From NCBI GenBank assembly GCA_030077755.1, contig JAQJZZ010000008.1:3286001-3350000 (forward strand): DNA of 64,000 nt. The letters are read 5' to 3'. Positions 1 to 64,000 of the stretch are shown piece by piece (positions within the stretch are counted from its first letter, which is position 1; each line of letters opens with the position of its first letter). Source of the DNA: Filosporella fistucella (Eukaryota; Ascomycota; Leotiomycetes; Helotiales). The notes under the pieces are model-generated. The model was not told the DNA's origin. It saw nothing but the letters and a program-made list of their open reading frames with translations, and searched no databases. Position numbers and translations under genes: made by a program.

Positions 1-3000
1 CGTTGGACTTTGGACGCGTATCCATCAGCCCAAGCAACGCCATCATCACAGCTCTTACCGCTCCTTGAGCGGGCAACCAAAACATTTTTGAACTCTACAC
101 AATACAAAAATGATCCCAGGTACTTGAAATTGTGGCTTTCATACATACGCTTCTTCTCGGAAACCCCCCGCGAGACATTTGCTTTCCTAGCTCGGCATAA
201 GATTGGGGAGAGCTTGGCATTATTCTACGAGGAATTCGCTGCGTGGCTTGAAGGTGCCGGAAGATGGACTCAGGCGGAGGAAGTATACCATATGGGTATA
301 GAAAGAGAGGCTAGACCTGCACCAAGATTACTACGAAAGTTCAACGAATTCCAACAGCGATTTGCCCAAAGACCACAAGATTCCGCTGAGCCCTCGTCGC
401 CTGCTCTCCCAACTATTCGTCCTGCACTTGCTGCAAAGATTGATCCATTCGCCGCTGCTGCGCCACGAGACCCTCAAGCACCACGACCAAATTCCGGTGT
501 TGGAGGTTCGACCACTAAATCGGGCCGGCAGAAACTGGCAATCTTTTCAGATGCAGATAGTGCAGCTCCAGCAATCAGCGCTGGCCCAGATACGAAAGGA
601 TGGGAGAGTATTGGGTCCCTGGCAGACAGAAAGAAAGAAAATATTATGGAACCAAAACCTTGGGTTGGAGAGACTTTGAAGGCTGGTGGAAAGAAGAGTA
701 GCACCAAACTTGCTGTGTTCAAGGATGAGGTAAGTTATTTTTTCGTCCCTTTCATGCATATATTGATGATCATAGGACTAATGATTGCTGGTTGTGGCGT
801 TTGTATTCAGTCTAAAACTTTGCCTCAATTCGCATATCCCCAAGTGACCGATCCTGCACAGCAACAGGTGACTGTGAACCAAAAAGGCAGAACGGAACGT
901 ATTGCTGTGAATCTCGAAGCAATTTATCCTACTCCAGACGTCGTAGGGTCGGAGTTGAGCTTGGAAGAATTGAGAGCCAGCCATCGAGGGTGGCTTTCGA
1001 AAATTTGGGAACCAGAGAATGCCAAGCCGATTCTGGAAACCATGCCTATACAGAGCACCACTCCAGACCTGGATGTGAAAGTTGACGAGTTAAGTCGTGA
1101 TGTTCAGAAGAAGCTTGTAATTCATCGTGATCGTGATCAACACATGTTGGACGAGAATGGAGTTGCTAAAACACCTGCTCGAGAAGGCAAAGGACGAAGA
1201 ATGAAAATAAAAGAAGTCAATGAGACTCAAATCAGTAAGATAGTTATCGAGCATCTCCGAGCGCGTACTGACTTCAATTAGTCAAAGCAAAGCTGTCTTC
1301 TCCATCAGGTCCAAAAATGACGAAGAGAAAATCGAAGGAGCAAACTATGACTTTGCATACAAGAGCTGCTACCGACGATATTTATGACTTGTTCAATCAG
1401 CCGCTGAAACCTGCGGATGCTGAGGAAGAAGAAGAAGAAGAAGAGAGTAGTGATGAGGATGATGATGGTGATATGACTGATGGTGACTACACAAGCGGTG
1501 GTGAGAGCACAACAACTGGTCGGCTCATTACAACGAGTGAGGCTGGAGATGACGAAACATCAGACGTGAAAAGTGTTAGCGAATGGTCAGATTTTACAGC
1601 TAGGAAGCACATCCCTAATATTGAAGATGAGGAAGATACCCGAGCTTCAATACTCACCGAGGCCGAAGACGAAAAGTTGGAAAGCATCGAGGCTGGGATG
1701 CCGCTATCGCCAGAAGATAACGAGGAAGAACTCGGCACACCAACATCCCCAGAACTTCCCACAACTACACGAACTTCATTTGTGCCAATTCCTCCAGAGG
1801 ATTACGAGCCTCCAACAAGACCATATCGTGACCCTTCCCAAGTATCACAAAATCGGCTGCCTTTCATGACTCCGATCGCCGAAAAGACAGAGTCCTCTCT
1901 GGGCCTGCTTACGATGAGACAAGAGGGCACAGATTACTTCGACCACAAAACCCCCAGCAAAGAGAATGGATCGAGGAAGCCTCCAGCTCGCGACGATGAC
2001 CTGGGCAGCAGTCCTTTCAATGAGAATATCACCGAGTCCGCACCTCTTCAAAAGATCGCACAACCACTACTTGGAAAGAATGCCAAAGGTCGCCCAGAGA
2101 CCGTCTCCGAGACTTTGAAAGAAAAGCGAAAGCGGAGTGACAGCAGCGATAGTTATGATAGGTATGTCAATGGACTCAATTTACATCATGCTGTGATTTT
2201 AATTATTTATAGGGGTAGCTTCAAAGTCTCGGCTGTGGGAGTAAACAAGACGGGATTTGGCGAAATCAACGGACCAGTAACTGGTGGCGCGCTGGGCAAG
2301 GAGTTGACAACCAAGGTCCCAATCGTCAACGACAAACAGTGCAACCCAGTTGGAGAGGATGTACGCAATTTGGTCTTCGCTGGTCTTCATCCTGCCATTT
2401 CAACATACGAGGGCTTCTTTGACCATAGCGATAAGACTCGAAACCAAGGTCCCGACATCCGCAAGTATGCCAAAGCCTCAGCAAAATCTCGCAAGAACTC
2501 AATTGACAAGACTGCCACCAACCTGGCCATGCCTGTCGTGCTCGTCTTCCCTGGAACGGACAAGCGCTACACTCTTAAGCGTGAGCTGGGATCTGGCGCG
2601 TTCGGATCTGTTTATTTGATTGAGAATGCTGCGCAAGAAGACGGATTCAAGGATAATGAACAACCTCAGATGGGCAAAGGAACATTCGATGCATATGCAA
2701 GAAAGAACCTAGAAGCCCTAAAAATGGAGGATCCACCTTCTGCTTGGGAGTTCTACATCATGCGACAAGCAAAGCGCCGTCTTGGTGTTTCTCGAGCATC
2801 AGAGAGTGTCATCAATGTGTATGAGATGCACTTGTACAAGGATGAATGCTACTTGATTGAGGAGTACCGGGATCAAGGAACTCTACTCGATGTTATCAAC
2901 ATTTCTCGAGCTGAACTTACATCGGCTGGCTCTGGGGTCATGGATGAGACCTTGGTGATGTTCTTCGCCATCGAACTCTTTCGGACCATCGAGGCTCTAC

Positions 3001-3617
3001 ACGCAAAGAGTATCTTGCATGGTGACCTCAAGGCAGACAATTGTCTCTTACGACTAGACCCTGTTCCGGACTCCGATGTATGGACCACGAAGTACCGTAA
3101 GGATGGTACCGGTGGCTGGCACAAGAAGGGCGTAGCTTTGATCGACTTTGGCCGTGGAATAGATATGAAGGTTTTCCGACCGGATGTTCAATTCATCGCT
3201 GATTGGAAGACTGGACCTGCAGACTGCGCGGAAATGAGGGATATGCGACCATGGACATATCAAATCGACTATCACGGTCTTGCTGGTATTATCCATAGTA
3301 TGCTATTTGGCAAATACATTGACACCGTCGCCGACAAGGGTTCTGGAATCGGCGCAACTGCAAAGAAGAGCTGGCGTATTAAGGAGAACTTGAAGCGATA
3401 CTGGCAGACTCAGATCTGGGGCGACGTATTTGACATCTTGCTCAATCCTGGCAGGCACGTCGAAGGTGAAGAAGGAAATAAGTTCCCCGTCTTGAAGGGC
3501 ATGCGGGCTATTCGGGAACAGATGGAGGTCTGGCTCGAGGCAAACTGCGAGCGTGGCATCGGTCTTCAAGCTTCTATCCGCAAGCTAGAGGCTCAGATTG
3601 GAGGACGTCGCAAGTAA
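1..3617 (+). CDS. BUB1: BUB1/Mad3-type spindle assembly checkpoint kinase (5' partial)
   Basis: Checkpoint kinase that sits at unattached kinetochores and helps inhibit APC/C. Exons are 1-729, 811-1234, 1282-2161 and 2213-3617 (1,145 visible residues); the start lies left of the window. The first ~120 visible residues are the Mad3/BUB1 homology-1 TPR region. Two KEN boxes are encoded at 634-642 and 1959-1967. A GLEBS-like Bub3-binding segment (SLEELRA) follows in exon 2, then a long acidic linker. The C-terminal kinase starts with GSGAFG (visible residue ~804) and has HGDLKADN (~947) and an IDFG metal-binding motif, so it looks catalytically competent. Introns 1 and 3 (81 and 51 nt) are multiples of three and stop-free, so they read through as false coding; intron 2 (1235-1281) ends in TAG and would truncate the protein. 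Having KEN, GLEBS and an intact kinase together suggests one unduplicated MadBub gene. Identity is secure. Confidence 0.95.
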
Positions 3618-4435
3618 GGGTCGGGTCGGTACGAACTTAATGACTGAATGCATGGTACTGGCGTTGAGGGACGGATGAGCTTGGCGTTTGGAAGGCTGAA
3701 TTCAAGCGCTGCTTTGTATTACGCATAATCATTTTCGTAATCACTTGTTCATACCCGAATATTACACAGAGCGTCTCTATGAAACTTAAATTGAGGCTCG
3801 ATTTACATTATATCGCATCATACTGTGCAAACCAATGCTCTATCCATCCCTTTACATTCTCAAGTGAGATCCTATTCCCTCCTCCCTCGTATTATGTTTG
3901 CCAAATATAATTTCAGCTCTGTCGTCCATGTCAGGATTCTCGTCTTGGCCCTGCAGGTACTCGCTGCCGTACCACCCAACCCTCGTCTCCTGGCTAAATT
4001 GTCCCTGTCCCTCTGCACAGATCAATATTGACAGGGCTACCAGTGCCGAACTTAAATATGTGTAAGATTCGGAAAAGTCTCTAGAGTAGCACTCGGATAA
4101 TTTGGGAGGGATCTGGATGTAAGGTTACTTGCATATGCAGATGGAGAGGGGGGGAAATTGGGAGGTGGGGATTATCCGTTGATGAGATGGGTGTTAAATG
4201 GAGGTGCAGATCGCGATTTTTTGTTTTGAGGTTTTGAATTGTGCTTGTTTGGTTCATTGAAAGAGGAGAGAGAAGTTATTCAATTTGCGTGGTTGTCTGC
4301 TGCAGAACTTGAAAGAAAGACGAGTGTCCCTGTCAATTGAGATTGGATCCGTCTCTGAGGCTGTTTCGAACAATCGAAACTTAATCATTGGATCGAACCA
4401 TAGAAACGGAAAGAGGGAGGACAGACTCATTCACA
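3618..4435. other. Intergenic: BUB1 3' flank and GH27 upstream region
   Basis: No convincing gene. It holds the 3' flank of the checkpoint kinase and the presumed promoter of the alpha-galactosidase. A purine-rich G tract lies at about 4140-4170 and includes GTGGGG (4165-4170), which fits the CreA consensus SYGGRG; a six-base match on its own is weak evidence for carbon catabolite control. Confidence 0.5.
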
Positions 4436-5788
4436 ATGCGTCTCCATCTACCTCTCCTCTTCCTCGCAGCTCGAGCCTCACTCGGAGCAGGCCCATACAA
4501 ACGCACTGCAAACGCAACCTACACAGCACCCACCATTCTTCCGACGAATACCTGCAATTGCAACTCCACCGATCCAAACGACGGAATTATCCTCCCCGAT
4601 CCGCCTCTATCCAATGGCCTCGCCCTCACACCCCCAATGGGCTGGTCATCCTGGAACCAATTCGGCGACGCAATCTCAGAATCCCTCGTAAAATCCACCA
4701 TCGACTCCATGGTATCCTCCGGTCTCCAAGCAGCAGGATACATCTACGTGAATCTAGACGACGGCTGGCAGCGCTATAAAGGGAACCGTTCTCTCAATCC
4801 TCTCGAAGCAGACCCCGAAAAATTTCCCAATGGCATAAAATCTCTTGCTGATTACGCACATTCAAAAGGGTTCAAATTGGGGATTTATAATGGGCCAGGT
4901 CAGACAACTTGTGCAGGATATACGGGAAGTGAAGGCCACGAGGAAGAAGACGCACAGCTCTTCGGTAGCTGGGGAATCGACCATCTGAAGTACGACAGCT
5001 GTTGTTCACACACCAACGCCACAAAAGCAGAAGTCCAAACCGTACATCTCAAAATGAGTTCCGCGCTCCTCGCTACAGGTCGAGGCATAGTTTACCATGC
5101 CTGCCATTGTGGCTGGGTAGATACCTGGGAATGGGGACGAGAAATCGGTGCCAATCAATGGAGGATCGGTCAAGATATCAGTGATGATTTCAACTATCCT
5201 GGGAACAGAGAGAAATACTATTTTGATGTGCTCGATATGCTTGATCGCGGAAATGAGATAGTGGAATACAGTGGTCCTGGGGGCTGGAACGATTATGATA
5301 TGTTGATTGTGGGTCTCAATGGGAATTCATCCCAACTAGTAGGAACAGGATGTAGTAACGTGGAATATCGGACGCATTTCAGTATGTGGGCTATGGTTTC
5401 CAGCCCATTGCTTATAGGAAGCGACGTGAGGAAATTGGATAAGTATGAGCTTGAAACACTTACTAATAAAGAAATCATCGCTATTTCCCAGGATGAGCTA
5501 GGAGTTGTAGCTACCGTAGTGAAAGAGGAGCAAGAAGGGGATTTACAGACATATGCGAAAGAATTGAAAGGTGGGAGTTATGCTATCGCGTTCTTGAATA
5601 GAGGGAGTGAGACTATGGAGATGGGATTGAATCCAAGAAGGGATTTGCAACTGGAATGGGATACTTTTACTGTGAGGGATATCTGGAAGAAGAGGGATAG
5701 GGGACCTTATGATGTGCCTTTCTCGGTGGAGGTTATGCCGCACGAGGCGAGGGTTTTTAGGGTTGCGAAGGCTGGCGATGGTGCTTGA
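4436..5788 (+). CDS. Secreted alpha-galactosidase, glycoside hydrolase family 27
   Basis: Intronless, 450 residues. It should hydrolyse terminal alpha-1,6-galactose from galacto-oligosaccharides and galactomannan outside the cell. The start at 4436 begins a signal peptide (MRLHLPLLFLAARASLGAG); an upstream in-frame TTG at 4388 is not a credible start. The GH27 barrel opens with TPPMGWSSWN, followed by NLDDGWQ. The nucleophile Asp is in LKYDSCC (the family usually has KYDNC) and the likely acid/base Asp is in WRIGQDISDDF. The GGWNDYDML block follows, then a C-terminal beta-sandwich. Several N-glycosylation sequons near the N-terminus fit secretion. Family assignment is firm; the preferred substrate (melibiose-like or polymeric) cannot be read from sequence. 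Confidence 0.95.
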   Translation: MRLHLPLLFLAARASLGAGPYKRTANATYTAPTILPTNTCNCNSTDPNDGIILPDPPLSNGLALTPPMGWSSWNQFGDAISESLVKSTIDSMVSSGLQAAGYIYVNLDDGWQRYKGNRSLNPLEADPEKFPNGIKSLADYAHSKGFKLGIYNGPGQTTCAGYTGSEGHEEEDAQLFGSWGIDHLKYDSCCSHTNATKAEVQTVHLKMSSALLATGRGIVYHACHCGWVDTWEWGREIGANQWRIGQDISDDFNYPGNREKYYFDVLDMLDRGNEIVEYSGPGGWNDYDMLIVGLNGNSSQLVGTGCSNVEYRTHFSMWAMVSSPLLIGSDVRKLDKYELETLTNKEIIAISQDELGVVATVVKEEQEGDLQTYAKELKGGSYAIAFLNRGSETMEMGLNPRRDLQLEWDTFTVRDIWKKRDRGPYDVPFSVEVMPHEARVFRVAKAGDGA

Positions 5789-5814
5789 AAGAGTTTGGAT
5801 TTGGTATTTTCGAC

Positions 5815-5973
5815 ATTGGAGCGAGTAGTAAATGAATAGGACTTGGGAATGTGATTCACTAACCGCCCAAGCTAGTTATAGTACTTAATAATTCGAATTT
5901 GAACTACATTTTGGGCTAGATTGGAGCGAGCAGTGAATGAGAAGCACTTAGAAATTTGATTCAAAAACCGCCC
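5815..5973. repeat. Two diverged 54-bp direct copies downstream of the GH27 gene
   Basis: Copies at 5815-5868 and 5920-5973 both begin ATTGGAGCGAG and end ACCGCCC, with the same length and scattered, mainly transition, differences. The 51-bp spacer between them is AT-rich. This is an old local duplication with no coding content visible. Confidence 0.75.
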
Positions 5974-6560
5974 TTGGAGAATTGTGTCTATATAAACCCG
6001 AAGCAGCACCGAAGCTCGACCGAAGTAACACCGCCACCAAGTCTGGTCAAGTGGCTCCAGACCGTGGAAGACGAGAGGGCTGCTCGCCATGTGGGAAGGG
6101 ATGATTTTGGACCAGGTGAACGGTAGGAATTTCCTCCCTTTCCAAACGTTTTCAAGGTAGACAAAGGTTTTGAATTTTAGATATTTAGACTTGCAAGTTG
6201 CAACGATAAAGATACTTGACGATAAGGATAGTTAATAATAAGAATAGTTGACAATAGTTTTAAGATCTAACGACAAAGATAAGGGATAAAAAATGATATT
6301 GGATAAAGTAAAAAAGCCAATAAGATTGATATATTCTCTTTTATTATTTGGGAAATTGTGATTTGTTTAAATCTATAGCTTTTCTAGAGGCTTTGGTATA
6401 AAGATAAATATTCAAACTATTTTTGAATTAGTTTTGCCTTCTGAAAAGTACTCAACCACTTTGTTTTGAACCAAAGGCATTGAAAGAACGCTACCTTACT
6501 AGAGAATTTAAATTGAATTAAAACACGTCTATTCTTTATAGATTTGAATCTGAGATGCAA
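5974..6560. other. AT-rich gene-free stretch
   Basis: No coding sequence supported. From about 6170 the sequence is strongly AT-rich with loosely repeated GATAAAGATA and AGTTGACAATAG words. It may be mutated repeat remnant, but no transposon domain is recognisable. Confidence 0.5.
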
Positions 6561-6786
6561 CTCTAAGCATTGTTTGGATAATACAATAGTGTGTCAGACT
6601 CCAAAATTTGTATAGATAACAGAAGTTAGACGTAATCTCAAATTTGTATAGACAATAGAGCTATAGATTAATATCTCCAAAGCGAATATGGATAGTAAAA
6701 CCTTGACTAAACATCAAAGCCTATGCAGACAATATAGCCTTGGCTAAAACTCCAAAATCCCTTTGAAGGAGAATTGCAGCCTTCCA
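6561..6786. repeat. Degenerate tandem repeat, ~38-bp period, six units
   Basis: Unit starts of the form CTCNAAA fall at 6561, 6599, 6637, 6675, 6713 and 6750, i.e. spacings of 38, 38, 38, 38 and 37. A shared inner core resembles TTTGTATAGACAATAGAGC. The period is not a multiple of three and stops occur in all frames, so it does not encode a protein repeat. It lies just downstream of the 3' end of the minus-strand gene ending at 6845. Confidence 0.7.
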
Positions 6787-6844
6787 AGTCCATCTGGCTG
6801 AAGGATAATTCCAATGAAAGATACCGATATATACAAATTGGACT

Positions 6845-9800
6845 TTAAGTACCAACTCCAACTCCCAAGCTTTGCACCTCAACTTCTTCCCAACTCTCAT
6901 CACTCAATTCATCCAATTCTTCGACTTCAGCTTCATCACTCTCACTCTCACTATCCTCTTTAGTATCGGTATCGATAACAACTCTGAATCCTTGACACTG
7001 CCTATCCTTCTCTAGTATGACTGCCAATTTCTCCTCGCATGTCTTCATCATTTCCACTGTATTCAAATGGCAATTCGTATCTTGGATACTTCTTCCAAGC
7101 AAGAACGCCCAAGAGAAATAATCCAGGATTGTGACACAGAGCGATATCAAGGCAGTTTCATAGTCTGATTTGAGGGATAGGGTATGACTGGATTGTTGGT
7201 AGATATTTTCCATCACGGCGTAGCGAGCGATGACAGAGACTATCGTTTGGAGGTGAGTATAGGATTTATGCAGGAGCGAGATATTTTGTGGAGTGTAAAT
7301 GTTATCTGCGCACACTGTCTGGTTGTGGATCTGACACGATTAGTAGGGCTGACTGAGAGGGGTCTGAAGAGTCTTACAGATAAAATGCTATAAACACAAC
7401 TCCAAGCTAGCGCTGCAGTTTCTAGACCAAGCTGATCATGAATAATTGATACAATGCGAAATATATCGTTTCTGACAGTAAATATTTCGTCCCACTCTTT
7501 TATGTCGGTCTGTGTTGATTTGTCTAGCTCCTTTATAGAACACCATATATGATTACCCAGATCTTTATCCGTGAAGCTTGATTTGGATGTCACAGCGACA
7601 TGAGATTTGAGCTCGGAATTGATTGAATTGAGAACGAGCATAGCTGTTGGATTATGCGGTTGGGGCAGAGAAAGATACGCTTTCCACCAAATTTTAGTTG
7701 TTTGAGAGGGGTTCAACAGAGAAAGGACCGTTATACTCTCAATATCGAGCTTTAGCTCATGAGGTGTTGTTAGTTGGTTAGAATATGCCGGCTTGAGGAC
7801 ATTATTGACGCCATCACCAGCATTTTCTTCAGAGTCTATCTCATCAGCTGATGAGCTTTCCGTGGACATTGAGTCCACTCGTGGGCGCTTGCTACCGGCC
7901 ATCTGCTCAAGCCTTTGTCTCGCAACTCGTCGTTTTAGGATTCGATCAAACTGCTTCTTGTTTATGAAAAGAGGTAGCGCCTCAGATTGCTCGACGGTGA
8001 TACCTGGGGATATGAAGGCTTGCTTATCGGGCGACAAAATGGGTTTCGATATATGGGATTGAAAACCACCGTTGGATGTAGCCCGAGTGCACCCTAGTGG
8101 TGTCAAAATTAATGAATCATCATCATTTTCTGTTGCTGGTGCTCTGTACATTCGGCGCCTTTTGGGATTTCTCCCGCAGTCCAATACCAAAAGAGACTTC
8201 TGGTAATCTGCTATTGCCTTTTGATCATATTTGTTATCTGGCGACGTTTTCACGCCTCTGAATGGCAGCGATGATGTAGCCGGATTTGAAGAGGTAGCAT
8301 AGGAGTGTGGGACGGGTTTTCCCATGTGTGTTCCGGGATTACCACCCTGGAGTGATTGCTCCCCACATTCTTCGACGTAAGAGCGAAAGCTCAAGCCCTC
8401 ATTTGCGCGTTGTTTCTGCCTCTTGCCCCGCTTAGTCGAGTTTGGGGGCTTCCGTTTCATCGTCAAACTCGCAATCTCTGCTCGCCGTTTCCCCTTTCCA
8501 ATCCGTCTTTGGGGCCCTTTTGCTTTAGTTGAAGGCGAATAATCGTTGTCAGAATCGATATTGTGGTCTTCTATCTCATCATCACTATCGGGTAGAGGAC
8601 GGCTATCAGCCTGCATACATTCCGGTTGAAAAGCCTCGTCCTTTGATTCTGGAAGGCGGCGTGGAGTCAGGCCTCCAAAGTTCTCAGAAATTCCATTCGG
8701 ATCGTCTGCCTGAACAGGTGGTTCATAATTCTGGCTATGAAAAGCCTCTGCCGCTTCAAATGAGAAAGGATTTGCTTGGCCCTCGCTTGAATGTAAGAAA
8801 GAATCAAAATCGAAATCTCTGAGTGCATCATTCGGAGGAGAAAGGTTACTAGCAAAATCCAGGTCAATCGTGTCGTCCGAGAACAACATAAAGTCATTAG
8901 AATCATCTCTTGATACACTTTGGTAATTGGCTGGCGTCGCAATTGGAGGAAACTCAGGAAAGAAGCTACCAGTGGAGGATGGCACAATTGTTGATGATGG
9001 AAAATTGCCACAATCCTCTTCAATCTGCCAAGATTGGTCGTGTTGGCTATCCCTCGTCTGTTCCTGCGAATGTCGCTGCTGCTGGAGATGCTGGGGATTA
9101 TTTACAGAAAGCCAAGTCACTGTGCCACTGCTCGTCGCCCAAGACTGCGCCGGAGTTGTCTGGTTCCTGTTTATTCCAAATGGAACACCACCTGGCATAT
9201 TGCTATCTCGTTCAGTCATCATTTGTTGATATTGTTGCTGAGCAGCTCGCTGTTGTTGTTGTTGCTGTTGTTGTTGCTGTTGTTGTTGTTGGACTTGTAG
9301 TTGCCTCTGAAGTCGGGAGCGCGACTCATCTTGAAAATGAGAACGGTTGGTATCCACGGCAGAAGTCGCATCGTCATTTGTTGGGGTGGGGTTGGAAACA
9401 CCTCCACCGAAACCGGGCATGGGAGGCTTGTTGAAATCGTCAAATCGTTTGAATGTATACCCAATAAATGGAAGTTGGTTCTCCTTTGGCACCGCACTCG
9501 GAAATGTTGACTCTTGACTGACACGGCTTGGACCCGTGTGTATCATTGGAAAGGGAGCATATGCAGGTTGACACTGGTCGATATGCTTGACAGGCCTAGG
9601 CACCGGGTTTAAAGGAACGATGGAAGCAGCCTTGCTCAAGGATTTCACGGTATTCTGATACTGCAACTCGCACCTTTCGACGAGGATTTCGAGATTGGAA
9701 ACTTCGAGCTCCTCACATTCTGCGGAGTATTCGTGCAACTTCATGATTATTTGACTCATGAATTCGGTACTGATGTTTCGAAGTTCAATGAGATCTAGTC

Positions 9801-11039
9801 AATGTTAACATCTTGCCAAACGAGATGTAGAATAACTTACCTCCAGGTCCAAACGAGTCGAGATAAATTTGGCCATGGTTTTTGAAGTAATTTACATGCA
9901 CCTTGTCGATGATTTTGGCCCCATTCTCTAAAGTTGTCGCCAGCTTCACCGCGCTGAGGTAAATGTGTCCAGACTTTTTGTGGATGCGCCGCTCGATGAG
10001 GTTACCTAGAATTTGGAGTGCAGTACGGAATGAATGCAAAACAAATTGAATCGCTTTGAACTTTCGTGCTACCTCGAGATCAATATCCTGTATCGAAATC
10101 GCGCTTTTGAAGCTTTCAATTGAAGAGCTAGATTTGAGACTTTTTATTTCCTCTGCGTCAAGTTCCCGTGTAGTCATTACCAAATCCTGATCAGCACAAG
10201 CTATACCTGCCATCCCTTCGTCATCTTTCGGTGCAGCCTCCGAAGGGAGAAAACGTATTGCAGCCATTTTGACAGGCGGAGGGAGATCTTTTGGCATTTT
10301 CATTGCAAAATTAATGGGTGCAGCTTCTTGGGCTGAGAAAGATGGCTGTATGTTGTCCTTGAGACTGCTTTGCGAAATATTTGCTGCTGGATAACAAGGG
10401 ACATCCTCAGGGAGTGCAGAGTAACGAGGCAAGAAGCCACCAGCCTCAACAGCCTTCTGTGCTTCCTTAATAGTTCGCACAGTTTCAGGCTGCAATGGTT
10501 TTTCCGGTGGTCTTTGGAGCTTGCTAGAGCTCGAAATGTTCCTGGGATTGGTCAGCCAGAAAGCCTTGCGGTAGGCAGAAGTGGAACACAGACAATAATG
10601 ACAGCTGCAAGTCAACCTGGAGACTCATCAGAATTGTGGCTAGAGTCCCTTTCATGTCCCTCAATCTACTCATCAACTTCCGGATGTGCCCCTCCTTATA
10701 CACAAACTTGACCTTGAGTTTCCAAGTACTTTTCCCATTGCCGCCAAGTTTCACTAAAACTTTGTCGATTTTTGTATACAACTCTGCACAATCTTTAATA
10801 ATCTTGGCGGTCAATAGATAAATATCGTCCGAATACCAAGACTTGCTGTCTTCAAGAAGTCGTGAAAGAAGCGTGAGTGACTGTGAGAAAGTCCTCAAGT
10901 CATCAGCCAGATCCTTGATATCGTCAGGTGCAGAAGCCACAGCAGAGCCTAACGAGTACAAAGTTTTTGAAAGGGACAAGGCTGTGTTTGCCAACTGCAC
11001 CACTGAGGCCACAACTCCAACAACACTGAGTGGATCCAT
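6845..11039 (-). CDS. Large protein with fungal STAND-type N-terminal domain and polyglutamine
   Basis: Exons in transcript order are 11039-10594, 10541-9841, 9794-7378 and 7318-6845, giving 1,345 residues. The first ~150 residues (MDPLSVVGVVASVVQLA..., helical) match the N-terminal domain common in fungal NACHT/STAND and ankyrin proteins, often a death-fold-like signalling module. There is no Walker A, NACHT, ankyrin or WD region afterwards. Instead there is a long disordered part with about 14 consecutive Gln near residue 550, a Lys/Arg-rich stretch suggesting nuclear localisation, and an acidic C-terminus. The 59-nt last intron has TACTAAT as branch point. The first junction (donor GTCTGT at 10593) is the least certain; GTTGAC 12 nt further upstream in the transcript would not keep frame. 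Function is unknown; signalling or transcriptional regulation is possible. It is divergent from POL5. Confidence 0.8.
9250..9291 (-). repeat. CAA/CAG microsatellite encoding polyglutamine
   Basis: Fourteen consecutive Gln codons (CAA interrupted by CAG) on the minus strand inside the STAND-N gene, followed by Arg-Ala-Ala and more Gln. Mixed codons suggest the Gln run itself is kept rather than a fresh slippage product. Confidence 0.9.
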
Positions 11040-11592
11040 CTCGTTGAGCCTGAGAGCTCAAAGTGTGTCGAACAGTCGCCCTATCGGGTCCACAATGTGG
11101 AAGGTCTCATAACATGTTAGGCAGCAGAGGGAGTAATGAACAGAAATGAGAAGCAATGCTTGCCTCGCTCTCGAAAAAAGAGCATAAGACGCTTTACTTA
11201 GGCGGTTGAGGTGTTGGATTTTGGTGCTCCGCCTCAACGACGGGGTATGGCGGATACGAATCACGTGGATGGTGTACAAGAAATGGAACTACATATAATT
11301 TGCTGGAATAAAGAGAAAGATATCTCACGCGATACGGTATACTGTAACGACTTATGTAGCTGAAGTAACAGGGGGTAGTTAATGTGAAGGGAGAAAGAGA
11401 AGATATTGATGCTCGCAGATGGTATTGACAGCCTTGAGCTGACCCCATAACGCTTTCAAGCGCTAACCCCCTTTCGTCATTCTCACCGCCTGCGAAAACG
11501 GCAATTCAAAATTTATTGCGACGAGAGAAAGTAAATATCCATACTTGCTAAATCACAGCTGATTTGCTTCAACAAACACGAATATCGCAGAA
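11040..11592. promoter_or_regulatory. Divergent promoter region, STAND-N gene and POL5
   Basis: 553 bp between the start codons of two divergent genes (11039 minus, 11593 plus). No coding sequence is supported here. No individual binding site stands out strongly enough to name. Confidence 0.5.
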
Positions 11593-14500
11593 ATGGGTCA
11601 AAAGCGAAAGCGCCCTACTCAGGATGCTCCTGGGGTAGCATCCAATCCAAATAAGATTCAAAAGACGACCACAAAATCCCCCGCGAAACCAAAGCGTTCC
11701 ACCCCGCTCGACATGACCTCTCCTTTCCTCGATGTCCCCCAGGGCCCCGATAGGCAAAGAGAGGTGGATCTATACGAACTACTAGGAAGTGAGGTAGACG
11801 AAGAGCGATTGAATGCTGCAATTGCAATTGTCTCTGGATTATTGGATGGAGAGGGAGTCGCAGAGTCAACACTGGAGAGGCATCTGGAGAGAAAACTGTG
11901 TCGAGGATTGGCAAGTGGGAGGAAGGCTTCGAGGCTGGGACTTGGGATTGTGCTCACAGAAATATTGGATCAGCTTTATGGCTCGAAAGACCTGGCAAAC
12001 AAGAAGTATAAAGGCTTAACATTTAACAAACTTCTGGCTCTTTTGATGTCCAAAACTAAGCCAGACGGCGATCTGAGCGGACAAGAAGAGAAAGATCATT
12101 TCCTGGGTCTGCTTTTTGGGTTGGAAAGTTTTGTGGGCGCTAAGATACTATTCGGAGACGACGAAAAGTGGAACGAAGTGCTGGAAGTTATTATGGATTT
12201 GGGAAAGAAAAAGCCTTGGCTGAGGGAACAATGTGGTTGGATAATTGTAAAAGCTTTTCCCCAGATGGATCAAAGTCATGCTGAATATACGCTGGAACAA
12301 TTGTATCAATCTGGCTTGGCCTCCTCCCCAGAAGGTGTGGGGATTTGGCTTACTGCTAGGAACCGCTTCCCGGATATGAAGTTCCCCAGCAAGCCATGGG
12401 GGCATAGTGGAAATCCATTGGAGCATTTGAAAGCTCTCGGAAAAGCACTGAAGGAAAGTTCGCCGAATGATGAGACATCCGCGAAATCCAAGCAAGCAAA
12501 ACAAACTGGAAACTGGAATGCAAAATTACATTTCGTTTGGGATCTAGTTCTCGAACAATATGCTGTGGCCGTTGCAGATGATGAAGCAGATGTCAAATCA
12601 GATTTTGATAATTTCTGGAAGGTTGCTGTTGATGGTAAGATTATCCTTTGGGCGTCTTTCTGTTTAATCTGTGCTAATCTCATTTAGAAAATTTGTTTTC
12701 AGCCGTAGCTTCCAGGGAGAGAAAGTTCTGGGGATTTCTACTATTTCAAAAGATGATTGATAATGCCGAGTCATACGGAAATCTAATATCTAGCGTCTTC
12801 AGTCACAACCTTGTCCGCTGTTTAATCAACCATGTACAGGACAAAGATCGATTTCTTCATCTTTCAGCAGATAAATCTCTGAAAGTATTGATACGCGCTG
12901 TAGAAAGCAACCCGAAACTCCTCGTCACAATTCTCCCGCACCTGATTAGTGGAAACGGCACCTACAACTTTGATCGAGTTACCAAGACCAAGACAATTGA
13001 GCGGATGCTGGGTATGGTTGATGACGAAAATGCTGCTGCGGTCATTAAGGTCTTGATCAAACCTGCTCTGCAGGTCGAAGGGTAATTTTCACGACCCTCT
13101 AGTTTCGTGGTTGCTTACTGACACGGCCAGATCTGATTCAGATGCAGTCAAAGATGCAGAATTACGACGACAGATTTTGGGTGACTGTCTATTAAACATC
13201 ATCCGCAAAATCAACGTTGCCGATATTGACAGGGATACCGCTTGGATAGGAGAAGTTGCTCTTCCTACAATTGCTAAATTTGCACACACCAAGAACCTCA
13301 AATGCCAACCAGAAATATCTGAGAAGACTCGAAACCTTTTCCGCAATCGTCTCAGCTCAGCTTTTGCTCACCTGCTCTCGGACTTGTCCGCATATTCGTA
13401 TTCTTGTGATCTGCTACTGTCAATTTCACCTGATGCTGTGCAGATGGATGACGAGATTACTGAAGCAAAAGACCAGGCTATTTCCACAATGCAAAAGATC
13501 TTGAAAAAGATCAAGAAAGATAGTGCAAAAGATAAAGCCTCGTTACAAGCACTGGCCTTGTTATACTCTCTGGTCATTTTTCAGCTTTACAATGGCGAGT
13601 CGGAGGCGGTGTCAATTCTGGATGAATTGAAACTGTGCTACGATAAGCTTATTCGACACAAAGAGACTGAAGACTCCGACGTTGAAGCTTCAGAAGTTTT
13701 AGTAGAATTACTATTGTCATTCATCTCGAAACCTTCTGCACTACTTCGCAAAGTCACTCAACTTGTATTTGGAGCATTTATGGCCGATATGACGGCTGGA
13801 GGGCTGAAGTTGATGACTGATGTATTGGAATCAGGAGAAAGTCTCAGGGGTCAACAGGAGTTATTTGACCAAGAGCCTGAAGATGGAGATCCAATGGATG
13901 AGGATGACGAAGACGAATTAGACTCAGACGTTGAAGTCGTAGATATGGATGGAGATGAAGGAGAGTTCAACGGCCATCTTTCTGGCGATGATTCGAATGA
14001 GGAATCAGACGAGGAGGACACTGGCGAGGATGAAGATGACGAAGAAGCCAAGAAACTCGACGAAGCTCTTGCAAACGCTCTTGGTACAGGACGACTCGAC
14101 GCCGAAGGCGAAGAATCCGATAGTGATGCCGACATGACTGATTCTGAAATGATGGCCCTAGATTCCAAGCTCGTCGAGATCTTCTCCCAACGCAAAAAAG
14201 TGCCAAACAAGAAACAAGAACAAAAAGACGCCAAGGAAACAATGGTCAACTTCAAAAGTCGAGTCCTAGATCTCCTCGAAATCTACGTCAAGAAACAATC
14301 TTCCAATCCCTTGGCATTCGATCTCCTCATTCCACTGCTCCAATTAATGCGCACAACAAAAACCAAATCCCTCACCGAGAAAGCGCACAACATAATCCTC
14401 TCTTTCGCCAAGTCTCTCAAGAATATCAAGAATCCCACTACTACAACAATTCGCTCCAAAGACGCCCTCAAACTCATGAAAAATATCCATGAAGAAGCTT

Positions 14501-14724
14501 CGAAAGATGCTTCACATATGTATGGCAAAGCATGTAGTACAGCTAGTTTACTCCTTGCTTCTTCATTGTATAGAGCAGATAAAGAGAATCTGGAAAAGAT
14601 TGTGTTGGTGTACGCCAAGTCGCAGATTACATGGGTGAAGAAAGAAGCGAAGATGCAGAGTGGGTTTTTTACGGAGTTTGTTAATTGGTGTCAGAGTCAT
14701 GCTAATGAGAGGGAGAGGGAGTGA
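11593..14724 (+). CDS. POL5: POL5 / MYBBP1A-like ribosome-biogenesis factor (DNA polymerase phi family)
   Basis: Exons 11593-12634, 12688-13081 and 13131-14724, 1,009 residues. POL5 is a nucleolar factor needed for rRNA transcription and maturation; despite the family name it is not a replicative polymerase. The N-terminus is Lys-rich (nucleolar-type signal), followed by HEAT-like helical repeats. The family block WKVAVDENLFSAVASRERKF spans intron 1 and WGFLLFQ follows directly, which confirms the splice. Around residues 750-830 there is the long Asp/Glu-rich tract characteristic of the family, then a helical C-terminus with basic patches. Intron 1 donor GTAAGA is at 12635 and intron 2 donor GTAATT at 13082. 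Identity is strong. Confidence 0.93.
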
Positions 14725-15129
14725 AGGGGATGATGATGAAATATTGTAGATTGGGGACAGTGAAGAGAAATTAGATTTGGTCTATGATTCCAAAATATGG
14801 AATAGATAGCAGGGGATAGAGTTACAGAGAATTTATAAAGAATAAAGGTATTGTGTATATTGGATTTTGGTGCCGTAACGGGATCTAAACAGACATTAAA
14901 CCAATTTATTCATCTACACTCCTTTCCGTTCCATCTTGATGATTTAGCCCAAATCATTGCTCGGCCCCTAGCTCTAGCTCTGACGCTCCTGTAAATGCTA
15001 CTAGCTCATAATCTTATAATCGTAATCGTCATCCAAGCCTCCCGGCTTCGGAAATGTATATACCCACTCTCTATGTCTCCCTCATTCTCTATATGCCCTC
15101 CTCGGGATCCCAATCCAGCTACTCTTAAC
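14725..15129. other. Convergent intergenic region
   Basis: Between the 3' ends of POL5 and the pyroglutamyl-peptidase gene. No gene or RNA seen; C/T-rich plus-strand frames from 14995 on are shadows of the minus-strand gene and its 3' flank. Confidence 0.5.
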
Positions 15130-15948
15130 CTAAACCTTCCCTTCTTTCCCTATCCCATTCTCAACCTCCCCTTTCCCTTTACCTTTCCTCTCCAACCCAC
15201 TCTCAACCACACTCCTCACCAACGCAACCATAATATCCACCCCCTTCCTAATATCCCCCTCTCCACTCTCAACCGGCACATGCAGGAACAACACTCTCCT
15301 GCTCTCCCCCTTCCTCTCCACCTCCGTCAAACTAGAGAAATAAATAAAATCACACAAATACCTGCCCGCATCCTCACTGATCCTCACATCCTCTTTACAC
15401 CCCTCCCTCCACCTCTTCCAAACATCCTCAACTTCTATACTCGTCTCAAGTTCCTCAGGCATATCCTCCCATTCCCACCTCTTTCCCGCTTGCCTTAGAC
15501 TCTCATCGGCCAGATAGCAATTATCTACATCTGCCATCCTGTAGCCAGAACGATGAGCACGCCGTTCTATACTATAGAATTTTCGACCCGAGGCCATGCC
15601 GATATGGATACAATAGTCTATTTTTCTGCCCTCCCAGAGAGTGGGGATGAGATTGCGGACGGTGGTGTAGGATACTCTTATTGGGGAGGGGTGGACGAGG
15701 ATTCTTATTCTGGGGAGAGAGGGAGAGGTTGAGGATGGGGGAAGGAAAGGAGGGAGACGGGAGGCGATTTCGTAGGAGGGGTTTATGGGATGTTGGGTAC
15801 GGAAGGGCTGTGGGTTTGGATGTTAGATCTTGATCTTGGAGAGAAAGGGAGAGAAAGGGGAGGGGGGAGGTACAGCGAATCCGGTTACGAGGACTGTTAT
15901 CTCTTCTGAGGAGGAGGAGAGAGGGGGGAGGTCTTCTGTTGAACCCAT
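15130..15948 (-). CDS. Pyroglutamyl-peptidase I-like cysteine peptidase (family C15)
   Basis: Two exons, 15948-15874 and 15807-15130, 250 residues. The family removes N-terminal pyroglutamate from peptides in the cytosol. The 66-nt intron (donor GTACCT, acceptor CACAG) joins VTGFA to PFRTQHPINPSYEIA, restoring the family's VTGFGPF-like start and the NPS motif. IDYCIHIGMA and a R-x-GY block follow. The catalytic Cys is in EDAGRYLCDF and the His in VLFLHVP; the Glu of the usual triad is not obvious. The C-terminus after HVP is Gly/Lys/Glu-rich and low in complexity. An ATG at 15597 is internal to exon 2 and is not the start. Confidence 0.87.
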
Positions 15949-16662
15949 GGTTTGTTTATGGTCTGGATGGAGAAGTATAAGATGGAGGTAGAAGCGAGAG
16001 GACGGGAGAATTAAATTGAGGCTATAGAGAGGGTGGTGGTGGTGGTGGTGGTTTGCTCTATTCAGGTGAGAGTGGGTGATGGTAATGGTGATGGTGGGGT
16101 TACACTATTTTTGACTAGGGGACGGCCTAGACCGGTTTAAGGGCCTTTGATACCCCAGGTTTCGGCTACATTTGCTTTCAACAGTAACAGCAGATGACTT
16201 TCCGCAGCACGATAATGTTTGTTAGGCAGTAAGGAATGTGTTATTAAAATATATATGTTATTAGCTTATATTGAGAGCTTCGTGTCAGCTATGCAATTAC
16301 GAAGAGGAGGTGCAAGATGTAGGTGGTGGGTGGTAACATTACGATTAAGCTTAGATATCGATATAGAGAGGACAGCATAATTTTACCAATATGATTTATT
16401 GCTGTTTAAGATACTAGGATTAGCTTATTGGTGTTGGCATCCCATTAGATGCTAATCAGGCTGCACAAGCTAATATGGTATCGATTATCATCTTTCAAAT
16501 TCACGGTCTTTGCTTCACCAATGTTTTTGTCCAATAGCAAAGCCATTTTTGCAATTAGAAGTCAAATGAATTAAATACCTCGCCTCCTAAATTCAAATCT
16601 GCAAAGACATTACATACACAAGTAAATTCCGTCAATACCTGTTCTGGACATGGAGTAATGAT
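15949..16662. other. Intergenic with (GGT)7 microsatellite
   Basis: No gene seen. A perfect (GGT)7 run is at 16032-16052, directly upstream of the pyroglutamyl-peptidase gene, and the stretch from about 16220 to 16600 is AT-rich. It also holds the 3' flank of the minus-strand transporter. Confidence 0.6.
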
Positions 16663-18552
16663 CTAAACGCGCTTATCATCAATTTCCGTAACTCTGTTCT
16701 CATCGGGGATGGGCTCTTCATCATCAACCTCTTTTGCATCACTAGGGGCGTTTGTGAACTCAAACACTGTGAGGATAGTTTTAGTAATATGAACAAATAG
16801 CCCGATCAAGAGGAGAAGAATCAAAGGCTTTGGGAGGAGACTTACAATCAATAGGAGTAGTAGGAAAGCGGCGTGCATTGACCTTCTTCTGGAAAAGATA
16901 GTCGATATCTGCAAAGGTACGGTTCTTGGTCTCTGGTAGGAAGAACCAGATCCAGGTAGACCACACGAAGCAGAGTGCAAAGTAGACGATACCAGTCTTG
17001 GCACCGAGATTCCAGGCGTCACTGCTGCTGTTGAGCATCCTTGGGTTGATCTGTTGGACGACGATACCGCAGCATACGTAGACTGCGCGACCGAGGACGA
17101 TAGTCTGGGCTCGGATTCGACTGGCAGACATCTCTCCTACGATAACGTAGGTGGTGGGGCCGAGAGAGACTTTGAAGATACACTGGGTGAAGAATCAATA
17201 TAATTCTCGCAGGCTTTTTAGGGAACTTACCTGGACGGCGATCAAGAATGCAGCTACAATGTAAGGGATGGTTTTCTTGTCGGCAGTGAAGCCGACAATA
17301 CCAACAATGAACATACAAAGACCAATACCAGCTGTACCAAAAAAGTAGAACGCTCGGCGCCCGATCCTTCCCATAAGCACGATGGCAGTACCTGTTGCTA
17401 CTATGTTGACGGATTGAATTCCCATGTTGTAGTTGAAGGCGTTGGTGGCACTCATCCCGACGGATCTCAGCATGATAGCAGCGTACTGAGTAATAGACTG
17501 GCCATTCAACATCTGGATGACCCATGCCATACAAACGATACCAGTACGACGTAAGTTTGTACCCCTGAAGCAGTCCTTGTAGCTAGCATGCTCGGATTCA
17601 ATCTTTTCCATCTCGTTGGTGTGGTTCATAAGAGCCAAAGTTTCCGCCATCGTCTGTTCGGTGTAGTAATCCTTGCGTGCGAGACGACGTAAAGATTTCT
17701 CTGCGTCCTCTTGACGGCCACGACGGATGAGGTACCAGGGACTTTCGGGGGCCAAGTAGCCAACGATGAACAAAGGAGGAATCCAAATCCATTGGATGCC
17801 ATAAGGTACACGCCAACCTGCATCGCCTGAGAGGCTTAGCGATCCACGAAGGACACCAGTTGCGAGAAAGCTTCCAGCACCCCAGCACATTGAAACCCAG
17901 GCCGTTAGGTAACCACGCATGGCAGGAGGGCAGATTTCGGCGGCGTAGGCGGTGCTGAGGGTTTGGAAAATTCCCCATGGGATACCGCATAGAATGTTAC
18001 CTACCAACAACATCTGGACATTGGCGGCGAAGAACAGGATGAAAATTGTTGAGGCCATTAATACCATGGCTCCCTGAGGAAAGAAACAGTGTTAGTAAAG
18101 ATTCGATATTCGAGTTACTTGGTGTAACTTACCATGTACACTCTACGGGATCCAAATCGGGATTGTAAGTAGCCATTGACCAAGAGACCAATAATTGATC
18201 CGCAGTTGTTGCCGGCTCCAATACCACCCTGCCATGCAGTAGAGATGTGTAGTTGACCCTTCGCATCGGGCCATCCGAATTTGCGCAGGTAGGCTGGATG
18301 GGCGAAGAAGTTGTTGATTAGGCCAACATCCATGCCCTCCATGACCAGTGCAAGACTGAGGAGCATACTGAACGTGACAGCGGGGGCGTAACTCGAGAAG
18401 AGTTCCCTGCGAGGTAAAAGGGCTTGCGCATCGTTAGCAGCCACAGCAGCCTCGATCAGCGCCATATTGGGCGTGTAAGAGGCATGTTCGATTTGTTCAG
18501 GCACTGGCTTGCCCATATCCTTCTCAGCATTTCCTAGGTCGGTGACGGCCAT
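16663..18552 (-). CDS. MFS sugar transporter (maltose/alpha-glucoside permease type)
   Basis: Exons in order 18552-18133, 18073-17231, 17182-16846 and 16766-16663, 567 residues. Proton-linked sugar uptake across the plasma membrane is the family role. A hydrophilic N-terminus (~60 residues) precedes 12 predicted membrane spans. Sugar-porter signatures are present: RFGSRRVY after span 2, PESPWYLI in the central loop, GRIGRR after span 8 and PETKNRT after span 12. The acidic cytoplasmic tail is split by a 79-nt intron. The sequence is closest in feel to fungal maltose/alpha-glucoside permeases, but oligosaccharide or hexuronate substrates are possible. Its divergent neighbour is a GH115 alpha-glucuronidase, which suggests uptake of hemicellulose-derived sugars; that link is inference. 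Confidence 0.92.
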
Positions 18553-19502
18553 TGCGGCTGGCTATCTTTGAAGATTCAGAAAGATGCCCTGCTCCTGAAT
18601 GAGACTGAAAATGGGGGAGAGAGAATGTGAGGAGGTGAAGAGACGAACGCTCTAAAGTGTGGGGAAATGGCCTGCATATAAATAATCCATGCAGAGCGGC
18701 CTCTAAAGTGCCAAATATCAGCGACCAGCATGAAAGATTATCAGAACCATGCGTGCCTACTGCCTCCGACATTATGGGTGTGCTTCATAGACGCTTCTTC
18801 CATTGCATTTCTTGGTATCATCGCAAAGAGAACTATCGCCGGCGCATGCTCAAGGATGTGCATGCATGGTTCGAGATGGCTTCTCGGAGTGAGTTTCTTT
18901 GTGTTCCTTCGGCCGACAATCTTGCGAGAATTTTACACGAATAGATTAATCGAGTATGCTCATATCCTGGGATATGTCGAGTCAGGGCAGACTAGCTCGT
19001 AGAACATGCTTCCCCTGACTCCCCGCAATCCATCCCAACCTCCCGTGGGGTCTAAAGCCAAGACAATAGTCACAAAATGGCGCCCGAGCGTGCGTGTCTA
19101 TCTGTCTGTTTGTCTGGGGCCCTTGGTGTTGTTGATGTCGATGCGGCTTTGGCAGAAAATAGGTAGTTGTCCCGACCCAGAGAAATGACTGTCCGGCATG
19201 GCTCTCCACTATAGCATGGCAGCCAAGAGCCAGGAGCAGCAATTTTCGGCGACTGAGAAGAATTTGGGAGCTTGAATCTTGCAATCTTGCAGTCTTAGAG
19301 TCTTGGAGTCTTGGAATCTTGGGAATCTTGGGATTTTTGCCTTTTAGAGTCTTGGACGTTGGACTTCCGGCAAAACATTTCGGGCATTTCGGACAAGTCG
19401 CTGGCGAGGGCTTATTAGATGGTGGGATAGAAGTAAGAAACCTGGAATTTCAGACACTACCTTACAGTACTGCACAGCACAATTCCAGTGCTCACCTGCC
19501 TA
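18553..19502. promoter_or_regulatory. Divergent promoter region, sugar transporter and GH115
   Basis: 950 bp between start codons at 18552 (minus) and 19503 (plus). CreA-consensus words CCCCGC (19021-19026, reverse) and CTGGGG (19114-19119) occur within about 100 bp, as expected for a glucose-repressed pair, though such hexamers are common by chance. No clean XlnR site (GGCTAAA) was seen. Confidence 0.4.
19271..19355. repeat. Degenerate ~8-10 bp tandem repeat, (G/A)(A/G)TCTTG type
   Basis: About nine imperfect copies of a CTTGGAGT/CTTGGAATC-like word in a row, upstream of the GH115 start. It looks like slippage-derived low-complexity DNA. Confidence 0.7.
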
Positions 19503-22500
19503 ATGTTTGAAGAAAAGTTCATCACATTTGCCAATGCGCCTGGCCATGAGGGTTCAGGTTTGCTCGACCTGGTCAATTCCGAGATTGTGGTTGAAAGCAT
19601 CGACTTCCCTGCCGTGCATATTGCTGCCAGAAATCTAGCCCAAGATTTTGCACGAGTCACGAAACAGGGTCTAGCTCACACGGTTCACATCTTGAAAGAA
19701 AAGCGTGACGGCCGGGGCGTTGAGGACGTCTCACGTGACTCTCACAACCTCACAACCTCAAGCTCAAGCACAAGAAAACCTTTCAACGCTATCATCATCG
19801 GCAGCATTGGTGCAAGTCCAGTATTGCAGGGACTCGAGGAACATGGCAAAGTCAACTTCAGCAAGATCAGGGGAACTTGGGAATCGTATATCACCGCTGT
19901 GGTCGATGACCCTTTCCCAGCTTGCCGTCGCGCCCTGATCATTGCGGGGAGTGACAAGAGAGGAGCCGTATTTGGTACTTATTCATTGTCAGAACAGATT
20001 GGAGTTTCTCCGTACGTACTTCAGTCATAGCTATATCGTCCTTGCTTCATAGGTAGCTAGCTTATCACATAATAGATGGTACTGGTGGGCAGACGTAGAG
20101 CCACAATACCATCCCGAGATCTATGCTCTACCCAGAATCACCACGCAGACTGAACCCAGTGTCCGCTTCCGGGGCATTTTCATCAATGATGAGGCTCCAG
20201 CTCTCACAGGTTGGGCACGCGAGAAATTTGGTGGTTACAATGTTGAATTCTACAAAAAGGTTTTCGAACTGTTGTTACGCTTGAAAGTACGACAATGCAC
20301 CCTCCACCTTCTGTTTTATCGAATGCTTAATGCTGACTACCAGATAGGCCAATTTTCTATGGCCTGCAATGTGGCCTGGATACCCCAATCCAGGAGCCAT
20401 GTTCTTCACTGAAGATTTGGAAAATCAAACGACTGCCGAGGAATATGGCATATGCATCTCAACATCGCATCACGAGCCCATGCAACGCTTATCAAATGAG
20501 TGGTTCGCTGAGAACCCCGATGGGAGTTGGGACTGGCTTACCAACAAGTCTAAGATTACAGATTTCTTCGATGAGGGCGTCCGCCGAGCCAAAGGACGTG
20601 AATCATACTTTACCCTTGGTATGCGTGGGGAGTACGACAAAGGAATGCGAACAGAGGATCCTGCCGGAGTGGTTCGCGATGTCATTAAAACCCAAAGAGA
20701 GATTATAAAGAAGGTGCATGGCAGTGAGGATGCAGTCCCTCGTGAGCTCCTCTTCCCCTACTCTTAATCTGTTAAGACTACAGCAGGAAACTAATACTCT
20801 CGTCAGAGCTTCTTGCGTTGTACAAGGAGGTACAAGATCAATACGACACTGGGCGCCTAGATGTCCCAGACGATGTTACACTTTTGTTTGCAGACGACAA
20901 CTTTGGTACTCTTCGACGTCTACCGTATAGAGAAGAGTCCAAGAGAAAAGGAGGAGCAGGAGTGCGCAACTCTCATAAATACTGTTTCCTACTGACAAGA
21001 AATAGCTATACTACCACTTCGAATACGTTGGGCATCCGCGAAGCTACAAATGGATCAACAGTAATTCTCTAGTTTGTAACCCAAACCCTAATTGAATTAC
21101 AAACGCTAAATCATAAACCAGGGAAAGACGTGGCACCAACTTCAAGAAGCCCATCGTCGGAATGCAAAGCAAATCTGGGTCTTCAACGTCGGGGATATCA
21201 AACCACTTGAGGTCCCTATAACATTTGCGATGGCTCTTGCCTGGAACATTGATTCCATCAAGGAAAACGCATTTTTGAACTTCTTCACAACTATGGCTGA
21301 GCGTGAATTTGGTCCGAAATTGGGCGAACAGGTGGCTAATATATGGCGAGAGTATGATCGTCTGGCATCGCTCCGTCGGCATGAGCATATCGAGCCTACC
21401 ACGTTCTCCTTATTACATAACAACGAAGCTGAAATCATTACTGGCCGCTGGAAAAGCTTGTTGGATACAGCCGAGCTCATTTATCAGAAAGCCACTGAAG
21501 AACTACGCCCCAGTATCTTCCAGCTAGTTCTCCATCCAGTAAAAGCATCCTTCATTTTTGTCGCCCTCCAAATTACAATTGGCCGCAATCAGCTATATGC
21601 TCGCCAGCGCCGCAACTCAGCGAACAAACTCTTGAAAGAAGCTCTCGACCTCTTTGATGCAGATTTCAGTCTTTCAGAGGAGTATCACAAACTGCTTGAC
21701 GGCAAGTGGAATCACATCATGATGCAGACACACTACGGCTTCGGCGATACCTGGCACGCACCGTCCCGAGATATGATTAGTGGGCTATGCTACGTCCAGC
21801 GCCGCCAGAATTCAAATCCGATTGCAGGGCAAATGGGTGTAATGGTGGAGGGACAAGAAGGCATCAGACCTGGACGCTGCAATGAAGAATCAGATCGTAC
21901 ACACCCTAGTCGACGCGATTTGGTGCCTGGAGTTACGTTAGGCGCGATGACTAGATATGGGCCCCAATCGAGATGGTTTGATATCTTTACTCGTGGCGCA
22001 CTTACGATTCACTGGGAGACGAGAGTACCATATACATGGATCCAACTTTCTGCTTCTGCGGGGACTTTGGTGCCTGGTGAAGACGATGAAAGGGTTGTGA
22101 TTACGATAGATTGGGACAACGTGCCCGAGACATTCGATGAGGAAATCTTGATTGATATCAACTCTCAGGAAGGCGACTTTGAGCAAATCCATGTCCCAAT
22201 TCTCGGACGTAGAATCACAGACGATTTCGAATCCGGATTCGTGGAAGGCGCTGGATATATCTCCATTCCAGCACCTGCCTGTCTGATTCCCAATGAATAT
22301 CGGATTCTACCCGAAGTAGGCAGATCATCAACTGGCTCTATCGCACTAAATCCAGACATTCCATCCCCCTCATTTCTTCGTTATGAGATATATACCTTCA
22401 ACATCGTCCCTCATTTCGAAATCCGACTCTACTTCAACATGACACTAGACACCGACCCCGATTCTCCAATGGAATACGATCTCATCATCAACAATCATCC

Positions 22501-22756
22501 AGCTCAGACACATCGTCTCTTACCTGCAGCTGCGAAACCAGGTGAACTCCCCTCGGACTGGGCAATTGCAGTCCAGGATTGTTCCTGGGTCAGGAAACAT
22601 AGTTTCGCAGGCGATCTCCTGGGGAAGGGAAAACATACGATTGGACTCGGATTGAAATCTGCGAATATGGTGGTTGAGAAATTGGTTGTTGATTTTGGAG
22701 GAGTAGAGGAGAGTTATTTGGGGCCGACAGATAGTTATTTTGTGGGTGTGGAATAG
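19503..22756 (+). CDS. GH115 xylan alpha-1,2-glucuronidase, no visible signal peptide
   Basis: Six exons: 19503-20011, 20076-20286, 20348-20741, 20807-20961, 21006-21071 and 21122-22756, 989 residues. GH115 enzymes remove (4-O-methyl-)glucuronic acid side chains from xylan. Family landmarks appear only after splicing: VSPWYWWADV across intron 1, KANFLWPAMWP across intron 2, VPQLLALYKEVQDQYDTG across intron 3, LLFADDNFG, GGAGLYYHFEYVGHPRSYKW across intron 4 and IWVFNVGDIKPLE. Donors are mostly canonical; intron 5 uses GTTTGT (21072), chosen because GTAATT at 21061 breaks frame. The N-terminus (MFEEKFITFANAPG) has no hydrophobic leader, so the enzyme is either intracellular, acting on imported oligosaccharides, or an upstream signal-peptide exon was missed. 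Family identity is very firm. Confidence 0.93.
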
Positions 22757-24608
22757 TAAGGAGGGTGAAAGTGTGGAGATGGAAGTTAGTGGGTTTTTGC
22801 TAGGGGATATGGTATAGATGTGTTCTTCTATCTGAGCGTATGAACACAAGGAAATTGGAAAATGAACATCTCATTTTGGAAATAAACTGCTATTTCACTA
22901 CAAAATAAAGCGAAATTACAACTTGTTATTTCTATCCCCTAAACAAAAAACCTCATCTACCTATCCCACCCATCCCATTCACATTCAGATCCCACCCAAT
23001 CCCCAGATTATCCCACCTTACCTACCCGAGTCATGAAAAAACTCTATATCCATTTCTCGACCTGTCCCATGGAGTTGGTGCCCCGCAGTAGGGAACCGAG
23101 ACCTTGGAACTCGGAATTGAAAGTTGGGGCTTGGTATGGCATGTGCATTAGTATATTGTAAGGCTTGAAGGGGTGGATGTTATGAACGGCTCGGATGATA
23201 GATATAGCGAGAGGGCTTCGGCGGAGATGAGGTTAAGGGTAGGGTGTGAAAAGGAGAAAAGGGTTAAGATATGTATCTGGAGACGATCATAACATCTGAG
23301 GCATTGTAGCATTATATGACCTAATGCTAGGCTCCCTACCTAGATCCCGGATACATCTATGCATCTGCAGAGTGAGGAGAGGGAGAGGGAGAGTCTGCCA
23401 ATACGTCTCGCTTGTGAAAGCAAAGTGGAGACTAGCGGCAGACAGCAATGTTATTTGACCATATATAAGGGGGAGATGCGTTGCCTTGCATTTTCTAGGC
23501 GCGATGATTAGCAGAATATGAGAAGAAAAAAGAGACCAACATGTAGAAGTGTATTGGCAAACTAATGGCTCCTAGAAGGGGAGAAAAAAAAACAAATAGA
23601 GATGTTAACGTGTCATCCCGCTTTTTTCAAATACGTGATTATTTCATGTTGTCCCCACTGCGCCACGCGGGCGAATAAATTTTTACCATAACACTTATTA
23701 TGATATATAAACGCAAAAAACAGCGAGCTACGACCCCGAAGATTATGTGCATCTCGCCTGTACCACAAGCGCCTGCAGGGCCCATACACTTTTCCCGTCG
23801 CCATACGAGACACACCGACTGCAACAATACCTAGAGGTTACGTTAAGTACTTACTGTCTAAGTTCAAGCTTTTCAGAGTCAGCTTACATTTTTGCATCAG
23901 ATACCTTTTATTTATGCCTATTATTATCATGCTTGGGAAATCGATTGGGCGGTTGTTTTTCGGTTCGGCAGGATAGCCAATGATACCAGGCTGCTTCGTT
24001 TAGGTGCCCCTTCCCCTTCTTTCGATCACGCGCCCCTGCCAACATGTTGCTAAGATAGTGGAGACTCGGGCTAAATTACTACTATGGGTGAGCAGGGGAA
24101 AGCAGGCGGTTGGTTTACTCAGTACCTTGCCATAATACTCCATGGTATTATAGCCGGCAACCTGGAAAGAGGTTCCGAACCGAGTAAGGCTGTCTTAGTC
24201 CCCTAGTCCTAATCCATCAACTAGGAGCACCTCTCTTGGACGACCCCCGTGATCCCCGCATTTTCTTGCAAATAACTTGGCGAAAACCTCAAAGGCGGTC
24301 AACAATTTGAGTGAGAGTGGGGAGGTGACAGTCTGCATGTGAAGGCTGCGCTGGAAGTGGTAGAGTGGTAAAGTCAGGTAATAGCGGCGAATTATTTGGA
24401 GGGATTGGGGGTCGTGATGGAGACAAGCGGATGTCATTCTTGGAGAAGTGGGACAATCGAATCCCTTATTGTCTTTATTTAATTAAATATCTGTGTAAGT
24501 TCTTGCTTTACAGGAAGTGGTACGAGCACAGTATATTTACCGCCCTTCTACTTCATATTAGCTTTCCAAATGAGATAATACACATATCGTGAACCCCAAT
24601 ACCTCATC
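22757..24608. other. Long intergenic region
   Basis: About 1.85 kb without a supportable gene. Short frames on both strands lack homology, start context and codon bias. A pyrimidine-rich stretch lies at about 22940-23030. No tRNA-like B box was found. Confidence 0.5.
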
Positions 24609-27600
24609 ATGTGTTCACATGGCTCCCACTCTGCGAATGGTGACCAACACCTAGACTCAGGAATGGTATATCCTTTACGAGTGCAAGGTCCGGTGCCCAA
24701 GCGTGTTACGGGTCTCTACAAGAAGCGTCTAGTCAATTTCTTCAGTGAAGGGCAATGGGACAAAGTCAACCTCCTCGCGTAAGTTCGATCCTCTGCTCTC
24801 ACGAATGGCGATTGCTAATATATTAGAACAGTGTTCTAGCTGATGCAAAACATTCTGGTCCAGAAAATATCAAGCTCTCCGTGTGGCATGCTCCAGCCAC
24901 AACTCGGCCCACCTTCCAAGGAGCTACAAAATTATCAAACCTCTTTGAAGAGACTTCTACCGGCCAGTCTTTTGGACCTTCGTGGACAACCCATTGGTTC
25001 AAGGCTAATCTCACAGTTCCCAAAGAGCTTTGTGACGAGAATAGAATTGTCGAATTACACTGGGATTGCGGCAATGAAGCAACAGTCTGGACTGAGCAGG
25101 GCGAGCCCTTGCAAGGGCTAACAGGAAGAGGAGAACGAGTCGAATGGATTCTTCCGCAATCGTTCAAAGATGGCAAAACGCACGTATTGTACCTGGAAAT
25201 GGCGTGCAATGGCATGTTTGGAAATGGTCCGGGACGACCCATATTCAAAAATAATGCAGGAGGTGACTCTATCCAACCACCTGATCCCGAAAAGCACTTC
25301 CAGCTCTCCAAAGCAGAACTCGTAGCTCCAAACATGCAGGCTCGTATGCTCCATGTAGATTTTCAGATTATTCACGATGCGGCTATGGAGCTTTCAGAGG
25401 ACTCGTGGGAACAGCATGAGGCGTTGAATATTGCATCCAGGATAATTGATGAGTTTAATGCTGCAGATAAGAGCTCTATCGATAGATGTAGAAAGATTGC
25501 AGAACAGTATCTCGGATCGGATATCAACACGGAAAAAGTCTACGGGAAAATTGATGACAATAAGCCAACTGTGTTTGCTATTGGTCACTGCCATATTGAT
25601 ACGTGCTGGTTATGGCCATGGGCAGAGACTAGGCGCAAGGTTGTCCGATCTTGGTCAAATCAGTGTGATCTCATGGACCGTTACCCCGAACTCAATTTTG
25701 CTTGTTCACAAGCTCAACAGGTATGTAATTATACGTTTACTACCAAACAAAATTGAGAGAAGAGGCACTCACTGAGTCCAAAAATTAGTTCAAATGGCTG
25801 AAAGAGGACTACCCCTCAGCATGGGAGCGCGTAAAATCCAAGGTAAAATCCGGACAATTCCATCCCATCGGTGGTTCCTGGGTTGAGCACGACACCAATC
25901 TCCCGAACGGCGAATCTCTGGTTCGACAATTCCTGTACGGGCAGCGATTCTTCGAAAAGGAATTCGGGTCTCGCTCAACGACTTGTTGGCTGCCTGACAC
26001 ATTTGGATTCTCGAGTCAGATGCCTCAGCTTTGTCGCCAGGCTGGCATGAGTCGCTTTCTCACTCAGAAGCCGTGCTTCAATAGCGTCAATGACTTGCCG
26101 CATACAAGCTTTAATTGGTAAGTTATTTCCACGCATCTCATCAATGTAATTCTCTAACTGAATTAGGGTGGCTCTCGATGGGAGCCAAGTGCTATGTCAC
26201 ATGCCACCAGCGAGGACATATTGCTCTGAAGCAAGCTTTGGCGATATCAAGCGCAGTATCTCAAACCACAGGTCGCTTGACCAAGACAACACCGCTCTGA
26301 TAGCGGTAAGTATCCCCTTCCGTTGCCCTCTTATACTTTCGATAGACAGCTGCTGACGGCAATCGTGCAGTTTGGGAAAGGTGACGGAGGTGGTGGTCCC
26401 ACATGGCAGCACATGGAAAGACTCCGACGTATTCGAGGCATGTCCGACACAGTGGGCCAGGTCCCACGTGTACACTCAGGAGGCACGGTCGATGAATTCT
26501 TCGATCGTCTCCAGAAGAAGAGCAGCTCGTTAGTTACTTGGTACGGCGAGCTTTATTTTGAACTCCACCGTGGTGTGTACACCACTCAGGCAAATACCAA
26601 ATTGAATAATCGGAGGGCGGAGTTTTTGCTGCGAGATATTGAATTACTTGCTACTATCGCCTCGATACAAGATAGTTCATACCAGTATCCTAAGAAACAG
26701 ATTGATGAGATGTGGGAGGGTGTACTTCTATGTCAATTTCATGACTGTCTTCCCGGAACTGCGATCAAGATGTGCTACGATGATTCTGACCAGGTAAGTT
26801 GTTAACGCTATGAATAAGTACCTAAGTATCTGACAATGACACCAGATCTACGCCAATGTCTATAAATTAGGCAATGCTGTGCTGGAGGAGATATATTTAT
26901 TGCTAGGATTGACGGAGTTGAAAGAAGGAATCAAGCCAGTCTCGCAGAATCTGGTGACATTGAACACCCTATCATGGCCTCGAAACGAGCATATAAACAC
27001 CAGCGATTCCGAGGGAGTCACGACTTCTGTGCTAGCCTCAGGTTCAGGCAGTTTACTTTCAGTCAAAGAAATCTCTACCGAGCAGGAAAGACTCGTTACT
27101 GTGGAGGAACTTGCACCGGGTATATTTCAGCTCCAGAACAGCCAACTAACGGCAGTAGTGGAGGCAGGCTGCGTCACGTCTATCTTCGATCGAACAAGCA
27201 AACGCGAAGTTCTCTCAGGCAAAGCCAACAACTATGTCATCTTCGATGACAAGCCTATCTATTGGCAAGCTTGGGATGTTGAAGTCTACCACCTCGAGAC
27301 TCGACAGGAGTTACCATCCTCCACCACAAAGATTCTTGAAAACAAGCCTTATCGTGTTAGCCTTGTCACCGAGACCAAGATTAGCGATCTCAGCTCCATC
27401 CGCACTGTGATCTCGCTATCAGCTGCATTTGACGGCGATGAGAATCACCCACGCAAACAGTCTTCTGTAGAATTTACTGCAGACATCGAATGGCGCGAGA
27501 CAATGAAATTCCTCAAAGTCGAATTTCCAGTCGATGTTCGAAGTAACGAAGCTTCATACGAGACCTCCTTTGGCATCACAAAGCGACCTACACACTACAA

Positions 27601-28243
27601 CACTTCCTGGGACACAGCCAAATTCGAAGTCTGCAGTCACAAATTCGCCGATCTCTCTGAGTACAATTATGGAGTTTCTATTCTTAATGATAGCAAATAT
27701 GGTTTTGCGACTGTAGGGGATGTGATGCGCTTGTCGCTTCTACGTGCACCAAAGGCGCCGGATGATACAGCGGATATGGGACGCCATCATATTCGTTGGG
27801 CTATCCTGCCCCATCAAGGCGAGCTGGGACCTGTGACTGTGAGAGCAGCGTTTGAGTTTAATAACCCGATGAGAGTATTCGAGATATCAGATCCGGTGTC
27901 ATCTTTGGTATCAACACATCCCATCTCGCTGCGTGGAGACCAGAATCTTATTTTGGACGCCATCAAGAGAGGTGAAGACGATGCTGATATGTTGGGAGAA
28001 GCTTCTATTGTGAATGGAATGGAAACACGAGGCAAGAGTGTCGTTATCCGTATTTATGATGCGCTTGGAGGGAGGGGGAAGGGGATAGTTTCTTCTGTGT
28101 GGAAGATTAGTAAGGTCTACAAAACGAATCTGTTGGAGGATGAGGAGGAAGAGATTCCTCTTCTTAGCGCAGAAAACAATTCTGAGTTCGAAGTGGATTT
28201 ACGGCCGTTCGAGATTACGACTTATAAGCTGTGGGTAGTTTGA
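24609..28243 (+). CDS. AMS1: GH38 alpha-mannosidase (AMS1-like, cytosolic/vacuolar)
   Basis: Six exons: 24609-24778, 24832-25720, 25789-26117, 26167-26305, 26371-26793 and 26846-28243, 1,115 residues, close to the size of yeast vacuolar Ams1. It trims alpha-linked mannose from free oligosaccharides and glycans during turnover. There is no signal peptide, as expected for the Ams1 class. The GH38 core begins with [16 protein letters not shown], whose His and Asp bind the catalytic zinc. The nucleophile Asp is in [15 protein letters not shown]. The middle helical domain holds [10 protein letters not shown] and the C-terminal beta domain is complete. Conserved motifs span introns 2 ([14 protein letters not shown]) and 3 (FNW/VALDG), so the structure is well supported. 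Confidence 0.94.
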
Positions 28244-29204
28244 GCTGCTAGTTTGTAGTGTAAGACGGCGCTTCACAGTCATTATTAAAGATGTTGACAG
28301 GTCTATATACAACAAGTGACATAATCTTTTGAGGCACTTCTTCCATCAAGCTCGAGGATATCTTTGTGCCTTTGTTCTTTCAACTTCTTCGCAATAGCTT
28401 GACATGCTACTCTCGCCAACGTCTTTACTTATCTTTTTCCTCGCCCACCTAAACAAAGGTTTTACCACTACTCAGCCCCTTCATCCCCGAAGCCATTCTG
28501 TCAAGCTTCACGATTACTATCACAACTTACCCTTCCATTACCACGATTCCTACCTGTATATTTCGCTCAGATAAACACCACGAATCCATCTTGCTCAAAC
28601 CTCTGCTTAGAAATAAAGATTTGACTTCTTACACACGCATCCGAGATCCGGTAGAACTGTGCACCAATCACCGCTCAGATACTTCACGCAGCTAATGCGG
28701 ATGAATTACAAGATATTGTTCCGTGGGGAGTCAAGCATAGGCCAAGTGTAGGCGAAACAATGCCAATGTTACAGAACTTTCTTACTTTGGACGACAGGCC
28801 TCGCTTAGGGTGCTGATGGCACCTTTCACGGGTTGGAGATGACGAGGCTTAGGGGCTTGTAACTACAAAATATCTTGGGAGGTATCCTTAAACCAGTGAA
28901 CGCAAAATTCCACATCTTGGTGTTCGTCCCGTGTCCTAGGTATTACAACGCCTTCGGCAGTGGGGGTAAGGAGAAGGATGTCGGGAACACAGCTTCCAGA
29001 TACCAAGCCTTGGTTATAAGCACCAAGCTTTTCGGCAGCTGCCAATCGAGTACTGAATTCGAGGTGATATATATGTAAATAGAGCGAAAAGTACTTCGAC
29101 TTGGTCCAGCTACACTGTTGAGCAGTTCGTTTCATTCATTAATTTCGCAGCAATTTTTGTTTTGCTTTCTTACTCTCGTTCAATCATCAACAGTCTAGTT
29201 CATA
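28244..29204. other. Intergenic region
   Basis: No gene supported. A TATATATGTAA stretch near 29067 could be the core promoter of the CHRD gene that starts at 29205. Confidence 0.45.
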
Positions 29205-29957
29205 ATGAAGACTGTTTCCATTTCTTCTATTGCTAGCCTGGCGCTCAGCACATTCATCGTCCCTAGTTCAGCAATTCCATTGAATGTTGATACTGGAAGT
29301 GGAGCTCTTGCACTCACACTCAATATCAATCTGGGCCAGGATATCATTGGGGCAGGTGCTGTGGGAGGACAACAATTATTCGCATTCAGCTCGACACAAT
29401 TCATCCAAGCTGTCCCTGAACAAGTCGTCAATGGCACGACACCAACTGTAAGTCTTCAGGAATCTACCTTTTCCATCCTAAGACAAAAGCTCGTGAAGCA
29501 GACTCGCGACTGTGCTCATAATCCGTTTTTCAGAACAGTTCTTATCCAAGTTAACTTTCTCGTTCCATAGGGCGGTCTAGCCGGCGCTACAGGAACATTC
29601 AACTTCGGCATCCACAGCGCCTTAAACATGATCTGCTACAACATCACTCTTCTGAACTTCCAAGGGGAGTTCTCATCCCCAGCCACAACAGCAACACATA
29701 TCCACGAAGCAGCTCTTGGTGCCTCCGGGCCGCCTCGAATCGCATTCCCGAATCCAGAGCCTCTCAATGGCAATCCAGCTGTTAGAAACAGTGCAGGATG
29801 TCTTAAAGGTCCTTTTACTACTGGGGTGATGGTCGAAGGTGTTGATTCAGGGGAAGGATTTCATGTTGATAAGATTGAGGCTAATCCTGCGGCTTTCATG
29901 GCGGATACGCATTCAAGTTTGGCTCTGGCTGGAGCGGTGAGAGGGCAGCTTGCTTGA
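29205..29957 (+). CDS. Secreted CHRD-domain-like protein
   Basis: Two exons, 29205-29447 and 29571-29957 (123-nt intron with GTAAGT donor), 209 residues. It begins with a signal peptide (MKTVSISSIASLALSTFIV) followed by a short segment. The rest resembles the CHRD fold found in chordin and many fungal secreted proteins: TGTFNFGIHSALNMICYNIT, THIHEAALGASGPP, an AGCLKGPF-like turn and a terminal ALAGAVRGQL. Most CHRD proteins of this type in fungi have no known activity; a cell-wall or extracellular role is inference. Both splice sites are clear and the frame is kept. Confidence 0.8.
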
Positions 29958-31504
29958 GGTTGAGGAAGATTTTTGATGTTATGTATTAGCAAATGTTTAA
30001 TATGACTCTTGACGAGTGATGCTGAAGGCTGATCCCATTCATGCCTTGGGATTCAATGGTCCCCTCATTTTGCGTTCCGGAATCGCATCGTCTCTTTCAT
30101 ACCTTTCATCCAATAGTCAAGCTTACTAGTTTTCCGTCAGGATGATACTGATTGCTAGACAAAAGGGAGGGTAGGGCAGGACGTAGCCGGGATTGATGGG
30201 TCAGGAGAGAGTGGTATGTTTGTGTCGTGCTTTTTCACTTATGAGTCGTTGGTTTGTGCATTTGGCTGTACAAGTGGCGGTTTGACTGCAGTGATAATTA
30301 TGTCATTTTCCCTTCTTTTGTTCTTCTAGAAACATCTTCTGCATTAGGTTTGCTCTTTCCTTGCTACTTACTAAATCCGGATAGAATGTAGTTCACATTA
30401 AAGTCGGCGTGCAGGTTCCTGCCGCTGCATTGCCTGGTCTGGAGTTGCCTTGTCTGCCTATCCAATGAGTTTGAAATACTTTTGTCTTTTTTTAATATAG
30501 CTGTGTCTCTTTTCTTGACGTAGTCATGGAGTGAGGCGTTGCTGTGAGACTGGAACGCCTCCTTCCATCCGAAATAGCGTTGCCAAGCCCTTACCGTTAG
30601 ATACACCTCCCGGAACTTCGATAATCTACAACTGCCACGCTCCATAACTATAATTTAGATGGGACTGGATCTGGGGTTAAGTCTTGACTCCCGATTTTAA
30701 GACGTATCGGGGATTTCCAACACGAGGGGCAGTTTATTGTTCATTCGAATCATGGTATTAGTATGCTATCCGGCGAGGAATGCTCCAAGCCCGCAAGAAA
30801 AGTCGCAATGCACGTCCTAAAATGGCTGAAATTGGTCGAAGTCGAAAGTTCGGCTTATTTTGACACGAAACGCTCTAGCCTTGGGTTCTGATGAGTCGCT
30901 CCCGGGGTATAAACTTCAAAAAGGATTGCGTTCACACACTCTTTTGTCAATCAACAAACTTTACGTGTCTATTTTTGCGTTGCTATTCTTCCTCTGATTC
31001 AAGTTTGGAAGCGTCGCTTCTGTCACTCGCTTTGATTTCTATTATCTTGTTATCTTCTGATCGGTCTGAACTCCCGTTATGTCACTTCAGATCTTCTTAC
31101 TGGCCATCGCCAAAGTAAGCAAGGGATAATACGAGTTGCATTTGTCCAACCACAATTCAACCCGTCGAAAATTCTCCTAAAAACATCCCGCCTGCACCAT
31201 CACCAGATCAAACATCAATGTTTGCTCCGATTTATAGTTATTTTGGGCTCATGAGATGCATGGCGTGACGGGATGGCGGAGATTTCAGCACATGACTTGC
31301 ATAGCCGAGATAACTGCATATGCAGTCTGCTCGTATTCTCAGTGCCGAGTCACGCCTTTATGGTGGCTGGCATGTCCTCAAGACTATAAATGCTATTGCT
31401 GCTGATCCAGAGTAAGAGATTTTTCAATCAAGACAGTTATTCTATACATTTCCAAACAAAACTATTCAATTACATCGAAAACACTTTATACTACCATCAG
31501 CACA
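29958..31504. other. Intergenic region with TATA box for the next gene
   Basis: About 1.5 kb with no supportable gene; frames at 30364-30645 (minus) and 30891-31118 (plus) have no family, signal or intron support. TATAAA at about 31385, some 120 bp upstream of the next start codon, is a likely TATA box. Confidence 0.45.
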
Positions 31505-32128
31505 ATGCTTCCAACAACACTTCTTTGTCTTCTTGCTGCAACGACAGTCACTGCTCTCCCTCTTGCTGAATCAGAAGTAGACCTTGACAAACGAATCTGT
31601 GGCTCCATTAATATGCCCACAACCCTCATCCAACTCAAACAAAATGCACCTGATACCTCTTCTCCGAACACTGCCCGTACCGATAGCTCTGTCCTCATCT
31701 ATCAAGACGTCAGCATGCCAGGCAATGTAGTTGGCAACAAAGTTAACGAATTGGTTGCTTTTACTGGCCCAGTCGGTGCATATGGGTGTCAACTAGGGAT
31801 GACATTCCCTTCAGACTACCATTTCTCTCCTTACTCTGGAGCTGGATCAGCTCCACTCAATGTCTATGTTGTTCCTGAACCACTTCCTTCTGCTCCTACT
31901 TGGAATAATATTCAAAAAGGAACACTGTTCGGGACAGTTACCCCACAAGCTGGAATGAGCTCTGTGATCAATTCCAAGGCTTGTCCAACAGCCGCTGAAG
32001 GAGGATTGGCGTTTTTGTTTACATATGCGGACTGGGTTACCCAACCAGCTAGTATTGGATGGACAGAATACATCAATGCTCTAAATGGAGCTGGACTGAG
32101 AGGCATTTACTTGAGTTATAACTGCTAA
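31505..32128 (+). CDS. Secreted But2-like protein with Kex2-type propeptide
   Basis: Single exon, 207 residues. A signal peptide (MLPTTLLCLLAATTVTALP) is followed by a short acidic propeptide ending in Lys-Arg at residues 29-30, a Kex2 site that would release a mature chain starting ICGS. The mature part resembles the But2 C-terminal domain of fungal secreted proteins: a GCQLGMTFPSDYHFSP block, a hydrophobic VYVVP strand, an ACP motif and a terminal Cys (LSYNC). Five Cys are visible in the mature part. Biochemical function of these proteins is not known. It is well expressed by appearance (TATA box, no introns). The family call is by motif pattern and moderately secure. Confidence 0.72.
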   Translation: MLPTTLLCLLAATTVTALPLAESEVDLDKRICGSINMPTTLIQLKQNAPDTSSPNTARTDSSVLIYQDVSMPGNVVGNKVNELVAFTGPVGAYGCQLGMTFPSDYHFSPYSGAGSAPLNVYVVPEPLPSAPTWNNIQKGTLFGTVTPQAGMSSVINSKACPTAAEGGLAFLFTYADWVTQPASIGWTEYINALNGAGLRGIYLSYNC

Positions 32129-32435
32129 GGGGACCACATGGGCGGAGTCATTAGGCGTTTATCACGTGGAATTTAGTCAATGAATTCAGTCTTTGTATTA
32201 TTCGAAACATGGATTTTTCAGTTCAATTCACCGTCTCGCTTATTCCCTTTAAAATAATGCTTCGTGAGATCGATTTCTTCAAAACTTTGCAAAACGCGCA
32301 TTCATGAGACGCCGCAACCTATTCGTGCGCACCATCCTGCTTCCACATCTGAAGCTGTCGCCGCAACCGCTACAGCCTCTAACTCACATAAGCGCATACA
32401 ATTGCTCTCTGCAGATAACATTGATCTTGCTCAAG
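32129..32435. other. Short intergenic region
   Basis: 3' flank of the But2-like gene and upstream of the orphan at 32436. In-frame codons extend upstream from 32436 to 32304 but without a better start, so this is treated as 5' leader. Confidence 0.4.
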
Positions 32436-33708
32436 ATGTCTCGATCTTCCAAGAGGAATGCCTCTGGATACCTCCAAGATGTTCGTTCAGATCGGCAGAA
32501 GGACTATGTTGCGCACCGTGCTATGAACTGGGTTAAGAAGGAGCGTCCATCAGAGTATGGGGAAGAAATTTTAGCAGGAGTGGAAGTACCAAATTCTTGG
32601 CAAGAGATAAAGGCGATGACTGAGTGAGTCTTTTCTTCTTAAAACCTCCTTCCTTCTCAACGACACGATGTCATGCTATCCTATGCGCACGACATGACTA
32701 ACATCATACAGATCCTCAGAAGACTCCATGACTACATTATATGCGCCCATCAAGCACATCGCATTTACTATCCACGACGAACTCCTGGTCCAGGCCTTTT
32801 CAAACTCCTCTCGATATTCTCGTCCACCATCCGGCGTCATCCCCATGAAAGGCGAACAACCCATCTTCATCGAAGCATGGGTCAACTTCCTCTACCTACG
32901 CACAATCGATGGCTCTCAACTCTCCAAGCGCGGCTGGTCTTTGAGCTCTCTCATCCATCTCTACATTTTCAGTTGGCGCAATGGTATTTCCGATCTAATG
33001 TTTCACGTCATGGATCGAATTCAAGACTTTCTCTTCATGTACAGAAAGAAACCCACTCCTATGAATCATCACCACTTCGCACTCATATTTGGTAACCTTC
33101 GACAAGGAGTTATGCTTCGTTTCTTTGCTGTTGCGCTCTGGGCTTATGAGTATGGCAAAGAACATTTCAATTGTAAACCCCAACAAAATCCTGCAGATGA
33201 GAAGCAGATTTCAATGTTTCTTCATACGTATGGGGTCAAGAGGGAGTGGGAAATGCACTTGGAAAAGTGTGAGAGATATATTAGAAAGGAGAGAGAGCCG
33301 TGGAGACGAGGAAAGGGGGGCTTCCCGAAGTGCTATTTCCATGGACATAAGGATGAGGTCGAGGCTTTCCTTTGTCAGTCGAAGTTGAGTACTGGAGAGT
33401 GTGAAGAAGAGGATTCCAGCGAAAATGAGATGGAAGACGAGAATGGAGACGAAGACATCAGCAGGAGCAATGCGGATCAGACCGACTCGTCCTCAACACT
33501 CAGTTCCCAGAATGAGGAATGGTATGGCTTCAGCAGCGATGAGGAGGGCACAAATGATCAGAAGACCAAGATGGCTCAAGGTGTCGAGATTGGCGAGAGC
33601 GATGATGATACACCGAGCAGCACGAACAGCGCAAGCATCGAGTTTGAGGGTATTGCAATGCCTGCCACCTCGAACAATTTGAATACACCAAATAGCAAGA
33701 CGTTTTGA
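32436..33708 (+). CDS. Hypothetical BTB-associated-like fungal protein with acidic tail
   Basis: Two exons, 32436-32623 and 32712-33708, 394 residues. The 88-nt intron (GTGAGT donor, CTAAC branch point) keeps the frame. I do not recognise the family with certainty. The middle region contains GVIPMKGEQP, FIEAWVNFLYLRTI and a helical stretch, a layout seen in fungal BTB/POZ-like orphan proteins. From about residue 290 it turns into a disordered Ser/Glu/Asp-rich tail. There is no signal peptide or membrane span, so it is probably intracellular. An upstream in-frame ATG at 32304 would add 44 Leu-rich residues; 32436 (MSRSSKRNASG) is preferred. Confidence 0.7.
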
Positions 33709-34059
33709 GGAAGATCCAGATGAGATATGTAGTAGTACTTTTTGTTTCCTCTTGAGATGGAAAGCTTTTCGAGTCGGACGTTCGTATCGAGGATGTCAAC
33801 ATGACCGGAGATGAAAGATAGCTTACGAATAAGCGATAAAGTCTTAAATTGATTTCCTAAAACCTTTACTTCATGCTCGTGAGAATAAACCGGCAGTGTA
33901 AGCTAAATTGTGAATTACTTCGTGATTGATGTTAGATCATGTGACCCAACAAGAAGAGAATCAAACGCCTTCCCACAATAACTCCTCGTATCTCACCATT
34001 CATCAAACTGCAAACCCTAACATCCCAACTCAATAAAACTCTCTCCCCCCTCCGAACTC
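33709..34059. other. Convergent intergenic region
   Basis: Between convergent 3' ends. Nothing recognisable beyond 3' flanking sequence. Confidence 0.45.
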
Positions 34060-35038
34060 TCAATTTCCCCTATAAGCGCCATCATACCCCGCCGCAACCC
34101 TCTCATCAACCCTCTTTTTCCTCTCCTCCTCCAATATCCTACTCTTCCTCTTCATCTCCATCTCGCTACTCAACTCCACCGGCTCACTCCCACCCATCTC
34201 AAAGACCGGCGTTCTAGAGAACCTCTTCTTCACCCAACTCATACTCATCCCACCCGTCTTCCTATCCCTCGATTCCTCAACCGGGTCCTCCAACCGAACC
34301 ACTCCTCTAGGTTTCCTCTTCCTCACCGCAAACCATATGAGTGCACTAATGCCCATCGTAGTCAAAACTGCAGCAATACTTATAATCCCCGCTCTAGTAC
34401 CTGGTCCCAGTCCTCCATCTCCATTTTCATCTAGAGAGGAAGAGCCGAACTCGTTGAAAGCGGGTGTATTTGTATTGGAAGGGAGAGAAGTAGGAGTTGA
34501 AGCAGAAGTTGGAGAAGTGGTAGGTGTATCGCATGTTCCGAAAGAGGATTGACAGCCTGTTCCACAGTAAGAGGTATTAGATCCACAGTAGCCTAACGAT
34601 GAACAGCAGTCGCCGAATTCGCTGGAGAGACAGGTGAGGTTGCTATTCGAGGTTGCGCCACAGGAACCGGTGGTGCTAATGCTTTGAATGTCGGCGGTGA
34701 AGCAAGTTCCGAAGGCGGATTGGCAGCCTGTGCTGCAGTACGCTGAGGTGTCACCTACGTATTGTAAGTATGGAAAGGGGATCAGGTGTGGATAATGGGA
34801 GATTTACCACAGAAGCCTTTTTCTGAGCAGCAGTTTCCGAAGGTGGAGGTCAGACATGTTGCATTGAAGTCTGAGTTATCGCCACAATTGCCGTCTATAC
34901 TTGTTGGATTGTCTTGACGGGTATCTAACCTATTTTCCATCAGTCTTAAACACCTCTCTGATTTCTGTCGTCAATAACTTACGATTGCGCAGCAATTCCT
35001 GTCACTAGTACGTAAACTGAAAATAAATGAAGCAACAT
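34060..35038 (-). CDS. Single-pass membrane protein with two chitin-binding (CBM18) domains
   Basis: Three exons in order 35038-34983, 34929-34808 and 34754-34060, 290 residues. A signal peptide (MLLHLFSVYVLVTGIAAQS) is followed by two hevein-like CBM18 modules. Each has the spaced Cys pattern with CCS, GFCG or GYCG, and a closing CxxGCQSxFGTC; module 1 is interrupted by the 53-nt second intron. A Thr/Ser/Pro stalk leads to one membrane span (AGIISIAAVLTTMGISALIWF), then RKRK and a ~90-residue charged cytoplasmic tail. Type I topology is therefore predicted: chitin binding outside, basic tail inside. Possible roles are anchoring membrane to wall chitin or sensing chitin; no kinase or other enzymatic domain is present. 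Confidence 0.85.
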
Positions 35039-37176
35039 AGTATCAAAAATCCAACCAAAATCTGCACCAGGCAGGCGAATCCAAAATTCCCTCCAAAATT
35101 GATCTCGTCCAAAATATCTCGAAGCCAAAAACAAGAAGAAAGATCCAGACCTTTTCCCAAAAGAAAGCAGAATCCCCATCTCTTCTACGCCCCCCTCATA
35201 ACCGTTTATCACGCATAGCCCTATGAGACATGCTGACCATAACAGCCAAGCTAGGATCTCGATACCAAATTCTTCTTTCTCATGCCTTGATATGATTGGA
35301 GAGACAATGCGACGTCGTGTCTCAGATCCTCTTTGGGGATGAGATGAACTGGGGTTGAAACACTGAGAGAGTACGGACGGACGATCCCGCTGTCAGAAAG
35401 ATGAGGGGCGTTTGTGGGTAGACCGCTAGGAAAGACGAGGAGAAGGGGTGGATGGGGTGTAGAATTGGAATAGAGGGAGAGAAGTATGAGTTGCAGGACT
35501 CGAAATGTAGAATTAATCTCGCTGCAGAGGATTAAAGTATTTGAGAGAAGTAATTGTGAGATTGAAAAGTCATGTTTTGAGGGTTTCATGATTGTCAGGG
35601 GGTTTGCGGCGAGGAATAGCTAAGCGAGGATAAGGTTGTGAAAAGGGAGGGCTCTTTGGAAAATAGCCGTCGTATAAACTAATAAGAAATCAAAACATTA
35701 ATAAAGCCTTGTCAAAGAGCAGAGTTCTACGATAGTATATCGTTCGTGTATTAAATCTCCATTGTATTCTTGTTCTCGTGTGTGAGTCGGGCAATGAAAT
35801 TGGGCGGGACGTCGATATTCAACAAGTTTGGTAGGTTTGGTGCACTACCTTAGACATCAATTACGACGGAAGAGGGGCACAGCATAAAAAGATGCCGCCT
35901 TACACCTCTTCCAATACGCAGGTATACATGCACCAGCTTTACTTCTGCATGTATGCTGGGCTTTGATGTGCAGAGAATTGGAAAAGCAAGAAGATTTTAC
36001 GCTCTCTCTTGACCAGATGTATTTGTTATTTTTGCCTAATACCTTATGTGACAGAATTTTTTTTTTCGATACAAGGCGTCTGAACAACAAACATCTAGAC
36101 CATTATAAGACCACTCATAGAATTTCTTCTACAGCATCCAGGAAGTCTTGGTATATGGCGGAGATTTATTTTGACTTCGAAAGTTTCAACAAAGTTCTGC
36201 GAGAATTATAAAACCCTAGCATCACCAGCTCTTCTTGCTCCATTTCACCTCTCCGGATGCTACAAAAAAGGCTAATAATGTTCAATGAGTGCGTCTAGGC
36301 CATCGTAAGTCATCCAAGTTCTGCAGCTGCCGCCCTGCTTGCCGAGGAGGATACAGCTACTCGACAACAGAGCACATCCCATGTCGAAGATGATTCTGTC
36401 TACTCTCAGAGTCTCAAAATCGAATCGTCAAGCAAAGAAATATTGTCTGTACTCGTCTAGAAGCGCTATATAGGCATTTACTGGGCCACAAGATTCAGCT
36501 AGTGGCAGGTGGCTATGCAAGATCCGACACCACATATAGTGTTTTCAGACGAAGTCTTTGGTTACGTTTGCTCTTTTCGAATGATGAGTGTCCAGTCCAG
36601 CCAGACGAGATGTAGTCATACTCTCTCATCACAAGATCAATTCACTCTATGCATACGAAGTATACAGAAAAATGTTTCCACCGGAGACTCGATAGTTTAC
36701 CCGCCCTGGCCAATTGGCGCAGTCGCTAAGGGGCCGGGTCAAAAGGGGGGCGTCTCGCTTATTCGTAGCTCTCATTTGATACAACAGAACCCATCCAACA
36801 TCAACAGCACATTTAATCTCTGTGCGTTTTTTCCCTTCGTTGGTAGCCCATTCAATCTACTGAATCTCCTTCACAGTTCTACGGCGTATGTTTTTGGGGG
36901 AATTTGTAGTGGCACGATCGAGAGTAACTTTGTTTCTTGGTAGCAAAATTCTTGCCAAGCAGGTATCTTCTCGAGATGGCATGTTTTGTTGCTGAAAATC
37001 CCGTCATGTGCGTTTCTTCATTGTAGGTACGGCGCAAGTTAGAAGAGATATGATAAAGAGGCCATTGCCATGAGCATGAAGTAAGAAATAGCAACTCATC
37101 TCACCACTTCGCCCTTCCTCTCAATCACTCAGCATCAAAACTTTTCACCATCTTACCAAAACTTTCCTCTCCAGCC
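35039..37176. other. Long gene-poor region
   Basis: About 2.1 kb. Frames here (e.g. 35251-35589 minus, 36509-36943 plus) show no domain, signal peptide or coherent splice structure. No RNA gene or transposon sequence recognised. Confidence 0.45.
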
Positions 37177-38101
37177 ATGAAGTTTTCACTAATGTATGCA
37201 GCAATAGCTGTGCAAGCTTCTCTTGCATCAGCCAGATTCCAAGACCAGATGAAGCCTCGCCAGGCGAATCCCGAGGTTGACCCAGCACTTCAGTATCTTT
37301 TCGAGATGTGCAATCCTACCACTTACAGCTATATCACTGGCAACAGTTCCAGCGCCGCACGGCTTTTACTCACTTGACTTTAGCATCTGCACCGTGTGAC
37401 CAGCGAGACTTTATTCTGGGATCCTGTCTGGCGAATGCTACTACTCCTGGGCTTGATTTCGCCGCAGAGCAGCAGTGTCTTGCGAGTACCATTCTACAAA
37501 TACTTTTGAATTCTTGGCGCAAAAGTTTCATTTTAGAACCAAGATGGATTTCTCATATTTTAAGTCTGTGCTCTAATTGCCAAATAGTGTGGAAGAAGCT
37601 AGTAGATGCCTGGAAAGGCTGTGACGCCTGTTACTATGCTCACGGCTACCGACTTGTCGACCCAGCAGATGAAGTATCATTCATATCTTCAGCCATGAGC
37701 GCAGAATGTACCCTCAAGCCATATCTAAGTGTTCCCTTCAACAACAACTTCAAAGTCTCATCGGTTTCGAAAGGTGCGTGGGTTACTCTATCAGACGACA
37801 AGTTTCCGAACAAGACAGCTGTGAGCAATTATTGGACTACGAACACGCATCTGGCACCAACCATCGGCGTTGTGACTGGGAGAGCAACTGAGCGGACAAA
37901 GTTATTGGGTTATTATACTCCATCCAGTAGCTTGAGCTCCTCGTCGGGTGCTGCTCGAGCAGTCCGACTACTGCGACCAATTCGACTGGAAATGGGGCTG
38001 GTGCCAACACAAAGACAAGCACAGCCGGTGCTGGCGATGTTGGTGTGGCGATCGGGGTTGTATTGGTTGTTGTTAACTTAGTCGCGGTTATGCTTCTGTG
38101 A
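37177..38101 (+). CDS. Secreted Cys-containing protein with C-terminal membrane/GPI-type tail (model uncertain)
   Basis: Signal peptide MKFSLMYAAIAVQASLASA, then a Cys-rich domain (MCNPTT, APCDQRDFILGSC, QQC, KGCDACYYAHG) of a kind common in fungal secreted proteins of unknown function. Proposed introns: 37346-37383 (38 nt, weak GTTCCA donor), which joins ITGN to TSAPCDQ; 37486-37587 (102 nt, GTACCA donor, CTAAT branch), which joins QQCLA to WKKLVDAWKGC. Between ~37900 and 37967 the frame must change again. The downstream frame then encodes Thr/Ser/Gly-rich sequence and a hydrophobic end (VGVAIGVVLVVVNLVAVMLL) stopping at 38101, as in GPI or tail anchors. One option is an intron from about 37902 to 37962. 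Indels, and thus a decaying gene, are an alternative. Ends are firmer than the interior. Confidence 0.55.
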
Positions 38102-38583
38102 AGAAGGCACGACCGATGGAGTTTACGACCCGTCACTCTGGGGTTGTAGAGGATGATGGATACTTTTATATTGCAAGGAATATGAACATCACATGCATCA
38201 TATGAAAGAGCAGTGAAATCTAATAGATTTAAATATGGTAGATCTATAATAACCAGGGTCTTGGAAAGCTATCGGCAAGTGTACGCATGGTTAAATTCAA
38301 AACAATTTGATTAGAGAGTAAAGTTCCATACATAACTACCTCCTCCCACCAATAGATTTCTCAAAGCTTGCATCCTAACACGCCCAAATCAACAATAGCC
38401 TAAAATTCCGCACCCATTTCAATGCACCCAGGCAGAAACCTAACCTGCAAAACAATCACCAAACCACCCCAACGCCACTGACTAGGGAATTACTCACATC
38501 GAACTGCAATCTCTCTTCCCCTAACTAAGCGCTTACAAATCAAATCGGGAGCTACCAAAAGTCAATTACATCCTCACAGAGAA
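38102..38583. other. Convergent intergenic region
   Basis: Between convergent genes. No feature recognised. The minus-strand gene's last codons before 38584 read SSQ then GTACTTGG, so a further 3' exon in this gap cannot be excluded. Confidence 0.4.
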
Positions 38584-39324
38584 TTATCCAAGTACCTGAC
38601 TGCTAGTAGGAGCAGCGATAGTAGGGGCGCTAGGAATTGGGATGGGAGGAAAAGAGAAGGTTTCGTAAGGAATGATGCTAATTATGGAGGATATGATGAC
38701 GGGACCACCGGATGAAGCAAGTTTGGCAGAAGCGATTGCTGTTGTGGTTTCGGAGGGCATTGCTGAGGGAGCCAAAGAAGGCATAGAAGGCATAGATGGC
38801 AGAGCTGATGGGATGGCGGAAGGGATAGAGGGAATGGCCGATGGCATAGCTGATGGCACTTCAGTTGCCATTGTAGATGGCTCGCTGAGCGAGGGAATAG
38901 TCGTGGTGCTTGTAATAAAAGAAAGCTCTGGAGGGATAGAAACACCTTCAGTATCAGGATCTACCATGCTGCTTGGTGATGAAGAATCAACGGTCTCCGT
39001 AATAGTAACGCTGCTACAATCAGTCTATCAAACTATTCCATAGAACTAGAAGACTTACGTAGAAGCAGGCCGCCAGCTCCAAGGAGTAAGAAGAGATTCG
39101 GACCAGCCCAATGTTGTAGACGCAGTGATCGTTGTAGTAACACATGTAGGGACAGCAGTAATCTTGAGACCAGTGCAAGATTCAACTTCAATTGAAGTGG
39201 TAGTTGAAAAACATTTGTTGATTACAAGAGGAGATTCGATGATGGTGTATATTTTGCAGAGGCCATCGTCAGCGCAGACGACGGAAATCGTGAGAGCAAT
39301 GAGAGAAACCCATTTGAGAAACAT
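38584..39324 (-). CDS. Secreted Pro/Ser-repeat protein
   Basis: Two exons, 39324-39059 and 39013-38584 (45-nt intron), 231 residues. The chosen ATG gives a signal peptide (MFLKWVSLIALTISVVCA); the same frame is open further upstream, but without any signal. The N-terminal half has five Cys and Thr-rich strands. The C-terminal half carries a run of PSA(M/I/L)PS-type units, typical of extended, O-glycosylated wall or surface proteins. No enzymatic motif and no clear GPI signal. I do not recognise a named family; extracellular matrix or wall function is inference. Confidence 0.62.
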
Positions 39325-41352
39325 ATTCAATCTGGCGGTAGGGACTGTGGTGATAATGATAATTAGACGGCACTGTAGGGAAGAGAAGAAACCTTGAGCA
39401 GAGTTGAGTTGAAGTGGGTATTGCGTAATTATATACTGTTCGCGGAGCGAAGCTGAGCGAAGAAGGCAGCACACTAGTATCGTGAAAACCACCAGCTTTG
39501 TATACATCTTGCATCTAGAGCTGAAATCAAATAGCAAACCGGTGATGATCAACGTCTGTTGTGGCGGGAGATCGTCGACTCCATTCTCCATTGTGTTCCT
39601 GAATTCCAACATGAAATTTGGGAGAAAAAGTGACACCTCTTAGGCTATTACAGGCCATGTAATTGCTGCGACGAGCTTCTGAAGAAACAGTGTTATCATG
39701 CGCATGCTATTGAGCAGTTTAGTTGCATGAGCAATTATTCAGTCCATATGCCTGCTGCCTCACGCGAGAGCGGCGCGACATATTGGAATAAATGAAATTA
39801 TGATATTAGCGGCCTTAGGAAACCAAGGGCCGAGTAAGGAATGTAGCTGGGACAGTTGCTAGACTCGAGGAATGTTTTATGATATCATTGATAAAATTAC
39901 AACAGACAGCAGAAGTTGGGTCAATGGGTAAACTTGTTTTAAATTTTAACCTAGGATAGGTGGGCTGTACATGTACAAGCAGGGAAGGAAGATTTGGAAA
40001 CTGAGAGTGCTTTTCGCGAAAAATTAATGTTTCATGGTAGAGAGAGCGAACCATTGAACGGTAGATTGACAAAAAATGAAAAAGCCTGTGCCCCAAGATT
40101 CCACCCAACATTACATGAAAATCTCTTGCGTAATAGGTTTGAAAGTAGTGTAGTTGCACAAGGGCAAGGATTCGCGCTCATTGCTATGACCGAAGCCGAA
40201 TGCTGCTCTGGATGAATGAGCATGACTATGCCAAAAAGAGATACCGGTGATTGACGGAGGAGAATAGATTCATAATATCTCAGCGTGATATTGACCTACC
40301 TGACGGATATCCGCCGCTTTCGGCGATATCTCACATGCTCACGCAATCTAATGGCAGTTTAGCTACAGCCAAGGCGCGGCAATGGTGTTCCTCGGTCAGT
40401 TCCATCAAGGATGCACCTTTGCCATGTTTTTCGGGTAGTAGGTCTCAGTCGAACCTGCCATTTGATCTTGACTGGCACAATAATTCGCCCTCATAACGGC
40501 CCAAGCTCGGATTCGTCCTTGAGGGGTTGGTCAGCGCTCCCGATAATTTCAGCAGGCTATGTGGCTGATGGCAATCAGTACCCTCCTGAATAGTTGTTGT
40601 GCCAAAAATTTTGAACATATATTCGAATTAAGTCGTCCATAGGAATGTTGAAATCGGCCTCCTGTGGACACGAAGGTATAGCCACTCCATCCCAAGCTGG
40701 CAGCTCACTATGTGCTGGTTCAATGTAACATCCAGGTGTCATTCGATGATCGATCTTGATATGCAGCACACTGCTCAGCTGTGGTCAACGACCATGGAGC
40801 TTCAAGCCGGTTCAGAGACCGAGCCAAGGCTTCTTCCGTAGCTTTATGGAAGATTTGGTACGTCATGTTTTGCCCTTCGGGATCCAACTCCATGTGGATT
40901 GGCTCCCAGAGCTTAAACAGCCTCTTTTTATAGCTCTTGTGAGGTCAAATTTTTGGCTCAATCCTGACTGCATCTGCAATCTATTATGCGCTTATGTATG
41001 CCATGATTCTTGTCATGAGGGAATGATGCGGTACAGCTGCGACTTGCATGGCGCTTCGATCGCATAAGTGGCTGACGCTCCAGAAAATTTTATTGTATTG
41101 GACAATGAAATTTGCAATGAGAACGGTTCTTTGTGTTTGCTGTGGTTGTGAATAATAAACAAAGAAGGTCACAGTTCCCAAGTGAAGTTTGCGAGGATGT
41201 AACTAGCGACCATTATTCCCAAATAGGAAAGGTGTGGTGTGGTGTGCCTTCTTCAAGTCTCTGATAATCAACGTGCCCCTCCGATATTCATTTCGCGATT
41301 CCGACTTCTCCTAAACATCAACCTCAGCAACCATCTAAATCGTAGCCAAGCT
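39325..41352. other. Long intergenic region
   Basis: About 2 kb with no supportable gene; short frames near 39994-40593 and 40756-41067 overlap each other without any domain or intron logic. Upstream sequence of the splicing-factor gene lies at the right end. Confidence 0.45.
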
Positions 41353-41952
41353 ATGAGTCGAGGCGGTAAACTCGCTCCCGAAGTCAATCGGTATGTAAAG
41401 CTGCTTCCTTTTGCCATGGAACTGACGAATGCTAACGTCTGTGCCACAGAGCTTTGTTCGTCAAGAATCTAAGGTTAGTCAATACGCCCGAGACAATACT
41501 GGCAGATGGGCTGGGTATTAGAATATATGGCGCGGACTGATTGGGATATAGCTACAACGTTACACCAGAAGAACTCTTCGACCTCTTTGGAAAGTTTGGG
41601 CCCATCCGGTACGTCGAAGCCACCACCAATGCAATGCGCGCGGACAAGATCGTATATATTAACGTGGATGCAGTCAAATCCGCCAGGGAATTGCGAACAA
41701 TACAAAAGGAACAGCATTTGTGGTTTATGAGGACGTCATGGATGCCAAGCAGGCGTGCGACAAGTTGAATGGTTTCAACTTTCAAAATCGATATCTAGTC
41801 GGTACGTCGAATAATTCTGGCTACCATCACAACAACTACTAACACCATCAGTGCTATACCATCAGCCAGATAAGATGGTCAAGTCGAAAGAGGACCTCGA
41901 ATCTCGTAAAGAGAATTTAGAGCAGCTCAAAAAACAGCACGGTATCGAATAA
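41353..41952 (+). CDS. SF3B6: Splicing factor 3B subunit 6 (p14, RRM protein)
   Basis: Five exons: 41353-41390, 41450-41473 (24 nt), 41552-41608, 41674-41801 and 41852-41952, 115 residues. SF3B6/p14 is the SF3b component that lies at the branch-point adenosine in the U2 snRNP. After splicing the protein reads as the family throughout: [20 protein letters not shown] (RNP2), [36 protein letters not shown] (RNP1), [12 protein letters not shown] and the charged C-terminal helix ending QHGIE. Every junction falls inside conserved sequence, so the structure is certain even though no single long frame exists. The frame stays open for 71 codons after the TAA (see separate entry). Confidence 0.96.
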
Positions 41953-42168
41953 CAAATAGACGGGCTTGCGGATCGGTCACCAGCATCTCGACCTCGAAAC
42001 GCGAACACAATCAAAAAGGCTTCTGTGAGCCCGTCTACGCATATGTCCACACGAAAGGGCAGTGTCAATACCACAAATGGGAACGGGGCGAATACAAGGC
42101 GTCAATCTTCTCCGAGTAACAACAATAACTCTTTCTTTGCTTTTATGAAGGGACTGTTTTCTACATAG
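41953..42168 (+). other. In-frame open extension after the SF3B6 stop codon
   Basis: After the SF3B6 TAA (41950-41952) the same frame continues for 71 codons to TAG at 42166-42168. The extension is Ser/Asn/Thr/Arg-rich and ends FFAFMKGLFST. The stop is followed by CAA. A possible 42-nt intron (GTATCG donor at 41942, CAG ending 41983) would remove the stop in frame. It may be a readthrough or alternative C-terminus, or chance openness of a 3' UTR. Confidence 0.35.
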
Positions 42169-42794
42169 GCGTTTGCGGGATGGCTTGGAATGCCATCTGC
42201 AGTGGGTGGTTAGCTGTCTAAAGACGCTTTGCCTGGGAAATTCTTTCTACTTTCTACTTCCTTCTCTACCATGGATTTTATGGGTAACAAATTGATGATT
42301 TTGCCTGTCTCATGACAGTGGTGGAGAACAACGAATGACTGTATACCAGGGTCTGATTTTGAGGAACTCCGGGGAAGCTCATGATGGTGATTGTCATGCA
42401 TGAACACTGTACTCGGTGACCAATGTGTCTTCTTGATCGCCCCCCATCTTTGTTTTGTCCAATGATACCGGAGAGGAGCCGAGGATAGCGTATTGTCCTG
42501 GCTTCTGTTAATGGACAAATACGGAAAAAGCAAACTCCAGTCGTCTCATGGGACCATTCTCGCAGGCATGCCAGTTTACCCATTCCCACGTGCCTCTAAG
42601 CTGGCTTATCGCGGCTAGCTCAGGCAGTTCGCAGTTTAGCCCCGCCTCCCGCTCCCATAACCCCTCCTTCTATTGCTTATCTTCTTCTCTTCTGCAAACA
42701 ATACTCTCAAAGTCACCAAGTCTCTCTCTGCTTCCAACCTCATACCAAACACAAAAGATCAAGCAAAGCTTTCGAAGTCGAAACTACAGTCAAC
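42169..42794. promoter_or_regulatory. Upstream region of the microprotein gene, CT-rich
   Basis: No gene seen in the left part. From about 42640 to 42740 the plus strand is strongly pyrimidine-rich (CTCCC, CTTCTTCTCTTC, TCTCTCTC), as in the promoters of highly expressed fungal genes. CCCCT at 42661-42665 matches the stress response element core. Confidence 0.45.
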
Positions 42795-42990
42795 ATGCAC
42801 GGCGCTGATTGTCCGAAGTGCGGCACTGCCTCTGATGGCACCAAGACCTGCTCTTCTTGTGGAGCTGTGAGTTTATCTTTTCTATCCACGATCTGTAGCG
42901 GCTCTCACCTGTATTCAAGTCTTCTTCGATCTAGCTTATATCAGTCCCAAGATGAAACTAATATTCTCTTTATAGTCCTGCCCAAACTAA
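42795..42990 (+). CDS. 28-residue cysteine microprotein with two CxxC motifs
   Basis: Two exons, 42795-42866 and 42976-42990; the second encodes only Ser-Cys-Pro-Asn and stop. The 109-nt intron has GTGAGT and TTTATAG ends. The product is MHGADCPKCGTASDG followed by TKTCSSCGASCPN. It contains CPKC, CSSC and one more Cys, which looks like a mini zinc ribbon or metallothionein-like metal-binding peptide. Without splicing the frame runs into unrelated intron sequence. I chose this splice because it ends the protein in a compact Cys motif with good consensus sites. Function is unknown; metal or redox buffering is inference. Confidence 0.68.
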
Positions 42991-44158
42991 ATTCTCAATC
43001 ACCATATCTACAGGCCTCCTCGAGGATGCTATGATTCGTCAATATAAGGCTGACATGATATCTTGAGAGATGACGGAATGCGCATTCAATTCTTTCTGCT
43101 ATTGTTTTATTGAAGGTTGGGTTTGGGAAGGTTGCATGGGAAGGAGTGCGTGGGACGTTTGTGATGGGATGGAATTGCATTGACGGGCGAGGTGATTGAG
43201 CGAGCCATGTTGACTTGAGGGATGGTTGACCTGATATGCGAACGAATGCGATGCTTTCTCCAGTTTGACCTTGACTTTTGTTGTTACTTCACCAGTCATC
43301 AATAAGTTCAAGTGATAGTGACTTGTCATAAAGCTTGGCTTTGCCATTTGCCAGAGCTGCTTACTATTTGATGTCTACTGACAAGCTATAGCCGTCTGAG
43401 GTAACAGACCATTCTTGAAATCATATGCTTAAGCCATAATAATACTCTGGCCTCCTGATTTCCTAACGACCTATAGAAGCAAACTCTGATTCATGAATGT
43501 CAGACCGCTGTTGGATTTGCAAAGAGTGGAGATGGTGGGTGGATCTGGTGATACTTTGCTTGTGTGGCAGCTAGGAAGTGGGGTGTATTTGTTATTCACG
43601 TGTATTTATCGCCTTGAACTTGCAGCATTTCATGGTGCAATGATTCAAGAAAGATATTTCAGACTATCGTCCTCAAAATCATATATTTTCACTAAATAAA
43701 CGTTACCCTAATAATGCAATACATAATTAAAGATAGAGTATGCACGTGACCCTAACTCTAAATTAAGGTCGCTGGCCTCCACTGAGCCTAACCAAGATTA
43801 TTTGCCTCCGAAACATAAGCTAGCCTCCCCAAGCCCACTCCAAGAAAGACATAGCCGCAACAGGCTGCACTGCATTCACTGCATGTTAATACACACCATG
43901 TCATCGATATTGACGCCTCCCAACCTTACTTGAACTTTCACCTCTCTTTCTACCTCTCACGATACTCCAAATTTCGAATTCGTTAGGTAAATCGCGGAGC
44001 CGCTTGCGTCACAGATAAGAAGCTCGTGTTACGATTCAGAACGAGATCACAAGACGGGAAACACACGCTACTGCCCATGAACAGTTTATAACGCACGAAA
44101 ATATCAATTACATATTCAGAGCGAACAGAGAAGAGGATAAAAGATCAGGAACAGAGGA
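42991..44158. other. Intergenic region
   Basis: 3' UTR of the microprotein gene plus the upstream region of the membrane protein at 44159. No gene, RNA or repeat recognised. Confidence 0.45.
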
Positions 44159-45388
44159 ATGCTTCCTCCACCGGGCCTTGAGCCCTCTATCGCCTCCCTG
44201 CTTGAAAATGCTACTCCAACAATCCTCTCCTCAATGGCCAGCACCACCGCTCACGCCCTCGGTGTCGATGTACCCTCACTCACAGCTCTAGCATCTGCGA
44301 CCGCTACCTCTCTCTCCAAACCCTCCTCAGATAACGGCGAATGCAGACTTCTAGGCCCCTTCGCCATCTTCGTCCAAGGCGCTCTGGGATGTCTCGCCCT
44401 CCTCGCATTGGTGTACAAACGCTGGCGCGAGCGTCCACAACGACCTATCAAGATTTGGTCTTTTGATGTCTCGAAACAGGTCGTGGGGAGTGTGCTGGTA
44501 CATATTGCGAATCTGCTCATGAGTATGTTGAGTAGTGGGCAGTTTAGCATCAAGTTGGAGCCTAGTACCGTTACACGACGAATGGTGGATGAGAATGGGA
44601 ATTACAGTCCTAATCCATGCAGCTTCTATCTATTGAATCTGGCTATTGATGTGAGTATTTTTCCGCTTCTTTGCTTGGCGCATTGCTGATTTGTGAAGAC
44701 AACGATAGGGATTCCGATTTTGATCTTTCTGCTGAGGGTTTTGACTGCGTTGATGCGATTGACACCTGTTGGGAATCCACCCGAGTCGATTGAGTCTGGG
44801 AATTATGGGACACCTCCGAAGGCGTGGTGGTGGTTCAAACAATCGATTATTTATTTTATTGGGTTGATGGGGATGAAGATATGTGTGTTGATCATATTCT
44901 TGGTGTTACCTTGGATATCGAGGGTGGGAGACTGGGCTTTGAGATGGACGGAAGGTGATGAGGCACTGCAGGTCATTTTCGTGATGCTGGTATTTCCAGT
45001 CATCATGAATGCCACACAGTATTATATCATCGATTCCTTCATCAAGAACCAGAAGCCGGACCACGAACATGAGCGGATACCAGAGGACGATGATGAAGCC
45101 GATAGATATGAGGAGGGAAGTGGAAGCAGCGATAGCATTCATTCCGGAGATGAAGATGAAGAGGTACTGGCGAAGGAAGTTGAGGCAAAGAAAAGCAAAG
45201 CTGGAAGTAGTATCAGTGGGCGGAAAGTGGCTGCACCGAAGGGACTCAAAACGGGCTCGAAAGACTACGATCCACAATACGATGGCGAAAGCTCCCCCAC
45301 AGTCGTAGGAAGTGCTAGCACAAGTGAGCGCGAGCGTCTTGTGAAGGAGGAAGACAGCGAAGATGAAGAGTCGAGGCCAAAACGATAG
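44159..45388 (+). CDS. STIMATE-family multi-pass vacuolar membrane protein (yeast YPL162C-like)
   Basis: Two exons, 44159-44650 and 44699-45388, 393 residues. STIMATE/TMEM110 proteins are multi-pass proteins; the animal member works at ER-plasma-membrane contacts in calcium entry, and the yeast relative is a vacuolar membrane protein of unknown role. Visible features are a first span (GPFAIFVQGALGCLALLALVY), the family block RPIKIWSFDVSKQ, HIANLLMSML, NPCSFYLLNLAID split exactly at the intron, two to three more spans, and a ~120-residue Asp/Glu/Ser/Lys-rich cytoplasmic tail. The N-terminal ~60 residues are Ser/Thr-rich and not clearly a signal peptide. Family call is strong; the function in fungi is open. 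Confidence 0.88.
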
Positions 45389-46054
45389 TTCTACGCTTAT
45401 ATCACTTCAGTAGACTCGGATAGAAGTGTCGATATTGCCGATGTGTCATAAATGGGATGACCTTGTATATGTTGGATCAATAGGACAGGGCGGTGTTAAG
45501 GTTGTTGTTGCTTTCTTCTTCTATATCATCGCTGGGCGCTCGGAGTTGCAAGGGGTGGAATGACGCTGGGATGCTGGAATTGTATCTTGTAGTCCTAGAA
45601 GAGATAAAGCATACACGATTTGATATCTTGCTACCTCTCTGTGCTGGACATTCATCCTGCCGTATTTTTCTTTGAATAGTGAAACTTGTAACGAGCCTAG
45701 GGCAGTCTTGTCCAGAAATCTATCTATCCCACATCCTCTCGTATTTCTCCTCAGTATCTACTTGGATTGGAAGGATGTCGGGTAGAATTCTGCCAGTCAA
45801 GCCACCACCATTTGGATGGGTTTTGAAGCCACCGGCTAACCCCTTTTTAGTGACATACCGACCCCGCTTCTAAGCCATTACCGCGAGGTGCTACTTGATG
45901 CAAACGTCAAATTGCCTGGCTGGAAGAATCGAGACTATTTCCTGTATAGCTTCAAGTTCCATCGACTCACACAATGATGACCATTAGCTTCAATTTATGA
46001 CTAATACCAATTGTAGCAATTGTCGTCCGATAATGCAGAATCCGGGGGCCCAAC
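45389..46054. other. Intergenic region
   Basis: 3' flank of the STIMATE-like gene and promoter of the transcription factor. No feature recognised. Confidence 0.45.
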
Positions 46055-48853
46055 ATGGATTCCACTACACCTTCTTCAACATCTGAGCCAGCCGGATCTG
46101 CAAGCAATAACAAACGAAAAGCAAAAACTTTCCAGTGTCGATTTTGTCCTGATACTTTTAATCGACTTGAGCATATCCAACGCCATGAGCGAACACATAC
46201 AAAAGAGAAGCCATTTCCGTGCGCCTGCGGGAAAGCTTTTGCACGCCGGTGAGCAGAAAATAAACAAAACAGACTATATCTGATCGGATTGCAGTGATTT
46301 GTTGCTCAGGCATGAGAAACTGGTGCATGATATTGTATCAGAGCGAAATACAAGACGTTCACGTAATTCAGTAGCTGCATCTGCTGCAAGTCCCGTGACG
46401 CATTCGAATCAGACTGCTATGGGTCATTCAGAATTATCCTCGATGTGGCCGTCTCATAATCAGAATGGCTTTGTCTCTGGTAGTCCGCATCAAAATCCAG
46501 TGGGGAATTCGCATCAGTCTCCTGTTTCTCGACCGGATTTCTTTGCTGGACAGGCGGGGCAGCAGCAACATCATAATATCTCAAGCATTCCACCTACCTA
46601 TGTCGATGAACATGACTTTGTCATGTCTGGCACGGTTGATATCCCTGGAGATTATAACTTATTCTTTGACAACTTCGATGTATCAAATTTTTATCTCCCA
46701 GCTACCGTCTACGATTCTGATCTACCAATATCATTGTGGTCGAGACCAAATCCGGGGGTTTTTCCTGAGCAGCAGCAACACATCCGCGAGAATAGTTCTA
46801 CGTCCCAGAATGGAAATGATGCTTTGAGCCAATTTGGATCAAGACTGCCATCCCTACGGCCAGAAGAGCAAAATCTAATGGAAAGCGAGCCATCTCCTCA
46901 AGCAGATTTCCTCCGTGCGGGACCACCATGGAAGATTTCAGGACAAGACCACCGAGCTATTCAAAATAAATTGAAGGATTTTGAAAACATACTACCAGCA
47001 GATTTCGAACTCCCATCGCGACATACCCTATCTCGCTATTTCGAAGGTTACATCACCGGTTTCAACCAACATCTCCCATTTCTCCATATCCCTAGCTTCT
47101 CAGTCTCAAAATTCGTGCCGGAGTTGATACTTGCAATAGGTGCAGTGGGTGCTCAATATAGATTTGAGAGTTCAAAGGGGAATAAGCTTTGGTATGCTGC
47201 TAAGGCTGTGGCGAATGAGCAGATAAGGAGAAGGCAGAGTGAGCAGGTTGCTAGTATTCTGTCGTCGCCGAAAATGAGAAGTGCATCTTTGGGTACTTCT
47301 CCTGCTTCGCATGGATCGCCGGTGTATCATAATACACCGAGCTATAATAGTGCGCAGAGAGCGGAGGCTACGGAGGCTCTTAATGATATACGGTAAGTAC
47401 ATGATATCTGCAGCTTCCCGTTATGAATACTTACTCATATATCTTTCAGGACTCCATCCGGTCAAGCCCGTTTGGGAACTATTCAGACTCTTTTGATAAT
47501 GATGGCGATGGGAATGTGGGGACCACCACCTCTCCTCCGCGAAGCAACAAGCGTTCAGAACCAACTCGCCCTTCTCCTCCGAGAACATGGTCTACACTCC
47601 CCTCCCACCACCGCTCTAACATGGGAAGACTGGATCCTCATCGAAGGCGACTGCCGCACCAAATGTATAGCTTACTGTTTTTTCAACCTCCACTCCATAG
47701 CCTACGACAACGCACCCATCCTCCGAACTTCAGAACTAAAGACCAATCTCCCCCACTCAGCAGAAGAATGGCGCGCCAGTTCCTCCGAAGAATGGCTTAC
47801 AGCACGCCGAAAAACATCTCAAGGACCCCTATCATTCCACACAATCCTCTCCAAACTATTCTCTCCAACCCCAGAGAAAGAACATATCCCACCCATCTCC
47901 TCCCTAGGAAACTACGTCCTCATCCACGCCATAATCCAGCAAATATACCTAACCCGACACTCCGTCCTCTCCCTCCTCCCCACCGGTTCCCTTCCCCCCT
48001 CCCACCTCTCAACCCTCGACCGTGTCCTCCGCACCTGGCAAATAACCTGGGAAACAGCTCCAGAATCCTCTCTCGATCCTACGAACCCTTACGGCCCGGT
48101 CGCTTTCTCTTCTACTGCCTTATTACGACTAGCTTATATCCGCTTGCATTGTGATTTAGGCCCGTGTAGAGGCTTAGATACAAGGGATCCATATGTGATA
48201 GCGGAGAATATGAGACGCTGTCCTGAGTTAGAGAGGAGAGAGGGAATGAGTAGAGCGGTGTTGCAGGCGGCGCATGCGTTGAGTATACCGGTTAAGATTG
48301 GGATTAGATATGTGGCGCATACGCATACGTTGCTTTGGAGTATGCAGCATAGTTTGGCGAATTTGGAGTGTGCTTTTTTGTTGAGTATGTTCTATTTATC
48401 TCTCCTTCTCTCTCTTGGTGACTCTTAATGTCATCCTTCTTATCCTTTCTTTGTTTGTACCCTTCTCTGGCATTTCTTCGTCCCTCAATCCCAATCTCAG
48501 ACTTCACATCAAACTAACACGCACGTCAAGGTCGCTGGCTCTCCCTCCTCTCTACTTCTCCGCATCCCCTCACAGTTGACGAGTCGAATCTCCTCCAAAT
48601 GGTGCGAAGTATAGTAGGCGAAACGCATTTCGCCATCCCTTCTTCTCCTTCCTCACCTAATCCCCATAATGCCCAATCGCTAGCAACCACCAACCCTAGT
48701 CTGGAGATCAAGAAATTGAGTGTAGCGGTTGTACGCATCTGGGCTGAAGTGTTTACGGGTAGTCATCATGTCTTCCCGCTAGTGAAGGTTATTGGACTGG
48801 CGTTGGAAAGGTATGCGGAATTATGTGAGAGTGAGGAGGGTTTGGGTGATTGA
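46055..48853 (+). CDS. C2H2 zinc-finger transcription factor with fungal transcription-factor domain
   Basis: Four exons: 46055-46248, 46295-47392, 47450-48384 and 48531-48853, 849 residues. Two N-terminal C2H2 fingers (FQCRFCPDTFNRLEHIQRHERTH and, split by intron 1, the CACGKAFARRDLLLRHEKLVH finger) form the DNA-binding part. A Ser/Gln/Asn-rich linker follows, then from about residue 300 the helical fungal-specific regulatory domain (PFLHIPSF, ELILAIGAVGAQYRF, LGTIQTLLIMM). This layout is typical of regulators of carbon use or secondary metabolism. The last intron is long (146 nt) with a CTAAC branch point. Targets are unknown; it is 13 kb from the PKS and closer to the dehydrogenase and transporter genes. 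Confidence 0.9.
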
Positions 48854-49025
48854 ATAAGGGAGGTAATAAGATTTTAGCCAGATCAGATAATATAAGATCA
48901 TCTAACAGAATTCTACCTATCAAATATTGAAACTAACCCGCTCCAACATCAAGAAGTCTCACATCTACATACAAATCCTTCTAATATAAATCAACCTATC
49001 CCAGTTCCCGATCCACTCATCATCA

Positions 49026-50133
49026 CTAATACTCATAAAAGCCCCTCCCACTCTTCCTCCCCAATCTCCCCTCCTTAATCATATCTCCCAAAAGCACCCT
49101 CGGTTCCCCCGGCACACCCTCCCTCTCAGCAGCATAATGCTCCTCAATATCCCTCACTACATCCAAACCCACCGTATCCATCTGTTCAAACACTCCTATC
49201 GGCGTTTTTAACACAGATTTATATATCGCGTCTATTTCTTCCGGTGAGGCGACACCAGTTGCTGCAACGAGGAGAGATTCGCGTTTTATAGCGGCCCAGA
49301 TACTAGGTTTATTAGTGAACTGTTTGTGAGGAGCAGGGAAAGAGGAAGGAACGGGGGAAATACCGATTATATATATATCCCGAAGAATTCTTCTTTACAT
49401 GAAAGGGTTCGAAACCGTGGGATTTACATTCTTTCATTAAGAGGGGAATGATATGGGATTTCGTGAGCGGAGAACCCATGATTTCAATCGCTGGGGTTTC
49501 TGGTGGCCAATCTAACTCTCATTTATCAGTAAAGTCCATTGAGAAAGTTGGAGGATGGAAGGGGTAATATACATGAATGTAAACTTATACATCTGGATGC
49601 ATCTTTGAGATCAAGTCCGGACATGATTTCTGAGATGGTGAAACTACTCGAGTTGGAGGCGATGATTGTAGATGCGTTGGCGGATCTGTCGAGGGATTGC
49701 AGGATGGTGCGTTTTAGGGGGAGGGATTCGGGGACATTCTGTATTGTTCAGGTCAGTTTGTTATTAGAAAAGAAATTGTTGCATCGCATCCAAATTCTTG
49801 AAGTTCTAAAAGCCAAAGCACGTACCTCAACAGCTAACCAAGCCCCCTCCAACGCCTCCTCTAACCTCTCACCCCCAAACGTAGAAATCTTCCCATTCTG
49901 ATGTCCTTCGCTTTTCCCAACTGTATCTTTTAATTTCTCGATATCGGTTATTGCTGCTTCTAGAGCAGAGGGTTTGGAGTCAATTAGATGAACTGGTTTG
50001 CCTTGACTGGACCACTACTGTGGAAGTCAGTTTAGGGTTCGTATTTCTGATTATTGGTGGAGAGGGAATTGACCATGTATGCCAGTCGACGTCCTTGAGT
50101 TCCTGCTCCTAGGATTGCTACTGCGTTTCTCAT
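49026..50133 (-). CDS. 3-hydroxyacyl-CoA dehydrogenase-family oxidoreductase
   Basis: Five exons in order 50133-50074, 50014-49826, 49738-49573, 49511-49364 and 49302-49026, 279 residues. The first exon encodes the NAD-binding start VAILGAGTQGRRLAYM, with a GxGxxG fingerprint, continuing over intron 1 into GKPVHLIDS. Later blocks are VPESLPLKR, IIASNSSSF, HSYWPPETPAIEIMGSP (across intron 3) and the C-terminal dimerisation domain TPIGVFEQMDTVGLDVV, ending GRKSGRGFYEY. The family includes 3-hydroxyacyl-CoA dehydrogenases and L-gulonate/hydroxy-acid dehydrogenases; the catalytic His of the HxxxPP pattern is seen as HSYWPP. The adjacent acid-type transporter fits small organic acid catabolism. 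Substrate is not determined. Confidence 0.88.
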
Positions 50134-50818
50134 TCTGAGATTTGGGCGTCGTGAATATGGGATTTGAGGGAAGAGAATTTGTAATTGGGAAGTCGAGCTG
50201 AGAAAATATGGATAGAGATATACTTATTTCGAAGGGAATAAGAGAATGACTTTTTTCAGGATCTACATATTTTTTTCTATTTACTCACGGGATACAATAT
50301 ATTCATACCTCACAATCGCCCAAACTTTTCCATGTTCCTCACTTGGTACAAATGACGGAGGTGGAGGAGATACCCCATAAATATGGGGAAACTGACTCGT
50401 ATAATCCAATAATTCTCCTGCCCACATAATGCCCACATTCAGCTCCAGACTTCGTTCTCCGCACAAGCCGTTGCCCACACTGCCCACATCATCTGCCCGC
50501 ACGCCACCATATTGCATCCCGTTTTCCAAGTATGCCCGCAGCACAAACAACCGCAAGGTCCAGATCCAAAAGTGGATTCTATTCCAATGAATGGCTTCAA
50601 AAATGTCATTCGATGCGGGGCCCCATTTTATCATCTACGTGGAGAACGACTGTTCAGGCCAAGAACACCCGAGTTGGACGGCAGGTCAGCTTTGCGGGGA
50701 AAAGCTGGATTTTCGGGATAGTGGGAATAATTTCTTTCTTCTATATCAATGGGCTGTTCCCTCCTTTGTATCGTAGGCAATCCCATCAATTTCAGAGCTT
50801 GAAGGTTGAGCATTCAAA
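50134..50818. promoter_or_regulatory. Divergent promoter region, dehydrogenase and ACS transporter
   Basis: 685 bp between start codons at 50133 (minus) and 50819 (plus). No gene supported; overlapping short frames at 50281-50822 conflict with each other and have no domain. Confidence 0.4.
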
Positions 50819-52625
50819 ATGACTATCTCTGTCCATGATCCCCGTCAGCAGACTTCTTCGGAAGCAGACAGCGAGAAAGTCGTCATCGCAAATGATGAGT
50901 TTAAACATCATAATATGGTATATACCCCCTTCCCTCTCTCCTACCTATACGAATGGTACTAACGCCCCCAGCCCCTCAAAAAAGGCCACGATGCCAACTG
51001 GACCGGCGACGGGATCGATACCTCAAACGTGGACCCTCAAAAAACACTCCGCAAAATGGATATCCGTCTTATCCCTATGCTAGCAGTTCTCTATCTCTTA
51101 TCTTTCCTGGATCGCAGTAATATCGGCAATGCCAAGATTCAAGGCATGCAAACGGATCTTAAACTCAGTGGTCCGCAGTATAATCTGTGTGCTACCGTGT
51201 TCTTCTTCACTTATTGTCTTTTCGAAATCCCATCGAATTTGTTGTTGAAGAGATTTCGGCCTTCGATTTGGCTGCCTAGTATTATGGTTGCGTGGGGGAC
51301 TGTTATGGTGAGTTGATATTATGTTGTTTTATGGTGCAGAAGCTGATAGTGTCGTAGACTTTGATGGGATTGGTGAAGAGTTATCATGGATTGCTTATTG
51401 CGAGATTGTTTTTGGGCATTGCGGAGGCGGGATTGTATCCTGGTGTTGCGTATTATTTGACTATGTGGTATGTTTCAAGCCTTCTTATGATGTCTCACAC
51501 GTCCTATACCTTGAACATCAAGAGATTATTTACTGATTATTACAGGTACTGCACTGACGAACTCGCTCTTCGACAAGGTCTTTTCTTCAGCGCAGCAAGT
51601 ATGGCAGGAGCCTTTTCCGGCTTACTTGCATACTGTATCGCTAAGATGGACGGCATCGCAGGTGTTGCAGGCTGGCAATGGATCTTCATCCTCGAGGGAC
51701 TTTTGACTGTTGCTGTCGCTATTGCAGCTTTCTTCTTACTCTACGATTTCCCGGATACTGCTGGATTCTTGACTGTGGAGGAGAAGGCATGGGTCGTACA
51801 TCGATTGAAGTATCAAGGAAGCAAGAAGAGTGGAAGAGCTGTAGCGGAGAGCGAGCATTTCGACTGGAAATATGTTATCAAAGGTACTTATCAACTCGTC
51901 ACATTGCCCTTGTGCTTCAACATAGCTAACTCGAGTCTACAGCTCTGACCGACTGGCAATTATACCTCAGTGTTCTTATGTATTGGGGCATCGTCTGTCC
52001 TCTCTATGGCATCTCATTATTCTTACCCACCATCATCAAACAGCTCGGCTATACCTCCACCACAGCACAACTCCTTACCATCCCCATCTACTGTACCGCC
52101 GCTGTCCTAGCAATCATAGTCTGCTGGTTATCAGACAAAGCCGCCAAACGAGGTGCTTCTCGCTGGCCATATGTATTCTTCCCTATGTGCGCTATCCTCG
52201 TTGGCTTTATCATGGCCATATCTGGCTCAGCACACGGTGGTGTTCCAGGAGTAGTGTACGCAGGTGTATTCATCGCTACTTGTGGTATCTACCCAGCATT
52301 CCCTGGAAACGTCACTTGGATCAGCAATAATCTTGCAGGTAGCTACAAGAGAGCTGCTGGTATGGCTTTCCAAATCGGTGTTGGAAACTTGGGAGGTGCT
52401 ATGGCATCTAATTTCTATCGCGGAGTGGATGCACCGAAATATCTACTCGGACATGGTCTTGAAATTGGATTTGTTACTGTTGGAATGTGTGCCTGTGTTG
52501 CTTTGAGAATTAGTTACGGACGGATTAATGCCAAGAGAGAGAGAAGTGGAGAGGCGGAGGGATTGACGGATGAACAGTTGGCGGATCTGGGAGATAAGAG
52601 CCCTTCTTTTAGATATACTCTATAA
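50819..52625 (+). CDS. MFS anion:cation symporter (Dal5/TNA1-type)
   Basis: Five exons: 50819-50917, 50972-51307, 51358-51467, 51546-51883 and 51943-52625, 521 residues. The ACS family imports small organic anions such as allantoate, nicotinate, pantothenate or hydroxy acids. After a 70-residue cytosolic N-terminus it has 12 spans. Family marks are KMDIRLIPMLAVLYLLSFLDR and SNIGNAKIQG at span 1, FFFTYCLFEIPSN, ARLFLGIAEAGLYPGV, and YCTDELALRQGLFFSAASMAG directly after intron 3. Intron 3 (51468-51545, 78 nt) is in frame and stop-free, so it can be mistaken for coding. Intron 1 has a TACTAAC branch point. The divergent dehydrogenase suggests a transporter-enzyme pair; this is inference. Confidence 0.92.
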
Positions 52626-52692
52626 GCTACTTCTCAAACGGTGGTATTTACCGGATTCAAACTCAAGCAATGAAATCAAAATTCATGTTCTT

Positions 52693-54750
52693 CTACTCTT
52701 CCACATTTCCTGCTGCGACTGATTCTTCACCTCCTCGTTCCTCCACACTCCTCCCCTTCAACCTATCTCTCCTCCAAACCCTCCACCACAATAACCCAGC
52801 AGCCAAAACATTAACCCCCGCAAACGCAATCATCACCCTAAACTGCATATCATAACTCTCACCATATATCCCCGCCACCCTCCCCATATCTCCCTCACTC
52901 AAACCCCCTCCTGCAATCCCACTACTCAACCCCTCAATCTGTCCCTTCGTCAAAAAAACCGGTAACTCTTTATCCAATTTCGAATGCAACAAACTAGAAC
53001 AAATCGCCAACCCCACACAACCCCCCAAGGTCCTCGCCATATTCACTGCCCCCATCGCCGCTGCAATAACATTATCCGCTACCTCTATCTTCAGCATAAA
53101 CATCAATGCAGGCATGATTAATCCTAGTCCTGCGCCTATGATAACCTGGTATCCGAATTGTTCTTTTGGGAGAGAGAGGCTCGTAGAGAGAGAAGACATG
53201 AGTGCCATGCCTACAAGATTGAGTATTGTACCTAGGAACGCGATGGGAGAGGAGAAAGATGGGTAGCGACCGATTAGAGAGCCGCCTGCCATGGCGAAAA
53301 CAGGGGATATGAGCGTTAAGGGGAGGAGGAGTAGACCAGCGCGTGTGGCGGAGGTAAGGTTGACGTGTTGATAGCGTTGAGGGATTTGGATTATGGAGAC
53401 GTACCAGCAGAAACCTGTTGTTAGCATTGTTCTGATTCTGTTAGCTTCTCTTGTATATTTCTTATCGTTTGCATTAGGAAAGAATAAAAAATTAAAGCTC
53501 CAGCGATGAGAATGTAGAAAAGGACGTACAAAAACAAGGTCCCTACAATCCCATCCCCAAGCAACGCTACAGGAAAAATAGGCTCTCTCCTCCCTTTCCT
53601 GAAAACAATATATTCCCATCCCATGAAAATAGCTAGCATCACTATTCCTGTAACCAGTGTCCCAATGATGATTCCAGTAGACCACGCATATTTCGCTACT
53701 GAACCTCCTTCTTCCAATGCGAAAAGGAGGGGAATAGCCCATGCTAGAGAGAGAAAAGCGCCGAAAATATCGATTTGGTGGACACTGGATTTGATATTAT
53801 GGATTGTTTTGTCTGGAGGCATGTATATGAACAGGAGAACTAGTAAGAGAGCTATTGCTGGGATACTAAGGAATTGTTAGTTAGGAAATAAGAGTAATAT
53901 AGAGAACGAGTTTTACTTGAGCCAGAAAATCCACTTTTTAGATCAGTATATCATCACATTTCAAGAGGGAGTGAGGGGTAAGAACAACGTACTCTCCAAC
54001 TTGTATTATCAGCAATCACACCTCCCAATATCGGGCCCAACAAACTCGCCATGGCAAAACAAGAACTTAGGATTCCGGTGCAAAGACCTAGTTTATCCAT
54101 AGGTACGATCTTGGCTAGGACAACGAAAACGAGGGAGTACATTCCTGAACCGCCTATTCCTTGGAAGGCGCGAAATATGATTCTATGGAACGTCAGTTCT
54201 GAAGCTAGAGAGGTGAGAGAGGGGGGAAATACAATTGTATCATCGTCCTCGCCACAGCGCACGCCAGCGAGAAACCCCCAAAAAAGATATTGGCGACTAT
54301 AAGAAGCCATTTTGTGCCGAATGTATCGCTTAGTTTTGACCAGATGAGAATAAATGCTATTGGTCCCATACCATTAACATGTACTCCAAATTTTCAGTGC
54401 CAGAAAGAGGAGGAATGTAGAAGAGAGGAAGATACCATTATATGTCAATAAATAAGCTACCACAATCCACCCCGCATCATTTAAATCATGCAATTCACTT
54501 GAGATTTTTATTAATGCCGTGCTGACAATTGTGGTTTCGAGCGCGCAGAGGAAGAGAGAGACCCATAGTCTGTGGGTGTTAAGACTGGCAGTGTGGAAAA
54601 GTGAGGGATTGAGCAGGAGGGAAAGACTGACCCAAAGACGACGAGACTTAAATGGAGATTATTTAACTCTCCTGTTTTGTGCGTGAGAGATACTCCATTC
54701 TCCTCCCCAGAAACTGGAGAAGGCGAAGAATTTTCTTTGCTCTCTTCCAT
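52693..54750 (-). CDS. MFS drug:H+ antiporter, DHA2-type (14-span) efflux pump
   Basis: Seven exons in order 54750-54632, 54569-54436, 54356-54233, 54182-53993, 53933-53917 (17 nt), 53865-53530 and 53431-52693, 552 residues. Such pumps export toxic metabolites and are frequent in fungal secondary-metabolite clusters. After splicing the antiporter motifs are clear: LWVSLFLCALETTIVSTAL (span 1), WIVVAYLLTYN, SDTFGTKWLL (loop 2-3), FRAFQGIGGSGMYSL, LGPILGGVIADNTSWR then WIFWLNIPAIAL. The last of these needs the 17-nt microexon. It is divergent from the FAD monooxygenase (929 bp between starts), which fits co-regulation with the cluster. Confidence 0.91.
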
Positions 54751-55679
54751 CGATGCAGATTCTATTCAGCACTGGAGATAGCAAAACCGATTTAACGCCA
54801 CAAGCCTTGATCTGCAAACAAAAACACGTATTCCAATTCTGAGCTCTATCAGATAACATGAGCATATTCTAGCAGGTAGAACGCACGTCGGAAAAGAGAG
54901 CTTGGCAGACATGATTAATGACATGATTCTACCCGACCCGTTCTCGTTGCTATATTACCCGCTGCCACCTCGTTTGAATAGGGGGTATGGTTAGTGGCGC
55001 AGACGCAGACGGGGAGAGATCCACATCTTGATGATGTACGGTACACTGTTCTAGAAGGATAAACGAGGTACAGTCGTATCACGGGTTTGGCAATGGGGAG
55101 TAGGATGTTAAGCGCTGATGTAATATTACGTTTGTTGGGTATTGGTGGGTGTTAAAGTGGTACGATGTTTGGGCGGAGCGGAGCGGGGCGGAATATTTCA
55201 TGGCGGAAAGACGAATTGGGTATGCTCGAGGTGCAGGAACAGACGCATGAGCTAGGATCGTTGATCCTGGTTCCTGGGTAAAGGTACCGAAGGATTCAAG
55301 GCTTGGGATGATTAGATTTATTTCTTGGGAATCTTACGTTGACATAGTGGATATTGAGGTGAGAGATGTGCCTCTTTTTGGATTAGGCACTATGAGGGGG
55401 AATACGTAGGATCTCGTCTGATATGGAGATCTAATCATTCGTTTTTTCAAGTTGAGTGAGATGCGCGAGAAGGGTTGAAGCCATATCAGATGTTTTGGAA
55501 GGCTCAGCAATTTCTGGTCATTTTCGGCGAGGTAGGTGGATGGAATTCTCACTTACTCGGAGCTTTCAAAGTGGCATATCACAGCCAAAGAATGAAATAA
55601 TACTTCAGACTCGATATAGCGACTTCACTCAGCAAACCTCGAATTGTTATTTCACCTGATTTCCTATCAAAAAACCACC
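54751..55679. promoter_or_regulatory. Divergent promoter region, DHA2 pump and FAD monooxygenase
   Basis: 929 bp between start codons at 54750 (minus) and 55680 (plus). No gene supported. A short GGAGCGGAGCGGGGCGG run lies at about 55174-55190. Confidence 0.45.
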
Positions 55680-57129
55680 ATGTCAGAGAAATCCCCCTCC
55701 TCTCCCCTCAAAATCGCCATTATCGGCGCAGGAATAGGCGGTCTCGTCCTCGCTCAACTCCTTCGAAATGACTCCCGCTTCAATATCACAGTCTACGAAC
55801 GCTCCTCCCGCGATGGAAACATCAGTCATCTCGCCGGATTCAGAATCTTCCTCGCCCAGGAAATGCTTACCGCGCTCCGAAAACAGCTTCCAGCAGAAGT
55901 TGTAGTGGGCATGGAAAAAGCGATTGGTGTCCAGCCGCCCACAGGACAAGATCTAGCATTGATTGACGAAAAAGGAAATGTAAAATTGAAGTACATGCCC
56001 AAGGACTTCCGGGATGCGAGGAGCGTATCGAGAAGTAAATTGAGGAATGCGTTGTTGATTGGTCTTGATGAGATCGTGAAGTGGGATACTGAGTTTGAGA
56101 GTTATGAGAGTTTGAAACAGGGTGTGAGGGTGCATTTTGCTCAGGATGTCACGATGGATTGTGATGTTTTGATTGGGGCCGATGGAGCGGGGAGTAAGGT
56201 TAGGAAACAGTTGCTTCCTCAATCTACCAGGGATAGTTTGGGTGTTACGGTGTTGTATTTCAAGATGCCTTTTACGCCTGAGACGGAGGCTATGATACCA
56301 TATGGATCTGGATGTATGGTGAGTCATTTTTCGCTCCCTTCTAAAATTTAGACTGTAGATGCTAATAAAAGCAGATTATGGCTCCAAGAAGATCAATGAT
56401 CATCTCCTACTTCAAAGACCAGGTAAAACCATACGGACCTTACAATCTCGAGACAATCGACGACAACGACTCTTTCCTCATGTGTGGATTGGGCTGCTAC
56501 ACAAGTGAGTTTGTAGATCAGAGTAAACACCCCGATGAGATGAGTCCAGAAGAGTTGAAAGATGATTGTATTGCACGGTCACAGAATTGGCATCCATTAT
56601 TTCGTTCTTTGATCTCGCTGGCGGTGCCTGAATCAGTGTTTGTATCGCACATCAAGACACAACATAAGATCTCACCTTGGAAATCGGGCAATGTTACAAT
56701 TCTGGGCGATGCTGCTCATAGGTAAGATACCAAATTATTTTTACCATAAACAAAGAAATGGCTGATACACGATCCTCTTTTAGTATGACACCATACCTTG
56801 GCAAAGGAGCAACTTCCGCAATTTTTGATTCATTGAGACTTGCCCATGAACTCAAATCTGCATCTAGCTTCGGTGTACAAGACTTGAGCACAGCTTTGCA
56901 CTCTTATGAAGCAGCTATGCTTAAGGAAGGGTTTGGAATGCAGCAGAAGAGCAAGAGAGTTCATGATTTGGTGTTTATGGGGAGTAATAAGACTAAGGCG
57001 AGATTGAGGAATAAGCTTTTAAGGGCACTGGATGTACTTATCGGTGACAAAACTCCTAAGTCACAGCCATTTCCCGGTATGTTGACTGAGCTTTTTACTG
57101 CTGATAAAAGGGGAAGGCTGACGTTTTGA
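55680..57129 (+). CDS. FAD-dependent monooxygenase (aromatic hydroxylase / epoxidase type)
   Basis: Three exons: 55680-56318, 56375-56721 and 56784-57129, 443 residues. Group A flavin monooxygenases use NAD(P)H and oxygen to hydroxylate or epoxidise small molecules. The N-terminus has the Rossmann motif IAIIGAGIGGLVLAQLL (GxGxxG) and an acidic strand end VYER. The second FAD block is DVLIGADGAGSKVRKQL, and the third is VTILGDAAHSMTPYLGKGA, the last split by intron 2 within the His-Ser pair. The intron 1 acceptor is at GCAG (56374). There is no signal peptide; the C-terminus is basic. It lies between the DHA2 pump and the FSH/UGT/PKS group and is a credible tailoring enzyme of that cluster. 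Confidence 0.92.
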
Positions 57130-58175
57130 CTACTAGTAAAATATGGCAGTAAGACGTGGAAAGCGGAAAAGGTGGCAATTTGACAGTGGCAATCAAGCAC
57201 CGCAATAATTAAGGTTATTTTTTGTTTCTTTTCATTATAATTCTGTGGTAGATGCCTACAATTATGTTGGGAATTTTTTTCATTTCAAGATACCACTTCT
57301 AGCCCTCACATATCCCCACTTCATGTATAAAAAATACCAAAAAAAATCTCAAGGTTCATACTCCAAGTTTCTAAGGATAATATCTACAAATCATGTGTTC
57401 CACGACCCAAAACCAAAATATCAATGCTGTACGTTGGGGATTTACCCACTTCAAAGACAATGTGCTGAGCGAATCAGCAATAGTAGTTGACGCCACTGCA
57501 TACGACACCATCATCGGGACTAAACCACAATCCTTCCAGAAACAATTTCCCGAGCTCAGCCCAAAACCAATAATCTAATCTAAAATCATCTTTCCTCCCA
57601 AAGCCCCAAAAACCCGATCCACTAATCCTCACCCGGGATCTTCCTCCGTCCCCACAAAGATCAGCCCACCTAATCCACCTTTCTCATCCCAGATATCCTC
57701 AACAAAACAGTGGCTCTTCCCGCCTTGCCGACAACCCGAGAATCGGAACACAAAGATGGCGCGGACAAGCCCTAATGCAGAGATGGCATCAGTCGGGAGG
57801 AGAATAAATTAAAGTTGCGGCGTAGTTGGATACAGCGTTAGGCAAGTGTGAGGCGTACACGAGTGCGGCGCGGATTTTAGCCTTGATGCAGATGTCATGC
57901 TGTGTGGATATTGTACACGAGGAGAGGAGGTTAGGATTAAAATTGGGGTGTGGTTGATTTGAAGGTTTTAAGAGCCTTTTTGTAGGGTGAAATGAGTGTG
58001 AGAAGAAGGCATGTTGTGGTGGAAGTTTGGAAAGGGGCTCGCTTAATGTGGGGTAATCTAATGGTGATATCTTTACCACGTCTGTCTTACAGAGAAGAAA
58101 AACCAGAGTTCACCGTAAGTACTACAAGAATATGATGAGACTAATTAGATAACGTATTTGAATGAAATTGCAACT
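57130..58175. other. Convergent intergenic region
   Basis: About 1 kb between convergent 3' ends. Short frames at 57393-57578 (plus) and 57789-58079 (minus) lack support. Nothing else recognised. Confidence 0.45.
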
Positions 58176-59008
58176 TTAATGCGCCGACAAAGCCCTCTCC
58201 ATCCCCTTCCTAACTACTCTCACCATCTGCGCCGTAATACCCACTCCCCTCGGAATCTCATGTCCTGCACCATGATCAAACTCCACCCTCATACTCGGAG
58301 CACACATATCTCTTAGATTCAAACTCTCTTGATACATCTCATCCCTCTTACCATAAATATGCACAGTCGGAATTTTGATTTGCCTATGCTCCTTCTCTAA
58401 TACCTTCGAGTTGAATCTGCTCCATTGGCCTGTCTCTTGATTGACGGACAGAGCACTGGATCCGCAAATGAAAATGGCGAGGTGAAAGGGAGGCGAAGAG
58501 AAGGGGTGATTAGTCTGGTAGGAGATAAGGACAGAGGCAAGCAAAGCAGCTCCTTGGGAGAATCCGATGCAGCCGTCGAAAGGGCCTTCGGTGGCTATTA
58601 TGTCGTTGATGTCGTCTATAGCTGTGCGGTGCGTGTGAGCGCCGTGGTGAGGTGAGTACCACGCTTTGTATGAATCGTAGGGAAATATATTGCGTATACC
58701 TAGTATATTTATTCAGTTTCGCAGAGAAAATATAGTGAGAGGTAGAGGTACTTACCATCTGCGGGCGGCACTTCATGCTCTCCCTCATAAAATTCGAATT
58801 CATCTAGGTCACCGAGGGCATGGCGTATGGAACCTAAACAAGCTTTGTTGGTTTTGGAGGCTGCATGTATGGGTCATATTTACCAAGTTGGAATTCAAAG
58901 ATCTAAGAACATCCGTCAGTATATGTCATTCTCCTGAGGCTTTGGTAGCGGAGGGTAGCATCTCACTTCAGCATTCGTGCCCATTCCATGCAAGCATAGG
59001 AACCTCAT
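58176..59008 (-). CDS. FSH1-family serine hydrolase
   Basis: Four exons in order 59008-58967, 58902-58884 (19 nt), 58833-58756 and 58699-58176, 220 residues. Small alpha/beta hydrolases of this family include the thioesterase-like enzymes that release chains from highly reducing PKSs (LovG type). After splicing the N-terminus reads MRFLCLHGMGTNAEIFEFQL, then GSIRHALGDLDEFEFYEGEH, as in the family. The nucleophile Ser is in GPFDGCIGFSQGA, the Asp in HIYGKRDEM and the His in HGAGHEIP, a complete catalytic triad. Length is normal for the family. It is a neighbour of the UGT (tail to the same strand) and 2.8 kb from the PKS, so a product-release role is likely but not shown. Confidence 0.88.
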
Positions 59009-59090
59009 CGCGACGATAATTGAGCAAAAGCAAGGCAAATGAAGAGATGGGATTTATTTCATGAGAACGCAACGACTATCTCATTGCAAT

Positions 59091-60899
59091 TCAGGAACGG
59101 AGTTGTGTCAGCACCAAGAGGCCTGGTTGGGACCAAGCAGCCACTTTTGAAAAGCCCAGATGCGCCCATCCTACGAGGCTTACCCCAATCATTGGAATCA
59201 ATGACCTGATCTGTCGCGGTTTCGTGAATGCAAGATAAAACAAGGTCCCAAAGGACAGCCCACTAAGCATTCCCAATACCTTCAAATCCAAGTTTGTGGC
59301 TCGCCACGCAGACATCCTAGAATCTGCAGTCTGCAAATGCATCGGTCGTCTTCGGGCACTACTTTCGTATGCAGCGGCACCATTTGGTACCAGGCTAAAT
59401 CGGTGATCGTATAGAACTTCCTCAATGAGATCAGCACCATATTCCTTCTTCCTTGCGCAGACTTGTGCGATATGCTGCATGCGTCGCACATCCTGAGCAA
59501 TTCTGCCATCTTGATCCATCAGGAGGGTTCTTATCTTGGCAAGGATCTCCTCAGTTGAGAAGTCTGCCTTATCTAGCGCCAGAGCTACGCCTGCTTCTGT
59601 GAGGCGCATTGCGTTCATCAGCTGATCGAAAAAGAACCCTAGTGTGAGCATAGGCGTGCCGTGGAACAAGGCTTCATTGACGCTACTTCCTCCGCCATGT
59701 GTCACAAAGAGAACAGTCTCGGGTCGCTCCAAGATTGCTCTCTGGGGAGCGAATGGAGTGAATAGCCATGATGGATGTTTATTGGCTATAAGGGACTCCA
59801 CTGAAGTGTTATTACTGCCAATCTTCTTGTTGGGATCAAACAATTTTCGTTGTTGATCATTTGCAGCCCAGATTATCCCGTCAATGATGCCACCATCCAG
59901 GAGCTCGCCGAAGGCCGTGAGGAATTTTTGAAGATTTCCCGGAAGGATTTGGATGTGTGTGCCAAATGCTACGTAAAGGACACGGCTATGTGCATTGTAA
60001 AATTTCTCGAATATATCCTCAAGTGGTGGATACTCGTCTGATAATATTGGACCCACGGCGGCAACCAGAGGTGGGAGATCCTTTGGAGTTTCCAGACCCC
60101 AGAAAGAATTAACCAAAATGAGATAGTTTGGCTTGTTGAAAATAGGCAGATTGTAATTGATCCCAGATTCTCTCCTCATCCCCCTGACAAAGCGTAGATA
60201 AGATAGTATTGCGGGTAGGGCTCTCAATGGTCGCAGGGCTGCACGAATCCTTGTCGTGATTGAGACATTCTCGCTCGTGAGTGCATCGATTTGGAAGCCG
60301 GGTATGCCCGGAATATAACTTGCACCCACCATACCATATGGCATCTGAGGCCAGACCATGACGATAGGGATGCCTGTCTGATACTGAATATCCTTGACAG
60401 CATCGACAAAAAAATCAGCAACAATGATATCTGGTTTACAAACTGGAACAATTTTCTGGAGAAAACTGTAGTCTGAAGTCCAGAAGGCGTCGACTGTGTG
60501 CTTTGGTTTGAAGACTTCTTTGAAGTCTTTTCGTGCATCCGACTCTTGCATTGCCAAGTAATGTGGTGTTTCCACTTCAAGAGGCATAGGCAGTCCCATT
60601 GGATAAACTTTTGTTACGAATTTGAAAGATGGAGTCTGAACCCATTTCTCTTGCCCTTGGTGGGTAGCAAATTCAACAAGATGACCTCGCGCTGCAAGGA
60701 TCCGGCCTAGTTCTAGGACAGGAGCTGGTACCCGGAAGTCAACAATCTGGAAAGCTTTGGTAGTTTGGATACTTTGAGAATATCACCATGCCCAAAATGG
60801 GAACTTACAAGCATGAGTGAAACCCCCAGTCCCCACCACCAGCAAGACTTTCGTTCTCTTGCCATCCGAGATGCGATTGGCAGGCTCGTGGTCTGCCAT
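59091..60899 (-). CDS. UDP-glycosyltransferase (GT1-like) with C-terminal membrane segment
   Basis: Two exons, 60899-60809 and 60724-59091, 574 residues. It should transfer a sugar from a UDP-sugar to a small lipophilic acceptor. The N-terminus has VLLVVGTGGFTHAS, running over the 84-nt intron into PVLELGRILAARGHLVEFATHQG, the GT-B acceptor-domain start. The donor-binding region has FGTHIQILP, WLFTPFAPQRAIL and FVTHGGGSSVNEALFHGTPMLTLGFFFDQLMNA, the GT1 signature with HGG, E and DQ. A hydrophobic stretch near residues 515-570 (LKVLGMLSGLSFGTLFYLAF and further) suggests membrane attachment, as in animal UGTs. It is divergent from the PKS, so its substrate is probably the polyketide. Confidence 0.92.
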
Positions 60900-61800
60900 A
60901 TATGCTATACAAGTGGTGTGGTGCCACAATATCAGAATGGTTGTGGAATTGAGAAATGGAGAAATGGAAAATGATGAGTTTACGAAAAGTCGTACGTCGT
61001 CTGCTGAGGTTGTATTCTGGTGTGGCTTCCCTGCCCCTTAAATAGCCAGAAGCGAGTATTGGCGGAGAGGGGCGGAGCGGAAACTAGTTGGAGCTATGGA
61101 TGCTACTCCGTACATAATTTAATTTCGAGTGCACACAGCCAGGGTATTATCAACAAGGAACAAATAACCCTGGTTAATCCCAACGAAGGATAGCTGTCAG
61201 AATGCAGATTGAATCGACAAACCTCTGAATACCTTCATCAAACCACGCATTATACGGCTAAACTCAGCTGATTACTCGGGTGACCTAGGATGGACGACCT
61301 GAGGATGATCGATTCCAATATACTTTGCTGGTCACATTTTTCTCGCGTGTCGTGTCCTGCGTCAGCGATTTTTCCAAGAAGTGCAAATTGTTTCCATCGA
61401 GGTAGGCCTATCAGACCTGTATAGCTTCAAGCTGCAGCATTCTTCACAGCCCTGATTCTCAGCTGATGTTTCATTTTAGCCTTCGCGATCCAGGCCCTCA
61501 ACCCCACTCAGAATTGTCTGTCTTTGAGCACCCTCCTGTAGCGCGATCCATTGTGTGCTATCCAGGATGTTGATCCGTGAATGAATTTGGCGCCGCACAA
61601 TGGCAACCTTGATGGGATTCTCGAATGGTGCTCCAATGTCGTCAGCTGTTGTGGTCCGCATGCCAAACTTACGAGGCTGGATAGCAGCCTTGCGAAGAGA
61701 CACATTTACTTAATGTTCTCGTATGCCCAGTTCAGATGACAAGAATCCCTCTCATCAATAGACTTCCACTCGCTATTTCTTCCAGTTCAACCTGAACAAC
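60900..61800. promoter_or_regulatory. Divergent promoter region, UGT and PKS
   Basis: 901 bp between start codons at 60899 (minus) and 61801 (plus). No supportable gene; the minus-strand frame at 61476-61705 has no domain. A shared promoter fits coordinate expression of PKS and UGT. No specific factor site is named. Confidence 0.5.
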
Positions 61801-64000
61801 ATGACGTCTCGGAGTAACATTTCTGAGATTCTTTCTCTTGATGGCTTATCTCCTATTGCTATTGTTGGCATGGCATGCCGACTGCCAGGTTCGGCCACAA
61901 GCCCTGAAAAATTGTGGGATATGATAGCTAGAAAACAATCTGGTCGCTGCGAGATTCCTAAATCTCGAATGAACGTCGATGCTTTCTATCATCCTGATCC
62001 TGACAGAAATGGAACTGTAAGACATCGATTGAAAGAAGTTTCACATTTGTGCTAATATTGATATTAAAGTTCAACATCCGTGCTGCCCATTTTTTGGACG
62101 GTGATATTGCTGCTTTTGATGCTCCATTTTTCTCGATTTCCCCAGCTGAGGCGAGTGGGATGGACCCGCAGCAGCGCCTGATGATGGAAAGTGCATACGA
62201 AGCTATTGAGAATGCTGGCATTCCAATGGAACAACTTGCCGGCTCGAATACTAGTTGTTATGTTGGTTGTTTCTCCCGCGATTATAACGAGATTTTGACC
62301 CATGACCCGGAGACTTCTCCGGTCTATGTCTCCACCGGAAACGGTGCAGCCATTCTGTCAAATCGAGTTAGCTATTTCTTCGATCTGAAGGGGCCCAGTC
62401 TCACCGTGGATACTGCTTGCAGTAGCAGTCTTGTTGCACTCCATCTCGCATGCCAGAGCATTAGGTCTGGAGAGTCGAAAGCCGCTATCGTCGGTGGCAC
62501 CAACTTAATCTTTAATCCAGATGTAATGATTGTAAGTTGCTGCCAAGCATTGCTTCACCCATCCTTTCTTTTGATCGAAGTACGCGAGATTACACAAAGT
62601 GCTTAGTTGACATTCTATCTTCTCTCTAGGCAATGTCCAATGTCCACTTTCTCGGTCCAGATGCAAAGTGCCATACATATGACCACCGGGCAAATGGATA
62701 CTCTCGAGGTGAAGGTATTGCAGCCATTGTTCTGAAGCCTCTGGAAGATGCCTTGAGAGACAACGATACCATTCGAGCGGTCATCCGAGGATCTGCTTCG
62801 AACCAAGATGGTAGAACAGCTGGCATTATGCTGCCGTCGAGAGATGCCCAACAAACATTGATCAATTCTGCTTACGAAGCGGCAAAATGTGATCCAGCAA
62901 GTGTGGGCTACTTCGAAGCTCATGGTACGGGAACACCTGCTGGTGATCCCCTTGAGGCTGGAGCAATTGGCTCAACTCTTGGCCAGCATCGAGCACCTGG
63001 TGAAGAGAATAAATTATATGTAGGCTCAGTCAAGACAAATATAGGCCACTTGGAGGGGACAAGTGGTCTAGCAAGCGTGATAAAAACCGTCCTAGCTCTC
63101 GAAAAAGGAGCCATTCCGCCAAATCTTCATTTTGAGAAGGGGAATGAGGCCATAGATTTCGAGGGCTGGCATATTCGTGTCCCAACCGAGCTTTCGCCAT
63201 GGCCAGTTGCAGGTGTGAGAAGAGCAAGTATTAACTCGTTCGGATTTGGTGGCACGAATGCTCATGTTATCCTCGATGATGCCTATCATTATCTCAAAAC
63301 TCGAGGCTTGCGGGGTTCTCACAGAACCTCGCCCACGCCTCTTTTACTGGACGACATTGCTATTAGTAATGGCAACTCGGTGATTTCAGCAGATTCTCCG
63401 GGACACTCTGGCTATGTATCTCATGATAGCGAGGATGGTTTCTTCCATTCTTCAAAGCAGCATCGAATTTTCATCTGGTCAACCCATGAAGAAGGCATTG
63501 CAAAGGATAACGCACAAGCATATGCCTCACAGCTAGAGTCTCGAAAGGAGGTGGATGATAACCAGTTCCTTGATGATTTGTCATATACACTCTGTGAAAG
63601 GCGGTCCCGCCTGCCCTTGAAGTGTTTCATTGTTGCCAATTCAATTTCAGATCTCACAACGAAGCTCATCGCCTCGAGACAAAAGCCCATTCGGGCAGAT
63701 GTGAGTTTAACCCCAATTGTTTGAATCTATTGTCTGATAATTCGTAGGGTACCCGCAGTCCACGCACAGCTTTTGTGTTCACTGGCCAAGGTGCACAATG
63801 GTGGGGAATGGGCAAAGAGCTGCTGCACACTTATCCTGTCTTCGCACGCTCTATCAAGCAAGCAGATGAAGCACTGCAGATATTTGGATCGACATGGTCA
63901 TTGAAAGAGGAGTTGAAGAAAGACAAGGAAACATCCCGTGTCGGCGAGGCTCAAATCAGCCAGCCACTTTGCACTGCCATTCAGCTTGGTCTTGTCGACC
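61801..64000 (+). CDS. Highly reducing type I polyketide synthase (3' partial)
   Basis: Exons so far: 61801-62016, 62070-62531, 62630-63700 and 63748 to beyond 64000; about 667 residues visible. The beta-ketoacyl synthase domain starts at PIAIVGMACRLPGS and has MDPQQRLMMESAYEA, the catalytic Cys in VDTACSSSL, and the two His in EAHGTGTPAGDPLEA and KTNIGHLEGTSG. All three catalytic residues are present. The KAsynt C-terminal part ends SFGFGGTNAHVIL. After a linker, the acyltransferase begins at FVFTGQGAQWWGMG. The KS-first layout without an upstream SAT domain and the KS sequence itself point to a highly reducing enzyme. DH, ER, KR and ACP domains would lie to the right, unseen. It anchors the gene cluster. 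Confidence 0.94.

What the first reader, a model, noticed from the sequence alone, without database searches (positions are those of the whole stretch)
52693..64000. Left arm of an undescribed-looking PKS gene cluster with its own glycosyltransferase
The DHA2 pump, FAD monooxygenase, FSH1 hydrolase, UGT and HR-PKS lie side by side with two divergent promoter pairs. HR-PKS clusters with both a release hydrolase and a UDP-glycosyltransferase are uncommon among characterised ones and predict a glycosylated, oxidised reduced polyketide. Gene identities come from visible motifs; the pathway is inferred.
Basis: partly seen in the sequence, partly recalled or inferred. Interest (0 to 1): 0.75.

Follow-up and report, generated by a model that had tools for sequence, protein, structure and literature searches.

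The report
Fungal polyketide-glycoside gene cluster
A compact fungal gene cluster, with close counterparts in several other fungi, that probably makes an oxidised, sugar-bearing polyketide, perhaps of the kind of the antifungal fusapyrones; it looks real and conserved but is of a known general kind.

Summary
Five intact genes lie side by side at 52,693-69,917 (window coordinates continued): DHA2-type pump, FAD monooxygenase (FMO), FSH1 hydrolase, UDP-glycosyltransferase (UGT) with a hydrophobic C-terminus, and a complete 2,608-aa highly reducing PKS (KS-AT-DH-MT-ER-KR-ACP), with two divergent promoter pairs. It is not a left arm: the PKS ends 5.9 kb past the window, then come one SDR gene and non-biosynthetic genes, so the window holds nearly the whole cluster.

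Linkage elsewhere supports a unit: relatives of UGT, PKS and FMO share a contig in four other fungi, and UGT plus PKS in ten more cases. UGT and PKS divergence match (r=0.97 within the window's clade). FSH1 and pump were not tested this way. Within this genome 1 of 32 KS loci has a UGT nearby and 8 of 32 an FSH1: the UGT is the unusual part, not the hydrolase.

There is precedent: the fusapyrone cluster has a methylating PKS, UGT, FSH1, MFS and a dehydrogenase. This one differs in PKS clade (48% identity to presumed fusapyrone-type PKS), in having an FMO, and in no P450 being found nearby. Best reading: an orphan member of the PKS/UGT cluster type, most likely making an FMO-oxidised alpha-pyrone glycoside (pyrone and C-linkage inferred).

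The parts
52693..54750 (-). DHA2-type MFS efflux pump, 554 aa, 7 exons (52693-53437, 53530-53865, 53917-53933, 53993-54182, 54233-54356, 54436-54569, 54632-54750)
   Evidence: hand splice model, no stop; MFS_1 1.3e-43 and TRI12 1e-09; TIGR00711 EmrB/DHA2 best but under its cut-off
54751..55679 (.). divergent promoter region pump/FMO; holds GGGCGGAGCGGA at 55171-55182
55680..57129 (+). FAD-dependent monooxygenase, 443 aa, 3 exons (55680-56318, 56375-56721, 56784-57129); GxGxxG, DG and GD motifs present
   Evidence: PF01494 9.3e-17; closest relatives 71% (Halenospora) and down; best solved match 4hb9, 5.3e-43; motifs
58176..59008 (-). FSH1 serine hydrolase, 220 aa, 4 exons incl. a 19-bp exon; GFSQG nucleophile motif, Asp and His motifs present
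   Evidence: PF03959 8.9e-37; one PDB match, 1ycd, 6.4e-07; motifs
59091..60899 (-). UDP-glycosyltransferase, 574 aa, 2 exons (59091-60724, 60809-60899); GGFTHA and donor-site THGGGSS/FFDQ; two C-terminal hydrophobic stretches (511-531, 538-556)
   Evidence: PF00201 5e-21 on exon 2; relatives; hydropathy (threshold 1.3) and motifs
60900..61800 (.). divergent promoter region UGT/PKS; holds GGGCGGAGCGGA at 61070-61081
61801..64000 (+). 5' part (exons 1-3 and start of exon 4) of a 6-exon, 2,608-aa highly reducing PKS that runs on to L010:6917; KS-AT-DH-MT-ER-KR-ACP, no TE match

Best explanation
This is one nearly complete secondary-metabolite cluster: HR-PKS, UGT, FSH1 hydrolase, FMO and DHA2-type pump, possibly with the SDR beyond the window. 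Proposed path: the PKS builds a partly reduced, C-methylated chain (KS, AT, DH, MT, ER, KR and ACP motifs present; shown as sequence). No releasing domain was matched, so the chain leaves either by closing into a 4-hydroxy-alpha-pyrone or with help of the FSH1 hydrolase (inferred). The FMO hydroxylates the chain or the pyrone (inferred; it also follows related PKSs where no UGT was seen). The UGT, probably membrane-anchored, adds one sugar, most likely C-linked to the pyrone as proposed for fusapyrone (inferred), and the pump exports the product (inferred). PKS, UGT and FMO belong to a conserved set scattered over several fungal classes.
For: Intact genes and motifs. Cosmosporella gene numbers 38810 (FMO), 38840 (UGT), 38850 (PKS) fit the window's order. 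UGT and PKS identity matrices correlate: r=0.96 for 15 pairs, 0.97 for the 10 of the window's clade, each with 0 of 2000 permutations as high. PKS and FMO trees give the window matching neighbours. Of 32 KS loci in this genome only this one has a UGT within 15 kb. Fusapyrone precedent (PMC10512364). V. dahliae, whose UGT falls in the window's UGT clade, makes alpha-pyrone-3-C-galactosides (PMC12299652 passage).
Against: No expression or product data. FSH1, pump and SDR were not tested for linkage elsewhere. The Fusarium rows presumed to be PKS40 sit in another PKS clade (48% for P0170) and pair with another UGT clade. No row named Verticillium was among the 120 listed PKS hits, so the V. dahliae UGT need not serve this kind of PKS. 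5 of 14 other members of the window's PKS clade had no UGT, and 7 of 14 no FMO, on the same contig among rows entered. Halenospora, the nearest FMO, showed neither PKS nor UGT among listed hits. Xylona has a 62% UGT on a contig other than its PKS. No P450 or regulator was found nearby. Shared species history also raises the correlations.
Confidence: 0.5

Rival explanations
1. Same cluster, but the product is an O-glycoside or glycosyl ester of a reduced polyketide acid: FSH1 hydrolyses the chain to a free acid, as LovG does, and the UGT glycosylates a hydroxyl or the carboxyl.
For: FSH1 catalytic motifs are present and the PKS shows no releasing domain. UGT family and clade do not settle C- versus O-transfer. 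Proliferapyrone A of F. proliferatum, an alpha-pyrone polyketide glycoside, is cut at an ester to proliferic acid (PMC11596042 passage).
Against: The characterised cluster nearest in gene content, fusapyrone, has an FSH1 too and gives a pyrone C-glycoside.
Confidence: 0.35
2. The cluster proper is PKS+FMO+FSH1 and the UGT and pump are a neighbouring detoxification pair, not biosynthetic.
For: In the sister PKS clade 4 of 9 have the FMO and 0 of 9 a UGT on the same contig among rows entered. UGTs and DHA2 pumps are also common detoxification genes (recalled).
Against: The UGT lies between FSH1 and PKS, shares a promoter region with the PKS, and is on the PKS contig in 9 of 14 other members of the window's clade, with matching divergence.
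Confidence: 0.08
3. The genes are ordinary neighbours, conserved for reasons unrelated to the PKS, or the cluster is decaying.
For: An interspersed repeat lies between PKS and SDR; no gene has been shown to be expressed.
Against: No internal stop in the five gene models over 17 kb; PKS, UGT and FMO are linked in other fungi.
Confidence: 0.04

Closest known systems
Fusapyrone cluster FmFPY1-7 (FmPKS40) of Fusarium mangiferae (PMC10512364, sections 20 and 25)
   Same: PKS with methyltransferase, UDP-glycosyltransferase, FSH1 hydrolase, MFS transporter, a dehydrogenase (an SDR lies just beyond our PKS)
   Different: Our PKS is in another clade (48% to a Fusarium row presumed to be PKS40); FMO present; no P450 (Fpy7) found nearby; UGT in another clade (47%). 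Whether Fpy4 is an FMO I could not see
Verapyrones A-B of Verticillium dahliae, alpha-pyrone-3-C-beta-D-galactosides (review passages PMC12299652, PMC12790562, PMC12422058)
   Same: A V. dahliae UGT falls in the window's UGT clade, 60% identical to the window UGT
   Different: I could not tell whether that UGT is the characterised one, and no row named V. dahliae was among the listed PKS hits
Proliferapyrones of Fusarium proliferatum (PKS16, by a title in the reference list of PMC12788152; original papers not read)
   Same: alpha-pyrone polyketide glycosides (PMC11596042 passage); F. proliferatum and five related species carry an FMO 51-56% identical to ours
   Different: That FMO is in the other FMO clade; whether it lies in the PKS16 cluster I could not see
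Epipyrone A C-galactosyltransferase (Fan et al. 2024, title seen in the reference list of PMC12422058)
   Same: membrane-bound fungal C-glycosyltransferase acting on a pyrone
   Different: sequences and cluster not compared
LovB / LovG of lovastatin
   Same: Best solved match of our PKS exon 4 is LovB 7cpx; FSH1 compared with LovG by PMC10512364 for Fpy3
   Different: No UGT in the lovastatin cluster (recalled); LovG not aligned here

Membership tests
Highly reducing type I PKS | KS, AT, DH, ER, KR, ACP in one chain, with catalytic motifs | tested here: met
   Pfam domains; DTACSSS, EAHGTGT, GHSSGE, DH His and Asp motifs, HAAAGGVGQ, GGLGGLG, GVDSL (motif meanings recalled)
Highly reducing type I PKS | C-methyltransferase with SAM motif (optional) | tested here: met
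   Methyltransf_12 2.8e-19; LEIGAGTGG at 1496
HR-PKS/UGT (polyketide glycoside) cluster | UGT linked to the PKS beyond this genome | tested here: met
   UGT+PKS on the same contig in 14 cases, 9 of them in the window's PKS clade
HR-PKS/UGT (polyketide glycoside) cluster | a glycosylated polyketide product | not testable with these tools
   no metabolite data
Fusapyrone (FPY) cluster | PKS orthologous to FmPKS40 | tested here: inconclusive
   Fusarium rows P0165-P0167, P0169, P0170, presumed PKS40, form another clade, 48% for P0170; F. mangiferae itself was not in the list, so the presumption is untested. Points to not met
Fusapyrone (FPY) cluster | UGT, FSH1, MFS alongside the PKS | tested here: met
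Fusapyrone (FPY) cluster | P450 (Fpy7) | tested here: not met
   No PF00067 match within 100 kb; 92 of 211 candidates scored. The paper says two Fusarium species lack it too
Fusapyrone (FPY) cluster | dehydrogenase (Fpy6) | tested here: inconclusive
   An SDR lies at about L010:7437-8348 (exon matches), but a repeat separates it from the PKS and its orthology was not tested
Pyrone C-glycosyltransferase | C-transfer to a pyrone | not testable with these tools
   Only clade and C-terminal hydrophobic stretches were seen
FSH1 / LovG-type releasing hydrolase | FSH1 family with Ser-Asp-His motifs | tested here: met
   PF03959 8.9e-37 and motifs
FSH1 / LovG-type releasing hydrolase | releases the PKS chain | not testable with these tools
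   activity needs an assay

The most novel reading that the evidence does not exclude
The cluster belongs to an uncharacterised, class-spanning family in which a dedicated FMO, rather than a P450, oxidises a C-glycosyl pyrone. The PKS tree order (Thermoascus, Lindgomyces, window, then Sordariomycetes) fits old vertical descent with many losses, and the UGT, seen with 9 of 14 other members of the window's clade but with 0 of 9 of the sister clade, looks like an addition specific to the window's clade.
Probability: 0.3. Interest if true: 0.55.

Novelty: new member of a known kind. Interest (0 to 1): 0.38.

Why it matters
Several fungal pyrone glycosides are antifungal (fusapyrone and dactylfungins, PMC10141101 passages; epipyrone A, PMC7766273 abstract start), and in 2021 C-glycosylation was called undescribed for fungal metabolites (PMC10512364, section 25). 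This family gives a PKS, UGT and FMO set that recurs in Hypoxylaceae, Nectriaceae and Lindgomyces, so one product could annotate many orphan clusters. The sister PKS clade, with FMO but no UGT seen, offers a natural comparison of aglycone and glycoside pathways.

Tried and rejected
Left-arm idea: rejected after fetching 49 kb to the right, listing its ORFs and scanning 18 stretches. Parascedosporium UGT-FMO fusion (P0046) as evidence of linkage: dropped, because its FMO half is not of this family (35% over 37 residues). Regulator in the cluster: none found; a Fungal_trans ORF at 47,427-48,425 lies beyond another MFS gene and was not counted. Shared promoter word GGGCGGAGCGGA: kept as a hint only. 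It occurs 6 times in 45.8 Mb, two of them in the two divergent promoters (the reversed control word occurs 7 times), but 122 of 1000 random draws of two stretches of that size shared some 12-mer. RNA families at gathering score: none in 50,000-64,000. tRNA in L010: none called. Structure prediction was not run; it would not decide C- versus O-transfer. The three protein searches went to UGT, PKS and FMO, so FSH1, pump and SDR relatives were not sought.

For the tally I entered 30 UGT, 31 PKS and 21 FMO rows of 120 listed in each table, choosing named or matching ones; the rest were not counted, so the counts are of matches found, not rates. The trees used 57 of 120 UGT, 49 of 120 PKS and 32 of 120 FMO rows. 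The 32 KS loci are KS-domain loci and may include fatty-acid synthases.

Paper searches that bear on 'undescribed'. Term look-ups: epipyrone paper PMC7766273 held none of six cluster terms; the Hypoxylaceae survey PMC8403587 held no FSH1, pyrone or LovG term and its glycosyl passages were on terpenoids; the Verticillium PKS survey PMC9495618 held no glycosyl or UDP term; the F. fujikuroi comparison PMC5675463 gave no gene content for PKS16 in the passages seen.
Full report
What is there. The window is contig C7:3,286,001-3,350,000 of a 45.77-Mb assembly in 19 contigs. I continue window coordinates past 64,000 into the flank fetched (L010 starts at 63,001). Hand-drawn splice models give five intact genes: DHA2-type pump 52,693-54,750(-), 7 exons, 554 aa; FMO 55,680-57,129(+), 3 exons, 443 aa; FSH1 hydrolase 58,176-59,008(-), 4 exons, 220 aa; UGT 59,091-60,899(-), 2 exons, 574 aa; HR-PKS 61,801-69,917(+), 6 exons, 2,608 aa.

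PKS. Pfam shows KS, AT, DH, methyltransferase, ER, KR and ACP, and the eleven motifs looked for are present (their meanings are recalled). No thioesterase or other releasing domain was matched. The best solved relative of exon 4 is LovB (7cpx).

Edges. To the right: an SDR at about L010:7437-8348(-), seen as exon matches and not fully modelled; then pectate lyase, carboxylesterase, fungal rhodopsin-domain protein, Sua5, a clathrin-adaptor small-chain protein, secretory lipase and cerato-platanin; farther on an O-fucosyltransferase-like ORF, a sugar transporter and MCM4, and 42 kb beyond the PKS a second FAD_binding_3 ORF. A short interspersed repeat with 15 matches in the genome, itself included, lies between PKS and SDR (L010:7036-7316). 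To the left: another MFS gene at 50,963-52,625, a Fungal_trans ORF, a STIMATE-family gene and glycoside hydrolases (12 of the ORFs listed to the left were scanned). No P450 or Zn2Cys6 match lies within 100 kb, within the limits of those searches. So the cluster is nearly complete in the window; whether the SDR belongs is open.

Is it one unit? The protein searches give the longest contig of each hit. Equal contig lengths give UGT+PKS on one contig in 14 cases, PKS+FMO in 12 and UGT+FMO in 6, with all three in 4: Hypomontagnella monticulosa, Jackrogersella minutella, Cosmosporella sp. and Lindgomyces ingoldianus. Species names agree too, except 2 UGT+PKS cases and 1 PKS+FMO case from unnamed records. 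In Cosmosporella the locus numbers run FMO 38810, UGT 38840, PKS 38850, in keeping with the window. For 15 UGT-PKS pairs, window included, the identity matrices correlate at r=0.96; for the 10 pairs of the window's clade alone at r=0.97; for the other 5 at r=0.98. Permutations as high: 0, 0 and 34 of 2000. Shared species history contributes. In the PKS tree the window sits with Hypoxylaceae, Nectriaceae, Madurella, a long-branched Ophiocordyceps row, Lindgomyces and Thermoascus; in the FMO tree with Halenospora varia, Hypoxylaceae, Nectriaceae, Madurella and Lindgomyces; in the UGT tree with Hypoxylaceae, Cosmosporella and, more widely, Coniochaeta, Podospora, Verticillium, Thelonectria, Lindgomyces and others. 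Of 14 other members of the PKS clade, 9 have a UGT and 7 an FMO on the same contig among the rows entered; of 9 sister-clade members, 0 and 4. Missing partners may be annotation or listing gaps. FSH1 and pump were not tested in other genomes.

Control inside the genome. The 68 KS matches group into 32 KS loci, not all of them necessarily PKSs. Within 15 kb, 8 of 32 have an FSH1, 2 of 32 an FMO-like gene, and 1 of 32, this one, a UGT; the searches found 11 UGT and 16 FSH1 loci in all. FSH1 beside a KS gene is thus routine here; the UGT is the unusual part.

Mechanism. Shown: domains, motifs and, for PKS, UGT and FMO, linkage. Inferred: chain building with C-methylation; release by pyrone closure or FSH1; oxidation by the FMO, on the polyketide rather than the sugar because it follows related PKSs where no UGT was seen; glycosylation by the UGT, whose two C-terminal hydrophobic stretches suggest membrane anchoring; export by the pump. 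The pyrone C-glycoside reading rests on fusapyrone (PMC10512364, sections 20 and 25), dactylfungins (PMC10141101, PMC11287750, passages) and verapyrones and epipyrone (review passages). It is an analogy: the presumed fusapyrone PKS rows are in another clade.

Organism. Unnamed. The nearest FMO is from Halenospora varia (a leotiomycete, recalled), and the PKS order fits Leotiomycetes, so a helotialean fungus is likely (inference).

Known or new. HR-PKS clusters with UGT, FSH1 and MFS are known. I found no paper describing this FMO-bearing family in the ten searches listed under Tried and rejected, in an open-licence library only; the original papers on verapyrone, proliferapyrone and epipyrone biosynthesis were not read. 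Hence 'new member of a known kind' and interest 0.38.

Noticed in passing
L010:7036-7316 (C7:3356036-3356316): Short interspersed repeat between PKS and SDR, 15 matches in the genome (itself included) at 72-100% identity; tRNA-like to the eye in places but no tRNA called; may be SINE-like.
   Followed up: partly
55171-55182 and 61070-61081: Identical 12-mer GGGCGGAGCGGA in both divergent promoter regions, 6 copies in the whole genome; possible regulator site, weak statistics.
   Followed up: partly
G000:C14:535863-541417: An FMO-like gene and a UGT about 4 kb apart with no KS locus within 15 kb; perhaps another glycoside pathway.
   Followed up: no
G000, 8 of 32 KS loci: FSH1 hydrolases sit within 15 kb of a quarter of this genome's KS loci; 8 of its 16 FSH1 loci are so placed.
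   Followed up: partly
46284-48425: ORFs of a Fungal_trans transcription factor left of the pump; relation to the cluster unknown.
   Followed up: no
L012:4116-4535: Cerato-platanin gene in the right flank, with pectate lyase, esterase and lipase genes nearby.
   Followed up: no
L014:8843-9316: Second FAD_binding_3 ORF 42 kb beyond the PKS; not counted in the cluster.
   Followed up: no
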